A DNA stretch of 64,000 bases from Chryseobacterium fluminis (GTDB lineage: Bacteria; Bacteroidota; Bacteroidia; Flavobacteriales; Weeksellaceae). Made by a program: the position numbers and the translations under genes. Location of the stretch: assembly GCF_026314945.1 (NCBI RefSeq), contig NZ_CP111121.1, positions 2,914,001-2,978,000 on the forward strand. The letters are read 5' to 3'. The first letter of the stretch is position 1. Each line of letters opens with the position of its first letter. The notes under the pieces are model-generated. The model was not told where the DNA came from. It saw only the letters and a program-made list of their open reading frames with translations, and ran no database searches. Shown one piece after another: positions 1 through 64,000 of the stretch.

Positions 1-1164
1 ATTATCTTCCATTTTTTTATGGGCCGGAGTTCCCGGTCTTTCTGAATAGGCAAACATATAACCGTAATCATATTCCACTTCTCTCATCAGACTTAAAGTA
101 TCCTGATGATCTTCCTCAGTTTCATTACAGAAACCGATGATCATATCCTGGGAAAAAGAAATATCCGGAACAATTTCTTTTGCCTTTTTAATCAGATCCA
201 GATATTCTTCACGGGTATGCTGTCTGTTCATTGCTTCCAGCATCCTGTTGCTTCCACTCTGAACCGGCAGGTGAACATATTTACAGATGTTCTCATGTTT
301 TGCCATCATTCTGAATACATCCAGGCTCATATCCTGAGGATTCGAAGTTGAAAATCTGATTCTCATTTCAGGAATGGCTTTCGCTACCAGGTCAAGCAAT
401 TGGGCAAAATTAACGGCTGTAGCTTTCTGCATTTCTGAGGCTTTCGCAAAGTCTTTTTTAGGACCTCCTCCATACCAGAGATAAGAATCTACATTTTGTC
501 CCAAAAGAGTAATTTCTTTGTAGCCGCTCTGCCAGAGACTTTTACACTCTTCTAAAATAGAGTGCGGGTCGCGGCTCCTCTCTCTGCCTCTTGTAAAAGG
601 AACGACACAGAACGTACACATATTATCACAACCTCTTGTAATGGTGACAAATGCTGTAACACCATTTCCGCCTAAACGGACAGGATTAATATCTGCATAG
701 GTTTCTTCTTTTGACAGAATTACATTTATCGCATCTCTTCCGTCTTCTGTCTCCTTTAACAGATTGGGTAAATCTCTGTAGGCATCCGGTCCAACCACAA
801 GATCAACCAGCTGTTCTTCTTCCAGGAATTTTGTTTTAAGCCTTTCTGCCATACAGCCTAAAACCCCAACCGTCATGTTCGGTTTTTCCTTTTTCAGATT
901 TTTGAATTGGGAAAGACGCATTCTTACGGTCTGCTCGGCTTTTTCACGGATCGAACATGTATTTAAAAGAATGAGATCTGCTTCCTCTACCTTAAGCGTG
1001 GTATTATACCCCTGCTCATTCAGGATAGAGGCAACGATTTCAGAATCAGAAAAGTTCATCTGACAGCCATAACTCTCTAAAAATAGTTTCTTAGAGTTTC
1101 CGTCTTTCTCCGCGATGGCGAATGCTTCTCCCTGTTTTGTCTCGTCTATATATTTTTCTTGCAC
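1..1164 (-). CDS. miaB: tRNA-2-methylthio-N6-dimethylallyladenosine synthase MiaB (partial, 3' end outside window)
   Basis: Radical SAM methylthiotransferase that adds the methylthio group to i6A37 of tRNAs reading UNN codons. The 388 codons present carry three N-terminal cysteines (C34 in SYGCQ, C70 in NTCSIRE, one near 105 in LGCMAE) for the auxiliary FeS cluster, and the radical SAM motif CDNMCTFC with cysteines near 179, 183 and 186. About 90 C-terminal residues, including the TRAM domain, lie beyond the window. The start is GTG; upstream ATGs are out of frame. miaE, which hydroxylates the product nucleoside, lies at 28060, so this genome should make ms2io6A. Family call is firm; the GTG start is inferred. 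Confidence 0.95.
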
Positions 1165-1280
1165 TGTAGTATCTTTTTACCATTCATTATTTAAAGCTCA
1201 AAGTTTTCCGACTTTGATTTTTTAAACTTTGAACTTCCTGAATTTGCAAAGATACAAAATCTTATGACAGAATGGCAGGA

Positions 1281-2060
1281 CTATCTAAATCTCATCGAAT
1301 TATAATAATTATCATAATATTTCTGCCTCTCCCTTTCCGGTTCAAAACTAAATTCCTGACGTAAGGAAATGCGCAAGTCTTTTTTGAAAGAAACACCATT
1401 AAAAGTGGCGGGTTTCCATTTACCCCCTATTTTTGTAATTCTATAGGCTAATTCTTTTCTGTCTCTCTCATTTAGTTTACTGTCTATAATAGCAACATCA
1501 GTTAAATCTCCATTATCATCAATCGAAAACACCAGCATAGATGAATTGTTTTCATTCTTAATTAAACTTCTGGAAAGTACATCTGTAACCTCGTCCCTGA
1601 ATTTTTTTAATCCTTTGCTATATTCAGGTTCGGTCATTTTATTTTTTCTTAAATCTTCGTTTGTATAATAAAGGAAAAAAGGATGAAATTCAATCTCGGC
1701 AATCGCTCTTATCTTTTCGTTCTTAATTATTGCAGGTTCCCAATTTTTAAGATGTGGAATAATTTTCATCCCAAATTCATAGGCACATTTGTTATTTGCT
1801 ATATTAATTGAATCGGAAAACTTTATAAAATTGATGGATGCATCGTTATTAATAATGACAGGAATTACATATTTTTCTTCTTTATTAGTACATACCTGTA
1901 TATTTTGAGATATAATGATTTTTTTTATTTCTTTCAATAATGCTAATTCGCCGCCTTTATAATAGAACTGTCCTTTAGGATATCCATCATAAATTTGGTT
2001 TTGAGCATAAAGACAACAGGAAAAAATAGAGAAGAAGAATAGAAGAGTATTTTTAATCAT
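1281..2060 (-). CDS. Secreted protein with two TonB-C-like repeats
   Basis: 259 residues starting with a signal peptide (about residues 1-19, ending LYAQ). Two weakly similar halves follow, each with a GGELALLKEI- or KGLKKF-like helix, a beta pair and a W-x-PA motif (NWEPAII near 110, KWKPATF near 215). This pattern is typical of the TonB C-terminal fold. There is no N-terminal membrane anchor and no Pro-rich spacer, so it is unlikely to be an energy-transducing TonB. The next upstream gene (2152-2637) is a shorter relative in the same direction. Function unknown; the fold assignment is by eye. Confidence 0.7.
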   Translation of the reverse strand: MIKNTLLFFFSIFSCCLYAQNQIYDGYPKGQFYYKGGELALLKEIKKIIISQNIQVCTNKEEKYVIPVIINNDASINFIKFSDSINIANNKCAYEFGMKIIPHLKNWEPAIIKNEKIRAIAEIEFHPFFLYYTNEDLRKNKMTEPEYSKGLKKFRDEVTDVLSRSLIKNENNSSMLVFSIDDNGDLTDVAIIDSKLNERDRKELAYRITKIGGKWKPATFNGVSFKKDLRISLRQEFSFEPERERQKYYDNYYNSMRFR

Positions 2061-2151
2061 GGTTAAATAGTCTGAAGTAAAATTAGTTTTAATTATTTTT
2101 TTGGAATGATAATGATTCTGGTTAAGTAGTTGACTTCGTTAAGTTTTGAAA

Positions 2152-2637
2152 TTACATATCGGCAGACATTGAAGAGAAGTTCATCTTCAGTTTCATTTCG
2201 GATTTTACCGGCTGGCCGTTGCACAATGCCGGAGACCAGCTTTTCTTGATTCTTCTCACCACATACTGCATATCGTCAAAAAAAACATCGCTGTTTAAGA
2301 CCTTCGGGTCCCCCTCTACATCAGTCACTTTACCCGTCGCATCGATGGTAAGGGTAAATGTAAAATCTCCTGTTAAGGTATAAAAATCGGAATTAAGATA
2401 GGTATACATATATTTCCTGAGCAGCTGTTTGTACGCCGCTGCTCCACCTTCAAATGCAGCAGGTTTAAAATCATTACAGTTTTTTACGGCAACCTGTAGA
2501 AACGGCTCCTTAATATCTATTTTAAGGAGATTTTTGTTGTTTTCAACAATAAAAGATTCATCCCTGTCCTCTAAATCCGTCTGGGCAAATGATAAATTTG
2601 CCATACAAAGTCCTATACATAATGCTATCGCTTTCAT
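2152..2637 (-). CDS. Secreted TonB-C-like domain protein
   Basis: 161 residues: signal peptide (about 1-19, cut after SFAQ), then a domain with AFEGGAAAYKQLL, FTLTIDATGKVTDVEG and SWSPALCNGQPV. These match the order of elements in TonB C-terminal domains (GG..a...yi, f.v..dG.v..v, W.Pa..nG.pV). No membrane anchor beyond the signal peptide. It lies 91 bases upstream of the longer relative at 1281-2060, suggesting a duplicated pair. A periplasmic role is likely but the specific function is not known. Confidence 0.72.
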   Translation of the reverse strand: MKAIALCIGLCMANLSFAQTDLEDRDESFIVENNKNLLKIDIKEPFLQVAVKNCNDFKPAAFEGGAAAYKQLLRKYMYTYLNSDFYTLTGDFTFTLTIDATGKVTDVEGDPKVLNSDVFFDDMQYVVRRIKKSWSPALCNGQPVKSEMKLKMNFSSMSADM

Positions 2638-2685
2638 AGTGTATTTTTTTATTCAGGCTTACAAAGTCCAAAATTACACCAAAAA

Positions 2686-2715
2686 ACAAAAAAAACTCCA
2701 CTAAAAAGTGAAGTT
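2686..2715 (-). terminator. Rho-independent terminator of the poxB-MFS operon
   Basis: Read on the minus strand, AACTTCACT and AGTGGAGTT flank a short T-rich loop and are followed by a run of T. It sits about 33 bases after the MFS stop codon. Confidence 0.7.
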
Positions 2716-2747
2716 TCCGTAAATATCTGATTTTATTATTTATTTTT

Positions 2748-3983
2748 TTAAAGGCTGGACCTGGCTCTGCTGCCCGTTTCTTTCAGCATCAGTGAAACGA
2801 CAATCGCCAATACAATTCCCACGATCCAGAATAACACCGAATGTTGAAAATGTATGTTCCCTGCTGAAGTATCCAGGCTTTTCCCAAACCACCTGCTGAA
2901 AACAGGACTCAATAAAGTTGTTACTCCAAAAGTGATGAAATTAATGGCTCCCGTCGCACTTCCTTTTACAAAATCAGGATTCGCTTCTTTAATAACGGAA
3001 TAGGGAATCATTGCCGCTCCGGAACCTAATCCAAGAACAAACATGCTGATTTTGGCAGGATACAGATCCGGCAGATAAATTAACTGAAGCAGGCTGATGA
3101 TCATTAATGTGGCACCTGCGACCAAAACAGGCTTTCTTCTTCCTATTTTATCGGTAATAAAACCCAGTAACGGACATCCAAAAACCCATCCAAACGCAAC
3201 CATGGCACTGGTAATGGCGGCTTCATGAAAAACAAACTGTTTGTCTTTCTGAAAAAAAGCAACCGCCCATGTCATCGCAAATATCGTGGTAGGCGCGAAC
3301 AGCAGTCCTGAAGTAATTCCACACAGCCACGACTGTGGGTTTTTAAAAACAATTTTATACGGTTCCAGATAGCCTATTGGCTTAGCTCCCAATTCTCCCG
3401 GTTCTTTCGCTTTATCTTCTTTAGGAATAACGAGGAACAAACCCAATGCGGTGATAATGGTAACAATTCCTGACCAAAGCCAAAAAGTATCAATATTAAC
3501 TCCTTTTTCCACCCATGGACCTACAATAAACTGCCCTGCAGTCCCTCCCAGCATACCGATACACTGAGTAAAACCGATGGCCGTGGCCAAAGACTTTGAA
3601 GAAAAACCTTTACTTGCCAGATAGACACAGCCTGGAAATGCAAATGCACATCCCGCCCCCTGCAACAGCCTTCCTGAAACGCCTGCCACCTGGCTTGAAA
3701 TTAAAAACAGTAAGCACCCGATTCCTAAAATCAATGTCCCGGCAAAGAGTGATTTTTTACCCCCGAATTTGTCTAAAGCAATTCCCGCAATCAGACTACA
3801 CGTGGAATAAGTGTAATAATAGGTTCCTACCATGCTGATCAGTTTCAGCTCAGTGGTGTTAAAATTACTGACCAGTTCAGGAATCATCACTGCCGGAGCA
3901 GATCTGATGACATAGTCTAAAAAGTAAAAAATCAGTCCGAATAACCAGGCTATGATATAGAATTTCTTCAGAGATGCACTCAT
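2748..3983 (-). CDS. MFS transporter
   Basis: 411 residues with 12 predicted membrane helices and a long cytoplasmic loop near 190-215, the major facilitator layout. The signature region LDKFGGKKSLF after helix 2 and TDKIGRRKPVL after helix 8 are the paired MFS loop motifs. Sequence style resembles the anion/carboxylate-transporting branches (OPA/ACS), but the substrate cannot be read. The start overlaps the stop of the pyruvate oxidase gene by one base (TAATG), so the two are translationally coupled. An organic acid such as pyruvate or acetate is a reasonable guess from the neighbour only. Confidence 0.88.
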   Translation of the reverse strand: MSASLKKFYIIAWLFGLIFYFLDYVIRSAPAVMIPELVSNFNTTELKLISMVGTYYYTYSTCSLIAGIALDKFGGKKSLFAGTLILGIGCLLFLISSQVAGVSGRLLQGAGCAFAFPGCVYLASKGFSSKSLATAIGFTQCIGMLGGTAGQFIVGPWVEKGVNIDTFWLWSGIVTIITALGLFLVIPKEDKAKEPGELGAKPIGYLEPYKIVFKNPQSWLCGITSGLLFAPTTIFAMTWAVAFFQKDKQFVFHEAAITSAMVAFGWVFGCPLLGFITDKIGRRKPVLVAGATLMIISLLQLIYLPDLYPAKISMFVLGLGSGAAMIPYSVIKEANPDFVKGSATGAINFITFGVTTLLSPVFSRWFGKSLDTSAGNIHFQHSVLFWIVGIVLAIVVSLMLKETGSRARSSL

Positions 3984-5716
3984 TATAGCAATCCTTTAAT
4001 ATGTTTATAGTTTGTTTTTACGGTATCCAGCGCTTCTTCCATTTTTCCTCCCAGCATCAGCTGTGCCATGGATTTTGTCATTCCCAGAACCTGATCGAAT
4101 TCAATTTTCGGAGGTAAGGCCAATGCATTCGGATTGGTAAAGATATTCAGTAAATAAGGGCCGGTATACTCCAGACATTCCTTTATCGCCGCTTCCACTT
4201 CTTCAGGTTTGTGAACATTTTTCCCGGGATATCCCATGGCATGAGCAATCATTGCAAAATCAGGATTGACCATATCTGTTTCATTGTCGGGCATTCCGCC
4301 AACTTCCATTTCCAGTTTCACCATTCCCAAAGCCCTGTTATTAAAGACAATAAGCTTTACGGGCAGTTTGTATTGAAAAATAGTCGCCATATCTCCTAAT
4401 AACATAGATAATCCTCCGTCTCCGCACATCGCAATCACCTGCCGGTCCGGATGAGCCAGGGAAGCACCGATAGCCATTGGCATTGCATTCGCCATCGAAC
4501 CGTGGTTAAATGATCCTAACATTTTTCTTTCTCCTGTTCCCGTAATATATCTGGCGCCCCATACACAACACATCCCGGTATCTACTGTAAAGATGGCATC
4601 TTTCTCCGCTAATTGGTCTAAGGTATGGGTTACAAATTCGGGCTGGATGGCATTTTCCTCTCCGGCATCTTTCACATACGTAAGCTGGGCTTCTTTCACT
4701 TTTTCGTAAAACTCCAATTGCTGATTCAGGAAATTAACGTCGGTTTTTTCTTTCAGCAGTGGCAACAGCGCTTTGATGGTTTCTTTCACATCACCGGTAA
4801 GCCCCAATTCAAGCTTAGCCCTTCTTCCTAATCTTTCCGGGCTTTCGTCAATCTGAACGATTTTATTTTTTACAGGCATGAATTTCTGGTAAGGAAAATC
4901 CGTTCCCAACAGAATGAGTAAATCTGCTTCATGCATGGCGTGATAGGCAGAGGGTAGCCCCAAGAGTCCCGTGAGTCCCACTTCGTTAGGATTATTAGGC
5001 TGAATGGCCATTTTTCCCCGGAAAGAATATCCTACCGGAGCTTTCAGATATTTTGAAAGTGCTATCACCTCAGCATTGGAATGCTCTGCACCGATCCCAC
5101 AATAGATGGTTACTTTCCCGCTCTCGTTAATTAATGCCGCCAGCTGATTTAATTCATCATCAGAAGGGCGAATTACCGGATTGGTTCTGAATATTTTATT
5201 GGAAGTCGCAGCTTCTTCAGCATCCAGTTCGGATACATCCCCCGGCAGGCCGATTACCGCTACGCCTTTTTTGGAAATTGCATGTTGAATTGCCGTCTGT
5301 ACCATTCTTTGAACCTGCTCCGGTCTTGTGATCATCTGATTGTAATAACTGCAATCATCGAATAATTTTATAGTATTTGTTTCCTGGAAATAATCCATTC
5401 CCATTTCTTCGCTCGGAATGGTAGAAGCTATTACCAGCATGGGAATATGAGAACGGTGTGCTTCATAGACTCCGTTAATTAAATGAACATGTCCCGGCCC
5501 ACAACTTCCTGCGCAAACAGCAAAACCATCGAGTTCGGCTTCTGCCGCGGCGGCATAGGCACCTACTTCTTCATGCCGTACATGGATCCATTCTATGCTG
5601 CTTTTTTTTACGGCAATATTTAAATGATTAAGGCTGTCGCCGGTTACTGCATAAATTCTTTTCACATTTGCATTTTCGAGCATTTCCACAATTTGCTCAG
5701 CTATGTTTTTAGCCAT
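3983..5716 (-). CDS. poxB: Pyruvate oxidase / quinone-dependent pyruvate dehydrogenase (PoxB type)
   Basis: ThDP- and FAD-dependent enzyme expected to oxidise pyruvate to acetate and CO2, passing electrons to quinone. The 577 residues match the usual length (E. coli 572). The N-terminal domain has RHEEVGAYAAAAEA with the ThDP-activating Glu near 50, followed by VCAGSCGPG. The C-terminal domain has the ThDP/Mg motif CGDGGLSMLLGD ending in FNNRALG. The tail KTNYKHIKGLL aligns with the membrane-binding peptide of PoxB. It forms an operon with the MFS transporter downstream. Other ThDP oxidases (acetolactate synthase) fit less well because of the PoxB-specific N-terminal motifs. Confidence 0.9.
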   Translation of the reverse strand: MAKNIAEQIVEMLENANVKRIYAVTGDSLNHLNIAVKKSSIEWIHVRHEEVGAYAAAAEAELDGFAVCAGSCGPGHVHLINGVYEAHRSHIPMLVIASTIPSEEMGMDYFQETNTIKLFDDCSYYNQMITRPEQVQRMVQTAIQHAISKKGVAVIGLPGDVSELDAEEAATSNKIFRTNPVIRPSDDELNQLAALINESGKVTIYCGIGAEHSNAEVIALSKYLKAPVGYSFRGKMAIQPNNPNEVGLTGLLGLPSAYHAMHEADLLILLGTDFPYQKFMPVKNKIVQIDESPERLGRRAKLELGLTGDVKETIKALLPLLKEKTDVNFLNQQLEFYEKVKEAQLTYVKDAGEENAIQPEFVTHTLDQLAEKDAIFTVDTGMCCVWGARYITGTGERKMLGSFNHGSMANAMPMAIGASLAHPDRQVIAMCGDGGLSMLLGDMATIFQYKLPVKLIVFNNRALGMVKLEMEVGGMPDNETDMVNPDFAMIAHAMGYPGKNVHKPEEVEAAIKECLEYTGPYLLNIFTNPNALALPPKIEFDQVLGMTKSMAQLMLGGKMEEALDTVKTNYKHIKGLL

Positions 5717-5857
5717 AATTAATATTTTTTGGTGTTTATATAGGAAAACGGTGTGAATATGGATTGACGAGGTCTTTATAAGATTAAGCCTCTATCAAAT
5801 TTAGGGAATAATAAATATTTCAAAGATTGTTTTGTATTAAAATTAGCTTAACTCCAT

Positions 5858-5886
5858 AAAAAAACCCTGCCATTTCCTGCAGGGTT
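5858..5886 (-). terminator. Terminator of lysA
   Basis: On the minus strand AACCCTGC and GCAGGGTT pair around an 8-base loop, followed by seven T. It begins about 8 bases after the lysA stop. Confidence 0.85.
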
Positions 5887-5893
5887 CTTGTAT

Positions 5894-7096
5894 TTAGTTG
5901 ATTACTTCTATCTGGTTTTTTAATAAATCCTCGAATTCATCTCTTTTTCTGATTAAATGCGCTTTTCCGTCTAAGAACAGAACTTCCGCCGGTTTCAGTC
6001 TTGAATTAAAGTTCGAACTCATTTCAAAACCATAGGCTCCCGCGTTGTGGAAAGCTAAAATATCTCCTTCTCTTACTTCATTAAGCTTTCTGTCCCACGC
6101 AAAAGTATCTGTTTCACAAATATTTCCGACCACGGTATAGATTCTTTCCGCTCCTTTTGGATTGGATAGATTTTCTATATTGTGATAAGAATCATAGAAC
6201 ATCGGACGGATCAGGTGATTAAAGCCTGAATTCACACCTACGAAAACGGTTGCGGTTGTCTGCTTGATCACATTGGCTTTTACCAATAAATATCCGCTTT
6301 TTCCTACTAAGAATTTCCCCGGCTCGAACCACAATTCGAATTTTTTTCCGGTAGATTTTGAAAATTCGGAAATCACTTTTTCCACTTTTTTTCCTAATGT
6401 TTTCACATCGGTTTCCTCTTCACTGTCCTGATAAGGAATTTTAAAACCACTGCCCATGTCAAGATATTTCAGATTCGGAAAATGTTCTGACAGTTCCAGC
6501 ATAATATCTAAAGCCTGAAGAAAAACATCCGGATCTTTAATCTCGCTTCCTGTATGCATATGAAGCCCTTCAACATTTAAATTGGTAGACTTCATCACTC
6601 TTTCGATATGACGGACCTGATGGATCGAAATACCGAACTTACTGTCGATATGTCCTGTTGAAATTTTATAGTTGCCCCCTGCAAAAATATGCGGATTAAT
6701 TCTTACTAGAATGGGATACGTATTTCCGTATTTGTTTCCGAACTGCTCAAGAATAGAAATATTATCAATATTGATATGCACCCCGAATGTCATTGCTTCT
6801 TCGATTTCAGCCAAGTCGACACAGTTGGGAGTAAATAGTATTTTTTCTTTCGAAAATCCGGCTTTCAGGCCCAGTTTGACCTCATTAATTGATACACAAT
6901 CCAAAGAAGCACCCAAGTTCTTGACATACTTAAGGATGTTAATGTTTGTCAGTGCCTTAGCAGCATAGAAGAATCTTGTGTGTTTTAAAAAAGAAGATGT
7001 AAGTTTTTCGTATTGCGTTTTAATAGATTCAGCGTCGTAAACATACACCGGGGTGCCAAATTCATTGGCAATCTTTAATAATTCTTTTGAATTCAT
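5894..7096 (-). CDS. lysA: Diaminopimelate decarboxylase
   Basis: PLP enzyme of fold III that decarboxylates meso-diaminopimelate to L-lysine, the last step of the DAP pathway. The 400 residues carry FYAAKAL with the PLP lysine near 47, HMHTGSE near 180, the glycine-rich DMGSGFKIPY, EPGKFLVG near 268, and GNICETDTF with the active-site Cys donated across the dimer. Preceded by a leader region with a Lys-rich peptide and alternative hairpins (7113-7246), which suggests control by lysine supply. Monocistronic, with its own terminator. Confidence 0.95.
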   Translation of the reverse strand: MNSKELLKIANEFGTPVYVYDAESIKTQYEKLTSSFLKHTRFFYAAKALTNINILKYVKNLGASLDCVSINEVKLGLKAGFSKEKILFTPNCVDLAEIEEAMTFGVHINIDNISILEQFGNKYGNTYPILVRINPHIFAGGNYKISTGHIDSKFGISIHQVRHIERVMKSTNLNVEGLHMHTGSEIKDPDVFLQALDIMLELSEHFPNLKYLDMGSGFKIPYQDSEEETDVKTLGKKVEKVISEFSKSTGKKFELWFEPGKFLVGKSGYLLVKANVIKQTTATVFVGVNSGFNHLIRPMFYDSYHNIENLSNPKGAERIYTVVGNICETDTFAWDRKLNEVREGDILAFHNAGAYGFEMSSNFNSRLKPAEVLFLDGKAHLIRKRDEFEDLLKNQIEVIN

Positions 7097-7112
7097 AATT
7101 TTATTTTGGCAT

Positions 7113-7176
7113 AAAAAGGGCAGATTCTTCGAAAAGAGTCTGCCACAATAATTATTTTATGCAAGGCAACTCTTTT
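7113..7176 (-). promoter_or_regulatory. Candidate lysA attenuator: antiterminator and terminator hairpins
   Basis: Three arms can be read on the minus strand. Arm A (7165-7176) is AAAAGAGTTGCC, arm B (7132-7144) is GGCAGACTCTTTT, arm C (7119-7130) is GAAGAATCTGCC. B and C form an 11-position stem with one C-A mismatch and a TTCG loop, followed by CTTTTT: an intrinsic terminator ending about 17 bases before the lysA ATG. A and B form a 12-bp alternative stem with one bulged G, which would exclude it. The stop codon of the leader ORF overlaps arm A, so a ribosome finishing the peptide would cover A and favour termination. The pairing is seen; the regulation is inferred. Confidence 0.72.
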
Positions 7177-7246
7177 ACATATTCCAAACCTTAGAAAACT
7201 TTACAGCTCCCTTTTTTCCGGTTTTATTTTGTTTAAAATTTTGCAT
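7175..7246 (-). CDS. Candidate lysA leader peptide (23 residues, six lysines)
   Basis: Short ORF from ATG to TAA between the lysA promoter and the hairpins. Lysines are at positions 5, 8, 11, 12, 16 and 19, i.e. 26 percent of residues, including one Lys-Lys pair. It starts roughly 10 bases after the expected transcription start and ends inside arm A of the attenuator. Lys enrichment next to a lysine biosynthetic gene is the hallmark of a ribosome-mediated attenuation leader. Note that AAA is common by chance in AT-rich DNA, so the Lys content alone is weak; its placement relative to the hairpins is the stronger argument. Confidence 0.6.
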   Translation of the reverse strand: MQNFKQNKTGKKGAVKFSKVWNM

Positions 7247-7264
7247 TGCTTCGTTTTATTTTTG

Positions 7265-7272
7265 CAAAAATA
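7265..7272 (-). promoter_or_regulatory. lysA leader promoter, -7 element
   Basis: TATTTTTG on the minus strand fits the Bacteroidota -7 consensus TAnnTTTG. Transcription would start near 7257, giving a leader of about 160 bases before lysA. No clear TTTG is seen at -33. Confidence 0.5.
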
Positions 7273-7404
7273 CTAATTCTTTTTTATTTCCTGAAAATTG
7301 ATTTGCGAAGTGTTTCTTTTTAAGGAGATTATCGAGATCTGAAATTTGTACTTCAGCAACAATATCAATTTCATATTAAGATCGGAACTGCAGTCGATAT
7401 TGCA

Positions 7405-8628
7405 TTATTTCGGTAACGGCAGGGTTTCGAAATCACCCCGAAGTAAGGCCAGCTGTAAGTCATTATTTAAATCCGAAGACTGAAACAGAAGATCTATTTT
7501 TAATTTAGAAAGCTTGCTGAGTGTCTGAATCTGCGTAAACAGTTCATAAAAACCATACGAACAGACCTTCCCGTTTTCGATTATTAAAAATAATTTTTCG
7601 CCCAGCTTTCTTCCCTGTCCAAGCCAAAGTTCATTCCTTCTTTTAAAATCTATCCGGTTTTTAAAAATATTCAGATCATTATATTCTTCAATATCATTGA
7701 TAAACTGAACAGCTTTTGAGCCCTGTGTAAAAGACCTGAATTTAAGAATCGGTTTTTCCGCTTTATTCAGGGTGTTCTTTTCAACAATGTATCTGTTGTT
7801 TCTGAAATACAATCCGAAAGGCAGAATGTCCCTCTTTCTGATATTTTTAGAGTTTAGAATCAGCTTGGCAATGATATCGGTACCCGTAAGTTCAAAATTG
7901 ATCTGTTCTGTCCCATTCTGAATCGATTCCCATTTTTTGGATTTTGAGTTAAAAACCTTTTTAGAAAACTTATTAATATCCTGTACATGATCTGAAAAAA
8001 TAATTTTCCCTGCATCATTCTGAAAATAAACGAAACCTTTCTCGTTTGGCAAATCCTGCGTTAACTGTTTGATTTTATTTATATAGGATTTAGCATTGGT
8101 TTCCTCATGCTGCTTCTGAATAATCTCGTTTTCAGTATCTTTTGACACCAGGAGCTTAAACAGTTCCAATGTGGCCCGGGCATCGCCCTCCGCCCGGTGA
8201 TGATTCGTCAGTGGAATTCCGAGTGACTTTACCAGTTTTCCGAGTGAATAACTTACCTCATCAGGAATCAATTTTTTAGCTAGAGGGATCGTATCCAGCG
8301 TATTGATTGTGAATTCATATCCAAGTCTTTGGAAAGACTGGCGGAGCATTCTGTAATCAAAGTCAATATTATGACCTACCAATGTTGTGTTTTGGGTAAT
8401 TTCCACTACCCTTTTGGCAATTTCGTGAAATTTAGGAGCGGTCTTGACCATTTTAGGCGTAATACTGGTCAGTTTCTGGACAAATGGTGTAATATCACTT
8501 TCGGGATTCACCAATGAGATGAACTGATCGACAATTTTTTGTCCATCGTACCGGTAAATGGCAATATCTATAATGCATTCTTTTCTGTAACCTGCACCAT
8601 TACTTTCTATATCAATTATTGAATACAT
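7405..8628 (-). CDS. DnaQ-family 3'-5' exonuclease with degenerate GIY-YIG-like C-terminal half
   Basis: 407 residues. The first 165 form a DEDDh exonuclease domain: D6 and E8 in IDIESNG, LVGHNIDFDYRML near 85-97, and HHRAEGDARAT near 143-153 supplying the terminal His and Asp. The second half begins LPNEKGFVYFQNDAGKIIF, which resembles the entry of a UvrC/Cho GIY-YIG nuclease domain in the common epsilon-GIY-YIG fusion, but the second YIG tyrosine reads FSD. The nuclease half is therefore probably inactive. Likely a repair-linked exonuclease rather than the replicative proofreading subunit. No operon partner is evident. Confidence 0.82.
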   Translation of the reverse strand: MYSIIDIESNGAGYRKECIIDIAIYRYDGQKIVDQFISLVNPESDITPFVQKLTSITPKMVKTAPKFHEIAKRVVEITQNTTLVGHNIDFDYRMLRQSFQRLGYEFTINTLDTIPLAKKLIPDEVSYSLGKLVKSLGIPLTNHHRAEGDARATLELFKLLVSKDTENEIIQKQHEETNAKSYINKIKQLTQDLPNEKGFVYFQNDAGKIIFSDHVQDINKFSKKVFNSKSKKWESIQNGTEQINFELTGTDIIAKLILNSKNIRKRDILPFGLYFRNNRYIVEKNTLNKAEKPILKFRSFTQGSKAVQFINDIEEYNDLNIFKNRIDFKRRNELWLGQGRKLGEKLFLIIENGKVCSYGFYELFTQIQTLSKLSKLKIDLLFQSSDLNNDLQLALLRGDFETLPLPK

Positions 8629-8796
8629 TTAAATATAAAACTAGCTTTAAATTAATTTTCAGTTACCTTTGACAAAGCTAAATCTCATGTCAGCTAATCA
8701 ACTACATAACTTATGCCATACAACTGCAGAACTCACTTCAGTTTTTGTTTAATTGACAAAGGTAATCCTGCTAAAATAGCAAAAAATATACAAATT

Positions 8797-10323
8797 TTAT
8801 CTTTTTCTTCCTCCTAAGCCCAGCATGCCCAGAATTGCTTTTGCTCCTTCCCGCATAAGCGTACTGGTAAATGTTCTTCCCGCTTTACTTTGCAATACCT
8901 GCTCAAACATTCCCGGCTCTTCTTTTACCGGTTTGGATTTTTGATTTGGCAGTGGATTTTGGGTTGCCTGCTCCATTCTTCTGACCAGTATTTCATAGGC
9001 GGATTCATTATCCACAACCTTTTCATATTTGGCCACCAGGGCTGACTTACCCGTTAACATTGAAATTTCCGCATCATTCAAAACATCCATCCTGGACTCC
9101 GGAGAGATCAGATAGGTATGAACCAGCGGTGTTGGGATCCCTTTTTCATCTAAGGCAGTCACAAAAGCTTCTCCGATTCCTAAGTTCTGGATCAGAGTGG
9201 ATGCGTTATAGTAGTCTGTTGTCGGATAGTTTTCAACGGCTTTTGTAATCTCTTTTTTATCTTTTGCGGTAAATCCTCTCAGTGCATGCTGAATTTTCAA
9301 TCCTAACTGCGATAAAACAGCCTCCGGAACATCACCCGGAATCTGGGTGATAAAATAAATTCCCACCCCTTTAGAACGAATCAGTTTTACCATGGTTTCG
9401 ATCTGAGACAGCAGTGCCTTCGAAGATTCATCAAAAATCAGATGCGCCTCATCTATAAAAAGAACCAGTTTAGGCCTGCCACTATCCCCTTCCTCCGGAA
9501 AAGTCATATAAATTTCCGCGAAAAGAGACAGCATAAAGGTTGAAAACAGCTGCGGTTTATTCTGAATATCGGCTACTCTCAAAATATTTACCACTCCTTT
9601 TCCGTCTCTGGTTTTTAGTAAATCCTGTACATCAAAGCTCAGTTCACCGAAGAAACTTGCTGCGCCCTGCTGCTCCAGAGCCACAATAGATCTCAATATA
9701 GCTCCCAGAGAAGCAGAGGCGATTGATCCGTAATTCGCCGAAAGTTCAGCTTTACCCTGTGCATTTTCGGTAACATATTGTAAAACCTTTTTCAGATCAT
9801 TCAAGTCTATCAGGGGAAGTCCTTTATCGTCGCAATATTTAAAAACAATGGAGATGATGCTTTGCTGAGTATCATTCAGCTCAAGAATTTTACTTAATAA
9901 TACCGGGCCGAATTCGGTAACGGTGGCTCTTAATTTTACGCCTTTTTCACCGGAAATGGTCATTAATTCTACCGGAAAAGCCTGAGGATGGTAAGGTAAC
10001 TGCGTTTTTGCATACCTTTCGTCGATAATGGTATTTTGTATACCCGCTTCTGCTATTCCGGAAAAATCCCCTTTAATATCCAGTACCAAAGAGGGGATTC
10101 CCTTATGGGAAAGCTGTTCGGCAAAAACCTGCAGGGTCTTTGTTTTCCCTGTCCCTGTAGCGCCTGCAATAAGTCCGTGACGATTGATTGTTTTCAGAGG
10201 AATGGTAACATCTACTTCAGGTACGACCTCTCCGTCAAGCATTCCCTTTCCCAATATAATATAATCTCCCTTCGGGGCATATTTTTTATTAAGTTCTTCA
10301 ATAAATTGTGTTTTATCTGCCAT
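8797..10323 (-). CDS. HerA-like P-loop ATPase (DUF853 family)
   Basis: 508 residues from the ATG at 10323; an upstream in-frame ATG would add 22 residues with no support. Contains Walker A GATGTGKTK near residue 50, Walker B LVLFIDEAHL near 295, and the sensor region FITQIPGDVPEAVLSQLG typical of the FtsK/HerA superfamily DUF853 branch. The C-terminus (MLREGAKAILGMLGLGGRKR) is short and basic, as is common in the family. Members are cytoplasmic ATPases of unclear biological role; no NurA-like nuclease is adjacent, so a HerA-NurA end-resection pair is not supported here. Confidence 0.88.
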   Translation of the reverse strand: MADKTQFIEELNKKYAPKGDYIILGKGMLDGEVVPEVDVTIPLKTINRHGLIAGATGTGKTKTLQVFAEQLSHKGIPSLVLDIKGDFSGIAEAGIQNTIIDERYAKTQLPYHPQAFPVELMTISGEKGVKLRATVTEFGPVLLSKILELNDTQQSIISIVFKYCDDKGLPLIDLNDLKKVLQYVTENAQGKAELSANYGSIASASLGAILRSIVALEQQGAASFFGELSFDVQDLLKTRDGKGVVNILRVADIQNKPQLFSTFMLSLFAEIYMTFPEEGDSGRPKLVLFIDEAHLIFDESSKALLSQIETMVKLIRSKGVGIYFITQIPGDVPEAVLSQLGLKIQHALRGFTAKDKKEITKAVENYPTTDYYNASTLIQNLGIGEAFVTALDEKGIPTPLVHTYLISPESRMDVLNDAEISMLTGKSALVAKYEKVVDNESAYEILVRRMEQATQNPLPNQKSKPVKEEPGMFEQVLQSKAGRTFTSTLMREGAKAILGMLGLGGRKR

Positions 10324-10606
10324 TGATTCTTTTTTAACTGATAAATATAAAAAGTTTTTCCAGAATATGGAGGCATCGCAAAAAGTCATGACGAATTTCA
10401 GTATTCAGATCTCTTGAAATATGCTTACCTTAGTCATGGGGAAATAATCAATGATTTATTTAATATTTCACCATAATCTTACAGATCAAAACGTACAAAG
10501 ACTTTATTGATTTATTCTATTGGTATAGATTTCTATATTTTAACCGATTTTAAAAAAATAAACCCGATTTTTGTACATTAAATAACAACAAATTGTTACA
10601 AAACAA

Positions 10607-12016
10607 ATGAAAGTTGAACAAATATATACTGGCTGTCTTGCGCAGGGCGCCTATTACATAGTATCAGAGAATGAAGCAGTAATAATAGATCCTTTAAGGG
10701 AAGTGAAACCGTATCTGGATCGTCTGGAAAAAGATAATGTAACTTTAAAATATATTTTTGAAACGCACTTTCATGCAGATTTTGTCTCGGGACATTTGGA
10801 TTTAAGCAAAAAAACAGGGGCTCCCATTGTTTACGGCCCTACCGCACAGCCAGATTTTAAAGCGATTATCGCAGAGGATTATCAGGTTTTTGAAATTGGG
10901 AAGATTAAAATAAAAGTTCTTCACACGCCTGGCCATACTATGGAAAGCACCACCTATCTCCTGATTGACGAAAATGGTGTGGAAACCGCTATTTTTACCG
11001 GAGATACTTTATTTTTGGGAGATGTGGGAAGACCGGATCTTGCGCAGAAAGCGACCAATCTTACCCAGGAAGATCTTGCGGGCATTTTATATGAAAGCCT
11101 TCACGCTAAAATTTTACCGTTGGACGACAGCATTACTGTTTATCCCGCACACGGAGCAGGTTCTGCCTGTGGAAAAAACATGCAGAAAGAAACAGTAGAT
11201 CTTTTAGGAAATCAGAAAAGAACCAATTATGCCCTGAACCAGCCGGATAAGGAATCTTTTATCAGAGAGGTACTGGACGGACTTACAGCTCCTCCCAAAT
11301 ATTTCGGGATGAATGTTGCTTTGAACAAAGGAGGATATGAGAGTTTAGAAACGGTGATGAATAAGGGCCTTAACCAAGTTGCCGCCGAAGATTTTGAATC
11401 TTATGCCGAAGATACCGGAGCTTTGATCCTTGATACCAGAAGCCCTGCAGAGTTTCACAAAGGATTTATCCCGAATTCTGTCAATATAGGCCTGAAAGGA
11501 GACTTTGCTCCCTGGGTAGGCACCCTGATTGTGGATGTAAAACATCCTCTGCTTCTGATTGTGGATGAAGGAGCAGAGGAAGAAGCTATCACAAGATTAA
11601 GCAGAGTTGGGTTTGACAATGTTTTGGGTTATTTAAAAGGCGGTTTTGAAGCTTGGAAAAATTCAAATAAGGAAATAGATGAAATTAAAAGAATTTCTCC
11701 GTTAGAATTTGCTGAACAGTTTAATGAAAACTCAAAAGTGATTGATGTACGTAAGATCTCAGAGTATACAGCCGAACACATTGAAAATGCTTATAATAAG
11801 CCTTTGGATCTGATAAGCGATTGGATACAAACAATTGAAGATTCAGAACATTTTTTCTTACACTGCGCAGGAGGCTACAGAAGTATGATTGCAGCAAGCA
11901 TTCTTAATTCACATGGAATCAGAAACTTCACAGAAATAGAGGGAGGCTTCAACGGAATTAAAAAAACAGAGAAGTTTCCAACCTCCAATTTTGTATGCCA
12001 GTCTAAAACGTTATAA
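10607..12016 (+). CDS. Persulfide dioxygenase-rhodanese fusion (CstB/PRF type)
   Basis: 469 residues: an ETHE1-like metallo-beta-lactamase domain (1-250) with THFHADFVSGH at 53-63 and LHTPGHT near 104, then two rhodanese domains. The first lacks the catalytic Cys (LLIVDEGAEEE at the loop); the second has LHCAGGYRS and should be active. This is the PRF/CstB architecture, which converts glutathione- or low-molecular-weight persulfide to sulfite and moves sulfane sulfur to thiosulfate. The stop overlaps the ATG of the next gene (TAATG). Cytoplasmic sulfide detoxification is the expected role. Confidence 0.9.
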   Translation: MKVEQIYTGCLAQGAYYIVSENEAVIIDPLREVKPYLDRLEKDNVTLKYIFETHFHADFVSGHLDLSKKTGAPIVYGPTAQPDFKAIIAEDYQVFEIGKIKIKVLHTPGHTMESTTYLLIDENGVETAIFTGDTLFLGDVGRPDLAQKATNLTQEDLAGILYESLHAKILPLDDSITVYPAHGAGSACGKNMQKETVDLLGNQKRTNYALNQPDKESFIREVLDGLTAPPKYFGMNVALNKGGYESLETVMNKGLNQVAAEDFESYAEDTGALILDTRSPAEFHKGFIPNSVNIGLKGDFAPWVGTLIVDVKHPLLLIVDEGAEEEAITRLSRVGFDNVLGYLKGGFEAWKNSNKEIDEIKRISPLEFAEQFNENSKVIDVRKISEYTAEHIENAYNKPLDLISDWIQTIEDSEHFFLHCAGGYRSMIAASILNSHGIRNFTEIEGGFNGIKKTEKFPTSNFVCQSKTL

Positions 12017-12384
12017 TGAAAATAAAAAATTTCGGAATTATTCTGATGGCAGCTTGCTTTTTGAGTGCCTGTCAGACCTCTGCCACCGCGGGTACTTTTT
12101 ATACTAGTGTTAAAAAAGCCATCAGCAGCCCCGATGTTGTTTTGGTAGACGTAAGAACACCTGAACAGTATGCAGCCGGCACAGCAGATAATGCCATTAA
12201 TATTCCTTTAGCAGAAATACATACTAAAGCGGAATCTTTAAGAGGCAAAAAGGTAGTGGTCTTCTGTAACAAAGGTGTACAGGCAGATGAGGCATTTAAA
12301 ATTTTAAAGAAAAACGGTATTGATGTTTATGACGGCACCAGCCTGCAAAACGTAAAAGCCATTCAGGATAAAGCCATTTATTAA
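12016..12384 (+). CDS. Rhodanese-like lipoprotein
   Basis: 122 residues. The lipobox FLSAC near residue 19 ends a hydrophobic signal, so the mature protein should be a periplasm-facing lipoprotein. A single rhodanese domain follows, with VDVRTPEQYAAG and the active-site loop FCNKGVQAD carrying the catalytic Cys near 85. Translationally coupled to the persulfide dioxygenase fusion, which argues that it handles sulfane sulfur at the envelope in the same pathway. Confidence 0.88.
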   Translation: MKIKNFGIILMAACFLSACQTSATAGTFYTSVKKAISSPDVVLVDVRTPEQYAAGTADNAINIPLAEIHTKAESLRGKKVVVFCNKGVQADEAFKILKKNGIDVYDGTSLQNVKAIQDKAIY

Positions 12385-12505
12385 AAAAGACTGCTTCTGG
12401 TTGATTGATAACCTGATACATGCCTATCGGTATCGTTGACTGTACTATTATTTAGTTTAATCATTATAAGCTCTAAACTGGAAACAACCTCATAAAACAA
12501 AAATT

Positions 12506-12805
12506 ATGTCACAAAAATTTCAGGAAATTATTGAATCCGAGAGACCTGTTTTAATTGACTTCTTTGCAACATGGTGTCAGCCCTGCAAGGTACAGTCGTC
12601 AGTTTTAACCACGGTGAAAGAAAATATAGGCGAAGGGGCCAGAATCATAAAAGTAGACGTCGACCAGTACCCGGCACTGGCAGTTCAATATGGAGTTCGC
12701 GGAGTTCCTACACTGGCCATTTTCAAACAAGGGGAAATGCTCTGGAAAGAAAGTGGTGTACATGACGTGAATACGCTCACTCAACTTTTACAACAATATG
12801 CTTAA
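12506..12805 (+). CDS. Thioredoxin-family protein
   Basis: 99 residues, a single thioredoxin domain without signal peptide. Active site WCQPC at 23-27 (canonical WCGPC with Gly replaced by Gln), cis-Pro in GVRGVPTLA near 75. It lies 121 bases after the rhodanese lipoprotein in the same direction and before a strong terminator, so it may be the last gene of the sulfur operon, reducing persulfides or disulfides formed there. A housekeeping TrxA role is less likely given the altered active site. Confidence 0.9.
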   Translation: MSQKFQEIIESERPVLIDFFATWCQPCKVQSSVLTTVKENIGEGARIIKVDVDQYPALAVQYGVRGVPTLAIFKQGEMLWKESGVHDVNTLTQLLQQYA

Positions 12806-12828
12806 ACTGTGATTTTTCACAGTTTTTT
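12805..12828 (+). terminator. Terminator after thioredoxin gene
   Basis: AACTGTG and CACAGTT pair around TTTTT-type loop sequence and run into TTTTTT, immediately after the stop codon. Confidence 0.85.
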
Positions 12829-12902
12829 GGTTATTACCTGTTTCGAATCCTGAATGACCTTGTAATGGATACAACTAACGTCTGATAGTTTTTAAAATTT
12901 AA

Positions 12903-13655
12903 TTACACTTCCAACGAAAAAGAATCCCGGTCATTTAAAAACTGGAAATGACTTCGGAAGTCTTTTAATTCTGTAAGATCCAATTCGGCAGAAACAATAT
13001 TTCCCATCTTCTCAGAAATTTCGGTTCCGTCCGCAAAAAAGCAGTGCGAACTTTCCTTATAAAAGAGATTATTCCCATCTGTTCCGATTCTGTTTAATCC
13101 AAAAACAAAAGCTAAATTCTCAATAGCTCTGGCCTTTAGGAGATGCTCCCAGGCACTTACTCTTTTCTCCGGCCAGTTGGCAACATACAATATCGCGTCA
13201 TAGTCGTTGTTATTTCTTGCAAAAACCGGAAAGCGAAGATCATAACACACCTGCAGTAAAATTCTTATCCCTCTATAATTCACAATAACCCTTTCTTTTC
13301 CCGGCGTATAAACTTTATCCTCACCAGAAAAAGAGAACAAATGTCTTTTGTCATAAAAATTTACGGCAGAATCTGGTTGTACAAAATACATTCTGTTGTA
13401 AAAATGACCGTCCTCCTCTACAGAAGCACTTCCACATACCGCAGCATTTTTTTCTTTTGAAATCTTTTTTAAAAACGTGAGAGACTCTTCATATTTATCC
13501 GAAACTTCAGCAGCGTCCATACAGAATCCTGTTGAGAACATCTCCGGCAACAGAAATAAATCAGCTTCAGTATTCGCAATTTCCCTTTCAATAAATTGAA
13601 AATTCTCATTTTTATCTTTCCAGACGATGTCTAAATTAAGTCCTGCAATTTTCAT
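12903..13655 (-). CDS. Nitrilase-superfamily amidase (omega-amidase YafV-like)
   Basis: 250 residues with the nitrilase triad visible: E38 in LPEMF, K103 in YDKRHLF and C137 in QVCYDLRFP. WPEKRVSAWEHLLKARAIEN is characteristic of the YafV/Nit2 branch, which hydrolyses alpha-ketoglutaramate or similar omega-amides, a metabolite-repair role. Length matches the family. Single gene, convergent with the thioredoxin operon. Confidence 0.88.
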   Translation of the reverse strand: MKIAGLNLDIVWKDKNENFQFIEREIANTEADLFLLPEMFSTGFCMDAAEVSDKYEESLTFLKKISKEKNAAVCGSASVEEDGHFYNRMYFVQPDSAVNFYDKRHLFSFSGEDKVYTPGKERVIVNYRGIRILLQVCYDLRFPVFARNNNDYDAILYVANWPEKRVSAWEHLLKARAIENLAFVFGLNRIGTDGNNLFYKESSHCFFADGTEISEKMGNIVSAELDLTELKDFRSHFQFLNDRDSFSLEV

Positions 13656-13758
13656 ATTTTATATTCAAAAACTTTCATAAAAATAAGATTTTTAATTGAT
13701 TTCGGTTTCATTTTTGATGCGGATATTTTTTATTGTTAACACTAAAAATATAAAATTC

Positions 13759-14199
13759 ATGAAGAAACTGGTTTTTGTGCTGATGTTGATTTTTATAAGT
13801 ACTGCTGCCGATGCTCAGGCCTGGACCGGAAAAGGAGATCAAAAAATCCAGCTCGGATTAAGTGCATGGGGATATGGCACCGGAGTTACAGGAACGTACG
13901 ATTATGGTCTCAATCAGTTGATATCTGTGGGAGCAGGACTGAATGCCTACTTTGGCGGATATAAAGATCATGATAAAGACAATCGGGTTTTTGTTTTCGG
14001 AAGACTTAATTTTCATTTAAAAGATGCTTTAGAGCTTCCCGAAAAATTAGATATTTATCCCGGTGTAGATGTTGGCGTTCTTGGCAAAAGCTTCGGAATA
14101 GGTGCTCATATCGGAGCCCGATACTTTTTCACAGAGAAAATAGGCGTTTTTGCAGAAGTTGGAAACAATGGCAGTCTCGGCGTCTCTTTTAATTTGTAA
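13759..14199 (+). CDS. Small outer-membrane beta-barrel-like protein
   Basis: 146 residues from the ATG at 13759, chosen because it gives a clean signal peptide (KKLVFVLMLIFISTAADAQA); an earlier in-frame ATG at 13696 would put 21 residues in front of it. The mature part alternates aromatic and polar residues with glycine turns (YDYGLNQLISVGAGLNAYFGG, ARYFFTEKIGVFAEVG) and ends in a strand with terminal NL, as expected of an 8-stranded barrel of the DUF6646 kind. Function unknown. Confidence 0.75.
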   Translation: MKKLVFVLMLIFISTAADAQAWTGKGDQKIQLGLSAWGYGTGVTGTYDYGLNQLISVGAGLNAYFGGYKDHDKDNRVFVFGRLNFHLKDALELPEKLDIYPGVDVGVLGKSFGIGAHIGARYFFTEKIGVFAEVGNNGSLGVSFNL

Positions 14200-14222
14200 A
14201 TAATACCGTACCCTATGACAAA

Positions 14223-14247
14223 GCTTCTCATTTTGAGGAGTTTTTTT
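14223..14247 (+). terminator. Terminator after the beta-barrel gene
   Basis: CTTCTCA and TGAGGAG pair (one G-T wobble) and are followed by seven T. Confidence 0.7.
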
Positions 14248-14271
14248 ATTTGGCATAGTTTTGAGAATTGT

Positions 14272-14279
14272 TACCTTTG
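14272..14279 (+). promoter_or_regulatory. rseP promoter
   Basis: TACCTTTG (-7) with TTTG at 14249-14252, spacing 19 bases: a good match to the Bacteroidota promoter form. It lies 24 bases before the rseP start. Confidence 0.6.
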
Positions 14280-14302
14280 CAAATTAAATCTAAATTTTAT
14301 TA

Positions 14303-15649
14303 ATGGAATTAGCAATCAAGATTTTCCAGTTTATATTAAGCATCTCTATTTTAGTAGTTCTTCACGAGCTAGGGCACTTTTTACCGGCAAAATGGTTTAA
14401 AACCAAAGTAGAAAAATTTTATCTGTTTTTTGATCCGTGGTTTTCCCTGGCAAAAAAGAAAATCGGAGAAACAGAATATGGGATCGGTTGGCTTCCTTTC
14501 GGAGGTTATGTAAAGATTGCAGGAATGGTAGACGAAAGCATGGATACCGAGCAATTAAAACAACCGGCGCAACCATGGGAATTCAGAGCGAAACCGGCAT
14601 GGCAGCGACTGATTATTATGCTGGGAGGGGTTACTGTAAACTTTTTCTTAGCATGGATTATCTATGGATGCCTTTCCTTTTTCAATGGAGAAACTTCTTT
14701 TGATTCCACCAGGGTAAACGCCCCGATGCATTATACCCATATCGCAAAGGCTATGGGCTTTGAAGATGGAGATAAGATCCTTAAGGTAGACGGAAAGGTG
14801 CAGAATAATCTTGATAAATTGTCTTTGGATATCCTTTTAAGTGATCAGATTACGGTTTTAAGAAACGGTAAAGAAGTTACTTTCAATACCAATGATGACG
14901 GTAAGGCACTCGCCTTTAAAGACGAAAATCCTAAAGCATTCCTGACTCCAAGATACGCAGCGGTGATTGACACGATCGTCAATCCAAAAACAGCTGAGGC
15001 CGGATTAAAAGTCGGAGACCAGGTTGTTTCTGCAGGAGGTCAGAAAATCAGCTATTATGATGAGTTTCAGAATGCCGTAGTAAAAAGTGCCGGAAAACCC
15101 ATTGCTCTTGAAGTAATGAGAAACGGAAGTGTGCAGTCATTAAACATTCCCGTTTCAAAGGAAGGAACTATCGGAATTGCTTCTTATAAGCAGCTGCAAA
15201 AATATGCACAGACTCAGCACTTCACTTTCGGAGAGTCTATCGGAAGAGGATTTACAAGAAGTATTGAGAGTTTAACCTACCAGATTAAGCAGTTTAAATT
15301 AATTTTCAATAAAAAAGTTCAGGGTTATAAAAAAGTAGGCGGCCCTATTGCGATCATTAAAAATATGCCGGTAGACCAGGCAAAGGACGGCAGTGTTTCC
15401 ATCAACTGGACAGCTTTCTGGAGTTTTACCGCAATGTTTTCGGTTTGGCTTGCATTTTTGAACTTAATTCCTATTCCGGGACTGGACGGTGGACACGTTA
15501 TTTTCACATTATATGAAATGATTGTAGGAAAACCGGTTCCTCAGAAAATACTGGAGAATGCACAGATGGTTGGAGTTATCTTCCTGTTAGGCTTAATGTT
15601 ACTGATCTTCGGAAGTGATATTTTCAAAGCGATCACCGGAAGCTTATAA
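14303..15649 (+). CDS. rseP: Site-2 zinc metalloprotease RseP
   Basis: 448-residue inner-membrane protease of the S2P family that cleaves anti-sigma factors or other membrane substrates within the bilayer. HELGHFLPA near residue 22 provides the zinc-binding His pair and Glu; the third ligand is in LIPIPGLDGGH near 398. PDZ domains occupy about 130-285. Four hydrophobic segments surround these. Length and architecture are standard. No rasP-linked neighbours (dxr, cdsA) are adjacent here. Confidence 0.94.
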   Translation: MELAIKIFQFILSISILVVLHELGHFLPAKWFKTKVEKFYLFFDPWFSLAKKKIGETEYGIGWLPFGGYVKIAGMVDESMDTEQLKQPAQPWEFRAKPAWQRLIIMLGGVTVNFFLAWIIYGCLSFFNGETSFDSTRVNAPMHYTHIAKAMGFEDGDKILKVDGKVQNNLDKLSLDILLSDQITVLRNGKEVTFNTNDDGKALAFKDENPKAFLTPRYAAVIDTIVNPKTAEAGLKVGDQVVSAGGQKISYYDEFQNAVVKSAGKPIALEVMRNGSVQSLNIPVSKEGTIGIASYKQLQKYAQTQHFTFGESIGRGFTRSIESLTYQIKQFKLIFNKKVQGYKKVGGPIAIIKNMPVDQAKDGSVSINWTAFWSFTAMFSVWLAFLNLIPIPGLDGGHVIFTLYEMIVGKPVPQKILENAQMVGVIFLLGLMLLIFGSDIFKAITGSL

Positions 15650-15699
15650 TATTTTTGATTTTTTTAATAAAAATATTTGTAGGGTATAAATATTCGTCC

Positions 15700-15707
15700 T
15701 ATATTTG
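15700..15707 (+). promoter_or_regulatory. Promoter of first tRNA-Asn
   Basis: TATATTTG with TTTG at 15676-15679, spacing 20 bases, ending 22 bases before the tRNA. Confidence 0.65.
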
Positions 15708-15729
15708 CACCACTTAAAACATAGGACAT

Positions 15730-15803
15730 TCCTCCTTAGCTCAGTTGGTTAGAGCATCTGACTGTTAATCAGAGGGTCGCTGGTTCGAGCCCAGCAGGAG
15801 GAG
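15730..15803 (+). tRNA. tRNA-Asn (GTT), copy 1
   Basis: 74 bases folding as a full cloverleaf: acceptor TCCTCCT with AGGAGGA, D arm GCTC/GAGC, anticodon stem TCTGA/TCAGA with loop CTGTTAA (anticodon GTT), T arm GCTGG/CCAGC with TTCGAGC loop. CCA is not encoded. Followed by a short hairpin (GACTTACA..TGTAGGTC) and T run at 15811-15836 that should terminate it. Confidence 0.97.
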
Positions 15804-15836
15804 CAAAAAGACTTACAGAAATGTAGGTCTTTTTTT

Positions 15837-16138
15837 ATATTCTTACCTCTTTATCCTGCATAAAGATATTGGAGCGTGTTTTTGAATAAACACAAATTCG
15901 GAATAGGATATTTAAACAGACATCCTGCACTCGGCGCTATTGAGCGGCCACGATTCAGCGTAACAAAAACATAAAACATTTTATCTTTATTCTAATCTCT
16001 GACTTCGTATCGAAATTTTAAAATAAATTTATTTTTTAATTAATTGAAAAATAACAAAATAGCGACTAAACACCCTCTATCAGAGGAAAAAAAATAAAAT
16101 TTATAAAGCAAAAACTTGCTTGCTATTAATATTCATAT
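15837..16138. other. Spacer between the two tRNA-Asn genes
   Basis: AT-rich sequence with no credible ORF. The only structure seen is the promoter of the second tRNA at its right end. Confidence 0.6.
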
Positions 16139-16146
16139 TATATTTG
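16139..16146 (+). promoter_or_regulatory. Promoter of second tRNA-Asn
   Basis: TATATTTG with TTGC motifs at 16116 and 16120, about 20 and 16 bases upstream. It ends 22 bases before the tRNA, the same spacing as for copy 1. Confidence 0.6.
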
Positions 16147-16168
16147 CATCACCTTAAAAGAGGGACAT

Positions 16169-16242
16169 TCCTCCTTAGCTCAGTTGGTTAGAGCATCTGA
16201 CTGTTAATCAGAGGGTCGCTGGTTCGAGCCCAGCAGGAGGAG
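16169..16242 (+). tRNA. tRNA-Asn (GTT), copy 2; insertion site of the element
   Basis: 74 bases identical to copy 1, but here CCA follows the discriminator base. Its 3' end from base 58 onward forms the left copy of a 55-bp direct repeat that recurs at 21323-21377, marking integration of a mobile element at this gene. The gene itself is intact. Confidence 0.97.
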
Positions 16243-16280
16243 CCAAGAGACTTACAGAAATGTAGGTCTTTTTTTTATTT
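16226..16280 (+). repeat. attL: 55-bp direct repeat at tRNA-Asn 3' end
   Basis: Begins GAGCCCAGCAGGAGGAG inside the tRNA and runs through the downstream terminator hairpin and T8 run. 54 of 55 bases match 21323-21377; the difference is C here for T there just after the discriminator base. Confidence 0.85.
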
Positions 16281-16459
16281 CTACTCAAATTCTGTGAGTT
16301 ACCCCTATGTTTAGGGGATTTCACAATATTCTAAATATTCTATTTCCCATATTTTTATTAAATAATAGGCTTCCAAAAAGGTACACCTTCCTTTTAGCTT
16401 TGGAACACCATAATTTTTAAGAGCTGGAACTGGATATGCAAATAAAAATGGATCAGTTT

Positions 16460-16528
16460 CAAAAGTTGGGGACTATGCAAAAAGTTGAGGATCATGAACA
16501 AAAGTTGGGGACTATGCAAAAAGTTGAG
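16460..16528 (+). repeat. Tandem 30-bp repeat at IS left end
   Basis: A 30-base unit (16460-16489) recurs exactly at 16499-16528. It contains the inner part of the IS terminal repeat. Confidence 0.85.
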
Positions 16529-17456
16529 AGAGTCTGAACAGGAAAAATGCTTTGTCTTTTACTCCCCGAAGCTGTAATCTGAAGTTTTTAATTTTAGCAT
16601 TAAAAGATTCTGCCGAAGCGTTGGTACTTCTTCTGTCGAAAAAGTTTAAGATGCCGCTGTAATGATTCATTATTGTTTTTCTTAAAACTGAGAATGATTT
16701 AAAACCTGATGTTTCAACATCCCTGAACCAATGCGCTAACTTTGTCATGGCAATAGATTTGGGAATATTCTGATTGTAAATCTTTCTTAATCCATCCGAT
16801 AACCCATATGCCTTCTTTAAATCAGGATATTCTGTAAATAAAATTTCAGCTCTCTGCATTTGAGAAGGCGTCCACTTTTCCCTGCTTTTGTAGAGTAAAT
16901 ACCTGCTTCTTGCCAGAAGCTGTTTGCGGGTATCACCGTTTTCAAACGTTTCTATCTCAATAGGCTCCCTGTTTTTCTTTGCTTCATCGAGCAGGCTATT
17001 TTCCCATTCTATAGCTTCCCAACGGTAGTTGATCCTTAATTCCTGAAGGGCTTCAGTGGCGAGCTTCTGAACATGGAACCGGTCTATGACCTTAATAGCA
17101 TCAGGGAAACAGCGTTTGGCAATAAGCTTCATAGACCCGGCCATATCAAGGGTAATTTCCTTTACATTTTTGCGAAGCTTCCTGTTTATTTTCAGAAGCT
17201 GCTCAATGACCTCTTCACTCTGTGTACCTTTGATAATGGCAACAATACTGCCTTTCCTGCCTTTTGCTTTTTTGGAAGTAAGAACCGTGTATAATTCTCC
17301 CTGGGAAAGAGCAACTTCATCCAGAGACAGAGAAGAGGAGCAATTTTCCGGATAAAGAATCCAATCTTCCGCATGGGGCTTTTGGAGCCAGTCTTTGAAC
17401 CCGCTTAATGATTTTTTGTATTGCCTGCGGAATGTCTTTCCCTGTACCCCATACAT
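16512..17456 (-). CDS. Transposase, catalytic part (ISL3/ISAon1-like DDE)
   Basis: 314 residues. LDEVALSQGELYTVL near 46-60 supplies the first Asp, DMAGSMKLIAKRCFPDAIKVIDRFHVQKL near 100-128 the region of the second Asp, and NASAESFNAKIKNFR near 280 the Glu: the DDE order of ISL3-type transposases. The reading frame is open upstream of its ATG as far as an A8 run (17499-17506 on the minus strand), where it meets the end of the N-terminal ORF. Removal of one A would join the two into one protein of about 441 residues, so expression by slippage, or a frameshift mutation, is likely. Confidence 0.85.
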   Translation of the reverse strand: MYGVQGKTFRRQYKKSLSGFKDWLQKPHAEDWILYPENCSSSLSLDEVALSQGELYTVLTSKKAKGRKGSIVAIIKGTQSEEVIEQLLKINRKLRKNVKEITLDMAGSMKLIAKRCFPDAIKVIDRFHVQKLATEALQELRINYRWEAIEWENSLLDEAKKNREPIEIETFENGDTRKQLLARSRYLLYKSREKWTPSQMQRAEILFTEYPDLKKAYGLSDGLRKIYNQNIPKSIAMTKLAHWFRDVETSGFKSFSVLRKTIMNHYSGILNFFDRRSTNASAESFNAKIKNFRLQLRGVKDKAFFLFRLSQLFA

Positions 17457-17484
17457 CTCACCGATGGTTTCTAAGGGAAGGGCT

Positions 17485-17838
17485 TTAGTATCGGCTGATT
17501 TTTTTTAAGAACTCCGCAAAGTCCTTTGTCATGCGGGTTCCAACGGCAATGAGATTCCAGTCTCTCTGCAGGATCTTACCAGATTTTATATCGGTCCATC
17601 TTCTTCGTCTGATGTGAAGTTTTACAGGTTTTCCACGGAGAGGAAAGTCATTAACCGTGATTTCTTCATGAAAGCCTTTGGATTGTAGATGCAAAGAGGA
17701 AAGCTCTTTGGGAACAGTATTTTTTTCCTCAAAATAAAGATGAAGCAATCCTTCTTTTTCTTCAAAATGGGTAATATCAAAGTATTCAACCAGATATTCC
17801 GGTAACAGTAATTTTAATAATTCTTTCTCAGATGACAT
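17485..17838 (-). CDS. Transposase N-terminal region (ISAon1-type)
   Basis: 117 residues, rich in charged residues, with FPLRGKPVKLHIRRRRWTD and DWNLIAVGTRMTKDFAEFLKK. In related flavobacterial elements an N-terminal ORF of this kind precedes a separate catalytic ORF. It ends 10 codons after the start of the A8 run that separates it from the catalytic ORF. Probably DNA-binding. Its first 25 codons also survive in the deleted IS copy at 17890-18241. Confidence 0.75.
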   Translation of the reverse strand: MSSEKELLKLLLPEYLVEYFDITHFEEKEGLLHLYFEEKNTVPKELSSLHLQSKGFHEEITVNDFPLRGKPVKLHIRRRRWTDIKSGKILQRDWNLIAVGTRMTKDFAEFLKKISRY

Positions 17839-17889
17839 CTGGTAAAATTACATTTATTAATTTTTCTCCCCAACTTTTTATACTGATCC

Positions 17890-18241
17890 AAAGTTGAGCT
17901 AATCTGAATAGGAAAAATGCTTTGTCTTTTACTCTTCGAAGCTGCAATCTGAAGTTTTTAATTTTAGCATTAAAAGATTCAGCGGATAACTTTATCATCG
18001 CAATAGATTTGGTATATTCTGATTGTAAATCTTTTTCAATTCATCCAATAATCCTTAAATCAATTTATTCGTTTTTTTCTCTTCAAATGGATGAAGCAAT
18101 CCTTCTTTTTCTTCAAAATGGGTTATATCAAAGTATTCAACCAGATATTCCGGTAACAGTAATCTTAATAGTTCTTTCTCAGATGACATCTTGTAAAATT
18201 ACAATTATTAATTTTTCTCCCCAACTTTTGAAACTGATCCA
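17890..18241 (-). mobile_element. Internally deleted IS copy (non-autonomous)
   Basis: About 350 bases in three blocks that match the intact IS: its left interior (near 16515-16612), a middle piece (near 16736-16806), and its right end (near 17741-17889), with over 1 kb lost. Its right terminal repeat (18219-18241) is the exact complement of the intact copy's left repeat at 16450. No functional transposase remains. Confidence 0.75.
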
Positions 18242-18269
18242 TTCAAACCTCTATTAATTCTACAAAATC

Positions 18270-19474
18270 ATGAACACTATAAGCATACTCTTTGTATTAG
18301 ACAAAGCAAAGACAAACACTAAAGGTTTAGCCCCATTAAGATGTAGAATAACATATTTGGGAGAAAAAAAACCTTTTGCTACAGGATTATTCATTAACCC
18401 TAAATATTGGGATAGTAAACAGCAGAAAACTAAGCCACCCAATGAAGAACACAATTATATTAACAACCAATTGAGCCTGATTAAGAATAAGATTAATCAG
18501 GCTTTTTTATTACTCCAACTCCAAGATGAAAACTTTAATGTAGATGATATTTACAGACAATACAGGGGTGAGACTCTAGTGAAAAATTATTCTTTATTAG
18601 AGTACTATAAACTCTACCTTGAAAGACTTAAAAAGTTGATAGGAATTGATATTAAACAACCCACCTATAATAAGTTTGAATATATCAAAGATGATTTGGA
18701 AGAGTTTATAAGATTCAAATTCAAGAAATCAGATATAAAGCTAAAGGATTTAGATTTTGACTTCATATCAGAGTTTGAATATTATTCTAAAACTGAGCTG
18801 AAACATAGTCAGATTACTATTAACAAAGCTATTCAGAGAATTAAGAAAGTAATTAAAAAAGCTGTATCACAGAAACATATAGAATCTAATCCTTTTGAGG
18901 AGCATACACCTAAAAAAGTGTATCCTAAAATAATATTCCTCACTCAAAAAGAACTCAATCAGTTAGAAAATCACATATTCCAGTCTGAAATATTAAATAA
19001 AATCAAAGACTGCTATCTATTTTGTTGTTATACAGGACTAGCATATAAGGAATGTTTGAACTTAGAAAAGGAGATTTAATTACTAAACCTGATGGAATTA
19101 CATGGATTTATAAAGAGAGGGGAAAGACAGGAAGAAATTTCTCAGTTCCCCTAATACTTCCAAAAGTTCTTGCTGTTATAGCTAAATATTCTTCTGAAAG
19201 TGAATATCTATTACCCAGAGTAAGCAATCAATATTTTAACAGACTACTTAAGGAAATAGCCTCTGCACTAGAAATATCTAAAAATCTTACTCACCACACA
19301 GCAAGGAAAACTTTTGCTTCAACAGTATTATTGAGTAATAACATCCCTATGGAAGTTATATCTAAACCTTTAGGCCACTCTAAGATTAACGCTACACAGG
19401 AATATTATGCAGAGATAATGCCTGAAAAATTAAGCTTGCATTTAAGAGAATTAGAAAAAAAGTTGAATCATTAA
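18270..19474 (+). pseudogene. Tyrosine recombinase/integrase, frameshifted
   Basis: About 401 codons of a Bacteroidota phage-type integrase in two frames. The first part (18270-19079) holds the arm-binding and core-binding domains and ends in YTGLAYKECLNLEK, the region of the first catalytic residue. The second continues with WIYKERGKTGR, HHTARKTFAS (His and Arg) and LGHSKINATQEYYAE with the nucleophilic Tyr. The frames join near GAAAAGGAGAT (about 19065-19075), where one base appears to be missing. All catalytic boxes survive, so either a recent mutation, a sequencing error or a -1 frameshift explains it. It lies beside tRNA-derived att repeats, fitting its role. Confidence 0.85.
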
Positions 19475-19485
19475 AAAAGAATGAA

Positions 19486-19526
19486 ATAACAGTGTTATAT
19501 TTATTAATTATTTATAACACTGTTAA
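19486..19526 (+). terminator. Hairpin after integrase
   Basis: AACAGTGTTATA and TATAACACTGTT form a 12-bp stem around 13 AT bases. No long T run follows. Confidence 0.55.
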
Positions 19527-19537
19527 TTCTAATATTT

Positions 19538-19767
19538 ATGAATGTTAATCACCACTTTAATAATTTTCCCATAGATTATTTCAAAATAGAAAAAGAGGAT
19601 TTTATAGTACTTATGGTTCAGAGAGAGAGGCTCTTAATATGCAAAATGTTCAATATCAAAGAGAATTATCAAGAATAAGAAAAACTACTATTTGCATATC
19701 CAATTTTACTAAAGGTATTCAACAGGCACTTAATGATAATTCTGATTATCATTGGTTTTTGAGTTAG
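19538..19767 (+). pseudogene. Unrecognised small gene, apparently frameshifted
   Basis: From ATG at 19538 the frame runs through NVNHHFNNFPIDYFKIEKED, after which the neighbouring frame continues STYGSEREALNMQNVQYQRE and ends HWFLS before TAG at 19767. A single missing T in the TTTT run near 19594 would join them into about 76 residues. A strong terminator follows directly, which supports this as one former gene. No family recognised; the Gln/Arg-rich second half could be helical. Confidence 0.4.
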
Positions 19768-19770
19768 TTA

Positions 19771-19803
19771 CTTTCACCATACTTTACTGTATGGTGAATT
19801 TTT
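19771..19803 (+). terminator. Terminator after the small frameshifted gene
   Basis: TTCACCATAC and GTATGGTGAA form a perfect 10-bp stem with loop TTTACT, followed by TTTTTC. Confidence 0.85.
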
Positions 19804-19907
19804 CTATATTGATATACACCTATATATCAATACTTAACATAATAAAATAATTCATCTATGAAATGAATTATTACATATATTTACAACTCATTTTTAAAAC
19901 ATATAAT

Positions 19908-20112
19908 ATGAAAAAGTTTAAAAAAACTCTCTAAAGAGGAGCTTAAAACTGTAAAGGCAGGTCAAGTTTGGATTGCAGAGACTAGATGTGGTATAACTGC
20001 AACAACAACTCAAGATTGGACACCACAACAAGCAAGTGAATGGAGAGACAGGGTTGAAGCAATTAATTGTCCAACACCTACTTATAGTGGTCCTAGGCAA
20101 AACTTAGCTTAA
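19908..20112 (+). pseudogene. Bacteriocin-like leader peptide gene, frameshifted in A7 run
   Basis: The start reads ATGAAAAAGTTT then seven A. With six A the product would be about 67 residues beginning MKKFKKLSKEELKTVKAG, the same leader as the peptides at 24257, 43523, 44028 and 44269, followed by a core with two cysteines and Thr/Trp/Pro-rich sequence ending GPRQNLA. As written it stops after eight codons. It precedes the GLPGLI gene. Either decayed or a homopolymer error. Confidence 0.6.
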
Positions 20113-20178
20113 TTAATCTAAATTTATGCACTTATGGTAGATAACCTCCACTATAAGTGCAATCTTTTAATACCCCCC

Positions 20179-21033
20179 ATGCATTACCATAAAAAAAAGC
20201 TACTTCAACTATTCATCTTATTTTATAGTGTTTTATCTCATGCTCAATCATACAAACAGGATACTTTGCATGGTGATTTTACATATCAGTTAAAAGCAAA
20301 ATTTAATACAAATACTGATTATAGACACAAAGAATTTTTTACATTATTGATAGGGGATAAAAGAGCATTTTTTGCAAGTAGTAACTCCCTTAAAAGAGAT
20401 TCTGTATTAGATAATTCAAGAGTAACAACACATAATTCAGATGGAAGTATTACCCTTGGTATTAAAAATGGAACATTAACTCCTGAAACTAATTTTCACT
20501 TTACCATATTACAATCCAATGAAAATATACAATATTTTGCACCAGTTGCCATGGCATTACTCACTTATAAAGAACCAGTAATAAAGGATTGGAAACTTAT
20601 GGATGAAACAAAAGTCATCAATACAATCAATTGTAAAAAAGCAGAAGTTACTTTTAAAGGAAGAAACTGGATTGCATGGTACTCAACTGATATTCCTTTA
20701 CCCTATGGACCTTATAAATTTAGTGGATTGCCTGGGTTAATTATAAAAATAACTGATGATAAAGGGGATTATGATTTTGAATTGTTAAAATCTGTATCAA
20801 ATTCTAAATTGAAAGGAAAGTTGATTTCCATTAGGAAAAGCAGATATAATGATGCTATAGAAACTACACAACCTAAATTGAAACAAGTATTAAAAAATGC
20901 TGATGCCAATACTGCTGCTGTACTTGCAAGTTATGGAACTACAATCATAAAAGGACGGGAAATAATAAGACAAAGAGAAAAAGATAAGCAAGAAAATAAA
21001 AAATATGAAAATCCTCTAGAACTAAGCAATTAA
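20179..21033 (+). CDS. GLPGLI family protein
   Basis: 284 residues from the ATG at 20179, preferred over one at 20134 because it places the signal peptide (HYHKKKLLQLFILFYSVLSHAQ) at the terminus. The defining motif is present: YKFSGLPGLIIKI near 190, followed by DDKGDYDFEL. These are exported proteins of unknown function, frequent and multicopy in Bacteroidota. Here it follows a leader-peptide gene by 67 bases within the integrated element. Whether the two act together cannot be told from sequence. Confidence 0.88.
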   Translation: MHYHKKKLLQLFILFYSVLSHAQSYKQDTLHGDFTYQLKAKFNTNTDYRHKEFFTLLIGDKRAFFASSNSLKRDSVLDNSRVTTHNSDGSITLGIKNGTLTPETNFHFTILQSNENIQYFAPVAMALLTYKEPVIKDWKLMDETKVINTINCKKAEVTFKGRNWIAWYSTDIPLPYGPYKFSGLPGLIIKITDDKGDYDFELLKSVSNSKLKGKLISIRKSRYNDAIETTQPKLKQVLKNADANTAAVLASYGTTIIKGREIIRQREKDKQENKKYENPLELSN

Positions 21034-21322
21034 GTAATGTGGTCTCTAGAGTATATCTTGTTATGAATTACACAGATTTATCTTTTTCTGTAGAAGATAG
21101 TTTTTTCTATTGTAGGTCAGTAGGTCAAATAAGTTTATAACTAGCAAAGTGATCTACTGGAATATCTATTTCCCTGCTAGCAAAGAGATAAGGCTAATTT
21201 ACTTTTCAAATTCTTTTACATATATCAATGTGCTTTTAGAATGAAAAGGCACACTTTTAGGCATACCCTATTAAAAATTACATCTAAATAACTAAATATC
21301 AACATGAAACATATTAAGTATT
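21034..21322. other. Non-coding right end of the element
   Basis: 289 AT-rich bases with no supported ORF. Two copies of CTAGCAAAG/TAGCAAAGAGA-like sequence occur near 21142 and 21177, possibly recombinase arm sites, but this is weak. Confidence 0.4.
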
Positions 21323-21377
21323 GAGCCCAGCAGGAGGAGTCAAGAGACTTACAGAAATGTAGGTCTTTTTTTTATTT
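21323..21377 (+). repeat. attR: 55-bp direct repeat of tRNA-Asn 3' end
   Basis: Matches 16226-16280 at 54 of 55 positions, starting in the T-loop sequence of tRNA-Asn and ending after the terminator T run. No upstream tRNA part is present here, so this is an att remnant and not a third tRNA gene. Confidence 0.85.
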
Positions 21378-21601
21378 GAATCACTTCAAAGCAGCGGGCC
21401 TATTTAATGCTTAATGATTTGATAATCAAAGAGTAGAAATATTATATATTGCCGGCATTTATCTTTCAATAGAGCAATTATTTTAATTTTCTCCTATTTC
21501 ACAGCCTCATTGTAGAACTTGGAAATTACCCATCTCTTTTAAGTGTCATTTTTAAGAAATATTTTATAGATAACATCATCATTTTGATGGAGTTATTTCA
21601 C

Positions 21602-21609
21602 TATATTTG
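21602..21609 (+). promoter_or_regulatory. Promoter of the DUF5686 gene
   Basis: TATATTTG with TTTG at 21583-21586. It lies 80 bases before the chosen ATG. The rest of 21378-21688 shows no gene. Confidence 0.55.
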
Positions 21610-21688
21610 CAGCTTTAGACTTAAATTTAAATGTAGGCAATAAAAGTGCATACTTTTTGTTTATGCTAATAGCTTGAAGAAACTACAA

Positions 21689-24214
21689 ATGTTAATTAAC
21701 AATTCTACATATTACCCTCTATTTTTTCTTTTATTTTTCATTAATACTGCTTACGCTCAAAATACAGTCACCGGTAAAATTACTGATGCTACTACAAAGA
21801 AAGAGATCAGTGGTGTGGCTATATTTATAAACAACAGTGAAAAACCTGCTTTAACGACTATTACCGGAACTTTTTCCGTTCAGTCAGACAGCATTATAAC
21901 CCGGTTGAAATTTGTAAAAAAAACATATACTTCAGAAAGTATTGACATTACTACTGAAAATGCCAATAACCTTCTGATCGATCTTACCCAGGAAAAGACT
22001 AACGAGATCAAGGAAGTAGTTATTCACAACGAAAAGCCGAAGTATAAAAACAAGAAAGAAAATCCGGCATATGCCATCATGCAGGAGGTCTGGAAAAGAA
22101 AAAGAAACAACGGCTTAGATAAGTTCGATACGTATACCTATAAGGAATATGAAAAAATTCAGTTTGATGCCAATAATCTGGATAGCACCTTTATGAACAG
22201 GAAAATATTCAACAAACTTGATTTTATATTTGATTATGCAGACTCTACGGCTAATGGAAAGATGGCACTTCCCATTTTCTTAAATGAGGCCATCTATGAA
22301 AACTACGGGGAAAACAGACCTGATAAAAAAAACAAAAGACTTTTAACCGCTCAGAAAACTTCCGGATTTCAGGATAACCAGATTATCACACTTACGGCAA
22401 AGAACCTTTACCGTGATATTAATATTTATGACAATACCTTAAATTATTTTGACATCGGCTTTCCAAGTCCTGTCGGCAATACCGGTTTCAGTACGTATGA
22501 CTATAATCTGACGGATACGATTTCCATAAGAGGAGAAAACGCTTATAAAATCCGCTATCAGCCCAAGAGAACCGAGGTTTTGGCATTTCAGGGATATCTT
22601 TACATTGATACGGATACTTACGCTGTTCTCGGCGCTACATTAAAGTCCACTCAAAAAATTAATGTCAATTTTATTAATGGAATCTCGACCGAGTTAGAAT
22701 ACGACAATCCTGATGAGAATACTTTTCTTCCCAGAAAATTTTCCACTGAGATTGAGATGACTCCTTTTTCAAAAAAGAAAACAGCAAAAAGCATCGTTGC
22801 CAGAAGATCCGTTGACTATTCTGAATATGAGTTCAACAAGCCTTTGGAAGATAAAATTTTCAAAAGACAGGAAGAAGAATATGATGATCGATTTGTAGAT
22901 AAGGACGATTCCTTTTGGCTAAATGCCAGACCGGATTCTCTGTCCAAAACCGAACAGGGCGTATATGAAATGTTGGACAAGCTGCAGCAAACCCCAAAGT
23001 TCAACCGATTGGTGAAATTATACGAAACGCTTGGATCAGGATATTATAATGTAGTAAAAGGTATTGACTTAGGACCCATCTTTTCTATTTATGGTAAGAA
23101 TGAAGTGGAAGGAGACAGAATAAGACTGGGTGCCAGAACGTACTTTACAAGAAATGACCCTTGGAGAGTTCAGTTTTATACAGCATATGGTTTTAAAGAT
23201 CAGCAGGTAAAATATGGCGCGGAAGCAAGATTTATGTTTAACAGGGTAAACAGATTTACCATAGGTGCCGGAACGAGAAGAGATGTTTTGCAATTAGGAG
23301 TACAGTTGACCAATGATGATGGAATCATGGCGCGAACTTTTGCTTCCTCAACGATTTTTGCGAGAGGTGAAAATGCATCCCTGAGCTCCGTTAATCAGAC
23401 CAATGTTTTCACAGCCATCGAACCCTGGAAAAATTTTCAGATCAGACTGGACGGCACCATGCAAAGCATTAAATCTGCGAATCCTGACGGATTCAGTCTG
23501 ATGTATTATAAAAACGGAGATTTAAGAAAGACAACCAACGATTCTCACTTTACATTAAGTTTAATTGCGAGACCCGGGGCAAAATTTTCGCAAACCGGTA
23601 TCGACCGATATGAACACGGAACCCTGGCACCGACTATCATTTTAAAATACACCAAAGGTATTGAAGGCTTATTCGGATCCGATTTTAACTATAACAAATT
23701 ACAGTTCATGTTTTACAAGCCTATTCTTATCGGAAATCTTGGGAAGCTGATGTTGAATTTTGAGGCAGGAAAAAATTTCGATACTGTTCCCCTGGCTTTA
23801 CAGAATGTGATTCCCGGAAACCAGTCATACAGTTTAGCCCAAAATACTTTTGCGCAACTGAACTACTATGAATTTGTAGCGGACACCTACACAACGCTTC
23901 ATCTGGAGCACCATTTTAACGGAAAAATTTTATCCTACATTCCTTTAATCAAAAAATTAAAGCTCAGAGAAGTTGCATTCTTCAGAGCGGCTTACGGCAC
24001 ACTAAGTGACGAATCAAAAGCCATTAACGTAGAAGGATTCAAATACACAGCTCCCAGCGAGCATGTATATTATGAATATGGCGTAGGAATTGAAAATATA
24101 GGCTTTGGAAATCTAAGGATTTTCAGGGTAGATTTTAACTGGCGCGGAAATTATCTCGACAGGCCTGATATTTCAAAATTCGGCATAAAGGCCGGCTTCC
24201 AGTTTGGATTTTAA
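21689..24214 (+). CDS. DUF5686 outer-membrane protein with carboxypeptidase-regulatory-like domain
   Basis: 841 residues from the ATG at 21689, chosen for its signal peptide ending NTAYAQ; a TTG at 21674 would add five residues. An N-terminal CarboxypepD_reg-like beta-sandwich (about 25-110, VTGKITDATTKKEISGVAIF) is followed by a long DUF5686 region that ends in strands typical of an outer-membrane barrel and a terminal aromatic (GIKAGFQFGF). Function unknown; family members resemble TonB-receptor-like or assembly-type barrels. Lies just outside the integrated element, with its own promoter and terminator. Confidence 0.88.
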   Translation: MLINNSTYYPLFFLLFFINTAYAQNTVTGKITDATTKKEISGVAIFINNSEKPALTTITGTFSVQSDSIITRLKFVKKTYTSESIDITTENANNLLIDLTQEKTNEIKEVVIHNEKPKYKNKKENPAYAIMQEVWKRKRNNGLDKFDTYTYKEYEKIQFDANNLDSTFMNRKIFNKLDFIFDYADSTANGKMALPIFLNEAIYENYGENRPDKKNKRLLTAQKTSGFQDNQIITLTAKNLYRDINIYDNTLNYFDIGFPSPVGNTGFSTYDYNLTDTISIRGENAYKIRYQPKRTEVLAFQGYLYIDTDTYAVLGATLKSTQKINVNFINGISTELEYDNPDENTFLPRKFSTEIEMTPFSKKKTAKSIVARRSVDYSEYEFNKPLEDKIFKRQEEEYDDRFVDKDDSFWLNARPDSLSKTEQGVYEMLDKLQQTPKFNRLVKLYETLGSGYYNVVKGIDLGPIFSIYGKNEVEGDRIRLGARTYFTRNDPWRVQFYTAYGFKDQQVKYGAEARFMFNRVNRFTIGAGTRRDVLQLGVQLTNDDGIMARTFASSTIFARGENASLSSVNQTNVFTAIEPWKNFQIRLDGTMQSIKSANPDGFSLMYYKNGDLRKTTNDSHFTLSLIARPGAKFSQTGIDRYEHGTLAPTIILKYTKGIEGLFGSDFNYNKLQFMFYKPILIGNLGKLMLNFEAGKNFDTVPLALQNVIPGNQSYSLAQNTFAQLNYYEFVADTYTTLHLEHHFNGKILSYIPLIKKLKLREVAFFRAAYGTLSDESKAINVEGFKYTAPSEHVYYEYGVGIENIGFGNLRIFRVDFNWRGNYLDRPDISKFGIKAGFQFGF

Positions 24215-24219
24215 AAAAC

Positions 24220-24250
24220 AATCTCCTTTATAAAAATAAAGGAGATTTTT
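24220..24250 (+). terminator. Terminator after the DUF5686 gene
   Basis: ATCTCCTTTA and TAAAGGAGAT pair around TAAAA and run into T5. Confidence 0.85.
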
Positions 24251-24256
24251 AATTCA

Positions 24257-24442
24257 TTAAGATTCTGACGGATAATTTTTGCATCCGTTACAATGCGCTA
24301 CAATATAAACGATATTGCAGGAAGGTCTTTGCCCTTCCGGAATACTGCAGTAGATATCACATGGGAGACACCCCGTTGAAGGCAATGCGCCCCCAGATAG
24401 ATTTTTCAGTTCCTCGCGGGTGATTTTCTTTAAATTTTTCAT
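24257..24442 (-). CDS. Bacteriocin-like small peptide with double-Gly leader
   Basis: 61 residues. The leader MKNLKKITREELKNLSGG (1-18) ends in Gly-Gly, a form recognised by C39-type leader peptidases. The core of 43 residues has six cysteines and ends KNYPSES. The leader is shared with four other peptides in this window (19908, 43523, 44028, 44269), while the cores differ. No maturase, transporter or immunity gene is adjacent. Product unknown; a secreted Cys-rich peptide is the likely outcome. Confidence 0.75.
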   Translation of the reverse strand: MKNLKKITREELKNLSGGALPSTGCLPCDIYCSIPEGQRPSCNIVYIVAHCNGCKNYPSES

Positions 24443-24684
24443 AATAATCTGGTTTTAATCTGATGTCTATTTAGTATTGGAAATTTAAGCAAATTATTTC
24501 TCACATAAACTATAATATTGACAAAAAAAATGAACCAATGATATTCGTTACCAGAACATTATAGAATAGCAGGCTGACGGCAGCGATTATAACTATTTAC
24601 CCATCCAAACAGAATTTCTACACCATCCCAATTAGTAAGGATATTATCAGTAAAATAGTACAGAAAGCGTTAAAAACTTCAAAC
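24443..24684. other. Non-coding spacer between leader-peptide gene and rpmA
   Basis: AT-rich sequence with no supported gene or structure. Confidence 0.5.
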
Positions 24685-24711
24685 AAAAAATCCCCGGCAA
24701 AATGCCGGGAT
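24685..24711 (-). terminator. Terminator of rplU-rpmA
   Basis: On the minus strand TCCCGGCA and TGCCGGGGA pair around TTT and run into T6. Confidence 0.88.
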
Positions 24712-24732
24712 CTGAATTTTATAAAACGCTGA

Positions 24733-24990
24733 TTATGCGTTTGCTTCTACAGATACAAAAGATCTGTTATTCGCTTTTTTTCTAAAAACAACTTTACCGT
24801 CTACTAGAGCGAATAAGGTGTGATCTTTACCGATTCCCACGTTTGCACCCGGGTGGTGTTGAGTCCCTCTTTGTCTAACAATAATATTTCCGGCAATAGC
24901 GTCTTGTCCTCCGAAAATCTTCACCCCTAATCTTTTAGAGTGAGATTCTCTACCGTTCTTGGAGCTACCAACCCCTTTCTTGTGTGCCAT
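24733..24990 (-). CDS. rpmA: 50S ribosomal protein L27
   Basis: 85 residues starting [20 protein letters not shown], with [20 protein letters not shown], the invariant L27 body. The N-terminus begins directly with the mature form, with no cleavable extension of the Firmicutes type. Forms the usual rplU-rpmA pair, 28 bases after rplU. Confidence 0.97.
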
Positions 24991-25018
24991 TTTATTTTAA
25001 GGTTTTTGGGTTAAAAAA

Positions 25019-25408
25019 TTATTCTGCGCTTTCAGTTACCTCAGCATCAGATTTTTTAGTTGTTTTCTTAGCAGGTTTTTCTGCTTTTTTAGCTCCTTCA
25101 AATCCTGTAATACCAGTGATCTGAATCTGAGTTAATGATTGTCTGTGACCATTCTTTACTTTGTAACCTTTTCTTCTTTTCTTTTTGAAAACGATTACTT
25201 TATCAGCTTTTACATGATCCAGGATCTCTGCTTCGACAGTGATTCCGCTTACAGCTGGGGCGCCAACAGTGATTGAACCGTTTACGGTAAGAAGTACTTT
25301 ATCGAAAGATACTTTTCCTCCTTTGTCTCCTTTTAAACGGTTTACAAACAACTTCTGGTCTTGCTCAACTTTGTATTGAAGCCCTGCTATTTCTACAATT
25401 GCAAACAT
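25019..25408 (-). CDS. rplU: 50S ribosomal protein L21
   Basis: 129 residues. MFAIVEIAGLQYKVEQDQ and FKKKRRKGYKVKNGHRQS mark L21. The last 25 residues are a Lys/Ala-rich tail (EKPAKKTTKKSDAEV), longer than the roughly 103-residue enterobacterial protein but common in Flavobacteriia. First gene of the rplU-rpmA operon. Confidence 0.97.
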   Translation of the reverse strand: MFAIVEIAGLQYKVEQDQKLFVNRLKGDKGGKVSFDKVLLTVNGSITVGAPAVSGITVEAEILDHVKADKVIVFKKKRRKGYKVKNGHRQSLTQIQITGITGFEGAKKAEKPAKKTTKKSDAEVTESAE

Positions 25409-25438
25409 TGTTTATAAATTTTTAGTTATTTCGAGGTG

Positions 25439-25446
25439 CAAATATA
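25439..25446 (-). promoter_or_regulatory. rplU promoter
   Basis: TATATTTG on the minus strand, about 30 bases before the rplU start, with a TTG some 25 bases further upstream. Confidence 0.6.
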
Positions 25447-25588
25447 AGAATAAATTTATAAATACCTTACAATCAAACTTATCTTTTTTAAATAAAAAAA
25501 TTAACTATGTCCTGAATAATTTTTCACACAAAAGTGATAACGCGTAATATTTTATTTCATATCTTCGTTTACACCAAAAATATTTTAT

Positions 25589-26473
25589 ATGAAAAGAAAC
25601 TTTAATTTCTGCTTACTAGCAGGAGCAATGGCTGTACTTTCCCTTACAGCGTGTAATGACGACAACTTCGAAACAACTTCGCAGGAATTGCAGACGGAAA
25701 ATGCTAAAATCGAACAACCCGGTGAGATTGAAAAAATCTGTGCCTATGTAGATCAGTACTGGAGCTCAACCGCAGTTCTTACCACTGCCCTGCAGAATAC
25801 GACAGATACCAATTTCATGAATACGCAAATGACTAGAATCGCGAGTATGTGGGGAAGAAGCAATCCTACACTACGGTTTGTGAATGATCCTTCCAACTAC
25901 AATTCTACGTATAATGCCATTTCGTATTCCACAGGAAAGATCTATTACGGATTTGCCATCTATTATGATGCAAAAGCGAAAGGAGGAGATATTGTAAATG
26001 CCATGATTCTGGCTCATGAATATGGTCACCAGCTTCAGTATATATTCAATTTGCCTTCTGTTAACGAATCTACGGCCAGACCTAATGAGCTGGAGGCGGA
26101 CGGCTTTGCAGGATATTACCTGAGAAGACCTAATGGCTACAACCAGACCTCTTTTGCCCAGATTGCGGCTGCATATGAATTTGCTCAGAGTATCGGAGAT
26201 TACCAGACTACAAGTCCGGGACACCATGGTACTCCGGCTCAAAGGAGATCAGCAGTACGTTTAGGTTTCCTTTTGGGAGAATACAGTCTCTCTGCAGCGG
26301 ACTTTGATTATAATTTCTTCTATTATTATCAGGGAGTGCTGAACGGAACTTACAAAATGAGCAAAAATTCAAAGTATCCCGAGCTAGACGCGTACATGAG
26401 TCAGTATCTGGAAGAATTAAGAAAAATTCAGACCGGAGAAATTTCTGCAGAAGAATTTAAACAGCTTAAATAA
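25589..26473 (+). CDS. Lipoprotein zinc metallopeptidase (neutral zinc peptidase-like)
   Basis: 294 residues. The lipobox SLTAC near residue 22 indicates a lipoprotein. The catalytic motif AHEYGHQLQ (HExxH form) is near 146, and NELEADGFAGYYLRR near 168 supplies the downstream Glu/Asp of the YpfJ-type putative neutral zinc metallopeptidases. The C-terminal third (GEYSLSAADFDYNFFYYYQG) is unassigned. Probably acts on the cell surface or in the periplasm; substrate unknown. Confidence 0.83.
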   Translation: MKRNFNFCLLAGAMAVLSLTACNDDNFETTSQELQTENAKIEQPGEIEKICAYVDQYWSSTAVLTTALQNTTDTNFMNTQMTRIASMWGRSNPTLRFVNDPSNYNSTYNAISYSTGKIYYGFAIYYDAKAKGGDIVNAMILAHEYGHQLQYIFNLPSVNESTARPNELEADGFAGYYLRRPNGYNQTSFAQIAAAYEFAQSIGDYQTTSPGHHGTPAQRRSAVRLGFLLGEYSLSAADFDYNFFYYYQGVLNGTYKMSKNSKYPELDAYMSQYLEELRKIQTGEISAEEFKQLK

Positions 26474-26493
26474 ACATTCATTTTAGCATATTT

Positions 26494-26529
26494 AAAAAAG
26501 GAGGTAACCGATACGTTTACCTCTTTTTC
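26494..26529 (+). terminator. Terminator after the metallopeptidase gene
   Basis: GAGGTAA and TTTACCTC pair around CCGATACG and run into T5. Confidence 0.8.
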
Positions 26530-26581
26530 ATTTGCTTACATTCATAAAGTTTATTTACTTTTGAACTTTATCTATATTATC

Positions 26582-27679
26582 ATGAACCGAGATCTTTATA
26601 TTGATTTTGCAAAAGGACTGGCCACACTTTCCATCATATTCATTCATACGGCATTCTGGTCGGGGCAGTTATATATTCCGGCGGAAGTAAGAGTTTTTTC
26701 CCTTGTTTTTGATGTTGCCTTGTTTTATGCGCTGAGCGGACTCACTTCAGGCAGCAATGTTGAAAAAACATTTTACAGACTTCTGAAGCTGCAGATTACC
26801 TATATGATTTTTGTAACGTTTCTGTTTTTCCTGGATTACTTTTTTAAGGTTTTCGGGCTTACTTTCTTTTCAGTAGAGTGGCTTCAGAATTTCTATTCAA
26901 CATTCGGATCAAAATATGCAGCGGCAAGTATTTCAACAGTTCCGGAATGGCAGAATCTCGGAAACTGGTATCTCCATCAATATACCAATGCCGATACATT
27001 TCCTGTCGTAATGGGAAGTTTCTGGTATCTTAAAGTCTATTTTATACTGACTGTTTTCGGTGTTTTAATTTTAAAATTTTTTCCCCGACATATCAATTGG
27101 TTCATCGGGATCTGTATTGGTCTTACCCTCCTGTTCAACATCTTTCCTCAGATATATCCTTCCGGGCAAGTTGGGTATGTGGCGTTTTACATGACCGTCT
27201 TTTTAATCGGCAACAGAATGAGGGGTAAAACAATCCCGGCCAGAACAATTCCGCTCCTTTACGGAATTGTTGCCGGCGCTTTAGGATGGATGTTCTGGTA
27301 TTATGGGAATGAAATTTTCTTTAAAATCAACAGAAATAAATTTCCTCCTAAAATCCCGTATATCATCTGGTGTCTTTTTTCTCTGGTAACCTTATTTGTT
27401 TTTTATAACCGGTTGAAAATTACAAAAGAAAATGTGATCACCTACATTGGAAAGAATGCCATATTCTTCTATTTCGGACAGGGAATAAGTTCCTCACTGA
27501 TTTATTTTCTTGTAGATCCCATGAAACAAAGTATGCCGTGGTGGATATTAATGATCATCATTTATCCCGTTAATATTATTTTGGCCTTTATTATTTCTGC
27601 AGGACTGAAAAAAATAGATACGGTAGGATGGAATCTTCTGAAATTTCTCAGAGAAAAAACAGAAGAAAAGATAATTTAA
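26582..27679 (+). CDS. Acyltransferase-3 family membrane protein
   Basis: 365 residues from the ATG at 26582; a TTG seven codons earlier is less likely. The N-terminus RDLYIDFAKGLATLSIIFIHT is the acyltransferase-3 (OafA/YrhL) signature with its conserved His, and about ten membrane helices follow. Members O-acylate surface glycans or other envelope molecules. The substrate is not apparent, and no glycan genes are adjacent. Its stop overlaps the stop of the convergent gene by four bases. Confidence 0.8.
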   Translation: MNRDLYIDFAKGLATLSIIFIHTAFWSGQLYIPAEVRVFSLVFDVALFYALSGLTSGSNVEKTFYRLLKLQITYMIFVTFLFFLDYFFKVFGLTFFSVEWLQNFYSTFGSKYAAASISTVPEWQNLGNWYLHQYTNADTFPVVMGSFWYLKVYFILTVFGVLILKFFPRHINWFIGICIGLTLLFNIFPQIYPSGQVGYVAFYMTVFLIGNRMRGKTIPARTIPLLYGIVAGALGWMFWYYGNEIFFKINRNKFPPKIPYIIWCLFSLVTLFVFYNRLKITKENVITYIGKNAIFFYFGQGISSSLIYFLVDPMKQSMPWWILMIIIYPVNIILAFIISAGLKKIDTVGWNLLKFLREKTEEKII

Positions 27680-27903
27680 TCATTTCTTCTTCCGCCTCTT
27701 ACCAACAGAGCGATAATGATGATTAACAGAACGCCTCCGCCAATCAGATACGTAGGATCTGTATACCATTCGGTCGTGGTAGTCGTCTTAGTTGTATTGC
27801 TGGTTACCACATTTGAATCCTGGGCGAATAGCATCGCTGAACTTAATAATGTAAACATAAAGGCCATTAGTCGACCGGATGTTTTTTGAATAATCGTTTC
27901 CAT
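27676..27903 (-). CDS. Small exported membrane protein
   Basis: 75 residues: a signal-like segment (about 10-27, ending LFAQ), a Thr-rich stretch (TSNTTKTTTTTEWYTD), a glycine-rich membrane helix (LIGGGVLLIIIIALLV) and a basic RGGRRND tail. Resembles small inner-membrane proteins common in Chryseobacterium. Function unknown. Confidence 0.65.
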   Translation of the reverse strand: METIIQKTSGRLMAFMFTLLSSAMLFAQDSNVVTSNTTKTTTTTEWYTDPTYLIGGGVLLIIIIALLVRGGRRND

Positions 27904-28059
27904 TGTTTATTTTTTTAAAGTTATAATACATTTATATCAAAAAAAATACCATCATATTAATTAATTCAAAGAAAAATAAAGAATTGGATTATAAATTTTA
28001 AATGATAATAAAGATTATACTTACCGCAATTTATTTTAATTTTACAAAAAATTTAAGTC

Positions 28060-28641
28060 ATGTTTAAGTTGAAACTTCCTACCGATCCAAGGTGGGCAAA
28101 TATTGCAGAGGAAAACATCGGAGAAATTTTAACGGATCACGCTTGGTGTGAGCAGAAAGCGGCTACCAATGCCATCGGATTGATCACCATGCTTCCTGAA
28201 TATCCTGAAATCGTAACAGAACTTCTTGCCATCGCACAGGAAGAACTCGATCATTTTAACCAGGTACATGAAATCATCAAAAAAAGAGGATATACCTTTG
28301 GTCGTACCCGAAAAGACGATTACGTGAATGAGCTGGTAAATTTCATTCAGAAAGGGGGCAACAGAGATGATCTTATTGTTGATAAAATGCTGTTTGCAGC
28401 GATGATTGAAGCCAGAAGCTGCGAGAGATTCAAGGTTCTTACCGAAAACATCAAAGATGAGGAGCTTAAAACTTTTTACCGGGAATTAATGATCTCGGAA
28501 GCCAATCATTACACTACATTCATCGGTTTTGCCAGACAGCTGGGTGATGAAGAAAAAGTGAATAAACGTTGGGAAGAATGGCTTGAATATGAAGCTGAAA
28601 TCATCCAGTCTTACGGAAATAAGGAATCTATACACGGTTAA
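28060..28641 (+). CDS. miaE: tRNA-(ms2io6A) hydroxylase MiaE
   Basis: 193 residues of a ferritin-like diiron protein that hydroxylates ms2i6A37 to ms2io6A37 in tRNA. Metal-ligand motifs are visible: EELDHFNQVHE near 66-76, EARSCERF near 113 and SEANHYTTF near 147. Length is usual. Complements miaB at the start of the window, though the two are 27 kb apart. Followed after 20 bases by a DUF502 gene in the same direction. Confidence 0.93.
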   Translation: MFKLKLPTDPRWANIAEENIGEILTDHAWCEQKAATNAIGLITMLPEYPEIVTELLAIAQEELDHFNQVHEIIKKRGYTFGRTRKDDYVNELVNFIQKGGNRDDLIVDKMLFAAMIEARSCERFKVLTENIKDEELKTFYRELMISEANHYTTFIGFARQLGDEEKVNKRWEEWLEYEAEIIQSYGNKESIHG

Positions 28642-28661
28642 AAAAATACCTTAATAACCCA

Positions 28662-29279
28662 GTGAAAAAACTGACCTTCGAAAATATTGCCAATTTCTTT
28701 CTGAAAAATTTCTTTCAGGGACTGGTTATTATCGGTCCTATCGGACTTACTATTTTTGTAATCTGGTATGTTATAACCTCTATTGACAATATCATTCCTT
28801 CCGTTGCAAAGGAAATTCCCGGGTTGGTTTTTATTTCCACTATTTTAGTGACGGCCATTTTAGGTTTTCTGGGAAACAAATTTGTCCTTGGGAAATTTTT
28901 CTTCGACACTATGGACAGTTTACTGGAAAAAATACCCGGCGTAAAGCATATTTATACTCCGACGAAGGATGTCATGTCTTCATTCGTGGGAGATAAGAAA
29001 AAATTCAATGATCCTGTATGGGTAAAAACAAATGCTGATCCGGAGATCTGGCGAATCGGTTTTTTAACGCAAAAAGAAATGGCAGATGTAGATAAACACA
29101 ATTACGTTGCCGTTTATCTTCCTCATTCCTATGCGATTTCGGGTTGGGTAATTATTACTGAAGAAAAAAACATCAAACCCGTAGTGGGGATGACGGCAGC
29201 CTCCGCAATGAAATTTGCAGTAAGCGGCGGTGTAGCAGGCTTCCATTCGGATGATAATATATTTAAAGCTCCTGAGTAA
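28662..29279 (+). CDS. DUF502 family membrane protein
   Basis: 205 residues starting with GTG. Two membrane helices (about 18-40 and 57-77) are followed by a soluble domain with PGVKHIYTPTKDVMSSF and VAVYLPHSYAISGWVIIT, the DUF502 core. Proteins of this family occur in many bacteria and plants; a role in membrane organisation has been suggested, with no defined reaction. Likely co-transcribed with miaE (20-base gap). Confidence 0.88.
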   Translation: MKKLTFENIANFFLKNFFQGLVIIGPIGLTIFVIWYVITSIDNIIPSVAKEIPGLVFISTILVTAILGFLGNKFVLGKFFFDTMDSLLEKIPGVKHIYTPTKDVMSSFVGDKKKFNDPVWVKTNADPEIWRIGFLTQKEMADVDKHNYVAVYLPHSYAISGWVIITEEKNIKPVVGMTAASAMKFAVSGGVAGFHSDDNIFKAPE

Positions 29280-29365
29280 TACTATCATACTTTTTTAAAT
29301 ATACCTGATGAATTTGAATTTATTTCAAATAGAATTTTCTTTATAAACAATCTAATATACATATC

Positions 29366-30742
29366 ATGAATTTACCGTACGCGGAGCCTTTCCGTATTAA
29401 AATGATCGAAGAGATCCGCCAGTCAACCAGAGAAGAAAGAGAGCAATGGCTTAAGGAAGCAAACTATAATTTATTCAATTTAAAATCTTCACAGGTTTTC
29501 ATTGACCTGCTGACGGATTCCGGGACCGGAGCTATGTCCGACAGACAGTGGGGCGCTTTGATGATGGGTGACGAAAGCTATGCAGGCTCCCGATCATTTG
29601 AACAATTACACCAGACCGTAGAGAAGATCACAGGATTTAAATATCTTCTGCCTACCCACCAGGGCAGAGCCGCTGAAAACGTATTATTTTCAGTATTGGT
29701 AAAAGAAGGCGATGTTGTACCGGGGAACTCTCACTTCGACACGACAAAAGGTCATATTGAGTTCAGAAAAGCGCATGCGATCGACTGTACGATTGATGAA
29801 GCTTTTGACATTAATGATCTTCATCCTTTTAAAGGAAATATCAATCTTGAAAAACTGGAAGCAGTTTACAAAAGCCATCCTAAAGAAAATATTCCTTTCT
29901 GTCTGATTACGATCACCTGTAATTCTTCAGGAGGGCAGCCTGTTTCTCTGGAGAACATGAAAGCGGTAAAAGAACTTTCCGATCAATACGGGATTCCTGT
30001 CTTTTTTGACTCTGCCAGATTTGCTGAAAATGCTTATTTCATCAAAAAACGCGAAGCCGGACAGGAAAACAGAACCATTAAAGAGATCTGCAAAGAAATT
30101 TTCTCTTACGGAGACGGGATGACGATGAGTTCTAAAAAAGACGGCCTGGTTAATATCGGCGGTTTCATTGCTTTAAACAGTGAAGAAATTTTCAGAAAGG
30201 CTTCAAATTTCACTATTATCTACGAAGGTTTCATTACTTACGGAGGTATGGCAGGAAGAGATATGGCAGCCTTAGCAGTGGGTCTGGACGAAGCGACTGA
30301 ATTCGCTTACCTGGAAAGCCGTATTTCCCAGGTTGAATATCTGGGACATAAACTGATTGAATATGGAATTCCGGTTCAGAAACCCATCGGAGGACATGCC
30401 GTGTTTATTGATTCTCTAAATTTCTTACCAAAAGTTGACCGCTCAGAATATCCTGCGCAGACTTTAGGGCTTGAAATTTATAAAGAGGCAGGCATCAGAA
30501 CTGTAGAAATCGGTACGTTACTGGCAGACAGAGATCCTGAAACAAGGGAAAACCGTTACCCTAAGTTAGAGCTGGTACGTTTGGCGATTCCGAGAAGAAC
30601 ATACACCAATAATCATATGGATTATATTGCAGCGGCTATTAAAAACGTTTATGAAAGACGGGATGATATTGCAAAAGGCTATAAAATTACCTGGGAACCG
30701 GATCTGTTAAGACACTTCACGGTCCAATTGGAAGAAGCGTAA
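29366..30742 (+). CDS. tnaA: Tryptophanase
   Basis: 458-residue PLP enzyme that splits L-tryptophan into indole, pyruvate and ammonia. Motifs: DLLTDSGTGAMSD, PTHQGRAAEN, FDSARFAENAYF and SSKKDGLVNIGG with the PLP lysine. Tyrosine phenol-lyase is the close alternative. DSARFAENAYF, VEIGTLLADRDP and the His in LLRHFT near the C-terminus match tryptophanase, where tyrosine phenol-lyase has DATRCVENAYF and Phe. No TnaC-like leader with tryptophan was seen upstream, so control may differ from E. coli. Confidence 0.92.
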   Translation: MNLPYAEPFRIKMIEEIRQSTREEREQWLKEANYNLFNLKSSQVFIDLLTDSGTGAMSDRQWGALMMGDESYAGSRSFEQLHQTVEKITGFKYLLPTHQGRAAENVLFSVLVKEGDVVPGNSHFDTTKGHIEFRKAHAIDCTIDEAFDINDLHPFKGNINLEKLEAVYKSHPKENIPFCLITITCNSSGGQPVSLENMKAVKELSDQYGIPVFFDSARFAENAYFIKKREAGQENRTIKEICKEIFSYGDGMTMSSKKDGLVNIGGFIALNSEEIFRKASNFTIIYEGFITYGGMAGRDMAALAVGLDEATEFAYLESRISQVEYLGHKLIEYGIPVQKPIGGHAVFIDSLNFLPKVDRSEYPAQTLGLEIYKEAGIRTVEIGTLLADRDPETRENRYPKLELVRLAIPRRTYTNNHMDYIAAAIKNVYERRDDIAKGYKITWEPDLLRHFTVQLEEA

Positions 30743-30746
30743 ATTT

Positions 30747-30774
30747 AACCCGGGATTTATTCCCGGGTTTTTTT
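30747..30774 (+). terminator. Terminator of tnaA
   Basis: AACCCGGGA and TCCCGGGTT pair around TTTAT and run into T7. Confidence 0.9.
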
Positions 30775-30845
30775 ATGATATCTTTTAAAGGATAGGAGCA
30801 CGTACAAATTCATTCATCTATTTTCAAAAATAGGTATGTCCATTA

Positions 30846-30884
30846 AAAGCTCAGGCTCAAAACAACGTTTTGAGCCTGAGCTTT
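30846..30884 (-). terminator. Long perfect hairpin after the PQQ dehydrogenase gene
   Basis: Two 18-base arms (30846-30863 and 30867-30884) are perfectly complementary, loop of three bases. It begins 13 bases after the stop of the minus-strand gene; a T4 run follows on that strand. Confidence 0.8.
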
Positions 30885-30896
30885 AGGTAGAAAAGA

Positions 30897-32117
30897 TTAT
30901 TTTTTTGAAATTTTGTATAATTTTCCACTATCGGTTACCGCATACAGATTTCCATCGGCACCATTGAGAACATCTCTGAATCTTTCTTTCTGATCGGCCA
31001 AAAGACGCTCCTCTCCTACCACTTTATTATTTTTCATGACAATCCTATTGATATGTTCACCACTCAGGCATCCGATCATCAGATTTCCTTTCCATTCTTC
31101 AATATTTCCGGTGTAGAACGTCACCCCACTCGGAGAAATTACAGGATCCCAGTAATAAACAGGCTGTTCAGTGCCTGCTTTTTGCGTGGTTCCGTTATTA
31201 ATCTTATCTCCGGAATATTCAATTCCATAAGTCACATCACCCCATCCGTAATTTTTTCCGGGCTGAATTAAATTAATTTCATCTCCTCCCCTGGGTCCCA
31301 TTTCTACGTCCCAGAGCGTTCCGTTCGGATCGATCGCCATACCTTGAGGATTTCTGATTCCATAAGCATAAATTTCAGGTTTAAATCCGGCTTTTCCTAT
31401 GAACGGGTTTCCCTGCGCCGGCTTTCCCTCTTTTGTAATCTTTAATATTTTTCCCAGATAATTATCTGTTTTCTGAGCATATATCCTGGTCTCTTTATCG
31501 GAACGTTCTCCCGTGCTTACGAATAAATTTCCATCTTTATCAAAGGCCAGCCGGCTTCCGTAGTGTTTGTCGCCATCATAAGTCGGTGTTGCTCTGAAAA
31601 TCACTTGTACTTCAGAAACAGTTTTAAGATCCGAAGATAATTTACCTTTTGCAACAGCCGTATGATTTCCTTTGCCATAGGGCTCTGAAAAACTGAAATA
31701 GATCAGGTTATTGTTCTGGTACTCTGGGTCAAGGGCTACATCAAGCATTCCACCCTGCCCTTTGGTATCCACTTTTGGAAAGCCTTCAATTTTCGACACC
31801 TCTTTTCCGTCTGCCGAGACTACATTCATATAGCCTCTTTTGTCTGTAATTAAGAACCTTCCATCCGGTAAATTGATAATTCCCCAGGGTTTTCCCAGGT
31901 CTTTGCTTATAACCTCGACATGATAAGGCGTTACCGTTTTTACCGCTTTAATTCTGGTCTGTCCCTGAAAGGCGGGCTTATATTCCGGAGAATTAGGTTT
32001 TTCTGTTTCTACACTTCCGTCTTTTCCGGTCTGCTGGGCCTGTATACTGTTCTTTTCACAGGAGGTCAACAATAAAAACAGGCTTAGAACAGGGATATAG
32101 CATTGATTTATTTTCAT
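30897..32117 (-). CDS. PQQ-dependent sugar dehydrogenase, lipoprotein
   Basis: 406 residues. A lipobox (LLLTSC near 20) puts it on the periplasmic or outer leaflet. The beta-propeller has GKPWGIINLPDGRFLITDKRG, KGQGGMLDVALDPEY, DKHYGSRLAFDKDGNLFVS with the catalytic His, and YGIRNPQGMAIDPNGTLWDVEMGPRGGDE with the PQQ-binding Arg. This is the soluble aldose (Asd/YliI) dehydrogenase family, oxidising sugars with PQQ. No pqq synthesis genes are in the window, so the cofactor may come from elsewhere. Substrate unknown. Confidence 0.9.
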   Translation of the reverse strand: MKINQCYIPVLSLFLLLTSCEKNSIQAQQTGKDGSVETEKPNSPEYKPAFQGQTRIKAVKTVTPYHVEVISKDLGKPWGIINLPDGRFLITDKRGYMNVVSADGKEVSKIEGFPKVDTKGQGGMLDVALDPEYQNNNLIYFSFSEPYGKGNHTAVAKGKLSSDLKTVSEVQVIFRATPTYDGDKHYGSRLAFDKDGNLFVSTGERSDKETRIYAQKTDNYLGKILKITKEGKPAQGNPFIGKAGFKPEIYAYGIRNPQGMAIDPNGTLWDVEMGPRGGDEINLIQPGKNYGWGDVTYGIEYSGDKINNGTTQKAGTEQPVYYWDPVISPSGVTFYTGNIEEWKGNLMIGCLSGEHINRIVMKNNKVVGEERLLADQKERFRDVLNGADGNLYAVTDSGKLYKISKK

Positions 32118-32194
32118 AATAATGTAATTTCGATAAAAATTATAAATGGAAAAATAGTGCCATAAAAAACCTGGTGGATACAGTGTCCGGCAGA

Positions 32195-33544
32195 TTACTG
32201 CTTAATCATTTTATGTTTAAATGAAACTCCATTTTCAAAGTTTACTTTTAAAATATAAATTCCTGATAAAAGATCGCTGACATCTGCTTCACATCCACTG
32301 AACCTTCTTATAAACTTTCCGTCGACAGAATATATTTCTGTTTCCCTGATTTTTTTAGAACTTGATATCTTCACAATATTTACAACCGGGTTCGGATATA
32401 TTTTTACCTCTGCAACAGAAATATCTTTCACGCCCAAAACATTAACAGCCTCACCCTGCAGATATACCGACAAAGGAAAATCTCCCTGCTGTCCTACAAA
32501 TTGAGCATCCGGAACACTGATCATAAAGGCATGATTCCCGGGAAGCATGGTTCCTACATTTATTTTTCTGATAGGAATGGTACTTCCGGGACACCAGTTA
32601 TTCCATGATGCCCACCATGCGGCAGATTGAGGATTAGTTCCATAAATCCCATTGCCCTGGGTATTATACTGCCGGTAGGGTTCACAAGATACGCCTCCGG
32701 GTTTATAGCTGAAAATTTCCTGGTCATTAAGGTAAATATAATGCTGTCTTCTCACATATTCTTCCCCTCCGGAGTTGGCACCGTGATTAGAGGTTATTAA
32801 ATTAAAAGTTGCATTGTTAATCGTACTATTTAAGGCAAAAGACAAAATTCTGATCGTCTGGCCGGGTTCATCTGTTCCCGCATAATTGTTCAGACTTTTA
32901 ACGGCTGCCATAGGAATCAGCAGATTGTTTACAGCCGGAATTGAGGTATTAATATCGGTCACAAAACTTAAAGATCCTTTAAAAGTATCAATTCTCGAGG
33001 CGCAACCTGCGACCTGCGTCTGCGCAGCATACGGAACACCCAGTACGGTAAATTCTATCCAGAAATCATACTGGTTCCTCAATGATACATCTTTAAAGAT
33101 AGCTCCTGCGTTGTCGATCTGAAAACTATAGGGCACGCTTGTCGGAGAAACATTTTTGTTCATAAAAGGAGTGATAAATCTTCCTAATTCTATTTTTGTA
33201 ACGGCATTTGTATCATAAGACGAAGCTCCTTTTGGTACAAATGCCAGGAAAACATGGGCAAGACGGTCATAATTGTCACATAAGGCTCCGATTGTAACGT
33301 TCATCGTCACCTGATTACCGAAAGAATCCAATTGGGCATCCGTCATCTTTTTGGTGTAGGTACTGTTGCTAAGCCGGACAGCTCCGGAAGGCAGTGGCTG
33401 ATTAACCGTAGTAGCATACATATCATAAAAAACGGCCTCATCGAACAGTAAGACTGTACTTGGTGGCAGTGGCAATTTCATATCCTTACCATAGAAAGGT
33501 ACTGCAAGAACTATGATAAAGAAATAAAGTAAATTTTGTTTCAT
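32195..33544 (-). CDS. PNGase F-like peptide-N-glycosidase with T9SS sorting domain
   Basis: 449 residues: signal peptide (ends VPFYG), two beta-sandwich domains, and a C-terminal type A T9SS sorting domain (about 380-449, VKIYPNPVVN to FKHKMIKQ). Landmarks shared with Elizabethkingia PNGase F include DNYDRLAHVF (cf. DEWDRYANVY with the catalytic Asp), ELGRFITPF, GGEEYVRRQHYI (position of the catalytic Glu in CAEWCFRTH) and WNNWCPGSTIPIR (cf. GWCPGMAVPTR). It should be exported to the surface or medium and may remove N-glycans from glycoproteins. Overall similarity looks modest, so activity is uncertain. Confidence 0.8.
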   Translation of the reverse strand: MKQNLLYFFIIVLAVPFYGKDMKLPLPPSTVLLFDEAVFYDMYATTVNQPLPSGAVRLSNSTYTKKMTDAQLDSFGNQVTMNVTIGALCDNYDRLAHVFLAFVPKGASSYDTNAVTKIELGRFITPFMNKNVSPTSVPYSFQIDNAGAIFKDVSLRNQYDFWIEFTVLGVPYAAQTQVAGCASRIDTFKGSLSFVTDINTSIPAVNNLLIPMAAVKSLNNYAGTDEPGQTIRILSFALNSTINNATFNLITSNHGANSGGEEYVRRQHYIYLNDQEIFSYKPGGVSCEPYRQYNTQGNGIYGTNPQSAAWWASWNNWCPGSTIPIRKINVGTMLPGNHAFMISVPDAQFVGQQGDFPLSVYLQGEAVNVLGVKDISVAEVKIYPNPVVNIVKISSSKKIRETEIYSVDGKFIRRFSGCEADVSDLLSGIYILKVNFENGVSFKHKMIKQ

Positions 33545-33767
33545 TATTAATTTTTTTGATTTAAAAGCAAATATAACTCAAAATTAAGAATAATAAATTA
33601 TAAACAAACTTCTAAAAAATAGATATCATTATAAAAAACATAATGAACATAAATTAATAAATATTGATCAAATACCGTTTTACATAGGAAAACACTCTGC
33701 ACGTGGTATAGGAACGGTTAAAATATTAATCTTAGTGCGAGGCATTAAATGTCTGTTATTTCTTTTG

Positions 33768-33775
33768 TACTTTTG
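33768..33775 (+). promoter_or_regulatory. uvrB promoter
   Basis: TACTTTTG (-7 form), 18 bases before the uvrB start. Confidence 0.5.
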
Positions 33776-33792
33776 TTAGACAACATCATTTT

Positions 33793-35784
33793 ATGCAATT
33801 TAAACTTCAATCAGAATATAAACCTACCGGTGATCAGCCAACAGCTATTGAAAAGCTGACCGAAGGGATAACAATCGGTGAAAAATACCAGACGTTACTG
33901 GGTGTTACCGGTTCCGGAAAAACATTTACGGTAGCTAATGTTATCCAGAATGTCCAGAAGCCTACCTTAGTGTTGGCTCACAATAAGACGCTGGCCGCCC
34001 AGCTTTTCATGGAATTTAAAGAATTTTTTCCTGAAAATGCCGTGGAATATTTTGTAAGTTACTATGATTACTACCAGCCGGAAGCCTATATTGCCACGAC
34101 CGGAACTTACATAGAGAAAGACCTTAGTATCAATGAGGAAGTAGAAAAACTCCGTCTTTCCGCCACGGCAAGTTTACTTTCCGGAAGAAGGGATGTACTC
34201 ATTGTAGCTTCTGTTTCCTGTATTTACGGCATCGGAAATCCTACGGAATTTCATAAATCGCTGATTTCCGTTGCCATTGGTGAAAAAGTAACGCGGACCG
34301 CACTCCTCCATTCATTAGTAAATGCCCTTTATTCCAGAACCCTCAGCGAATTCCAAAGGGGGACATTCCGTGTCAAAGGAGACGTTATCGATATCTTTCC
34401 TGCTTATGCCGATAATGGTGTCAGAATCCAGTTTTATGGTGACGAAATTGAAAAGATTCAGAGTTTCGATCCTGTGAGCGGAAACGTTACATCAAGCTTT
34501 GAACAGATCCAGATTTATCCTGCCAATCTTTTTGTCACGTCAAAAGAAACCCTGAATGGTGCTATCAGGAATATTCAGGATGATATGGTAAAACAGGTGG
34601 ATTTCTTCAGTGAAGTCGGAAAGCCTCTTGAAGCCAAAAGACTTCAGGAAAGAACAGAGCTTGACCTGGAGATGATCAAAGAACTCGGATATTGTTCGGG
34701 TATCGAGAACTATTCTAGATATTTAGACGGCAGACTTCCCGGCTCAAGGCCTTTCTGCCTTCTGGACTACTTTCCAAAGGATTTTTTAATGGTTATTGAT
34801 GAAAGTCATGTTACGGTACCGCAGGTACACGCCATGTACGGAGGAGACCGGAGCAGAAAAGAATCCCTGGTGGAATATGGATTCAGGCTTCCTGCAGCGA
34901 TGGACAACAGACCCTTGAAGTTCGAAGAGTTTGAAAGCATCCAGAATCAGGTAATTTATGTTTCCGCGACCCCGGCAGATTATGAGCTGGAAAAGACAGG
35001 AGGTGCTTATATTGAACAAATCATCCGCCCGACAGGACTTCTCGATCCGATCATTGAAGTGCGGCCTTCTTTAAACCAGATCGATGATCTGATGGAGGAA
35101 ATCCAGAAAAGGTCTGATGTCGATGAAAGGGTTCTGGTGACAACCCTGACTAAAAAAATGGCTGAAGAACTTACTAAATATTTCACCAAATTCGGTATCA
35201 GAACGCGATATATACACTCTGATGTTGAGACGCTGGAACGTATTCAGATTATGCAGGATCTGCGCCTCGGTCTTTTTGATGTTTTAATCGGGGTAAACCT
35301 TTTAAGAGAAGGTCTGGATTTACCGGAAGTTTCCCTCGTTGCTATTCTGGATGCTGACAAAGAAGGAATGCTCAGAAGCAGACGGTCGATGATTCAGACG
35401 GTCGGCCGTGCCGCAAGAAATATTAACGGAAAAGCGATCATGTATGCCGATAAAATTACAAAATCCATGCAGGCCACTCTTGACGAAACCGAATACCGCC
35501 GAGCCAAGCAGATGCAGTATAATGAAGAACACGGACAGGTCCCTCAGGCTTTAAATAAAAAAATATCTGAAAATTTAGTCGGAAGAAGCAAGGATTTTCC
35601 TGATGAAAAATATACTCAGAAAGAAATCCTTCAGAAAGTGGCAGAAACAAAGGCAAGCTACAGCAGTAAAGACATAGAAAAAGTCATCACTCAAAAGCAG
35701 AAAGAAATGGAAGTGGCAGCAAAGAACCTTGATTTTATTAAAGCGGCCAAACTGAGAGATGAAATTGCTGCTTTGAAAGGATAA
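33793..35784 (+). CDS. uvrB: Excinuclease ABC subunit B
   Basis: 663-residue DNA helicase-like damage-verifying subunit of nucleotide excision repair. Walker [10 protein letters not shown] near 39-47, the beta-hairpin [11 protein letters not shown] near 94, [20 protein letters not shown] and the C-terminal UVR domain ([21 protein letters not shown]) are all present. Length is standard. uvrA and uvrC are not in the window. Confidence 0.97.
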
Positions 35785-35814
35785 TTTCTTTTAAAATAAA
35801 TAAAACTTAACCAA

Positions 35815-36189
35815 ATGAAAAAAGTAACCGGTATCGGAGGGATCTTCTTCAAATGCAAAGATCCTAAAGCCCTTAAAGAATGGTATAAAACTCATCTGGG
35901 CATTGATGTTAATGAATATGGCGCAACTTTCGGATGGAAAGATATCGCTGAATCCAATGCCAAAGGATCTTTGACGTGGAGCCCTTCTCCCGAGACAACA
36001 AAGTATTTTGAACCGTCTGATAGAGAATTCATGATTAATTATATTGTTGATGACCTGGAAGCGCTGAAAGAGGAATTAAAAAGAGAAAACGTAGAAATTC
36101 TTGATGAAATCGCCGTTTACGACTTCGGAAAATTTGTACATATTCTTGATCTGGAAGGAAACAAGGTTGAACTGTGGGAGCCTAAATAA
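35815..36189 (+). CDS. VOC family (glyoxalase-like) protein
   Basis: 124 residues, one vicinal-oxygen-chelate domain with two beta-alpha-beta3 halves: GIGGIFFKCKDPKALKEWYKTHLGI, and VDDLEALKEEL followed by KFVHILDLEGNKVELWEP. The usual fourth metal ligand Glu is in KVELWEP; the first-half ligand position is less clear. Members include glyoxalases and resistance proteins, so no substrate can be assigned. Follows uvrB after 30 bases and may share its transcript. Confidence 0.85.
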   Translation: MKKVTGIGGIFFKCKDPKALKEWYKTHLGIDVNEYGATFGWKDIAESNAKGSLTWSPSPETTKYFEPSDREFMINYIVDDLEALKEELKRENVEILDEIAVYDFGKFVHILDLEGNKVELWEPK

Positions 36190-36200
36190 TATTTTAATCT

Positions 36201-36236
36201 AAAAAATAGACCTCGTCAAGACGAGGCCTATTTTTT
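36201..36236. terminator. Bidirectional terminator
   Basis: Stem ATAGACCTCGTC with GACGAGGCCTAT, with A6 before and T6 after, lying between convergent genes and usable from both sides. Confidence 0.88.
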
Positions 36237-36278
36237 ATTAAAACTTATACGTTTTTGATTTATATTTTTCATTATTTA

Positions 36279-36500
36279 CTACCCCTCCCGAATCGGAATG
36301 AGCAGGTCCATCAACCCATTTAATTTGATCTCATAGATTGTCGAGAGCTGCATCCCCAATTTACCTTTTGGCATCCCATTGCGGTGAAACCACTCAAGAT
36401 AACTGATCGGGAGATCGGCTAAAATAGTCCCTTCATATTTTCCGAAAGGCATTTTCACAACACAAATCTCATTTAATATCTCCGGATTTATCCCTTCCAT
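36279..36500 (-). CDS. DUF3820 family protein
   Basis: 73 residues from the ATG at 36500, one base after the stop of the upstream AI-2E family gene; a TTG three codons earlier would overlap it. Motif MPFGKYEGTILADLPISYLEWF and KGKLGMQLSTIYEIKLNG define DUF3820 (a small family once described as quorum-sensing-regulated virulence factor in Pseudomonas). Function unknown; tightly coupled to the AI-2E family gene. Confidence 0.88.
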   Translation of the reverse strand: MEGINPEILNEICVVKMPFGKYEGTILADLPISYLEWFHRNGMPKGKLGMQLSTIYEIKLNGLMDLLIPIREG

Positions 36501-36501
36501 T

Positions 36502-37587
36502 TTATACAATTAAATTGATTTTATCTTCTACATCATCGTTATCAGGTAACATCAGCTCAGGGGTATCATCGTCTGAAAATTCATTTCTGTAGACCTGGAT
36601 CAGAAGAAGCGTCAGAGAAATCAATATCGGGCCGAAGATCAATCCCATAAAACCGAATAAATTCATGCCCATGATAATTCCAAAAACTGTGTTTAAAGGA
36701 TGTATATCCTCCAGTTTCTTTAAGAGCGTAAAGCGAAGAAGATTATCGGTAAGACCAACGATTATGACACAATAAGCTGCAAGTCCAAGTCCATGCCCGG
36801 TATCTCCTTCTGCGATCATAAAAATACAGACCGGAACATAAACAATGGCTGCTCCCACCACAGGAATCATAGAAGCTGCTGAAGTAAGCGCAAACAATAA
36901 AACAGGGCTGGGCGCTCCAAAAATGAAGTATCCTACCAGGCCGACAAGCCCTTGTCCTAAGGCAACGACAGGAATTCCTATCGCATTGGCCATGATCAGT
37001 TTTCTCATCTTCTCCCCTATCAGAGAAACGTTTGCTCTTTTTAACGGGGCAGAAGATGCCAGGATTCTTTCGAAAAGCCTGGGCTGCTCCAGCATAAAAT
37101 AGAGAATGAAATACATCGACAGGATGACGGTAAGCGTATTAAAAGTACCGCTCAATGCCTTGGTTGAAAACTGCCCTGCGAAAGTTTTCACCTTACCCAT
37201 ATTCTCTTTACTTAAAATGTCGAACCCTACTTTTGAATAAACATATGAATGGATTTTTTCCAGAAATACATTGAACTTATCCATATACGCCTGGGCATTT
37301 CCAAATTTTTCAATCAATAAATCCGCTATGAAGTAAACCGGTAAGATCAGAATAACCAGACTCGCAAACATAAGCACACATGATGAAAGCCATGGCTTCC
37401 ATTTTTTCTCTTCCTGAAGATAAAAATTATACTTCCGGCAGACTACATAAATGGTAATGGCCCCCAACACAGAAGGTATGAAGAGTGCCAGGTTAAAACA
37501 GATTAATCCTCCCAACACTAAAATAATGGCAAGTAATGAAACCTGCTTTATGGTCACACTGCTTATCTGGTTGTCTTTGTTATTCAT
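36502..37587 (-). CDS. AI-2E family membrane protein
   Basis: 361 residues with the eight-helix pattern of the AI-2E (TqsA/PerM) family: paired N-terminal helices (18-55), a long soluble segment, then the conserved helical core with AIGIPVVALGQGLVGLVGYF and VGLTDNLLRFTLLKK. The C-terminus is acidic (DDDTPELMLPDNDDVEDK). Substrates of family members range from AI-2 to ions and are unknown here. Its start codon overlaps the upstream stop (TAATG), so it is part of a four-gene membrane operon. Confidence 0.9.
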   Translation of the reverse strand: MNNKDNQISSVTIKQVSLLAIILVLGGLICFNLALFIPSVLGAITIYVVCRKYNFYLQEEKKWKPWLSSCVLMFASLVILILPVYFIADLLIEKFGNAQAYMDKFNVFLEKIHSYVYSKVGFDILSKENMGKVKTFAGQFSTKALSGTFNTLTVILSMYFILYFMLEQPRLFERILASSAPLKRANVSLIGEKMRKLIMANAIGIPVVALGQGLVGLVGYFIFGAPSPVLLFALTSAASMIPVVGAAIVYVPVCIFMIAEGDTGHGLGLAAYCVIIVGLTDNLLRFTLLKKLEDIHPLNTVFGIIMGMNLFGFMGLIFGPILISLTLLLIQVYRNEFSDDDTPELMLPDNDDVEDKINLIV

Positions 37588-38315
37588 TATTTATTAAATA
37601 GTATTTGTCTTGGTTTTCCTAAAAAAGCGCAATACAAAGAATACATTACGACCATGATAAATGGAGCCGTAACAATAATCCCGATCCCGCAAAGGATAAT
37701 TCCTGCAACAGAAATGATAAATCCGAGAAGGGTTGTACCTAAAAACGTACCATAATTTTCTTTAGCAATATTGAAAGACTTTCCGAGAGCCTCCGTAGCA
37801 GATGCATTTTCGAAAAGCAAAATAGGATAACCCAACATCAGTAACGGATACACAAAAAAGAACGGGAAGAAACAGAGTGCTGCTGCAACAGTGGAAATAA
37901 TCCCGGAAAGAATGCTGTAAATCAAAATGTTTACAAAATTCTGACGGTAGCCGATAAACAAATCCGAAAACTCAATAGGACTTTTTGTATTGAATTTGTT
38001 GACAATGTAGATTAATCCCACATACAATGGTGCCAGCAAAAGCCCAAACAGCCATGATAACGACATATACGCGGTAAATCCTGGCGCTGCCCAGATGTTA
38101 TAATCATAGTTGCCTCCCTGCATTTCTTCTGCCATCTCTGCAGAGTTAAAACCGCTGATCGACTGAATAACATACCCACCTACAAGGTAGATGATCATAG
38201 CAACGATCGCATAAAGGAAAACCCCCTTATACATTTCAAAAGCGTGAGAAATGATAGCCCCTGTGTCTCTGCTCGGGACCGACCCCTGTTGGTCAAATTC
38301 ATTAAATTCTGACAT
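37587..38315 (-). CDS. Multi-pass membrane protein (unassigned)
   Basis: 242 residues with about six hydrophobic segments. Conserved-looking stretches are AISHAFEMYKGVFLYAIVAMIIY near the start and SATEALGKSFNIAKENYGTFLGTTLL. It resembles proteins often labelled beta-carotene monooxygenase or glycerophosphodiester phosphodiesterase membrane domain in flavobacteria, labels with no support here. Related in layout to the next upstream gene, and coupled to the AI-2E family gene. Confidence 0.75.
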   Translation of the reverse strand: MSEFNEFDQQGSVPSRDTGAIISHAFEMYKGVFLYAIVAMIIYLVGGYVIQSISGFNSAEMAEEMQGGNYDYNIWAAPGFTAYMSLSWLFGLLLAPLYVGLIYIVNKFNTKSPIEFSDLFIGYRQNFVNILIYSILSGIISTVAAALCFFPFFFVYPLLMLGYPILLFENASATEALGKSFNIAKENYGTFLGTTLLGFIISVAGIILCGIGIIVTAPFIMVVMYSLYCAFLGKPRQILFNK

Positions 38316-38387
38316 GGTGTAAATTTTTTAATGTTACCACCAAAATAAACCTTTTTTGGCAGAAATCCATTAAAACCACCTTTAAAT

Positions 38388-39110
38388 TTAACTTTTTTCA
38401 GAAAAAATATTTTTATACATGGCATAAATTATCGCATTCCAGAACGGAAAAGTAAAAAGTCCTCCAATGAAAAGGAGAGCAAATCCCATATATTTAAATA
38501 AGAACGCCACCATCACGCAGACCAGCACTTCGACAAAAAACATTTTTAAAGCCTGAAAATTCAATGCAATAGCTTCAAAAATTCTCTTATCCATAAAAAA
38601 CATCAGTGGCGCGACAAAAACAGTAACCATTATCCAAATTACAGGCAAAATCACCGTGGCGAAAATCATATGATACACCAGAAACCAAAACAATGCATAC
38701 CCGATGTATTTGAAAAAATTAAGTCCGCTGTAACCAGCAAACAGATCTCCGGGTTCGATCTTCTCATTTAAATCTACTTTTCTGAAAATTTTAAACAATC
38801 CCAGGTTCAGAGGATACAGAAAAACCATCGTTCCTAAAAATGCATAACTGAAGTAGCGGGAATTCTCAGACTGTCCCAATTCGGTCGCTTTCTGAACGTA
38901 CGCTTCCGTACTCATCTTAAAAGCTTCCACCAATTCCTGCTGCTGATCCCAGATTCCGTACTTCGAAGCAAAGAAAAAGACCGATGTAAAAAAAACACCG
39001 AAATATACAATGGAAAACATTAACTGAAAGACCAGTGTTTTGTTCCAGTAGTAAAATGCCTGCTTCAGCATTAAATTTATTCCCGGCTTCTGAGGATAAT
39101 TATTCTGCAT
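38388..39110 (-). CDS. Multi-pass membrane protein, relative of its neighbour
   Basis: 240 residues from the ATG at 39110 (a TTG seven codons earlier is possible). About six membrane segments, with GINLMLKQAFYYWNKTLVFQ at the start and MFFMDKRIFEAIALNFQALKMFF, a layout parallel to 37587-38315. First gene of the membrane operon, divergent from pabB. No function recognised. Confidence 0.75.
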   Translation of the reverse strand: MQNNYPQKPGINLMLKQAFYYWNKTLVFQLMFSIVYFGVFFTSVFFFASKYGIWDQQQELVEAFKMSTEAYVQKATELGQSENSRYFSYAFLGTMVFLYPLNLGLFKIFRKVDLNEKIEPGDLFAGYSGLNFFKYIGYALFWFLVYHMIFATVILPVIWIMVTVFVAPLMFFMDKRIFEAIALNFQALKMFFVEVLVCVMVAFLFKYMGFALLFIGGLFTFPFWNAIIYAMYKNIFSEKS

Positions 39111-39148
39111 TTGAAAAAATTTTTTGTGCAAAAGTAAACATCAATAAT

Positions 39149-39156
39149 TACTTTTG
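39149..39156 (+). promoter_or_regulatory. pabB promoter
   Basis: TACTTTTG (-7 form), 14 bases before the chosen ATG. Confidence 0.5.
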
Positions 39157-39169
39157 TCGAATGTTTTCA

Positions 39170-40138
39170 ATGAATCATCAAAAATTTATGAAAATGGATG
39201 AACTTTCCCTTCAGAAGGTTCCCTATTTTTTTATTATCGACTTTCTCACAGAAAATATTGAGATCTTCAGACAGGAAGAAATTGAAGAGTCAGGCTTAAT
39301 GATTGATTTTCAAGGCTTCTCAACTATAAAAAAAACTCATGGGCTTACAAAAAAGACAGAGTGGAAGTCCTTTCCTGAAACGTTGGAAAATTTTAAAATC
39401 GGCTTCGACAGAGTTCAGGAAAATATCCATCTTGGAAATTCTTATCTTGTCAATTATACCCGGAAAACAAAAATTGAGACCAATCTTTCCCTTGAAGAAA
39501 TTTTTTATCATTCTACTGCAAAATATAAAGTTTTTTATAAAGATTTTTTCGTATTTTTTTCTCCTGAAACTTTTGTAAAGATCCTGGACGGTAAAATTCT
39601 GACCTATCCGATGAAGGGCACCATCGATGCATCTCTTGATAATGCAGCAGAAATCCTGAAAAACGACAGGAAAGAAAAAGCCGAGCATTATACGGTAGTA
39701 GATTTACTTCGAAATGATCTGAGCATGGTTGCAGACGGTGTAAAAGTTGATCAGTTCCAGCACATCGATTTTATCAAAACACAGCAAAAGGATTTATATG
39801 CCATGAGTTCCGAAATATCCGGGATTATAAAACCTGAATTTGACGGAAGGGTAGGAAGTATTATGAAAAAACTGCTTCCTGCCGGTTCTATCTTAGGAGC
39901 TCCCAAGCCGAAAACCCTGGAAATTATTCTTGAAGCTGAAGGCTACGACCGGGGTTATTATACCGGTGTCTGCGGTTGGTATGACGGTAAAAATCTTGAC
40001 AGCTGCGTGATGATCCGTTTTATTGAAAAAGAGGGCGATGAGCTCTACTTCAAAAGTGGCGGCGGCATCACCCACATGAGTACGTTAGAAGACGAATATC
40101 AGGAAATGAAAAATAAAATTTATGTCCCAATTCATTGA
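39170..40138 (+). CDS. pabB: Aminodeoxychorismate synthase component I
   Basis: 322 residues from the ATG at 39170, chosen because it follows the promoter; ATGs further upstream lie before it, and one at 39188 is an alternative. Chorismate-binding fold with NYTRKTKIE, TYPMKGTID, DLLRNDLSMVADG, GSILGAPKPKT and a C-terminal SGGGITHMST. Makes 4-amino-4-deoxychorismate for folate. The anthranilate synthase alternative is less likely because the next gene is the class IV lyase. Overlaps that gene by 17 bases. Confidence 0.9.
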   Translation: MNHQKFMKMDELSLQKVPYFFIIDFLTENIEIFRQEEIEESGLMIDFQGFSTIKKTHGLTKKTEWKSFPETLENFKIGFDRVQENIHLGNSYLVNYTRKTKIETNLSLEEIFYHSTAKYKVFYKDFFVFFSPETFVKILDGKILTYPMKGTIDASLDNAAEILKNDRKEKAEHYTVVDLLRNDLSMVADGVKVDQFQHIDFIKTQQKDLYAMSSEISGIIKPEFDGRVGSIMKKLLPAGSILGAPKPKTLEIILEAEGYDRGYYTGVCGWYDGKNLDSCVMIRFIEKEGDELYFKSGGGITHMSTLEDEYQEMKNKIYVPIH

Positions 40139-40748
40139 AAGCATTAAAGTAGAAGATCAGGAAACTTTCCTGATTGAATTCCATCAGCAACGTGTCAATC
40201 AGACTTTTGCCCATTTTGGAAAAGAAGGTTCTATTGATCTGGCTAAAATCTATAAAAATTTAGAACATGATGAAGACGGCCTGTTCAAATTGAGAATTGT
40301 CTATGATCTGGACAAAAAATTCCGTACCCAGATGATTCCGTATGCCATTCCTGAGATAGCAGACTTCCAGCTGGTGGAAAACAACAGTTTTGACTATTCT
40401 TTTAAATTTGAAGACCGGAAGGAACTGGAAAGGATGAAAATGAAATCCAGATCCGAAGAAATCATCATTGTAAAGAATCATCATATCACAGATACCTCTT
40501 ACTCCAACCTTTTGTTTCTGAAAGGTAAAGAATGGTTCACGCCATCCACCTATCTTTTAAACGGAGTTCAGAGACAAAGTCTTTTAAAGCAGAAAGAGAT
40601 TAAGGAAACCGAGATCACTTTACAGAATATAAAGCAGTTTTCTCATTTCCAGCTCATCAATTCTTTAAATGACTTTGACAAAAACTTTATTTATCCTATT
40701 GATAAAATTATTAACTTACCGGGAAGTGACGAATATCTTGATCTTTAG
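40122..40748 (+). CDS. pabC: Aminotransferase class IV / aminodeoxychorismate lyase
   Basis: 208 residues with class IV fold elements: HQQRVNQTFAHFG (PLP-phosphate Arg region), KNHHITDTSYSNLLFLKGKEWFTPSTYLLNG, which resembles the T-D/E-S-x-sN-if motif. Shorter than the usual 270-residue family members, with a divergent N-terminal half. Overlap with pabB makes 4-amino-4-deoxychorismate lyase the best reading, completing p-aminobenzoate synthesis. Convergent with menD, overlapping its stop by four bases. Confidence 0.82.
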   Translation: MSQFIESIKVEDQETFLIEFHQQRVNQTFAHFGKEGSIDLAKIYKNLEHDEDGLFKLRIVYDLDKKFRTQMIPYAIPEIADFQLVENNSFDYSFKFEDRKELERMKMKSRSEEIIIVKNHHITDTSYSNLLFLKGKEWFTPSTYLLNGVQRQSLLKQKEIKETEITLQNIKQFSHFQLINSLNDFDKNFIYPIDKIINLPGSDEYLDL

Positions 40749-42424
40749 TTCTCTTTCATAAACTCAAAGTAAGCCTTCAGCACATCGGCACTGTTCTTTC
40801 CATACGTATTGACTTCTAATATTTTTGGTTGGGTGTCCGGCTTGAAGAAGTTCTCCAGAACACGGTCAAGCGTAGCTTCTTCATCCACTTTTGTATAGGA
40901 AAATCCAAAGTGCTTGGCCAGATATTCTGCGTTTTTATGATGTTTGGTAGCTATAAATTCGTCCAGCGTATTTGGGTTGGCATTGCCGGGCCCCGGAATA
41001 ATTTTAAAGATATTTCCTTCTCCGTTGTTAAAGATCATAATCCTCACAAACGGCGGAATATACTGATTCCAAAGGCCGTTTATGTCATAGAAAAAGCTTA
41101 AATCTCCGGTGATTAACAACGTGGGGTTGGCATTTTTAATAGCAAATCCCATTGCTGTAGAGGTAGAGCCGTCTATCCCGCTTGTTCCTCTGTTACAATA
41201 GATTCTTCTCTTACCATAGTCAAATAACTGCGCATACCTGATCGCCGAACTGTTACTGAAATGGATATTGTAATTCTCCGGAATCATCTGCGAACTTTTA
41301 TTAAAGAAATAAAAATCCGAGAATTCCACTTTATTTAAAAACACCTCGTGCTTGGCATCTTTTTTATCTTTTAAAACATCCCAAAGATTAAAGTAAGGTT
41401 TAGGCTCCAGTGTTACAAATTTCAGAAGCTTGGAAAAGAAAATCTCCGGCTTTATTTCGATTTTCTCTGTCAGCGCAAAATACGTATCGGGCTGCCATAC
41501 CTCGTCCAGGTGCCAATGCTGTTTTGGATGTGCATTTCTTAAGAACTGCTTTACCTTTTTTGAAACAACGTTTTGCCCTACAGTGATCAATAAATCCGGA
41601 GCATAGGTTTTATAGTCTTCTTCCGTAAAATTAAAAATATAACGGTCGATATGCTTAAAAAATTTTTCGTGATACAGATTGGAATTCGCTTCACTCAAAA
41701 CAACCACAGAATGATTTTTCACCAATTGGGTAAGCTGATTTTCAAGCTCGGGACTATGATCCATTGTTCCGACAAGGATCATGATCCTGTGAGAAGTATT
41801 CCATTCCGCGACAAGATTGGAAGGAATTTCGTATTCTTTATGCCTGATTGTTTTTTCTACGGTCGGGAAAGCAGGGAGTTCCGAAACCAACTCATACAGA
41901 GGCTCCTCTAAAGGAATATTGATGTGTACAGGACCCTGTTTCTCAAAACAGAGCTCTATCGCTTTTTTGATGATGTCAAAATTAATATCTTCCGCATTCT
42001 CCTTACTGTCTTCCAACAGCTGGAAATCTCCGTAAGAATGCTGGTGAAAAATAGTATTCTGCCTGATCGTCTGCCCGTCAAAAAGATCCACATAATCCGT
42101 TGGCCGGTCTGCCGTCAGAATCAGAAGAGGAATATTCTGATAAAATGCTTCTGTTACGGCAGGATAATAATTGGCCGCCGCAGAACCACTGGTGCACGTA
42201 ACAGCAACCGGCTTTTTTTCACTAAGCGCCATTCCCATTCCCACAAAAGCTGCACTTCTTTCGTCAACGATACTATAAGCATGAAAAATTCCCGGCATTT
42301 CTGCAAAATGCATGGCTAAAGGCGCATTCCTTGATCCCGGTGAAATAATAATATCTGAAATTCCGTACTGCTGGAGAAGATGGGCAAGTATCTGAATACT
42401 TCTTTTGGAAGAATATTTTTTCAT
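40745..42424 (-). CDS. menD: 2-succinyl-5-enolpyruvyl-6-hydroxy-3-cyclohexene-1-carboxylate synthase
   Basis: 559-residue ThDP enzyme of menaquinone synthesis that joins 2-oxoglutarate to isochorismate. IISPGSRNAPLAMHF near 24 and AVTCTSGSAAANYYPAV near 72 are MenD hallmarks; the ThDP/Mg motif is GDLSFFYDINGLWN near 440, and NRGTSGIDGSTSTAMG precedes it. Length normal. Other men genes are not adjacent. Confidence 0.94.
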   Translation of the reverse strand: MKKYSSKRSIQILAHLLQQYGISDIIISPGSRNAPLAMHFAEMPGIFHAYSIVDERSAAFVGMGMALSEKKPVAVTCTSGSAAANYYPAVTEAFYQNIPLLILTADRPTDYVDLFDGQTIRQNTIFHQHSYGDFQLLEDSKENAEDINFDIIKKAIELCFEKQGPVHINIPLEEPLYELVSELPAFPTVEKTIRHKEYEIPSNLVAEWNTSHRIMILVGTMDHSPELENQLTQLVKNHSVVVLSEANSNLYHEKFFKHIDRYIFNFTEEDYKTYAPDLLITVGQNVVSKKVKQFLRNAHPKQHWHLDEVWQPDTYFALTEKIEIKPEIFFSKLLKFVTLEPKPYFNLWDVLKDKKDAKHEVFLNKVEFSDFYFFNKSSQMIPENYNIHFSNSSAIRYAQLFDYGKRRIYCNRGTSGIDGSTSTAMGFAIKNANPTLLITGDLSFFYDINGLWNQYIPPFVRIMIFNNGEGNIFKIIPGPGNANPNTLDEFIATKHHKNAEYLAKHFGFSYTKVDEEATLDRVLENFFKPDTQPKILEVNTYGKNSADVLKAYFEFMKEN

Positions 42425-42510
42425 ATCACAAATTTAGTTTATAAATCCCTAATTCTAAAAACATTTAATTTAAAAAACTGTAATTTTGCAGCTACGTTAA
42501 ATTTCTAAAA

Positions 42511-43461
42511 ATGGACAAAATACCTAGTGTAGACCTGCGTGATTTCCTTTCGGGTGACCCGGAACGCAAACAGAAATTTGTAAATGAAATCGGAAAAGCT
42601 TATGAAGAAATCGGATTTGTTGCCTTAAAAGGCCATTTCCTGGACGATAAGCTGGTGAGTGAATTGTATGGAGAGGTAAAAAACTTTTTTGAACTTCCAA
42701 CGGAAACGAAACAGAAGTACGAAATTCCGGGAATTGGTGGCCAGAGAGGATATGTAGGATTCGGTAAAGAGACTGCAAAAGGTTTCAAAAAAGGAGACTT
42801 AAAAGAATTTTGGCATTTCGGACAGTATGTGTCTGATGATTCCCAATATAAAAGTGAGTATCCGGACAACGTAATCGTTGATGAACTTCCAAAATTCAAC
42901 GAAGTAGGTAAGGAAACTTACCAGATGCTTGAAAAGACAGGACAGTATGTCTTAAGAGCTCTAGCTATTTATTTGGGGCTCGATGAATTTTATTTTGATG
43001 ACAAAATTGCGGAAGGAAATTCAATCCTGAGACCTATTCATTATCCGCCCATTACAGAAGAACCGGATGATGCGGTAAGAGCCGCTGCTCATGGGGACAT
43101 TAATCTGATTACCCTGCTTATGGGTTCTCAGGGGAAAGGCCTTCAGGTACAGAATCATAACGGAGACTGGATTGATGCCATTGCAGAGCCTGATGAATTG
43201 ATGATTAACGTCGGAGATATGCTTTCGAGACATACCAATAACAAACTGAAATCCACGATTCACCGGGTAGTAAACCCACCCAGGGAATTATGGGGAACTT
43301 CAAGGTACTCTATTCCTTTCTTTATGCATCCCGTAAGTGGAATGTCATTAAATGCTCTTGAAAACTGTGTCGATGAAAATAACCCGAAGCTGTATGAAGA
43401 TACAACAGCGGGAGAATTTCTTCATGAAAGATTGATCGAATTAGGATTAATCAAAAAATAA
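42511..43461 (+). CDS. Isopenicillin N synthase-like 2OG/Fe(II) oxygenase
   Basis: 316 residues. N-terminal DIOX_N-like part (VDLRDFLSGDPERKQKF, FFELPTETKQKY) and C-terminal jelly roll with the iron triad: His and Asp in AAHGDINLITLL and distal His in LKSTIHRVVNPP, plus the RYS motif (SRYSIPFFMHP) that binds the substrate or co-substrate carboxylate. Family members oxidise diverse small molecules; beta-lactam synthesis is unlikely because no ACV synthetase is near. Substrate unknown. Confidence 0.88.
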   Translation: MDKIPSVDLRDFLSGDPERKQKFVNEIGKAYEEIGFVALKGHFLDDKLVSELYGEVKNFFELPTETKQKYEIPGIGGQRGYVGFGKETAKGFKKGDLKEFWHFGQYVSDDSQYKSEYPDNVIVDELPKFNEVGKETYQMLEKTGQYVLRALAIYLGLDEFYFDDKIAEGNSILRPIHYPPITEEPDDAVRAAAHGDINLITLLMGSQGKGLQVQNHNGDWIDAIAEPDELMINVGDMLSRHTNNKLKSTIHRVVNPPRELWGTSRYSIPFFMHPVSGMSLNALENCVDENNPKLYEDTTAGEFLHERLIELGLIKK

Positions 43462-43473
43462 TTAATAATATAC

Positions 43474-43508
43474 AAAACCTTATAGGTCTTTGAACCTATA
43501 AGGTTTTT
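43474..43508 (+). terminator. Terminator after the oxygenase gene
   Basis: AAAACCTTATAGGT and ACCTATAAGGTTTT pair around about six bases and end in T5. Confidence 0.88.
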
Positions 43509-43522
43509 AATTTAACTTAGGG

Positions 43523-43795
43523 TTAACCTGTTATACAATAAAATTCCGGACAGGGTGTCGATTGGGTAAACGTTCCCCAGGGACAGATACAAGTATAGGA
43601 GTCTCCTCCCCCACCACTGCCCCCGCCGCCATTTCCAGGATCAACATAAGGGATACATCTTCCTCCTGAACAGATGTGACCGTCTGAACATCCTCCCGTG
43701 CCGGGACTGCCGCCTTCAATACAGAAAGCCGGAGACAGATCTCCTGCAGAAATTTTTTTCTTGTCTTCTCTTGATAATTTTCTGATGTTTTTCAT
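43523..43795 (-). CDS. Bacteriocin-like peptide with Gly- and Cys-rich core
   Basis: 90 residues. Leader MKNIRKLSREDKKKISAGD, of the same family as the other four peptides but with Ala-Gly in place of Gly-Gly. The core has eight cysteines split into two blocks by a Gly-rich hinge (GNGGGGSGGGGDS), and ends CPEFYCITG. The layout suggests two disulfide-stabilised parts. Divergent from the two peptides at 44028 and 44269. No processing genes nearby. Confidence 0.72.
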   Translation of the reverse strand: MKNIRKLSREDKKKISAGDLSPAFCIEGGSPGTGGCSDGHICSGGRCIPYVDPGNGGGGSGGGGDSYTCICPWGTFTQSTPCPEFYCITG

Positions 43796-44027
43796 GGTTT
43801 TATTTTTTGGTATTTGGTAGAATTTATTTAGTTTAAAAATTACTCATTTTCATTTAATAATCCAACTTTACCATATTTTATTCGCTACAAATGATCTTTA
43901 ACCTGGCATTAGAAAGATGTTTCCTTATTTTCATAAAAAATTTTTAAGAAAAAAAATACCATATTTAGCTGAGTAATGATATTTTTAATTATCTTTACCA
44001 TACTATCAAAATTTTAATTAAAACAAT

Positions 44028-44189
44028 ATGAAAAATCTAAAAAAACTAAACAAAGGCCAATTAAAAAGCATCTCCGGAGCAGGAGGAATTAAACTTCCTG
44101 AACCAGAATTCTGCATGTATTACTGCAACGGTACCGTAGTTTGTGCTACCTGCAGTGATGATTTCAAATGTCCGGATAATACTATGTAA
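44028..44189 (+). CDS. Bacteriocin-like peptide, 53 residues
   Basis: Leader MKNLKKLNKGQLKSISGAGG ends in Gly-Gly. The core of about 33 residues has five cysteines (FCMYYCNG, VCATCSDD, KCPDN). A -7-like TATCTTTA lies at 43990. Followed by a terminator and then a second, related peptide gene, so the two are separate transcripts or a partial read-through pair. Function unknown. Confidence 0.75.
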   Translation: MKNLKKLNKGQLKSISGAGGIKLPEPEFCMYYCNGTVVCATCSDDFKCPDNTM

Positions 44190-44210
44190 GATTGAAAATC
44201 AGACCGAATA

Positions 44211-44238
44211 AAAACCCGTTTTCTTTGAAACGGGTTTT
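44211..44238 (+). terminator. Terminator between the two peptide genes
   Basis: AAAACCCGTTT and AAACGGGTTTT form an 11-bp stem around TCTTTG. Confidence 0.88.
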
Positions 44239-44268
44239 ATTTTATAATAAATCAAACTTAAAAATAAT

Positions 44269-44439
44269 ATGAAAAATCTGAAGAAACTAACCAAAGAGAA
44301 ATTGAAGAGTGTTTCCGGAGGAATAAGTTATCCTTTTCCCGGAGAATGTATTTATGTATGCAGTGACGGAATTACTTACCGCGCATTGTGCCGCAATGAA
44401 TTTATTTGTCCTGATGGTGAAGATCCTGTTATTCACTAG
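44269..44439 (+). CDS. Bacteriocin-like peptide, 56 residues
   Basis: Leader MKNLKKLTKEKLKSVSGG, Gly-Gly at 17-18, then a core with four cysteines (GECIYVCSDG, RALCRNEFICPDG) and a His terminus. Its core resembles that of the 44028 peptide in Cys placement (C-x3-4-C ... C-x4-5-C), so the pair probably arose by duplication. No maturase or exporter nearby. Confidence 0.75.
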   Translation: MKNLKKLTKEKLKSVSGGISYPFPGECIYVCSDGITYRALCRNEFICPDGEDPVIH

Positions 44440-44521
44440 AAACCATCTGACAAAATATATGAACGACCATCCTTTTGGATGGTTTTCTTATACTATCAAA
44501 ATATAATCCTTGAATCTTAAA

Positions 44522-45571
44522 TTATTCAAACAATCTTAATTGCTGATCTTTCGCACCTGTGAAATCAGCAATGGAAAGCTTAGGAAATTCTTTACCGTCA
44601 AAAAACTTTTTACTTCCAATTTTAAAAGTTGTATGAATCATTTCTGCAATATTGCCTTCCCCTTTCTGTCTGTCAAAATACCTTTTTTCGCCTAGATTTC
44701 CGCCTCGCATAGAGCGGATGAGATTTAAGACTTTTTGCGCCCTGTCAGGGAAAGTTTTTTCGATCCACTGTATAAAGACGGGCTCTACCGTATCATTCAG
44801 CCTTACCAGTGTGTACCCAAAGCCCTGAGCACCGGCATCTGAAACTGCTCTTAAAATAGACAGCGGCTCATCATTGTTTAATCCCGGAATAACCGGTGCT
44901 ACCATTACATGTACAGGAACCTTATTTTCAGAAAGGATTTCAATGGCCTTCAGCTTATTTTTCGCTGAGCTTGTTCTGGGTTCTATTTTCCGTCTCAGAT
45001 CTTCATTTATCGTAGGAATGCTTAATGATACAGAAACAAGACTTTGCTCTGCCATGGGCTTCAGAATGGGAATATCCCTTAAAACCATTGCATTTTTTGT
45101 CAGGATATGAACGGGATGGCGGTAATCAAGACAGACCTGCAGCAGTTTTTTTGTAATTTCAAACTGCCGTTCTGCGGGCTGATAGCAGTCTGTATTTCCG
45201 GAAAGTAAAATCGGGGCAGGCTGATAGCCTCTTTTCTGAAAAAATTTCTCTAAAAGTTCTGGTGCATTTTTTTTCACCATGATTTTTCTTTCGAAATCAA
45301 TTCCGGCACTGTATCCCCAATATTCATGGGTAGGTCTTGCAAAACAATAAGCGCATCCATGTTCACAGCCTTGGTATGGATTCATCGAATATTCCATGGG
45401 GAGGTCTTCACTTTTAACCTTATTGACAATTGTTTTAGGAAAAATCTCGGTGAAGGTTGTTTTTACAGCTTCAAAATCATCATCTTCCGGCTCATAGGTA
45501 TACTTATCGAAACGGTTAACAACATTTCGCTGAGCTCCCTGGCCTTTTATAATTTTTTCGTTCTGCATCAT
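44522..45571 (-). CDS. PA0069-family radical SAM protein
   Basis: 349 residues. NPYQGCEHGCAYCFARPTHEY carries the CxxxCxxC cluster motif near 66-73; LSGNTDCYQPAE and the remaining TIM-barrel strands (HILTKNAMVLRD, LVSVSLSIPTI) follow. This matches the PA0069/Rv2578c group related to SPL-type enzymes, of unknown reaction. Single gene. It lies next to the leader-peptide genes but on the opposite strand and has no SPASM or peptide-binding domain, so a link is not supported. Confidence 0.9.
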   Translation of the reverse strand: MMQNEKIIKGQGAQRNVVNRFDKYTYEPEDDDFEAVKTTFTEIFPKTIVNKVKSEDLPMEYSMNPYQGCEHGCAYCFARPTHEYWGYSAGIDFERKIMVKKNAPELLEKFFQKRGYQPAPILLSGNTDCYQPAERQFEITKKLLQVCLDYRHPVHILTKNAMVLRDIPILKPMAEQSLVSVSLSIPTINEDLRRKIEPRTSSAKNKLKAIEILSENKVPVHVMVAPVIPGLNNDEPLSILRAVSDAGAQGFGYTLVRLNDTVEPVFIQWIEKTFPDRAQKVLNLIRSMRGGNLGEKRYFDRQKGEGNIAEMIHTTFKIGSKKFFDGKEFPKLSIADFTGAKDQQLRLFE

Positions 45572-45625
45572 GTAAAATTAAAGCGGAATATTTTAAAATA
45601 CGAATTTGAACAGTACAATTTCCAT

Positions 45626-45655
45626 AAAAAAATCCAACACCGTAATCGTGCTGGA
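45626..45655 (-). terminator. Terminator of the small membrane protein gene
   Basis: On the minus strand TCCAGCAC and GTGTTGGA pair around GATTACG and run into T7. Confidence 0.8.
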
Positions 45656-45683
45656 CCTAAACATAATTGAATATATTTTTTTA

Positions 45684-45878
45684 CTACTTCAATGCATAAA
45701 ATTCTACTCCGTGATATTCATCGTCCAGATTTTTATCATCGAAGTGTCTGTAATAATCCGAATAGGTATCACTATATTTTTTATCCTTTTTATCTAATAT
45801 CTTTCTAATTCCGATGATACTTAATACTGCCAGAAGCCCAACTCCTCCCGCCAGTAAAACGCCAACTTCTTTTTTCAT
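45684..45878 (-). CDS. Small membrane protein
   Basis: 64 residues from the ATG at 45878 (a TTG three codons upstream is possible). One membrane helix (VGVLLAGGVGLLAVLSIIGI) followed by a charged, Tyr/Asp-rich cytoplasmic tail (KYSDTYSDYYRHFDDKNLDDEY). Has its own terminator. Family not recognised. Confidence 0.62.
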   Translation of the reverse strand: MKKEVGVLLAGGVGLLAVLSIIGIRKILDKKDKKYSDTYSDYYRHFDDKNLDDEYHGVEFYALK

Positions 45879-46029
45879 ATTTTGCAAGATTTAATAACCT
45901 GAATATTGCAAAAAGCATACCCAATTTATTTTTTTACATTATAATTTTTGTTAACATTAAAATTGTTTTCCGGGACTATATTATTATTTAAATGGTTTAA
46001 TTATTGTTGTAACTAACAAAAATATTATT

Positions 46030-46377
46030 ATGGAAAATACAGATCATGACAGAATGACCACCCTAAGCCAGGTGATGTCAAAACTTGCACAGAGAGGCAT
46101 ACACCGGGAGTTCAGAATGAATGAAAACTGTGAAATGAAATTTGAGAACTCTGAAAAAAATTATAAGCCTGATGAGTTGATTATCTTAAAAACATACCGT
46201 TTTGAGGGTGACAGTAATCCTGACGATAATGCCGTTCTGTACGTTTTGAAAGACACTTCCGGAAATTTGGGAATGATTATCGATTCTTACGGAGCACACA
46301 GCAATTATCCCGGTGAAGAATTTGATAAATTCTTAAGAGATATTCCGATTCAGGAAAGCGATGAATTTAACTTTTAA
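46030..46377 (+). CDS. Conserved small cytoplasmic protein
   Basis: 115 residues. YRFEGDSNPDDNAVLYVL and DSYGAHSNY are conserved in a Bacteroidota family of about 100 residues that is often labelled phosphoribosylpyrophosphate synthetase, a label not supported by length or motifs. No signal peptide. Single gene with a terminator. Function unknown. Confidence 0.78.
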   Translation: MENTDHDRMTTLSQVMSKLAQRGIHREFRMNENCEMKFENSEKNYKPDELIILKTYRFEGDSNPDDNAVLYVLKDTSGNLGMIIDSYGAHSNYPGEEFDKFLRDIPIQESDEFNF

Positions 46378-46389
46378 AATTATATAATC

Positions 46390-46427
46390 AAGTCCGGAAT
46401 TATTCAGTTTCGGACTTTTCTTTTTTA
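46390..46427 (+). terminator. Terminator after the small conserved gene
   Basis: AAGTCCG and CGGACTT pair around a 14-base loop, followed by a T-rich tract. Confidence 0.75.
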
Positions 46428-46440
46428 TTGAATACTCCAT

Positions 46441-49056
46441 TCAGGAAACCTTTTTTTCTTCTTTTTTCGGATTGGGCTGTTGCTGTCCGGTTTCTGAACC
46501 GCTTTTATCCTGTTTCAATTCTTTTGCCGTTTGTTGTTTTATATTTTTTACGGTAGAAACCGTATTTTTCACAGCATCCCCGGTCTTTTTAAGATTAATC
46601 CCGATCAGCGTTTGCTTTAACCCGTCCTGAATTCCTTTCCAGAACAGATTGAAAAATGATTTGGTAGGATCACGCTCCATCTTTTCTACTGCCACTGACT
46701 CGGGAAATTTTCCGGAATCCGATTTCACAACCAAATTGGCAACAGCTGTAAGGAAACCCTTTTTCTCACGGTTACTTTTATCGAGAATGGTAACTTTAAG
46801 ATCTGTATTTTTAAGATTAAATGTTCCGTTCAGACCAGCAGGATTTCCTTTAAAATTAAAAAGCATTTCATTGATGGTTCCAGTAGCGGTCACGTGAAGA
46901 TAAGGCCGGATAAAAGGGTTAATTCCCTGTGCGGGAAGATGAGCCGCCCGTCCGGAAATAGCAAATAAATCCCGCTGATCTGCCACGTCAAAATTCCAGT
47001 TTACAGACAACGGCGCCAAATTCATAAACGAGCAGTTAATTTTAATATCTACCCGGGTAGGTTTTCCTTTCATCTTTGCCGAATTCAGATTTTTCACATT
47101 CATATTAAAATTACTGAAAGTCAGCTTTCCCGGACCCGCACTCTCAGGAGTGTCTTCTTCATAAACCAGGACAGAATTCTTTAAATCCAGATTATTGATA
47201 AACATCGGAATTTTTATAGACCGCAGCATTCTGGAATACAATGGTTTTTCTTTCGGGTCATCGTTCGGAATTTTACTCCTGAAAATATTGGCATCTGCTC
47301 CCTGAACGGTTACCTGGGAGGCGCTGATAGATTTATCTGACGAAAACAGTTCCCAACTTCCCTGTGCAGTAATCTGCTGCGCTTTTATGTCATATAAATC
47401 TCTTTCTACCGGAATCATTTTAATGAACTGGGCTCTTGAAACAAGAGGTTTCATGGCAAATCCGGTAATCTGAACTTTATTTCTATTCAATGCAAGAAGT
47501 CCGGCCGTCATATTATAAAACCGTGTTTTGTATGCAAAATTACCGGCTGTTAATGAATAATCTCCGATTTTGACCGTATGACCGCTATTATTTTGCTTTG
47601 GTGCAAGCTGAAAATCATTAATTTTCGCATTCAGGTTATTAAGAACGAGAGGCCCGTTTTCGCTAGTATAAATAATATTTGAGTTTTTAAGCGAGATATT
47701 CCTTACTAAAACTGAATTTATTTTATTTTCTCCCGTCGTTTTTTTCACTTTACGCTCCGGAGCTGCCAAAGTTCCGCTTACATTGTCCACTAAAACATCT
47801 TTAATGTCAAGATTCAGTTTTTTATTGACAACTTCTAATGTATTAATATTAAAGGCAACGAGACGTGTCTTAAAATCCGTAGATTTTTTTAGCGGATCCG
47901 CCGGAGTAGAAATAACGGAAATATTTCTCAGTTCACCACCTTTTTGATTAACCGCAACACGTTCAACCCTAAAATCCTGATGATTAGAGTATAAAATGTC
48001 TTTTCCGGCAAACTGAAAACTTTGATATCCCACCGGAATCACCTGGTCTCTCGTTTTTTTGTCAAACCTCAGTTTATTGATATTTAAGTTAAGGCTTTTG
48101 GCAGTAAACAGCTTATTCCCATCGGGCTTTATAATCTGAACGGTGGCATTATTTAGTTTAACATCATCCAGATTCATTTCAAAATCAAGAGGTTTTGCTG
48201 ATTTCAGAGAAACAGCATTGGTATTATATATTAACAGGTCAGGATTTTCAAAATTAACATTGGCAAGTGACACCTTATTGTTATTCAGTACAATATCCTT
48301 AAATTCCATTTTCGGAATATCAAATTGAAAAAGTTTTGTTCTCTTTGGGTAAAATCTTTTTAGCTGATTTATATTCAATAATGGAATCAGCCTGAAACCC
48401 TGGACAAGCATCTGTCCGTTAGCCGTTGATATCCTGTTGATCGTTAATGCATACACCGGATCAGGACGGAAGAAAAAATGTTTTCCCCTGATATCATATT
48501 TATCAAAGATAACCGGCAATTTATTTTCTACAGATTCTTCAGTCATCTGTAGATTTTCAACAAATAAATCCAGATCCTGAACTGACAGTAACTTTTGCTT
48601 GGTGTGCCTGAAAACACTTATGGATCCTTTACTGATCCTGATATTTTTAAACAGCACCGGATTTCTTTTTTTTCCTGTTTTCTGGTCAATAGGCTTGGCA
48701 AGAATGACATTCAGATTGGGCCTGGATAGCAGGAGATCAGACGAATTGATCTGCTTATTAAAGACTGCATCATAAATTCCAAACCGGCTTATCTTTAAGG
48801 TATCAATAGTACCCTGGAGCCCAATTACACTGATGTTTTGAGGGTTTTTACTGTTAACGGAAATTCCTGTAGAAAGGATATTTCCGGACATAAGGTCAAC
48901 TTCCAGAATCTTGTAGGAAACCTTATAATCCGTATTTTTCCTTATATAATCAGGAAGCTGGGTTTTAAGCCAGATATTAAGTCCGAAATTTGCCAGCAGC
49001 AGAATGACAAATAAGACTCCCAGACTTATCCAAAGCCTTTTAACCCATGTTTTCAT
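46441..49056 (-). CDS. AsmA/DUF748-like large envelope protein
   Basis: 871 residues: one N-terminal membrane helix (VKRLWISLGVLFVILLLANF), then a very long periplasmic part of repeated short beta-strand segments (e.g. ISRFGIYDAVF, VSGTLAAPERK, FNFKGNPAGLNGTFNLKNTDL), typical of AsmA/DUF748 proteins of the bridge-like lipid-transfer superfamily. The C-terminal 50 residues are Lys/Gln-rich and probably disordered. An envelope lipid-homeostasis role is inferred from the family only. Confidence 0.78.
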   Translation of the reverse strand: MKTWVKRLWISLGVLFVILLLANFGLNIWLKTQLPDYIRKNTDYKVSYKILEVDLMSGNILSTGISVNSKNPQNISVIGLQGTIDTLKISRFGIYDAVFNKQINSSDLLLSRPNLNVILAKPIDQKTGKKRNPVLFKNIRISKGSISVFRHTKQKLLSVQDLDLFVENLQMTEESVENKLPVIFDKYDIRGKHFFFRPDPVYALTINRISTANGQMLVQGFRLIPLLNINQLKRFYPKRTKLFQFDIPKMEFKDIVLNNNKVSLANVNFENPDLLIYNTNAVSLKSAKPLDFEMNLDDVKLNNATVQIIKPDGNKLFTAKSLNLNINKLRFDKKTRDQVIPVGYQSFQFAGKDILYSNHQDFRVERVAVNQKGGELRNISVISTPADPLKKSTDFKTRLVAFNINTLEVVNKKLNLDIKDVLVDNVSGTLAAPERKVKKTTGENKINSVLVRNISLKNSNIIYTSENGPLVLNNLNAKINDFQLAPKQNNSGHTVKIGDYSLTAGNFAYKTRFYNMTAGLLALNRNKVQITGFAMKPLVSRAQFIKMIPVERDLYDIKAQQITAQGSWELFSSDKSISASQVTVQGADANIFRSKIPNDDPKEKPLYSRMLRSIKIPMFINNLDLKNSVLVYEEDTPESAGPGKLTFSNFNMNVKNLNSAKMKGKPTRVDIKINCSFMNLAPLSVNWNFDVADQRDLFAISGRAAHLPAQGINPFIRPYLHVTATGTINEMLFNFKGNPAGLNGTFNLKNTDLKVTILDKSNREKKGFLTAVANLVVKSDSGKFPESVAVEKMERDPTKSFFNLFWKGIQDGLKQTLIGINLKKTGDAVKNTVSTVKNIKQQTAKELKQDKSGSETGQQQPNPKKEEKKVS

Positions 49057-49094
49057 TTTGTGAATTGGTTCTTATTTAATACATAAATATAATA

Positions 49095-49892
49095 CTAATT
49101 TTTCACATTCAGCTCAATTTTATATCCTTCATGTCCTCGCACATTGATAAAGTTTCCTCCGTCGAAACTCAGATACTGTCCTTTAATTCCTACGAGTCTG
49201 CCTGTAAATTCAGGTTTTTTATCTAAGGTAAATGACGCTATTTTTTCAGGTTTGTCGTATGGAAAATCAAATTTCCATACCTTTTCGCCTTCACTGTAGA
49301 ATTTTTGAAAATCATCAGGAAAATATTCTTTGATTTTTTGTTGAAAATCAATTAAATCTATTTCATCTTCATAATCATCCTGCAGCATTTTTCTCCAGTT
49401 TGTCTTGTCCGGTACATGCTGCTTTAAAGCAACTTCTATCATCCCGGCTTCGTAACGGTTTTCGGTTCTGGCAATAGGCAAAGCAAAAGTAGCCCCCTGA
49501 TCGATCCACCTTGTAGGGATCTGGGTGTTCCTGGTCACCCCAACTTTTACTTCTCCGGTATAAGCAAGATAAACCGTGTGCGGCTGAAGCTGCATTTCTT
49601 TTTCTACTTCCAGGTCGCGCTCAGCAACTCCGAGATGTGCCGTTGAAAGTTCGGGACGAATGATGGTATCACTCGCATACGGACTTTCAAAAAAACAGTT
49701 TTTGCAAAATCCCATTCTGTACACCGGTTTATCCTCACCACAATTCACACACTGAAACCCTATATGCTTTACCGTCAATTCTTTTCCGAACAATTCATTC
49801 ATATGAATCAGATCTCCGGAAAGATTAAGATAATATTGAATGGGTTGATCATCGAAACTGATCATTTTTAAAATTTGCCCTTGAAACTGCAT
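49095..49892 (-). CDS. DUF2797 protein with zinc ribbon
   Basis: 265 residues. A four-Cys zinc ribbon (CVNCGEDKPVYRMGFCKNC) lies near 47-65, followed by HTVYLAYTGEVKVGVTRNTQIPTRWIDQGA, the conserved DUF2797 block, which resembles a GIY-YIG-like entry (VYLA..GEVKVGVTR). Activity not established. Divergent from the epimerase gene. Confidence 0.88.
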   Translation of the reverse strand: MQFQGQILKMISFDDQPIQYYLNLSGDLIHMNELFGKELTVKHIGFQCVNCGEDKPVYRMGFCKNCFFESPYASDTIIRPELSTAHLGVAERDLEVEKEMQLQPHTVYLAYTGEVKVGVTRNTQIPTRWIDQGATFALPIARTENRYEAGMIEVALKQHVPDKTNWRKMLQDDYEDEIDLIDFQQKIKEYFPDDFQKFYSEGEKVWKFDFPYDKPEKIASFTLDKKPEFTGRLVGIKGQYLSFDGGNFINVRGHEGYKIELNVKN

Positions 49893-49981
49893 ATTAAATT
49901 TGTATTACTTTTTTAAGTAAATTTAATGATTATATTTTTCACAAAGTAAATTTATATTTTTGTAATAAGAAAAAAATACAG

Positions 49982-51004
49982 ATGAATTATCTTGTAACCG
50001 GCGGAAGCGGTTTTATTGGTTCCCATTTGGTTGAACAATTATTAAAAAATGGACATTCTGTCATTAACATTGACAATTTTGATAACTTCTACAGTCATCA
50101 GATTAAAATCAAAAATACTTTAGAATCTATAAGTGAAATTTCGGATTTTGAGTATACTGATAAAGAAAATGACATTCAGACCCTTGTTTCACTGTCAAAA
50201 TCATCCCATTATACACTTTATTATCAGGATATCCGTGATAAAGAAGGCCTCGAACAGATTTTCAAAAATCACAGTATAGATCTGGTGATTCACCTGGCTG
50301 CTTTAGCCGGCGTTCGACCCTCCATCGAAAGACCTCTTGAATATGAAGAAGTGAACATCCGGGGCACCATGAACCTCTGGGAGCTTTGTCATCAATTCAA
50401 TATCAGAAAATTTATTTGTGCATCGTCTTCGAGTGTTTACGGAAACAACGAAAAAGTCCCTTTTGCAGAAACAGATAATGTAGACAATCCTATTTCTCCG
50501 TACGCCGCTACTAAAAAATGTGGTGAAGTTTTAGGTCATGTGTACCATCAGTTATATGCTATTGATATGATTCAGCTGAGGTTCTTTACTGTTTACGGGC
50601 CAAGACAAAGGCCGGATCTGGCCATTCACAAATTCACAAAATTAATTTCCCAAGACGAGGAAATCCCATTTTACGGTGACGGGACTACCGCAAGGGATTA
50701 TACTTTTATTGATGATATTATCGATGGCATTACCAAATCTTTACAATATCTGGAAACACATTCCGGGGTTTACGAAATCATTAATTTAGGTGAAAGTCAG
50801 GTCATCAATTTAAATGAAATGCTCTCGACGATTGAAAATACGCTAGGAAAATCTGCCATCCGAAAAAATCTGCCATTACAACCCGGGGATGTCCAGAAAA
50901 CCAATGCCGATATTACCAAAGCCAGGACATTAATTGGCTATAAACCTGACACCAACTTCCAAAATGGCATAAAAAAATTTGTGGAATGGTTTTTGAGAAA
51001 GTGA
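49982..51004 (+). CDS. NAD-dependent sugar epimerase (UDP-glucuronate 4-epimerase-like)
   Basis: 340 residues of the extended SDR family. NAD-binding GGSGFIGSH at 7-15, catalytic Ser region CASSSSVYGNN, and YAATKK with the catalytic Tyr and Lys near 172-176. FFTVYGPRQRPDLAI matches UDP-glucuronate 4-epimerases and related GalE-type enzymes. It stands alone, with no capsule or LPS cluster nearby. UDP-sugar specificity is inferred. Confidence 0.88.
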   Translation: MNYLVTGGSGFIGSHLVEQLLKNGHSVINIDNFDNFYSHQIKIKNTLESISEISDFEYTDKENDIQTLVSLSKSSHYTLYYQDIRDKEGLEQIFKNHSIDLVIHLAALAGVRPSIERPLEYEEVNIRGTMNLWELCHQFNIRKFICASSSSVYGNNEKVPFAETDNVDNPISPYAATKKCGEVLGHVYHQLYAIDMIQLRFFTVYGPRQRPDLAIHKFTKLISQDEEIPFYGDGTTARDYTFIDDIIDGITKSLQYLETHSGVYEIINLGESQVINLNEMLSTIENTLGKSAIRKNLPLQPGDVQKTNADITKARTLIGYKPDTNFQNGIKKFVEWFLRK

Positions 51005-51120
51005 CAGCAAGTGCGTTACAGAACACTGCCGGCAGGCTTTTTATGACGTACCATGAACGAAATTTTATAAAAAGAGTTGAAAATCAAGTATAAAAAAGCA
51101 TATAATATAAGCTAATTTTA

Positions 51121-51128
51121 TACTTTTG
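51121..51128 (+). promoter_or_regulatory. Promoter of the DUF2795-secA unit
   Basis: TACTTTTG (-7 form) 17 bases before the DUF2795 gene. Confidence 0.55.
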
Positions 51129-51144
51129 CAAAAAATTAAAAATT

Positions 51145-51366
51145 ATGTACTGGACATTAGAATTAGCTTCATACCTAAGTGACGCCCCTTGGCCAATGAC
51201 AAAAGCAGAGCTTATCGACTATGCCATCAGAACTGGTGCACCTATGGAAGTGGTAGAAAATCTTCAGGCCATCGAAGATGAAGGAGAAATCTATGATGCA
51301 ATTGACGAGATTTGGAGCGACTATCCTACGGACGAAGATTATCTTTGGAACGAAGACGAATATTAA
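51145..51366 (+). CDS. DUF2795 domain protein
   Basis: 73 residues, strongly acidic, with YWTLELASYLSDAPWPMTKAELIDYAIRTGAP and EVVENLQAIEDEGEIYDAIDEIW, the DUF2795 core (a small helical domain found across bacteria). Function unknown. It lies 124 bases upstream of secA in the same direction, with a weak hairpin between. Confidence 0.9.
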   Translation: MYWTLELASYLSDAPWPMTKAELIDYAIRTGAPMEVVENLQAIEDEGEIYDAIDEIWSDYPTDEDYLWNEDEY

Positions 51367-51376
51367 TTAAAGCATT

Positions 51377-51406
51377 AAGCTTTAGGCAACAGCTTAGAGC
51401 TTTTTT
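51377..51406 (+). terminator. Weak terminator between DUF2795 gene and secA
   Basis: AAGCTTTAGG and CTTAGAGCTT pair with two wobbles and are followed by a T6 run. Probably partial, because no promoter is evident before secA. Confidence 0.45.
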
Positions 51407-51490
51407 GCCCTTTTTAAATATTAAATCTGCACGTTAAGTGTTATTAAAAACGCTTAAAGTATATCGCTTTAGGCATAAAGTAAAAAATTT

Positions 51491-54400
51491 ATGAGTTTTT
51501 TAAACAAAGTTCTTAAGGGGTTTTTGGGAGACAAGAAAGCGCAGGACCTGAAAGAAGTAAAAAAAGTTGTAACAAAAATCAAAGCTGTTGAACCCAACAT
51601 TCAGCAATTGTCTGATGATGGTTTAAGAGAGAAAACTGCTGAGTTTAAAGAAAATATTAAATCTGCAACCAGCAAAATCACAGCTCAAATAGAACAGATT
51701 AAAGAGCAGATAAAAAACTCTACCAATGTAGACGAAAAAGAAGCTCTTTTTTCAAAAATTGAGACTCTAAAAAAAGAATCATACGAAATTGAAGAAAAAG
51801 TTCTTCTCCAGATTCTTCCTGAAGTTTTTGCATTAGTAAAAGAAACGGCAAGAAGATGGGCGCAAAACGGAGAAATCCGTGTGAAAGCCTCTGACTGGGA
51901 CAGGCAACTGGCCGGTATGGGGAAAGATTTCGTAGAAATTCAGGGAGATCAAGCCGTTTGGAAAAACTCATGGGATGCTGCCGGAACTCCTGTACACTGG
52001 GATATGGTACATTATGATGTTCAGTTTATCGGTGGGGTTATTCTTCACAGTGGTAAAATTGCCGAGATGGCCACTGGTGAAGGTAAAACCCTGGTAGGAA
52101 CCCTTCCTATTTTCTTAAATGCCCTTCCTGCGAGAGGGGTACATGTGGTAACCGTAAATGACTATCTTGCCAAAAGAGACTCGGCATGGATGGGACCATT
52201 GTATCAGTTCCACGGAATGAGCATCGACTGTATCGATAATCACCAGCCTAACTCAGACGGAAGAAGAAAAGCCTATAATTCAGACATTACCTACGGAACG
52301 AATAACGAATTCGGTTTCGATTATCTGAGAGATAATATGGTAACTTCTCCTTCAGAACTGGTACAGAGAGAACTGAACTTTGCGATCGTAGATGAGGTAG
52401 ACTCCGTTTTGGTAGATGATGCGAGAACACCTTTGATTATTTCCGGTCCGGTTCCTCAGGGTGACCGACAGGAATTTGATGTTTTAAAACCTTCTATCGA
52501 CAGAATTGTTGACGTTCAGAAAAAGACCGTTTCTGCCATTTTTAATGAGGCTAAAAAGCTAATTGCTGCAGGAAAGACAAAAGAAGGAGGATTTAAATTA
52601 CTTCAGGCTTACAGAGGTCTTCCTAAGAACAGACAGTTAATCAAATTTTTATCAGAAAGCGGGAACCGTGCATTGCTTCAGAAAGTTGAAGCTCAGTATA
52701 TGCAGGACAACAACCGCGATATGCCGATCGTAGATAAGGATCTTTACTTCGTTATTGAAGAAAAAAACAATCAGGTTGACCTGACGGACAAAGGTGTTGA
52801 ATACATGTCCCAGGGAAATTCTGATGCTAACTTCTTTGTTCTTCCGGATATCGGAACTGAAATTGCTGAAGTGGAAGCTAAAAACTTATCTAAAGAAGAA
52901 GAATTTGAAGCGAAGGAAAAACTTTTTGCAGAATTTGCTGAAAAATCTGAGCGTGTTCACACGATGAGTCAGCTTCTTAAAGCGTACACTTTGTTTGAAA
53001 AAGACGATGAGTATGTCGTTATTGACGGTGAAGTAAAAATCGTTGATGAGCAGACCGGCCGTATCATGGAAGGAAGACGTTATTCAGACGGTCTTCACCA
53101 GGCAATCGAAGCTAAAGAAAATGTAAAGATCGAAGCGGCAACCCAGACTTTTGCCACTGTTACCCTTCAGAATTATTTCCGTATGTACAATAAGCTTGCG
53201 GGGATGACAGGTACTGCTGAAACAGAAGCGGGTGAGCTTTGGGAAATTTATAAACTGGATGTAGTGGTAATTCCTACCAACCGTCCGATTTTGAGACATG
53301 ACAAACAGGATTTGGTTTTCAAAACCAACAGAGAAAAATACAATGCAGTAATTGAAGAAATTGAAAGATTAACATCAGCAAAAAGACCTGTTTTGGTGGG
53401 TACGACCTCTGTTGAGATCTCACAGTTGCTCTCAAAAGCGCTTCAATTAAGAAAGATTCCGCACCAGGTACTGAATGCTAAGCTTCATAAAAAAGAAGCT
53501 GAGATCGTTGCCGGAGCAGGTCAGCCTGGAGTGGTAACGATTGCCACCAATATGGCAGGTCGTGGTACCGACATCAAGCTTTCCAAGGAAGTAAAAGAAG
53601 CCGGTGGTTTAGCGATTATCGGTACAGAAAGACACGATTCAAGACGTGTTGACAGACAGTTGAGAGGTAGAGCAGGACGTCAGGGAGATCCGGGAAGTTC
53701 TCAGTTCTATGTTTCTCTGGAGGATAACCTGATGCGTCTATTCGGTTCTGAAAGAATTGCTAAAATGATGGACAGAATGGGTCATAAAGAAGGTGAAGTT
53801 ATACAGCATTCTATGATCAGTAAGTCTATCGAAAGAGCACAGAAAAAAGTGGAAGAGAACAACTTCGGTACGAGAAAAAGACTTCTTGAGTACGATGATG
53901 TTATGAATAAGCAGCGTGATGTAATCTACAAAAGAAGAAAGAATGCTCTGTTCGGAGACCATTTGAAATATGATATCACCAATATGATTTTCGATGTTGC
54001 CAACTCTATTGTTACCAAAGGAAAGGCAAACGGAAATTATAAAGATTTTGAATACGAGATCATCAAAACTTTCACCATGGAATCACCGGTTTCAGAAAGC
54101 GATTTTGGCAATAAGCAAATTCCTGAACTGACGAATATTCTATTTAAAGCGGCTCAGGAAGATTACCAGATGAAGCTGAACCTGTTGAAGGAAAAGTCAT
54201 TCCCTATTATTGAGAATGTGTATCAGACTCAGGGTTCAATGTTCAAAATGATCCAGGTTCCTTTCACAGATGGTCACAAAACAATGACCATCGTAGCGGA
54301 TCTGAAGGAAGCATTCGATACAAAATGTGAAAGTCTTGTTAATGATTTTGAGAAGAATATCACCTTATCAATTATCGACGAGAACTGGAAACTTCACCTT

Positions 54401-54565
54401 CGTGAAATGGATGATCTGAGAAGATCTTCTCAGGGAGCTGTTTATGAGCAGAAAGATCCTCTGGTAATTTACAAACAGGAATCTTTCCACTTATTCAGCG
54501 AAATGATCGACAAATTAAATAAAGAAATTATTTCATTCCTCTACAAAGGAGAAATTCCTGCCTAG
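51491..54565 (+). CDS. secA: Preprotein translocase ATPase SecA
   Basis: 1024-residue motor of the Sec pathway. Walker [15 protein letters not shown] near 198, [32 protein letters not shown] and [15 protein letters not shown] are all present. An extra segment of about 100 residues near 330-420 lies between the nucleotide-binding parts, as in other Bacteroidota. The C-terminus stops at EIPA after the helical scaffold, lacking the Cys/His zinc-binding tail that docks SecB in many bacteria. Confidence 0.97.
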
Positions 54566-54589
54566 GAAAAATAATAATTTATCATACAG

Positions 54590-54624
54590 AACCCGCATCA
54601 ATACAGATTGTTGCGGGTTTTTCT
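54590..54624 (+). terminator. Terminator of secA
   Basis: AACCCGCA and TGCGGGTT pair around a 14-base loop and run into T-rich sequence. Confidence 0.85.
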
Positions 54625-54665
54625 TATTTAATGTATACTAATTACATGATAAATATCAATTTCAT

Positions 54666-54678
54666 TTCTAATTTAGAA
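54666..54678 (+). promoter_or_regulatory. Palindromic operator candidate (iron regulation)
   Basis: TTCTAA-T-TTAGAA is a perfect 6-1-6 palindrome over the -33 region of the TonB receptor promoter, a place where a Fur-type repressor would block transcription. Assignment to Fur is inference from the gene controlled. Confidence 0.4.
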
Positions 54679-54691
54679 TAATTAAAAACAA

Positions 54692-54699
54692 TATATTTG
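54692..54699 (+). promoter_or_regulatory. Promoter of the first TonB receptor gene
   Basis: TATATTTG, 18 bases before the ATG at 54717. Confidence 0.6.
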
Positions 54700-54716
54700 C
54701 AGAAATTTTGAGTTTC

Positions 54717-56870
54717 ATGAAAAATGTACTGATCTGTGCCTCACTGTTGGGGTCTATACTAGCGTTTTCGCAGGAAAAGGATTCTGTTAAATCAAATGAT
54801 ATTGAAGAAGTAGTGGTTAATGGAAAATATTACAAGAAATATGTAGAAAAAGAAGGATCTTCTTCGATGCGTCTGGATGAAGAATTAATTAAGATTCCAC
54901 AAAACGTTTCCATCATTACCAACAGGGCATTGGAAGATCAGCAGGTAACTACAATGAGTGATGGTGTTCTTAGAAACGTTGCTGGAGCACAAAGGCTGGA
55001 GCACTGGGGAGATATGTACACCAGAGTAAATATGAGAGGTTCCAGAGCATCAGCTTTTATGAATGGAGTAAATGTTACTTCAAACTGGGGACCACTAAGT
55101 GAAGATATGTCGTTTGTAGATCACATCGAATTTATCAAAGGACCGGCTGGTTTCTTGATGTCAAATGGTGAACCAAGCGGTATTTATAATATTGTAACCA
55201 AAAAGCCTACCGGACAATCTTTAAACGGCTCAGCCAGAATTACTCTTGGAAGTTACAATATGTACAGAGGAGAAACTGATATTGACACCAAAATTACCGA
55301 CAAGATTGCTTTTAGATTGAATTTAATGGCTCAGAATAAAAAAAGTTTCAGAGACTATGAATTTAATGACAGATATATCATAAATCCTTCATTAAAAGTA
55401 AATCTTACAGATAAAACAACCCTTACTGCAGAATACATCTATCAAAAGGCTAAGATGTCTGAAGTAGGTTCCGCATATGTTTATAGCTTTGAAGGATACG
55501 GAACAAAACCTGTAGAATTTACAGTGACCGATCCTGGAATTGATCCTACCAATGTCACAAATAATACAGTAAATGTAAATCTCCAACATAAATTCAATGA
55601 AAACTGGAAATTAACTACTCAATTGACGTATGTGAATGAATATACTATGGGTAGCGATATCTGGCCAGGACAATTTATTTCAAACACACAATTTATCAGA
55701 ACATTAAATTTCTGGGAAGCAAGCAATGTTATGAAGTTTGGCCAGGCATTTCTGAACGGATATGCAAAAACAGGATCAGTTTCTCATAAGATTCTTGCAG
55801 GCCTTGATATGGGCTCTAAAAAATACTTAGCAGATTGGTCTGAGAGCGGCCCACTGGATACTGTTGATAAACCTTTTGATCTTAATTCTGCAGTATATCA
55901 AGGAGTTGTAAATTATCCACATTTTAATAATGAGGGAAAATCTCTTCTGGAAAGAGCCACCCCTTACGGCACTATTGAACAGGAATATACAGGGGTATAT
56001 TTACAGGACGAATTAGGCTTCTTCAACGATGCCTTAAGATTAACTCTTGCAGCAAGGTACACCAATGTAAAAGAAAACAGTTACGGAACAAAAACTGAAG
56101 CGAACAGAATTACTCCCCGTATTGGTTTAAGCTATTCTATCGATACAGATATGTCTGTCTACGCATTGTATGATCAGGCATTCTCACCGCAATCCGGATT
56201 ATTCAGAGACGGAACAACTGCAAAACCTATTACTGGGAACAATTTTGAAGTTGGTGCTAAAAAAGACTGGTTCGGAGGAAAATGGAACACGACATTATCT
56301 CTATATAACATCAATAAAAATAATGCAATCGGCACAGATCCAACAGATCCGAATGGAATGTTTTCAATATTCCTTGGAAAAACAAGAGTACAAGGAGCCG
56401 AATTTGACTTAAAAGGGGAAATTACTAAAGGGTTCAATGCTATTTTTAATTATGCATTTACAGAAAATAAATTTGTAGAGACTACTCCATTAGCCAATAA
56501 AGGAGACAAAGTTCCGGGATATGCAAAACACACCGTAAATGGTTGGTTAAATTATACCTTTACACAAGGTGATTTAGAAGGATTCGGATTAAGTTTTGGA
56601 GGAACTTTCTTAGGAGGGAGAAGCAGTTGGAATTGGGGAAGTACAAATGCTCCGCTGGAAATGAATGACTATTTGAAATTTGATGCCGGTCTTTCCTGGG
56701 AGAATACAAAATTCCGGGTTGGCATGAATGTATTTAATGTTTTCAACAGATACCTATATAGTGGAAGCAGCATCAACTTTACCATGACAGATAATACGCA
56801 GAGAGGAGGCTACTACTATCAGGCGGAAGCTCCACGAAACTTTAGATTATCAATAGGATACAAATTTTAA
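54717..56870 (+). CDS. TonB-dependent siderophore receptor
   Basis: 717 residues from the ATG at 54717; a TTG three codons earlier is less likely. Signal peptide ends AFSQ. The plug domain (about 45-165) contains IPQNVSIITNRALEDQQ, TRVNMRGSRASAFMNGV and IEFIKGPAGFLMSNGEPSGIYNIVTKKP, typical of the FhuA/FoxA-like ferric-siderophore class. The barrel ends RLSIGYKF. Followed after 38 bases by a PepSY membrane protein. No siderophore synthesis genes are near, so it probably takes up foreign siderophores. Confidence 0.92.
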   Translation: MKNVLICASLLGSILAFSQEKDSVKSNDIEEVVVNGKYYKKYVEKEGSSSMRLDEELIKIPQNVSIITNRALEDQQVTTMSDGVLRNVAGAQRLEHWGDMYTRVNMRGSRASAFMNGVNVTSNWGPLSEDMSFVDHIEFIKGPAGFLMSNGEPSGIYNIVTKKPTGQSLNGSARITLGSYNMYRGETDIDTKITDKIAFRLNLMAQNKKSFRDYEFNDRYIINPSLKVNLTDKTTLTAEYIYQKAKMSEVGSAYVYSFEGYGTKPVEFTVTDPGIDPTNVTNNTVNVNLQHKFNENWKLTTQLTYVNEYTMGSDIWPGQFISNTQFIRTLNFWEASNVMKFGQAFLNGYAKTGSVSHKILAGLDMGSKKYLADWSESGPLDTVDKPFDLNSAVYQGVVNYPHFNNEGKSLLERATPYGTIEQEYTGVYLQDELGFFNDALRLTLAARYTNVKENSYGTKTEANRITPRIGLSYSIDTDMSVYALYDQAFSPQSGLFRDGTTAKPITGNNFEVGAKKDWFGGKWNTTLSLYNINKNNAIGTDPTDPNGMFSIFLGKTRVQGAEFDLKGEITKGFNAIFNYAFTENKFVETTPLANKGDKVPGYAKHTVNGWLNYTFTQGDLEGFGLSFGGTFLGGRSSWNWGSTNAPLEMNDYLKFDAGLSWENTKFRVGMNVFNVFNRYLYSGSSINFTMTDNTQRGGYYYQAEAPRNFRLSIGYKF

Positions 56871-56908
56871 TATACAAAAGTTAACCCCTACAAGGTTAAC
56901 TTTTTACT

Positions 56909-58108
56909 ATGAAGAAGAAACATCATCATAAAAAGAAACCTTCTTTTATAAAAAAATGGTCTGCCAAACTGCATTTGTGGTTTGGCTTGTCCGTTGGGCT
57001 GGTTGTATTCATTGTTTCTTTAACCGGGACGATGTATGTTTTTAAGGATGAGATTCAAAATCGGCTTCGTAAAGAAGCAATCTTTGTAAAAAAGGAAACG
57101 ATCACCCAGACACCACTTTCAATCGAAATCCTTCGGGAAAAAGTCGATCTGGAAGTCAATGAAAAATTCCCGGTCAGTTCAGTAGAAATTCCTTTAAATA
57201 AGAATAAGTCATATAAATTTCTTTATTACGAAAAGGATAAAGAAGCGTGGAATTATTTTGATGAGGTTAAAATCAATAAACTGGTGTATGTCAATCCGTA
57301 TACCGGTGAGATTTTAGGGATTTATAATGAAAAATATGACCTGTTTCCTATTCTAAAATCCATTCACTGGAGCCTTTTATTAAAAGCCGACTGGGGAAAG
57401 TATGTAGTGGGCATTCCTGTCGTATTATTTATGATCATGCTGGTTACGGGGATTGTCCTTTGGTGGCCGAAGAACAAAAAGATGAGAAAAGGACGTTTCT
57501 CCTTCGACTGGAAAAACGTGAAAACCTGGAAACGCAAAAACTATGATCTTCATAATGTTTTGGGCTTTTATGCTTCATTTATTGCTCTTCTGATGAGTAT
57601 TTCAGGGATTTACTTTTCATATCCATGGGTGAAGAATGCTTTTAACTTTACATTAACAGGATCCGCAGAGCTTCCTAAAGAAAAAGAAATCAAATCTCCT
57701 GATTCTCTTTCCGCTAAAAACAATTCGGTTTTTGACCTCACTGCACAGGAAACCCGGAAGATGTATTCCGCCTCATCTAGTTTCAGAATCCCGCTGAACG
57801 GAAAAAATAAGAAAGGAAAAGAGCTAAAGAACCTCCCTGTTACCGTTTATGGTGAGGATGGAAAATTTGCAGTCAGACATCAACTGGCTTTTGACAGATA
57901 TTCAGGGAAGCTTCTGTCTAATAAACCCCATCAGCAACTGAACAATGCCGAAAAATATGCTAACGCCAATTATGATATCCATACCGGTTCGTACTTTGGA
58001 ATGGCAGGAAAAATCATCTGGTTTATAGCAGGATTAATCTGCACTTCACTGCCTGTAACAGGATTTCTGATCTGGATGGGCAGGAAGAAAAAAGGAATTA
58101 AAAAATGA
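56909..58108 (+). CDS. PepSY-associated membrane protein (1)
   Basis: 399 residues beginning with a basic MKKKHHHKKKPSF tail, then WSAKLHLWFGLSVGLVVFIVSLTG, the opening helix of PepSY_TM (COG3182) proteins. Three further helices lie near 160-180, 225-245 and 370-390. Extracytoplasmic loops contain PepSY-like folds (EILREKVDLEVNEKFPVSSVEIP). Family members act as or with ferric-siderophore reductases or in periplasmic iron release. Its stop overlaps the next start (ATGA). Confidence 0.88.
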   Translation: MKKKHHHKKKPSFIKKWSAKLHLWFGLSVGLVVFIVSLTGTMYVFKDEIQNRLRKEAIFVKKETITQTPLSIEILREKVDLEVNEKFPVSSVEIPLNKNKSYKFLYYEKDKEAWNYFDEVKINKLVYVNPYTGEILGIYNEKYDLFPILKSIHWSLLLKADWGKYVVGIPVVLFMIMLVTGIVLWWPKNKKMRKGRFSFDWKNVKTWKRKNYDLHNVLGFYASFIALLMSISGIYFSYPWVKNAFNFTLTGSAELPKEKEIKSPDSLSAKNNSVFDLTAQETRKMYSASSSFRIPLNGKNKKGKELKNLPVTVYGEDGKFAVRHQLAFDRYSGKLLSNKPHQQLNNAEKYANANYDIHTGSYFGMAGKIIWFIAGLICTSLPVTGFLIWMGRKKKGIKK

Positions 58109-60222
58109 AGAAAATAATACTATCGGCAGCGGTTTTAGCTGCGATCACCACGTTTGCCCAACAACAGGATTCTTTACAGGTGAAAGATGTGGACGAAGTG
58201 GTAATGACTGCATCCAGAAAAAAAGAAAGCATCAAAGAAATACCGGGTTCCGTGACCATTGTCGGATTGAAGCAGGTTCAGTCCCAATTAACCGTTAATT
58301 CGGATATCACCAGTATATTACAATATACGGTCCCGAGTCTGGCAACGAGTTCAGGACAAACCTCCAACACCGGACAGACTTTGCGGGGTCGACAGGTTCT
58401 GGTTTTGATTGACGGGATCCCCCAATCTACTCCTCTCAGAAACGGAGCCAGAGATCTACGTTCCATTGATCCATCCGTTATCGAAAGAATTGAAGTGATT
58501 AAAGGAGCATCTTCTATCTATGGCAATGGTGCTGACGGAGGAATTATCAATTATATCACCCGGAAAAGCAATTCTGCGCAAAAGATTTCAGGAATTTCCC
58601 AGTTGGGCATCACAGGACAGCCGTATGGCGGAACCTTGGGATTCAGGGCCAGTCAACTGCTTTCAGGAAAAATAACCAATAAGTTTGACTACGTGGTTTC
58701 ATTAGCGTATGAAAAGACAGGCTATATGAAAGATGCGGACGGTGTCAATCTCAGTCCTACGTACAGCACCGCAAAGATGGATAATTATAACGGTATGATC
58801 AAGCTGGGTTATAATATCAATGCTGACCAGAGAATTGAGGCTTCCTATATTGGCTATGCTTCAAAATCGGATCTGAACTTAGGATTAAAGACCGGAAAAT
58901 ACGGTTTGATTCCAACGATTGGAGAAGGAGAAGGAAAGAGCCTAGAAACGACTCCACAGGGAACCCCGAGAAATCATAATTTCAAGATCAGCTACGACAA
59001 TAAAAATCTCTGGAAGGGAACTGCATTGAATGTAAATCTTTATTTGCAGGATTTCAGAACCGTTTATGGATACAGCGATACTTTCCTGAACGGAGGACAG
59101 TCTAATGTGATCTCGAATAAAAAAGGAGCACGAATCAACCTGGATACCCAATTATGGAACGCTACAAACTCCCAGGGAGAAGTCATCTACGGCGTGGATA
59201 TTCTGAATGATCAGACGGTTCAGAAACTGGAAGACGGCCGGTACTGGACGCCGGATATGGATATGACCAATATTGCCCCTTTCCTATTGGTTAAAATTGA
59301 TTTATTAAAAAAATTAACGATCAAAGGTGGACTCCGTTATGAAAATATGAAAGTGAAAGTCGGTGATTTCAATACCCTTTCAACAATCAAATCTGACGGA
59401 ACCTTCACCAAAAGCATTTTTGTAACAGGCGGAGATCTGGAATATAATGCTTTGGTAGCCAATTTTGGTCTCCGGTATAACATTAATCCGATGATCAATC
59501 TGTTCGGGAGTTTTTCTCAGGCCTACTCTATTAATGAGCTGGGAAGAATTTTAAGAACATCTACCTCCGATACGATCAGTAATCTTGAAACCAAGCCCAT
59601 TATTGTCAACAATTACGAACTGGGCGCTACAGGACAGATTACCAAATGGATCAATTATGAAGTGACTTCTTATGTAAGTACGTCCAAACTGGGAGCCACA
59701 TTTATCCAGAGCCCGGACAGAGCGTTAACGATTCAGAGAGCTCCGGAAGTGATTTATGGTGTTGAAGGGTTTTTACATTTTACTCCTGCCAGATGGATCA
59801 GTTTTGGAGGAAGCTACAGCTGGATGGAGGGAATCACTTCATTGAAAGATGACGGAGATTATTCGAACAGGATCAACAACAGCAGAATTTCAGCTCCGAA
59901 GGTACTGACTTATCTTCAGGTGAGACCTTTAAAGAGTCTGTCTGTAGGATTAGACATGCTTCACGCTTTTAAACAGGACCGTTTTGTTCCGAACGTGAAA
60001 ACGGGACTCTATGCCTATGGCGAAGGTAAAGTTCCGGAATACACCGTTTTTAATTTTAAATCAAGCTATGAGGTTAACAGCAACTGGAAACTTTCTTTGG
60101 GCATTGAAAATGTTTTCAATAAGCTGTATCAGCCTGCCATCGCATGGTGGACCGCGAGAGACAGCGATTTTAACAACGCTTTGGGAATGAGGGGAACTTT
60201 TATGGTTGAATATAAATTTTAG
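58105..60222 (+). CDS. TonB-dependent receptor
   Basis: 705 residues: signal peptide ending TTFAQ, plug domain with DEVVMTASRKKESIKEIPGS (a TonB-box-like start), GQTLRGRQVLVLIDGIP and IEVIKGASSIYGNGADGGIINYITRK, then a barrel ending GTFMVEYKF. The DEVVMTASRK start and LIDGIP motif are common in siderophore and vitamin B12/heme receptors. Translationally coupled to the PepSY gene before it, supporting metal or siderophore uptake. Confidence 0.92.
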   Translation: MKKIILSAAVLAAITTFAQQQDSLQVKDVDEVVMTASRKKESIKEIPGSVTIVGLKQVQSQLTVNSDITSILQYTVPSLATSSGQTSNTGQTLRGRQVLVLIDGIPQSTPLRNGARDLRSIDPSVIERIEVIKGASSIYGNGADGGIINYITRKSNSAQKISGISQLGITGQPYGGTLGFRASQLLSGKITNKFDYVVSLAYEKTGYMKDADGVNLSPTYSTAKMDNYNGMIKLGYNINADQRIEASYIGYASKSDLNLGLKTGKYGLIPTIGEGEGKSLETTPQGTPRNHNFKISYDNKNLWKGTALNVNLYLQDFRTVYGYSDTFLNGGQSNVISNKKGARINLDTQLWNATNSQGEVIYGVDILNDQTVQKLEDGRYWTPDMDMTNIAPFLLVKIDLLKKLTIKGGLRYENMKVKVGDFNTLSTIKSDGTFTKSIFVTGGDLEYNALVANFGLRYNINPMINLFGSFSQAYSINELGRILRTSTSDTISNLETKPIIVNNYELGATGQITKWINYEVTSYVSTSKLGATFIQSPDRALTIQRAPEVIYGVEGFLHFTPARWISFGGSYSWMEGITSLKDDGDYSNRINNSRISAPKVLTYLQVRPLKSLSVGLDMLHAFKQDRFVPNVKTGLYAYGEGKVPEYTVFNFKSSYEVNSNWKLSLGIENVFNKLYQPAIAWWTARDSDFNNALGMRGTFMVEYKF

Positions 60223-60470
60223 TTGGATTTAAACATTAAGAAAATTTAAGTCGTTTAGGATAGCTAAGAACCATCTTGGATGTTTATGGAATACAACGCT
60301 TAGATAATTAAAAAAGTCAAATTTCTAAATCTATCTTTTTGGCTATTAAATGTCTTAACTTCTTAATGTATAACAAAAATTAGAAGAAGAACTTTGTATA
60401 ATGTGTGAAAAAAATAAGCCCCAATTCTTAGCATAGCAATTTATAAACATTCTAAATAAAAATTAAATCT

Positions 60471-60478
60471 TATCTTTG
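60471..60478 (+). promoter_or_regulatory. Promoter of the second PepSY gene
   Basis: TATCTTTG, 18 bases before the start. ATTCTAAAT at 60449 resembles half of the palindrome before the first receptor. The rest of 60223-60470 shows no gene. Confidence 0.45.
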
Positions 60479-60495
60479 CCGAACTTAAGGATAAC

Positions 60496-61695
60496 ATGAA
60501 GAAAAAGCATCACCACAGGAAAAAACCCAGCGCGCTGAAAAAATGGACCGGAAAACTGCATTTATGGTTGGGTCTTGGAATTGGTTTTTTGATTTTTATT
60601 ATTTCCATTACGGGAGCATTGTATGTTTTTAAAGATGAAGTTGAAAATTTCACGAGGAAGGAGGTTATTTACCACAACGAGCAAAATATTGATCAAAAGC
60701 AGATTCTTCCGATCCGTACTTTAGAAAAAGCAGTTGCTGAGCAGGTCAAAGAAAAATATCCTATCCACTGGGTTAATATCCCGATCGATAAAAAAATGTC
60801 GTATCTTTTTTACTGGTATGAGCATGATCCGAAAGGCTGGAATTATTTTGAGGAATTTCCGATCTATAAGGTAGCCTATGTTAATCCTTACAGCGGAAAG
60901 GTTCTCCGAACGTATGACGAGAAAAACGGTTTCTTCCAGATTGTAAAGATGATTCACTGGAGCTATCTTCTGAAGCAGGATTGGGGAACTTATCTGGTGG
61001 GGATTCCGGTTATCATCTTTGTTATTATGCTGATCTCGGGAATTATTCTCTGGTGGCCGAAGAACAAGGCAGCGAGAAAGCAACGCTTCTCTTTTAAATG
61101 GCAAAATGTTAAAAACTGGAAACGAAAAAACTATGATCTTCATAATGTCCTTGGATTTTATGCCTCCATTTTTGCGCTGATCTTTTCATTAACAGGACTA
61201 TTTTATGCATTTTTTGCCGTTCAGGCAGCATTTTATTTTATTTTCTCCGGCGGCAGCACGCAATATCCGGACTTCTCCTCGATTAAGACAAAAGCGCCTA
61301 TTGAGATGAGAACGGAAGGCACCTTAGACAAAATAAGCAATACCGTAAAGGCAAAATATCCTGATTCCTATGGTTTCTCCATCGATTTGGGACACGAACA
61401 TATGGATGATCATGAGCACCCCAATTTCGAGGTATATGTAAAACACTTATCCTATTCTTATCATAAAAGCAGCAGTCTGATTTTCGATGAAAATTCCGGA
61501 GAACTGCTTCACACTCATGATATGAAAGATAAAAATTTCGGTGAAAAAGCAGTGGGAGCCAATTATGATATTCACGTAGGATCCATTTTAGGACTGCCTA
61601 CCAAGATTATTGCTTTTGTTGTCAGCATTATATGTGCCTCATTACCAGTCACCGGATTCCTCATCTGGTGGGGAAGGAGAAAAAGAAAACCGTAA
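60496..61695 (+). CDS. PepSY-associated membrane protein (2)
   Basis: 399 residues, the same length as the protein at 56909 and clearly its paralogue: MKKKHHHRKKPSA tail, WTGKLHLWLGLGIGFLIFIISITG, shared VGIPVIIFVIMLISGIILWWPKNK and KRKNYDLHNVLGFYAS. The periplasmic region differs and adds a His-rich stretch (GHEHMDDHEHPNFE) absent in paralogue 1, which could bind metal. Separately promoted. Likely a ferric-siderophore or heme-linked membrane reductase component, by family only. Confidence 0.88.
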   Translation: MKKKHHHRKKPSALKKWTGKLHLWLGLGIGFLIFIISITGALYVFKDEVENFTRKEVIYHNEQNIDQKQILPIRTLEKAVAEQVKEKYPIHWVNIPIDKKMSYLFYWYEHDPKGWNYFEEFPIYKVAYVNPYSGKVLRTYDEKNGFFQIVKMIHWSYLLKQDWGTYLVGIPVIIFVIMLISGIILWWPKNKAARKQRFSFKWQNVKNWKRKNYDLHNVLGFYASIFALIFSLTGLFYAFFAVQAAFYFIFSGGSTQYPDFSSIKTKAPIEMRTEGTLDKISNTVKAKYPDSYGFSIDLGHEHMDDHEHPNFEVYVKHLSYSYHKSSSLIFDENSGELLHTHDMKDKNFGEKAVGANYDIHVGSILGLPTKIIAFVVSIICASLPVTGFLIWWGRRKRKP

Positions 61696-61790
61696 AGACC
61701 GCTTAATTTTTTTTAAAATAAATGTTTTGTTAATAATCCATTAATCCAATCTTTTTTATAATTTTAACCTTTTAGAATTTAAGAATAGAA

Positions 61791-62759
61791 ATGTCATTAA
61801 TAGATTTATCGAAACACGTAGCCCTTGGAATTGATATTGGTGGTACAAATACCAAATTTGGAGTTGTAAACCACCGCGGTGAAGTTCTTGAAAAAGGAAA
61901 TTTGAGAACGGATGCCTATGAAAAGGTTGAGGATTTTATCGATGCTTTATATGAACAGGTAAATCCTCTCATTGAAAGCCACGGAACCGAAAAAAACTTT
62001 GACGGAATCGGAGTGGGTGCACCCAACGGCAATTATTATAAAGGAACCATCGAGCAGGCGCCCAATTTACCATGGAAAGGAGTTGTTCCTTTTGCGGAAA
62101 TGATGACCAGTAAATTCGGGATGCCGTGTACCATCACCAATGATGCCAATGCAGCAGCATTTGGGGAAATGCTTTTCGGAGCGGCCCGCGGAATGAAAGA
62201 TTTTATCATGATCACACTGGGGACCGGAGTAGGAAGCGGAATCGTAGCGAGCGGAAGGCTGGTGTACGGCCATGACGGATTTGCCGGAGAGCTGGGGCAT
62301 ACCATCGTAAAGCCAGGTGGAAGAAAACACTGGAGCACCGGTTCTGAAGGAAGCCTTGAAGCCTATGCATCGGCGACGGGAATCGCGATCACGGCCAAGA
62401 AAATGAGAGCTGAGTTTCCGGAATCTATGCTGAGCCAGTTCCCTGAAGAGGCCATTAATTCTAAAACAGTACACGAATGTGCTTTAAAAGGAGATCCGAT
62501 TTCGATTGAGGTTTTCAGGTATACCGGTCAGAAATTAGGAGAAGCTTTAGCTAATTTCGTGATGTTCTCATCACCCGAAGCCATACTTTTATTTGGAGGA
62601 GTGATCAAAGCCGGCGATTTTATCTTAAAGCCTACAAAACTTCATATGGAAAGGAATCTTCTTCCTATTTTCAGAAATAAAGTAAAATTGGTGTTCAGTG
62701 AACTGGACGAAGCCGACGCTGCTATTTTGGGAGCAAGCGCCCTGGTTTGGGAAAAATAA
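61791..62759 (+). CDS. ROK-family sugar kinase (glucokinase-like) lacking zinc cysteines
   Basis: 322 residues with ALGIDIGGTNTKFGVV (phosphate loop), ITNDANAAAFGEML with the catalytic Asp, LGTGVGSGIV, and GELGHTIV with the conserved His. At the place where most ROK proteins have CxCGxxGCLE, this one reads WSTGSEGSLE, so all three zinc-binding cysteines are gone. Substrate and catalytic residues otherwise look intact. Expected to phosphorylate glucose or a related hexose using ATP. Confidence 0.88.
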   Translation: MSLIDLSKHVALGIDIGGTNTKFGVVNHRGEVLEKGNLRTDAYEKVEDFIDALYEQVNPLIESHGTEKNFDGIGVGAPNGNYYKGTIEQAPNLPWKGVVPFAEMMTSKFGMPCTITNDANAAAFGEMLFGAARGMKDFIMITLGTGVGSGIVASGRLVYGHDGFAGELGHTIVKPGGRKHWSTGSEGSLEAYASATGIAITAKKMRAEFPESMLSQFPEEAINSKTVHECALKGDPISIEVFRYTGQKLGEALANFVMFSSPEAILLFGGVIKAGDFILKPTKLHMERNLLPIFRNKVKLVFSELDEADAAILGASALVWEK

Positions 62760-62907
62760 CACCTGAATGCTATTTAAATATATGGAGCATCCTTTTAAGG
62801 GTGCTTTTTGTTTTTGAGTTTCCCACGGATCTCACGGATTCCCGCAGATGTTTAGGTTTAATTATTGTTTTACTATCAAAACTGTATAGATACAGCTTTG
62901 TTAGAAT

Positions 62908-63006
62908 CTTCGGCTGCTTCGCGCTAAGGATGATACTCTTAATATGATCTGTCCAATTTCATTCGAAAATCTGTAACGCTGTCATCCTGAGCCTGTCGAA
63001 GGATCT
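62908..63006. repeat. Intergenic repeat copy A
   Basis: Begins CTTCGGCTGCTTCGCGCTAA and ends GTCGAAGGATC. Shares the exact 20-base core GATCTGTCCAATTTCATTCG with copy B. The ends resemble the dispersed TCATCCTGAGC/GTCGAAGGATC elements of bacterial spacers. Confidence 0.7.
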
Positions 63007-63056
63007 TTTATAATATTTCAATTCTTTTCTGTTTGAGATTCTGCTTCGTTGAAATA

Positions 63057-63146
63057 CTTCGGCTGCTGCACGCTAAGAATGATACTCTTGATAGATCTGT
63101 CCAATTTCATTCGAAAATTAGTAACGTTGGCACCCTGAAGGATCTT
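63057..63146. repeat. Intergenic repeat copy B
   Basis: Begins CTTCGGCTGCTGCACGCTAA; diverged from copy A by scattered substitutions and a deletion near its end (CACCCTGAAGGATC). Confidence 0.7.
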
Positions 63147-63351
63147 ATTATATTTGAATCCTCCTTATGAGGCACAATTTTGTAAGAATCCTTCGACTAT
63201 TGCCCGCTCAGGACTCCTCATCATGCAGAATTATACATGAATTAATTTGTCTCATCTATCATCATCATTTGTCTTTAGACGGGTTTGAAGACCCTACTTG
63301 AAAAACTTTTTCTTATTTTTGATTAGTTTTTTAATACAATAATCAACCTAA

Positions 63352-63906
63352 ATGGATAACAATAAATTAGAACAGATTACTTTCGGAGGCGGATGTTTCT
63401 GGTGTGTGGAAAGCTGTTTCAATATGCTTAAAGGAGTACAGTCTGCTGTTTCCGGATATTCGGGAGGTCACAAAGACCACCCTACTTATGAAGAGGTCTG
63501 CACAGGAGAAACGGGCCATGCGGAAGTAGTACAGATCACTTACGATCCGGCTGTAATCTCTTATGAACAATTAATGGATGTATTTTTCTTTCTCCATGAT
63601 CCTACCCAACTGAACAGACAGGGGAATGATATCGGAACTCAGTACCGTTCCGTAATTTACTATACAGATGATGCAGAAAAGTCAAAAGCTGAAGAAGCCA
63701 TCAAAACATCACAGGAATCAGGAAAATGGACCGGCACATACGTAACTGAAGTAACGAAATTCGAGAAATTCTGGGCTGCTGAACAGTACCACCAGGGATA
63801 TTATCATGAAAATCCTACGCAGCCTTATTGCAGCGCCGTCGTGGGCCCGAAAATCCAGAAGTTTAAAAAGCATTTCGGAGAACTGGGAATGCTGAATGAA
63901 GAATAA
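63352..63906 (+). CDS. msrA: Peptide-methionine (S)-S-oxide reductase MsrA
   Basis: 184 residues that reduce methionine-S-sulfoxide in proteins. FGGGCFWCVESCF near 11-23 has the catalytic Cys, GYSGGHKDHPTYEEVCTGETGHAEVVQ the substrate pocket, and EQYHQGYYHENP the conserved tail motif. A Cys near the C-terminus (QPYCSAVVGP) may serve as resolving cysteine. No MsrB fusion and no signal peptide, so cytoplasmic. Confidence 0.95.
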   Translation: MDNNKLEQITFGGGCFWCVESCFNMLKGVQSAVSGYSGGHKDHPTYEEVCTGETGHAEVVQITYDPAVISYEQLMDVFFFLHDPTQLNRQGNDIGTQYRSVIYYTDDAEKSKAEEAIKTSQESGKWTGTYVTEVTKFEKFWAAEQYHQGYYHENPTQPYCSAVVGPKIQKFKKHFGELGMLNEE

Positions 63907-63966
63907 ACGGAGTCTGCATTTATTAATACCCATCAGATCGGACTTTATAATTTTAAGACAATAAAC

Positions 63967-63994
63967 GAAGCGAAGAGATATTTCTCTTCGCTTC
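63967..63994 (+). terminator. Hairpin after msrA
   Basis: GAAGCGAAGAGA and TCTCTTCGCTTC form a perfect 12-bp stem around TATT. No T run follows, so termination strength is uncertain. Confidence 0.5.
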
Positions 63995-64000
63995 TGTGTA

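Follow-up and report, generated by a model that had tools for sequence, protein, structure and literature searches.

A probable lysine-codon attenuator upstream of lysA in Chryseobacterium fluminis and related Weeksellaceae

The region upstream of lysA

The window analysed here is a 64,000 nt stretch of the Chryseobacterium fluminis genome. On its minus strand it carries a diaminopimelate decarboxylase gene (lysA), preceded by a short ORF and several short sequences with alternative pairing partners. Features are listed in the order in which they would be transcribed, with window coordinates, and with the kind of evidence in brackets:

7265–7272, minus strand: box TATTTTTG, 26 nt 5′ of the leader ATG (sequence); this is a TAnnTTTG-like box, which we take to be the Bacteroidota-type −7 motif
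7241–7249, minus strand: start-region strand of helix S, GCAATGCAA, containing the leader ATG (predicted fold; duplex energies)
7175–7246, minus strand: leader ORF of 23 codons, DNA ATGCAAAATTTTAAACAAAATAAAACCGGAAAAAAGGGAGCTGTAAAGTTTTCTAAGGTTTGGAATATGTAA, peptide MQNFKQNKTGKKGAVKFSKVWNM and stop (sequence; conserved Lys and Gly codons)
7220–7224, minus strand: 5′ strand, AAACC, of an outer helix around hairpin P, in type I leaders only (predicted fold; pairable in 39/39 aligned type I leaders)
7193–7212, minus strand: hairpin P within the ORF, AGGGAGCT GTAA AGTTTTCT (RNAalifold, five of its pairs, 66 leaders)
7186–7190, minus strand: 3′ strand, GGTTT, of the outer helix around P (predicted fold; type I alignment)
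7165–7176, minus strand: arm A, AAAAGAGTTGCC, the antiterminator 5′ strand, sharing two bases with the stop codon (sequence; pairing conservation)
7161–7169, minus strand: second strand of helix S, TTGCCTTGC, overlapping arm A (predicted fold; duplex energies)
7132–7144, minus strand: arm B, GGCAGACTCTTTT, common to antiterminator and terminator (pairing conservation)
7119–7129, minus strand: arm C, AAGAATCTGCC, the terminator 3′ strand (B:C pairing conservation)
7113–7117, minus strand: terminator T run (sequence; at least five T in 66/66 aligned leaders)
5894–7096, minus strand: lysA, diaminopimelate decarboxylase, 400 aa, the gene proposed to be controlled (TIGR01048, 386.6 bits, cut-off 297.9)

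In the window sequence, A and B can form 12 pairs with one bulged G, and B and C can form a stem of 11 positions, one of them a C.A mismatch, capped by a TTCG loop. A sequence-only reading of this DNA had described the same order of parts (promoter, 23-codon ORF, A, B, C, T run, lysA) and the same two pairings, with 12 bp and one bulge for the first and 11 positions, one mismatch, and a TTCG loop for the second. Every one of these details is borne out by the sequence. The description was nevertheless incomplete: hairpin P, inside the ORF, and the type I helix between the start region and arm A had been missed. Among 2000 dinucleotide shuffles of the 79-nt region 7175–7097, none yielded a terminator hairpin with T run together with an arm able to compete with it over 10 or more pairs. 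The predicted fold of 7250–7097 has a z-score of −2.2, with 6 of 200 shuffles folding equally well.

No Rfam family matches the leader at gathering score, and the matches up to E 10 within 7050–7300 are far below it. For the lysine riboswitch in particular there is no match at gathering score in the window, nor up to E 10 in 7050–7300; the T-box family is likewise absent from both sets of matches. Elsewhere in the window, two tRNA genes (15730–15803 and 16169–16242), 365 bases apart, have identical Rfam scores, and are perhaps a recent duplication.

Distribution among relatives

Matches to lysA were sought in two overlapping sets of 59 and 197 genomes, and found in 51 and 181 of them. The upstream regions examined number 173, of which 172 are from the window's family (with family matches G004, G028, and G080 left out) and one is from another family. 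A leader ORF was defined as having 18–33 codons, at least four Lys, and the motif GKK or GSKK, and as ending 60–105 nt before lysA. By this definition there is a leader ORF in 105 of the 173 regions: 53 of 73 in the window's own genus (g1), 22 of 23 in g28, 23 of 36 in g45, 2 of 7 in g30, both of those in g26 and in g43, and the only one in g46. The remaining g28 region, truncated by a contig end, has A, B, and C. None was found in 28 regions from 13 other genera of the family, or in the single region from another family. The predicted peptides are of two types. Type I (g1, g28, and one of g26) reads K(T/I)GKKG(A/T)V(K/R)FSKVWN, with small variations; the other leaders (type II) mostly contain ...SKGKKFFSK....

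An alignment (A1) was made of 66 representatives more than five edits apart, 40 of type I and 26 of type II. These were selected for an ORF with GKK or GSKK, so conservation of the ORF and of this motif is partly by construction. A degenerate DNA pattern for the ORF proved uninformative, with 28 matches in the window's own genome and 59 in a reversed control, and a covariance model (R1), built from A1 with helices P and B:C, was used instead; since A1 was chosen by ORF, the model is not wholly independent of it. In the window's own genome the model matches the lysA leader at 7.7e-25, and the next match (0.072) is at the end of another gene. In a search of the family, 225 of 320 genomes have a match at E of 0.1 or less, weak ones included. 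In a sample of 296 genomes from the order, all 28 matches listed below 1e-6 are from the window's family and directly before lysA (compared by eye). The best match outside the family, among the matches listed, is at 6.5e-4, and nine weak ones outside it range from 6.5e-4 to 0.009; no leader was found outside the family at significant score in these 296 genomes.

Eight of nine weak model matches were read as the ends or insides of unrelated genes and rejected. The other (L219) is a true member, from an eighth genus (g33): the match holds a Lys-rich ORF before lysA (MPTLSSKQIKISKKGIKPFSKDFVLS and stop), and coding is not scored by the model. Counting g33, eight genera of the window's family have this arrangement before lysA.

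A second set of 80 lysA loci was assembled by name, 78 of them titled Chryseobacterium and two Weeksellaceae; many of these genomes are also in A1. The closest named relatives of the window's lysA belong to Chryseobacterium, the best of them with a protein 99% identical. A leader is present in 65 of the 80, all titled Chryseobacterium, and all 65 have an ORF of 18–33 codons with GKK. Among nine genomes that represent other families of the order, none was found to combine a Lys-rich ORF and a terminator 3′ of it before lysA. One of the nine (L345) has a 12-codon ORF with four Lys, MFNKFYKCLKFK, in this position, with no terminator seen behind it.

Predicted competing RNA structures

The only pairs that RNAalifold predicts from A1 alone are five in P and six in B:C. 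Over the 66 leaders, 92.1% of the B:C cells are paired, 93.5% of the A:B cells, and 94.5% of the P cells; double-change cells number 46, 25, and 46, compared to 13.2, 5.8, and 17.7 in shuffles that ignore relatedness among the leaders. By the same shuffles, five pairs with a double change in B:C compare to 3.1 (35 of 500 shuffles reach five), two in A:B to 0.8 (reached by 81 of 500), and three in P to 2.9 (reached by 425 of 500). One pair of A:B (columns 106:154) shows a U-A/C-G exchange. For A:B and P, neither the number of pairs with a double change nor the pair types are above the shuffles in these 66 leaders, so their double changes may be few events widely inherited. When the partners are slid by one to three columns, pairing drops to 36–53% (B:C), 33–67% (A:B), and 31–71% (P), with P slid by one column still giving 31 and 36 double-change cells.

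Parsimony on a FastTree of A1 itself gives 2 double compensations for B:C, 3 for A:B, and 3 for P; 30, 19, and 26 single pair-keeping changes; and 7, 21, and 17 changes to unpaired. With the partners slid by one or two columns, the pair-keeping changes number 6–13, 6–21, and 15–24. In A:B, then, 21 breaks stand against 22 pair-keeping events, with 15 of the breaks at three of its eight pairs, and a slide of +2 columns likewise yields 21 pair-keeping events. A check for covariation in A:B and B:C had been proposed with the sequence-only reading, and its outcome is clear for B:C and weaker for A:B: compensatory changes argue strongly for the predicted B:C helix, while A:B and P are supported by high pairing, and by independent compensation only weakly.

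The proposed comparison of folding energies was also run, and the two structures are balanced. Over the 66 leaders, the mean energies are −12.0 kcal/mol for full-arm A:B, which ranges from −16.6 to −7.3, and −12.1 kcal/mol for the B:C hairpin; the forced folds of the window come to −13.7 (A:B) and −14.0 (B:C). If only eight forced A:B pairs are counted, with A cut at the stop codon, B:C is the more stable in 63 of 66. A:B is formed first, so a kinetic choice between the two is possible. The C.A mismatch of B:C (C at 7138, A at 7125) is kept in 38 of 40 type I rows, probably because that C must pair with a G of arm A; the terminator may thus be held imperfect to preserve the switch.

Two further helices were examined in an alignment of 39 type I leaders, with row L070 left out. 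All five positions of the outer helix around P (AAACC:GGTTT) are pairable in all 39, as is the Thr or Ile codon at its edge, which is always ACT, ACC, or ATC. Helix S, between the start region and arm A, can form in all 39, at a mean of −8.6 kcal/mol, whereas ten control windows have means between −1.0 and −5.6. Its pairs hardly vary: there is one compensatory change (A-U to C-G, in L068), and covariation is not above shuffles (39/500). By analogy it would serve, in type I leaders, as the 1:2 helix of classical attenuators. In type II leaders, no helix S was seen by eye as a common element. Hairpin P lies within coding sequence, and part of the conservation of GKK..FS may be an RNA constraint arising from it.

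Lysine codons and their spacing

The leader ORF of the window has six Lys among 23 codons, as the sequence-only reading had it. The count is correct and uninformative: shuffled versions of the ORF have a mean of 5.3 Lys, and at least six are reached in 2069 of the 3311 shuffles that stay open, so the number is no evidence, the A-rich base composition yielding as many. What exceeds chance is the conserved positions of particular Lys codons, not their number. Conserved Lys codons had been proposed as a second check, and they are found at fixed places, with exchange between AAA and AAG. Lys occupies codon column 55 in 65 of 66 leaders (64 AAG, one AAA), and column 76 in equally many (54 AAG, 11 AAA); column 58 is Gly in all 66. 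Column 52 is Lys in all 40 type I leaders, and among the 26 of type II, Lys is found at column 61 in 25 and at column 64 in 26. The GKK part was a selection criterion for these 66 leaders; the Lys at column 76 was not. Within the ORF there are only two length changes, of 3 and 6 bases, and 3′ of the stop codon there are gaps of many different lengths, in this ORF-selected set.

These codons are also at a nearly constant distance from arm A. Counted from the first base of each codon, its core lies 18–22 nt past the column-76 Lys codon in 64 of 66 leaders and 3–5 nt past the stop codon in 63. A ribosome's footprint extends some 12 nt beyond its A site. With this spacing, stalling at the column-76 Lys would leave arm A free, and a ribosome at the stop codon would cover it.

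Lysine riboswitches are the familiar cis control of lysine genes in many bacteria, and the leader does have several conserved helices. It could conceivably be such a riboswitch, or another RNA bound by a ligand or protein, with the ORF incidental. There is no Rfam match at gathering score, however, and the Lys codons are kept through synonymous exchange; the contrast between two in-ORF length changes, of 3 and 6 bases, and many gap lengths after the stop likewise tells against it, with the reservation that the set was selected for an ORF. This explanation is scarcely credible.

Another possibility is −1 frameshifting, programmed or hunger-induced, at A AAA AAG before hairpin P, with an early stop freeing arm A. 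In the window, GGA AAA AAG does include a slippery heptamer with P directly 3′ (7193–7217), and the −1 frame meets a TAA before A; heptamer and −1 stop are found together in 24 of 40 type I leaders. On the other hand, the heptamer is lost in 10 of these 40 and the −1 stop in 8, and in type II A AAA AAG occurs in only 4 of 26, where those codons are inside the 5′ strand of P and not before it. Frameshifting is accordingly considered extremely improbable.

Ornithine-dependent nascent-chain arrest is known from the speF leader, and a GKK...FSK peptide might similarly halt its own ribosome in response to free lysine, or a related molecule, bound inside the exit tunnel, with the same switch among A, B, and C. 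Residues other than Lys are indeed kept: Gly at column 58 in 66/66 leaders, and a near-constant FSKVWN in the 40 of type I. There is also precedent in the available passages on Salmonella, where arginine and ornithine act on speF through an upstream leader ORF whose core residues are conserved (PMC6386406). The ends of the lysA peptides differ, however (KVWN and stop in type I; for example ANSVD or ENIGV in type II), and much of the GKK..FS conservation can be explained by hairpin P, and type I KVW by the outer helix. Were lysine itself the cause of the arrest, moreover, abundant lysine would switch lysA on, the opposite of what a biosynthetic gene needs. Arrest of this kind is unlikely, and stalling at Lys codons for want of charged Lys-tRNA is the preferred reading.

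Promoters and leaderless lysA genes

In the named set, a TAnnTTTG box lies 24–28 nt 5′ of the leader ATG in 64 of 65 Chryseobacterium leaders, and no −7 box lies between the leader ATG and lysA in any of the 65. A transcription start downstream of the ORF had been named with the sequence-only reading as one observation that would count against it; the placement of these boxes points instead to a start upstream. A scan of 6900–7500 for sigma-70 promoter and terminator consensus found no minus-strand site, missing both the −7 box and the terminator; its two promoter-like matches equal the shuffled mean (2.1).

Where the leader is absent, the box is elsewhere: in all 15 leaderless loci of the named set, there is a −7 box 42–52 nt before lysA itself, so that lysA is probably transcribed directly. 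The leader is evidently dispensable, being absent from 20 of 73 lysA loci of the window's own genus (L002, L010, and L019 are examples). Sister species have probably exchanged promoters at lysA.

In the last 120 bases before lysA at L083 (genus g41), a −7-like box, TATTTTTG, is followed by GGCAGGCTC...GATCCTGC, a hairpin resembling B:C. There is no Lys-rich ORF between box and gene at this locus, and the hairpin is perhaps a leader remnant, or an ordinary terminator.

The promoter arrangement also bears on whether the ORF might simply encode a useful small protein, followed by its own terminator, with lysA expressed by read-through or from another promoter. The peptide is both conserved and basic, as such a protein could be. 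Against this, the 28 order-sample matches listed below 1e-6 are all directly before lysA, and no other match in the window's own genome falls below 0.07; in almost every leader, the terminator has a pairing partner in the arm that overlaps the stop codon; the region between leader and lysA lacks a −7 box in 65/65; and the two peptide types share little sequence. A small protein of independent use is very improbable.

Proposed mechanism

The element upstream of lysA is very probably a real lysine-codon attenuator: a ribosome-mediated transcription attenuator that, in all likelihood, switches lysA according to the supply of charged Lys-tRNA. The features expected of one are present, namely a short ORF that lies downstream of a promoter box and ahead of the gene, conservation in it of codons for lysine, the end product, an intrinsic terminator, an antiterminator that excludes it through shared arm B, and a spacing that suits both a stall and a stop position. 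The trp/his-like logic of the sequence-only reading, in which stalling allows A:B and expression of lysA and completion of the peptide allows B:C, gains support from conservation of the Lys codons, from covariation, and from this spacing. Translation, stalling, termination, and the response to lysine are proposed from the parts, their conservation, compensatory changes, spacing, and promoter position.

Judging from the conserved −7 box, transcription would start just 5′ of the leader ORF, with a ribosome trailing RNA polymerase through it. The probable role of hairpin P is to make the polymerase wait, or to set the timing of the ribosome. When Lys-tRNA is scarce, the ribosome would halt at one of the Lys codons, the last of these stalling points being the conserved codon some 20 nt before the core of A; arm A would then be free to pair with B once B is made, C would remain single, and lysA would be transcribed. 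When lysine is plentiful, the ribosome would reach the stop codon and cover A, B:C would form, and transcription would terminate at the T run. In an untranslated leader, the start region could pair with A (helix S, type I), leaving B to C.

It is tentatively suggested, with somewhat more doubt than confidence, that this is a distinct build of attenuator, in which a few position-locked Lys codons replace a run, an in-ORF hairpin is required for timing, and the whole has been repeatedly gained and lost within one genus by exchange with a lysA-adjacent promoter. If so, attenuated and unattenuated lysA genes in sister species would constitute a natural experiment. The material for testing includes 105 leader-bearing regions, leaderless sister species, and His and Thr leaders in the same genome. 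A covariance model from the lysA leaders could become an Rfam family. Classical attenuation requires a ribosome close behind the polymerase, and a proven case would therefore show close coupling of transcription and translation in these bacteria.

Other candidate leaders in the same genome

Two other genes in this genome have candidate leaders. Upstream of hisG (L342, about 1291–1467) there is a His-rich ORF, MKPNFLTVHHYHHHLC, whose stop codon overlaps an arm, TAGACGG; CCGTCT and then AGACGG with a T run follow, the pairing being judged by eye. This is a probable second attenuator. An aspartokinase gene (817-residue frame; L338, about 1299–1497) is preceded by a 35-codon leader, MNFLRNISDISTPKFSISEVSFVSIIITTTTTTTP and stop, ending in a run of seven Thr, and Pro, which is probably a Thr attenuator. 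Unlike these runs, the Lys codons of the lysA leader are scattered. In the 260 nt upstream of two dapA-like genes and a second aspartokinase gene in this genome, no Lys-rich short ORF was found.

Comparison with known systems

The nearest likeness is within the genome itself: the hisG leader has, like that of lysA, a leader ORF with its stop codon over an arm, competitor arms, and a T run. It differs in its run of His codons, no sequence likeness was noticed between the two, and its function is putative.

In the literature, available passages on Flavobacterium psychrophilum report strong indications that amino acid operons are controlled by upstream leader peptide attenuation, with 5′ elements named before pheA and hisG, among others (PMC9723704). 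The words "lysA" and "lysine" are absent from the main text of that paper. The mechanism as such is accordingly not new to the phylum, as far as these passages go; its use on lysA with Lys codons was not found in print, and it was for lysA that the sequence-only reading had taken it to be undescribed in the phylum. Leader-like small ORFs are also mentioned for Bacteroides in the passages available (PMC7366714). The published passages on SEP5 of Sinorhizobium meliloti describe a translated small ORF with six Thr and three Lys codons, a proposed leader peptide (PMC10117765): as here, a small ORF with Lys codons precedes an aspartate-pathway gene, but SEP5 has mainly Thr codons, belongs to another phylum and another gene, and has no RNA switch in those passages. 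In the passages on the Salmonella speF leader, a decarboxylase gene is likewise preceded by a leader ORF, and translation of that ORF is proposed to change how the mRNA folds; its codons are for Arg and its effector is ornithine, from which the enzyme makes putrescine (PMC6386406). No lysine-codon attenuator of lysA was found in the titles, opening lines of abstracts, and selected passages covered from the open PMC literature, subscription papers being outside the search.

Such an attenuator would add lysine to the amino acids under classical attenuation, and would give the Bacteroidota, for which little work on such control was found, a well-defined case. It shares with lysine riboswitches the cis control of a lysine gene, and differs from them in that the proposed sensor is an ORF and not an aptamer, with no Rfam match. 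With the trp and his attenuators of enteric bacteria it shares a leader ORF with codons for the end product, a stop codon over the 5′ arm of the antiterminator, competing strands, a T run, and, for type I leaders, a putative counterpart of the 1:2 helix, which would hold the antiterminator arm when the leader is untranslated. Unlike them, it has scattered Lys codons in place of a Trp or His run, a hairpin wholly inside the ORF, a −7 box of Bacteroidota type, and its place before lysA. As far as found in the literature searched, the logic is a known one, applied to a new amino acid and a new gene.
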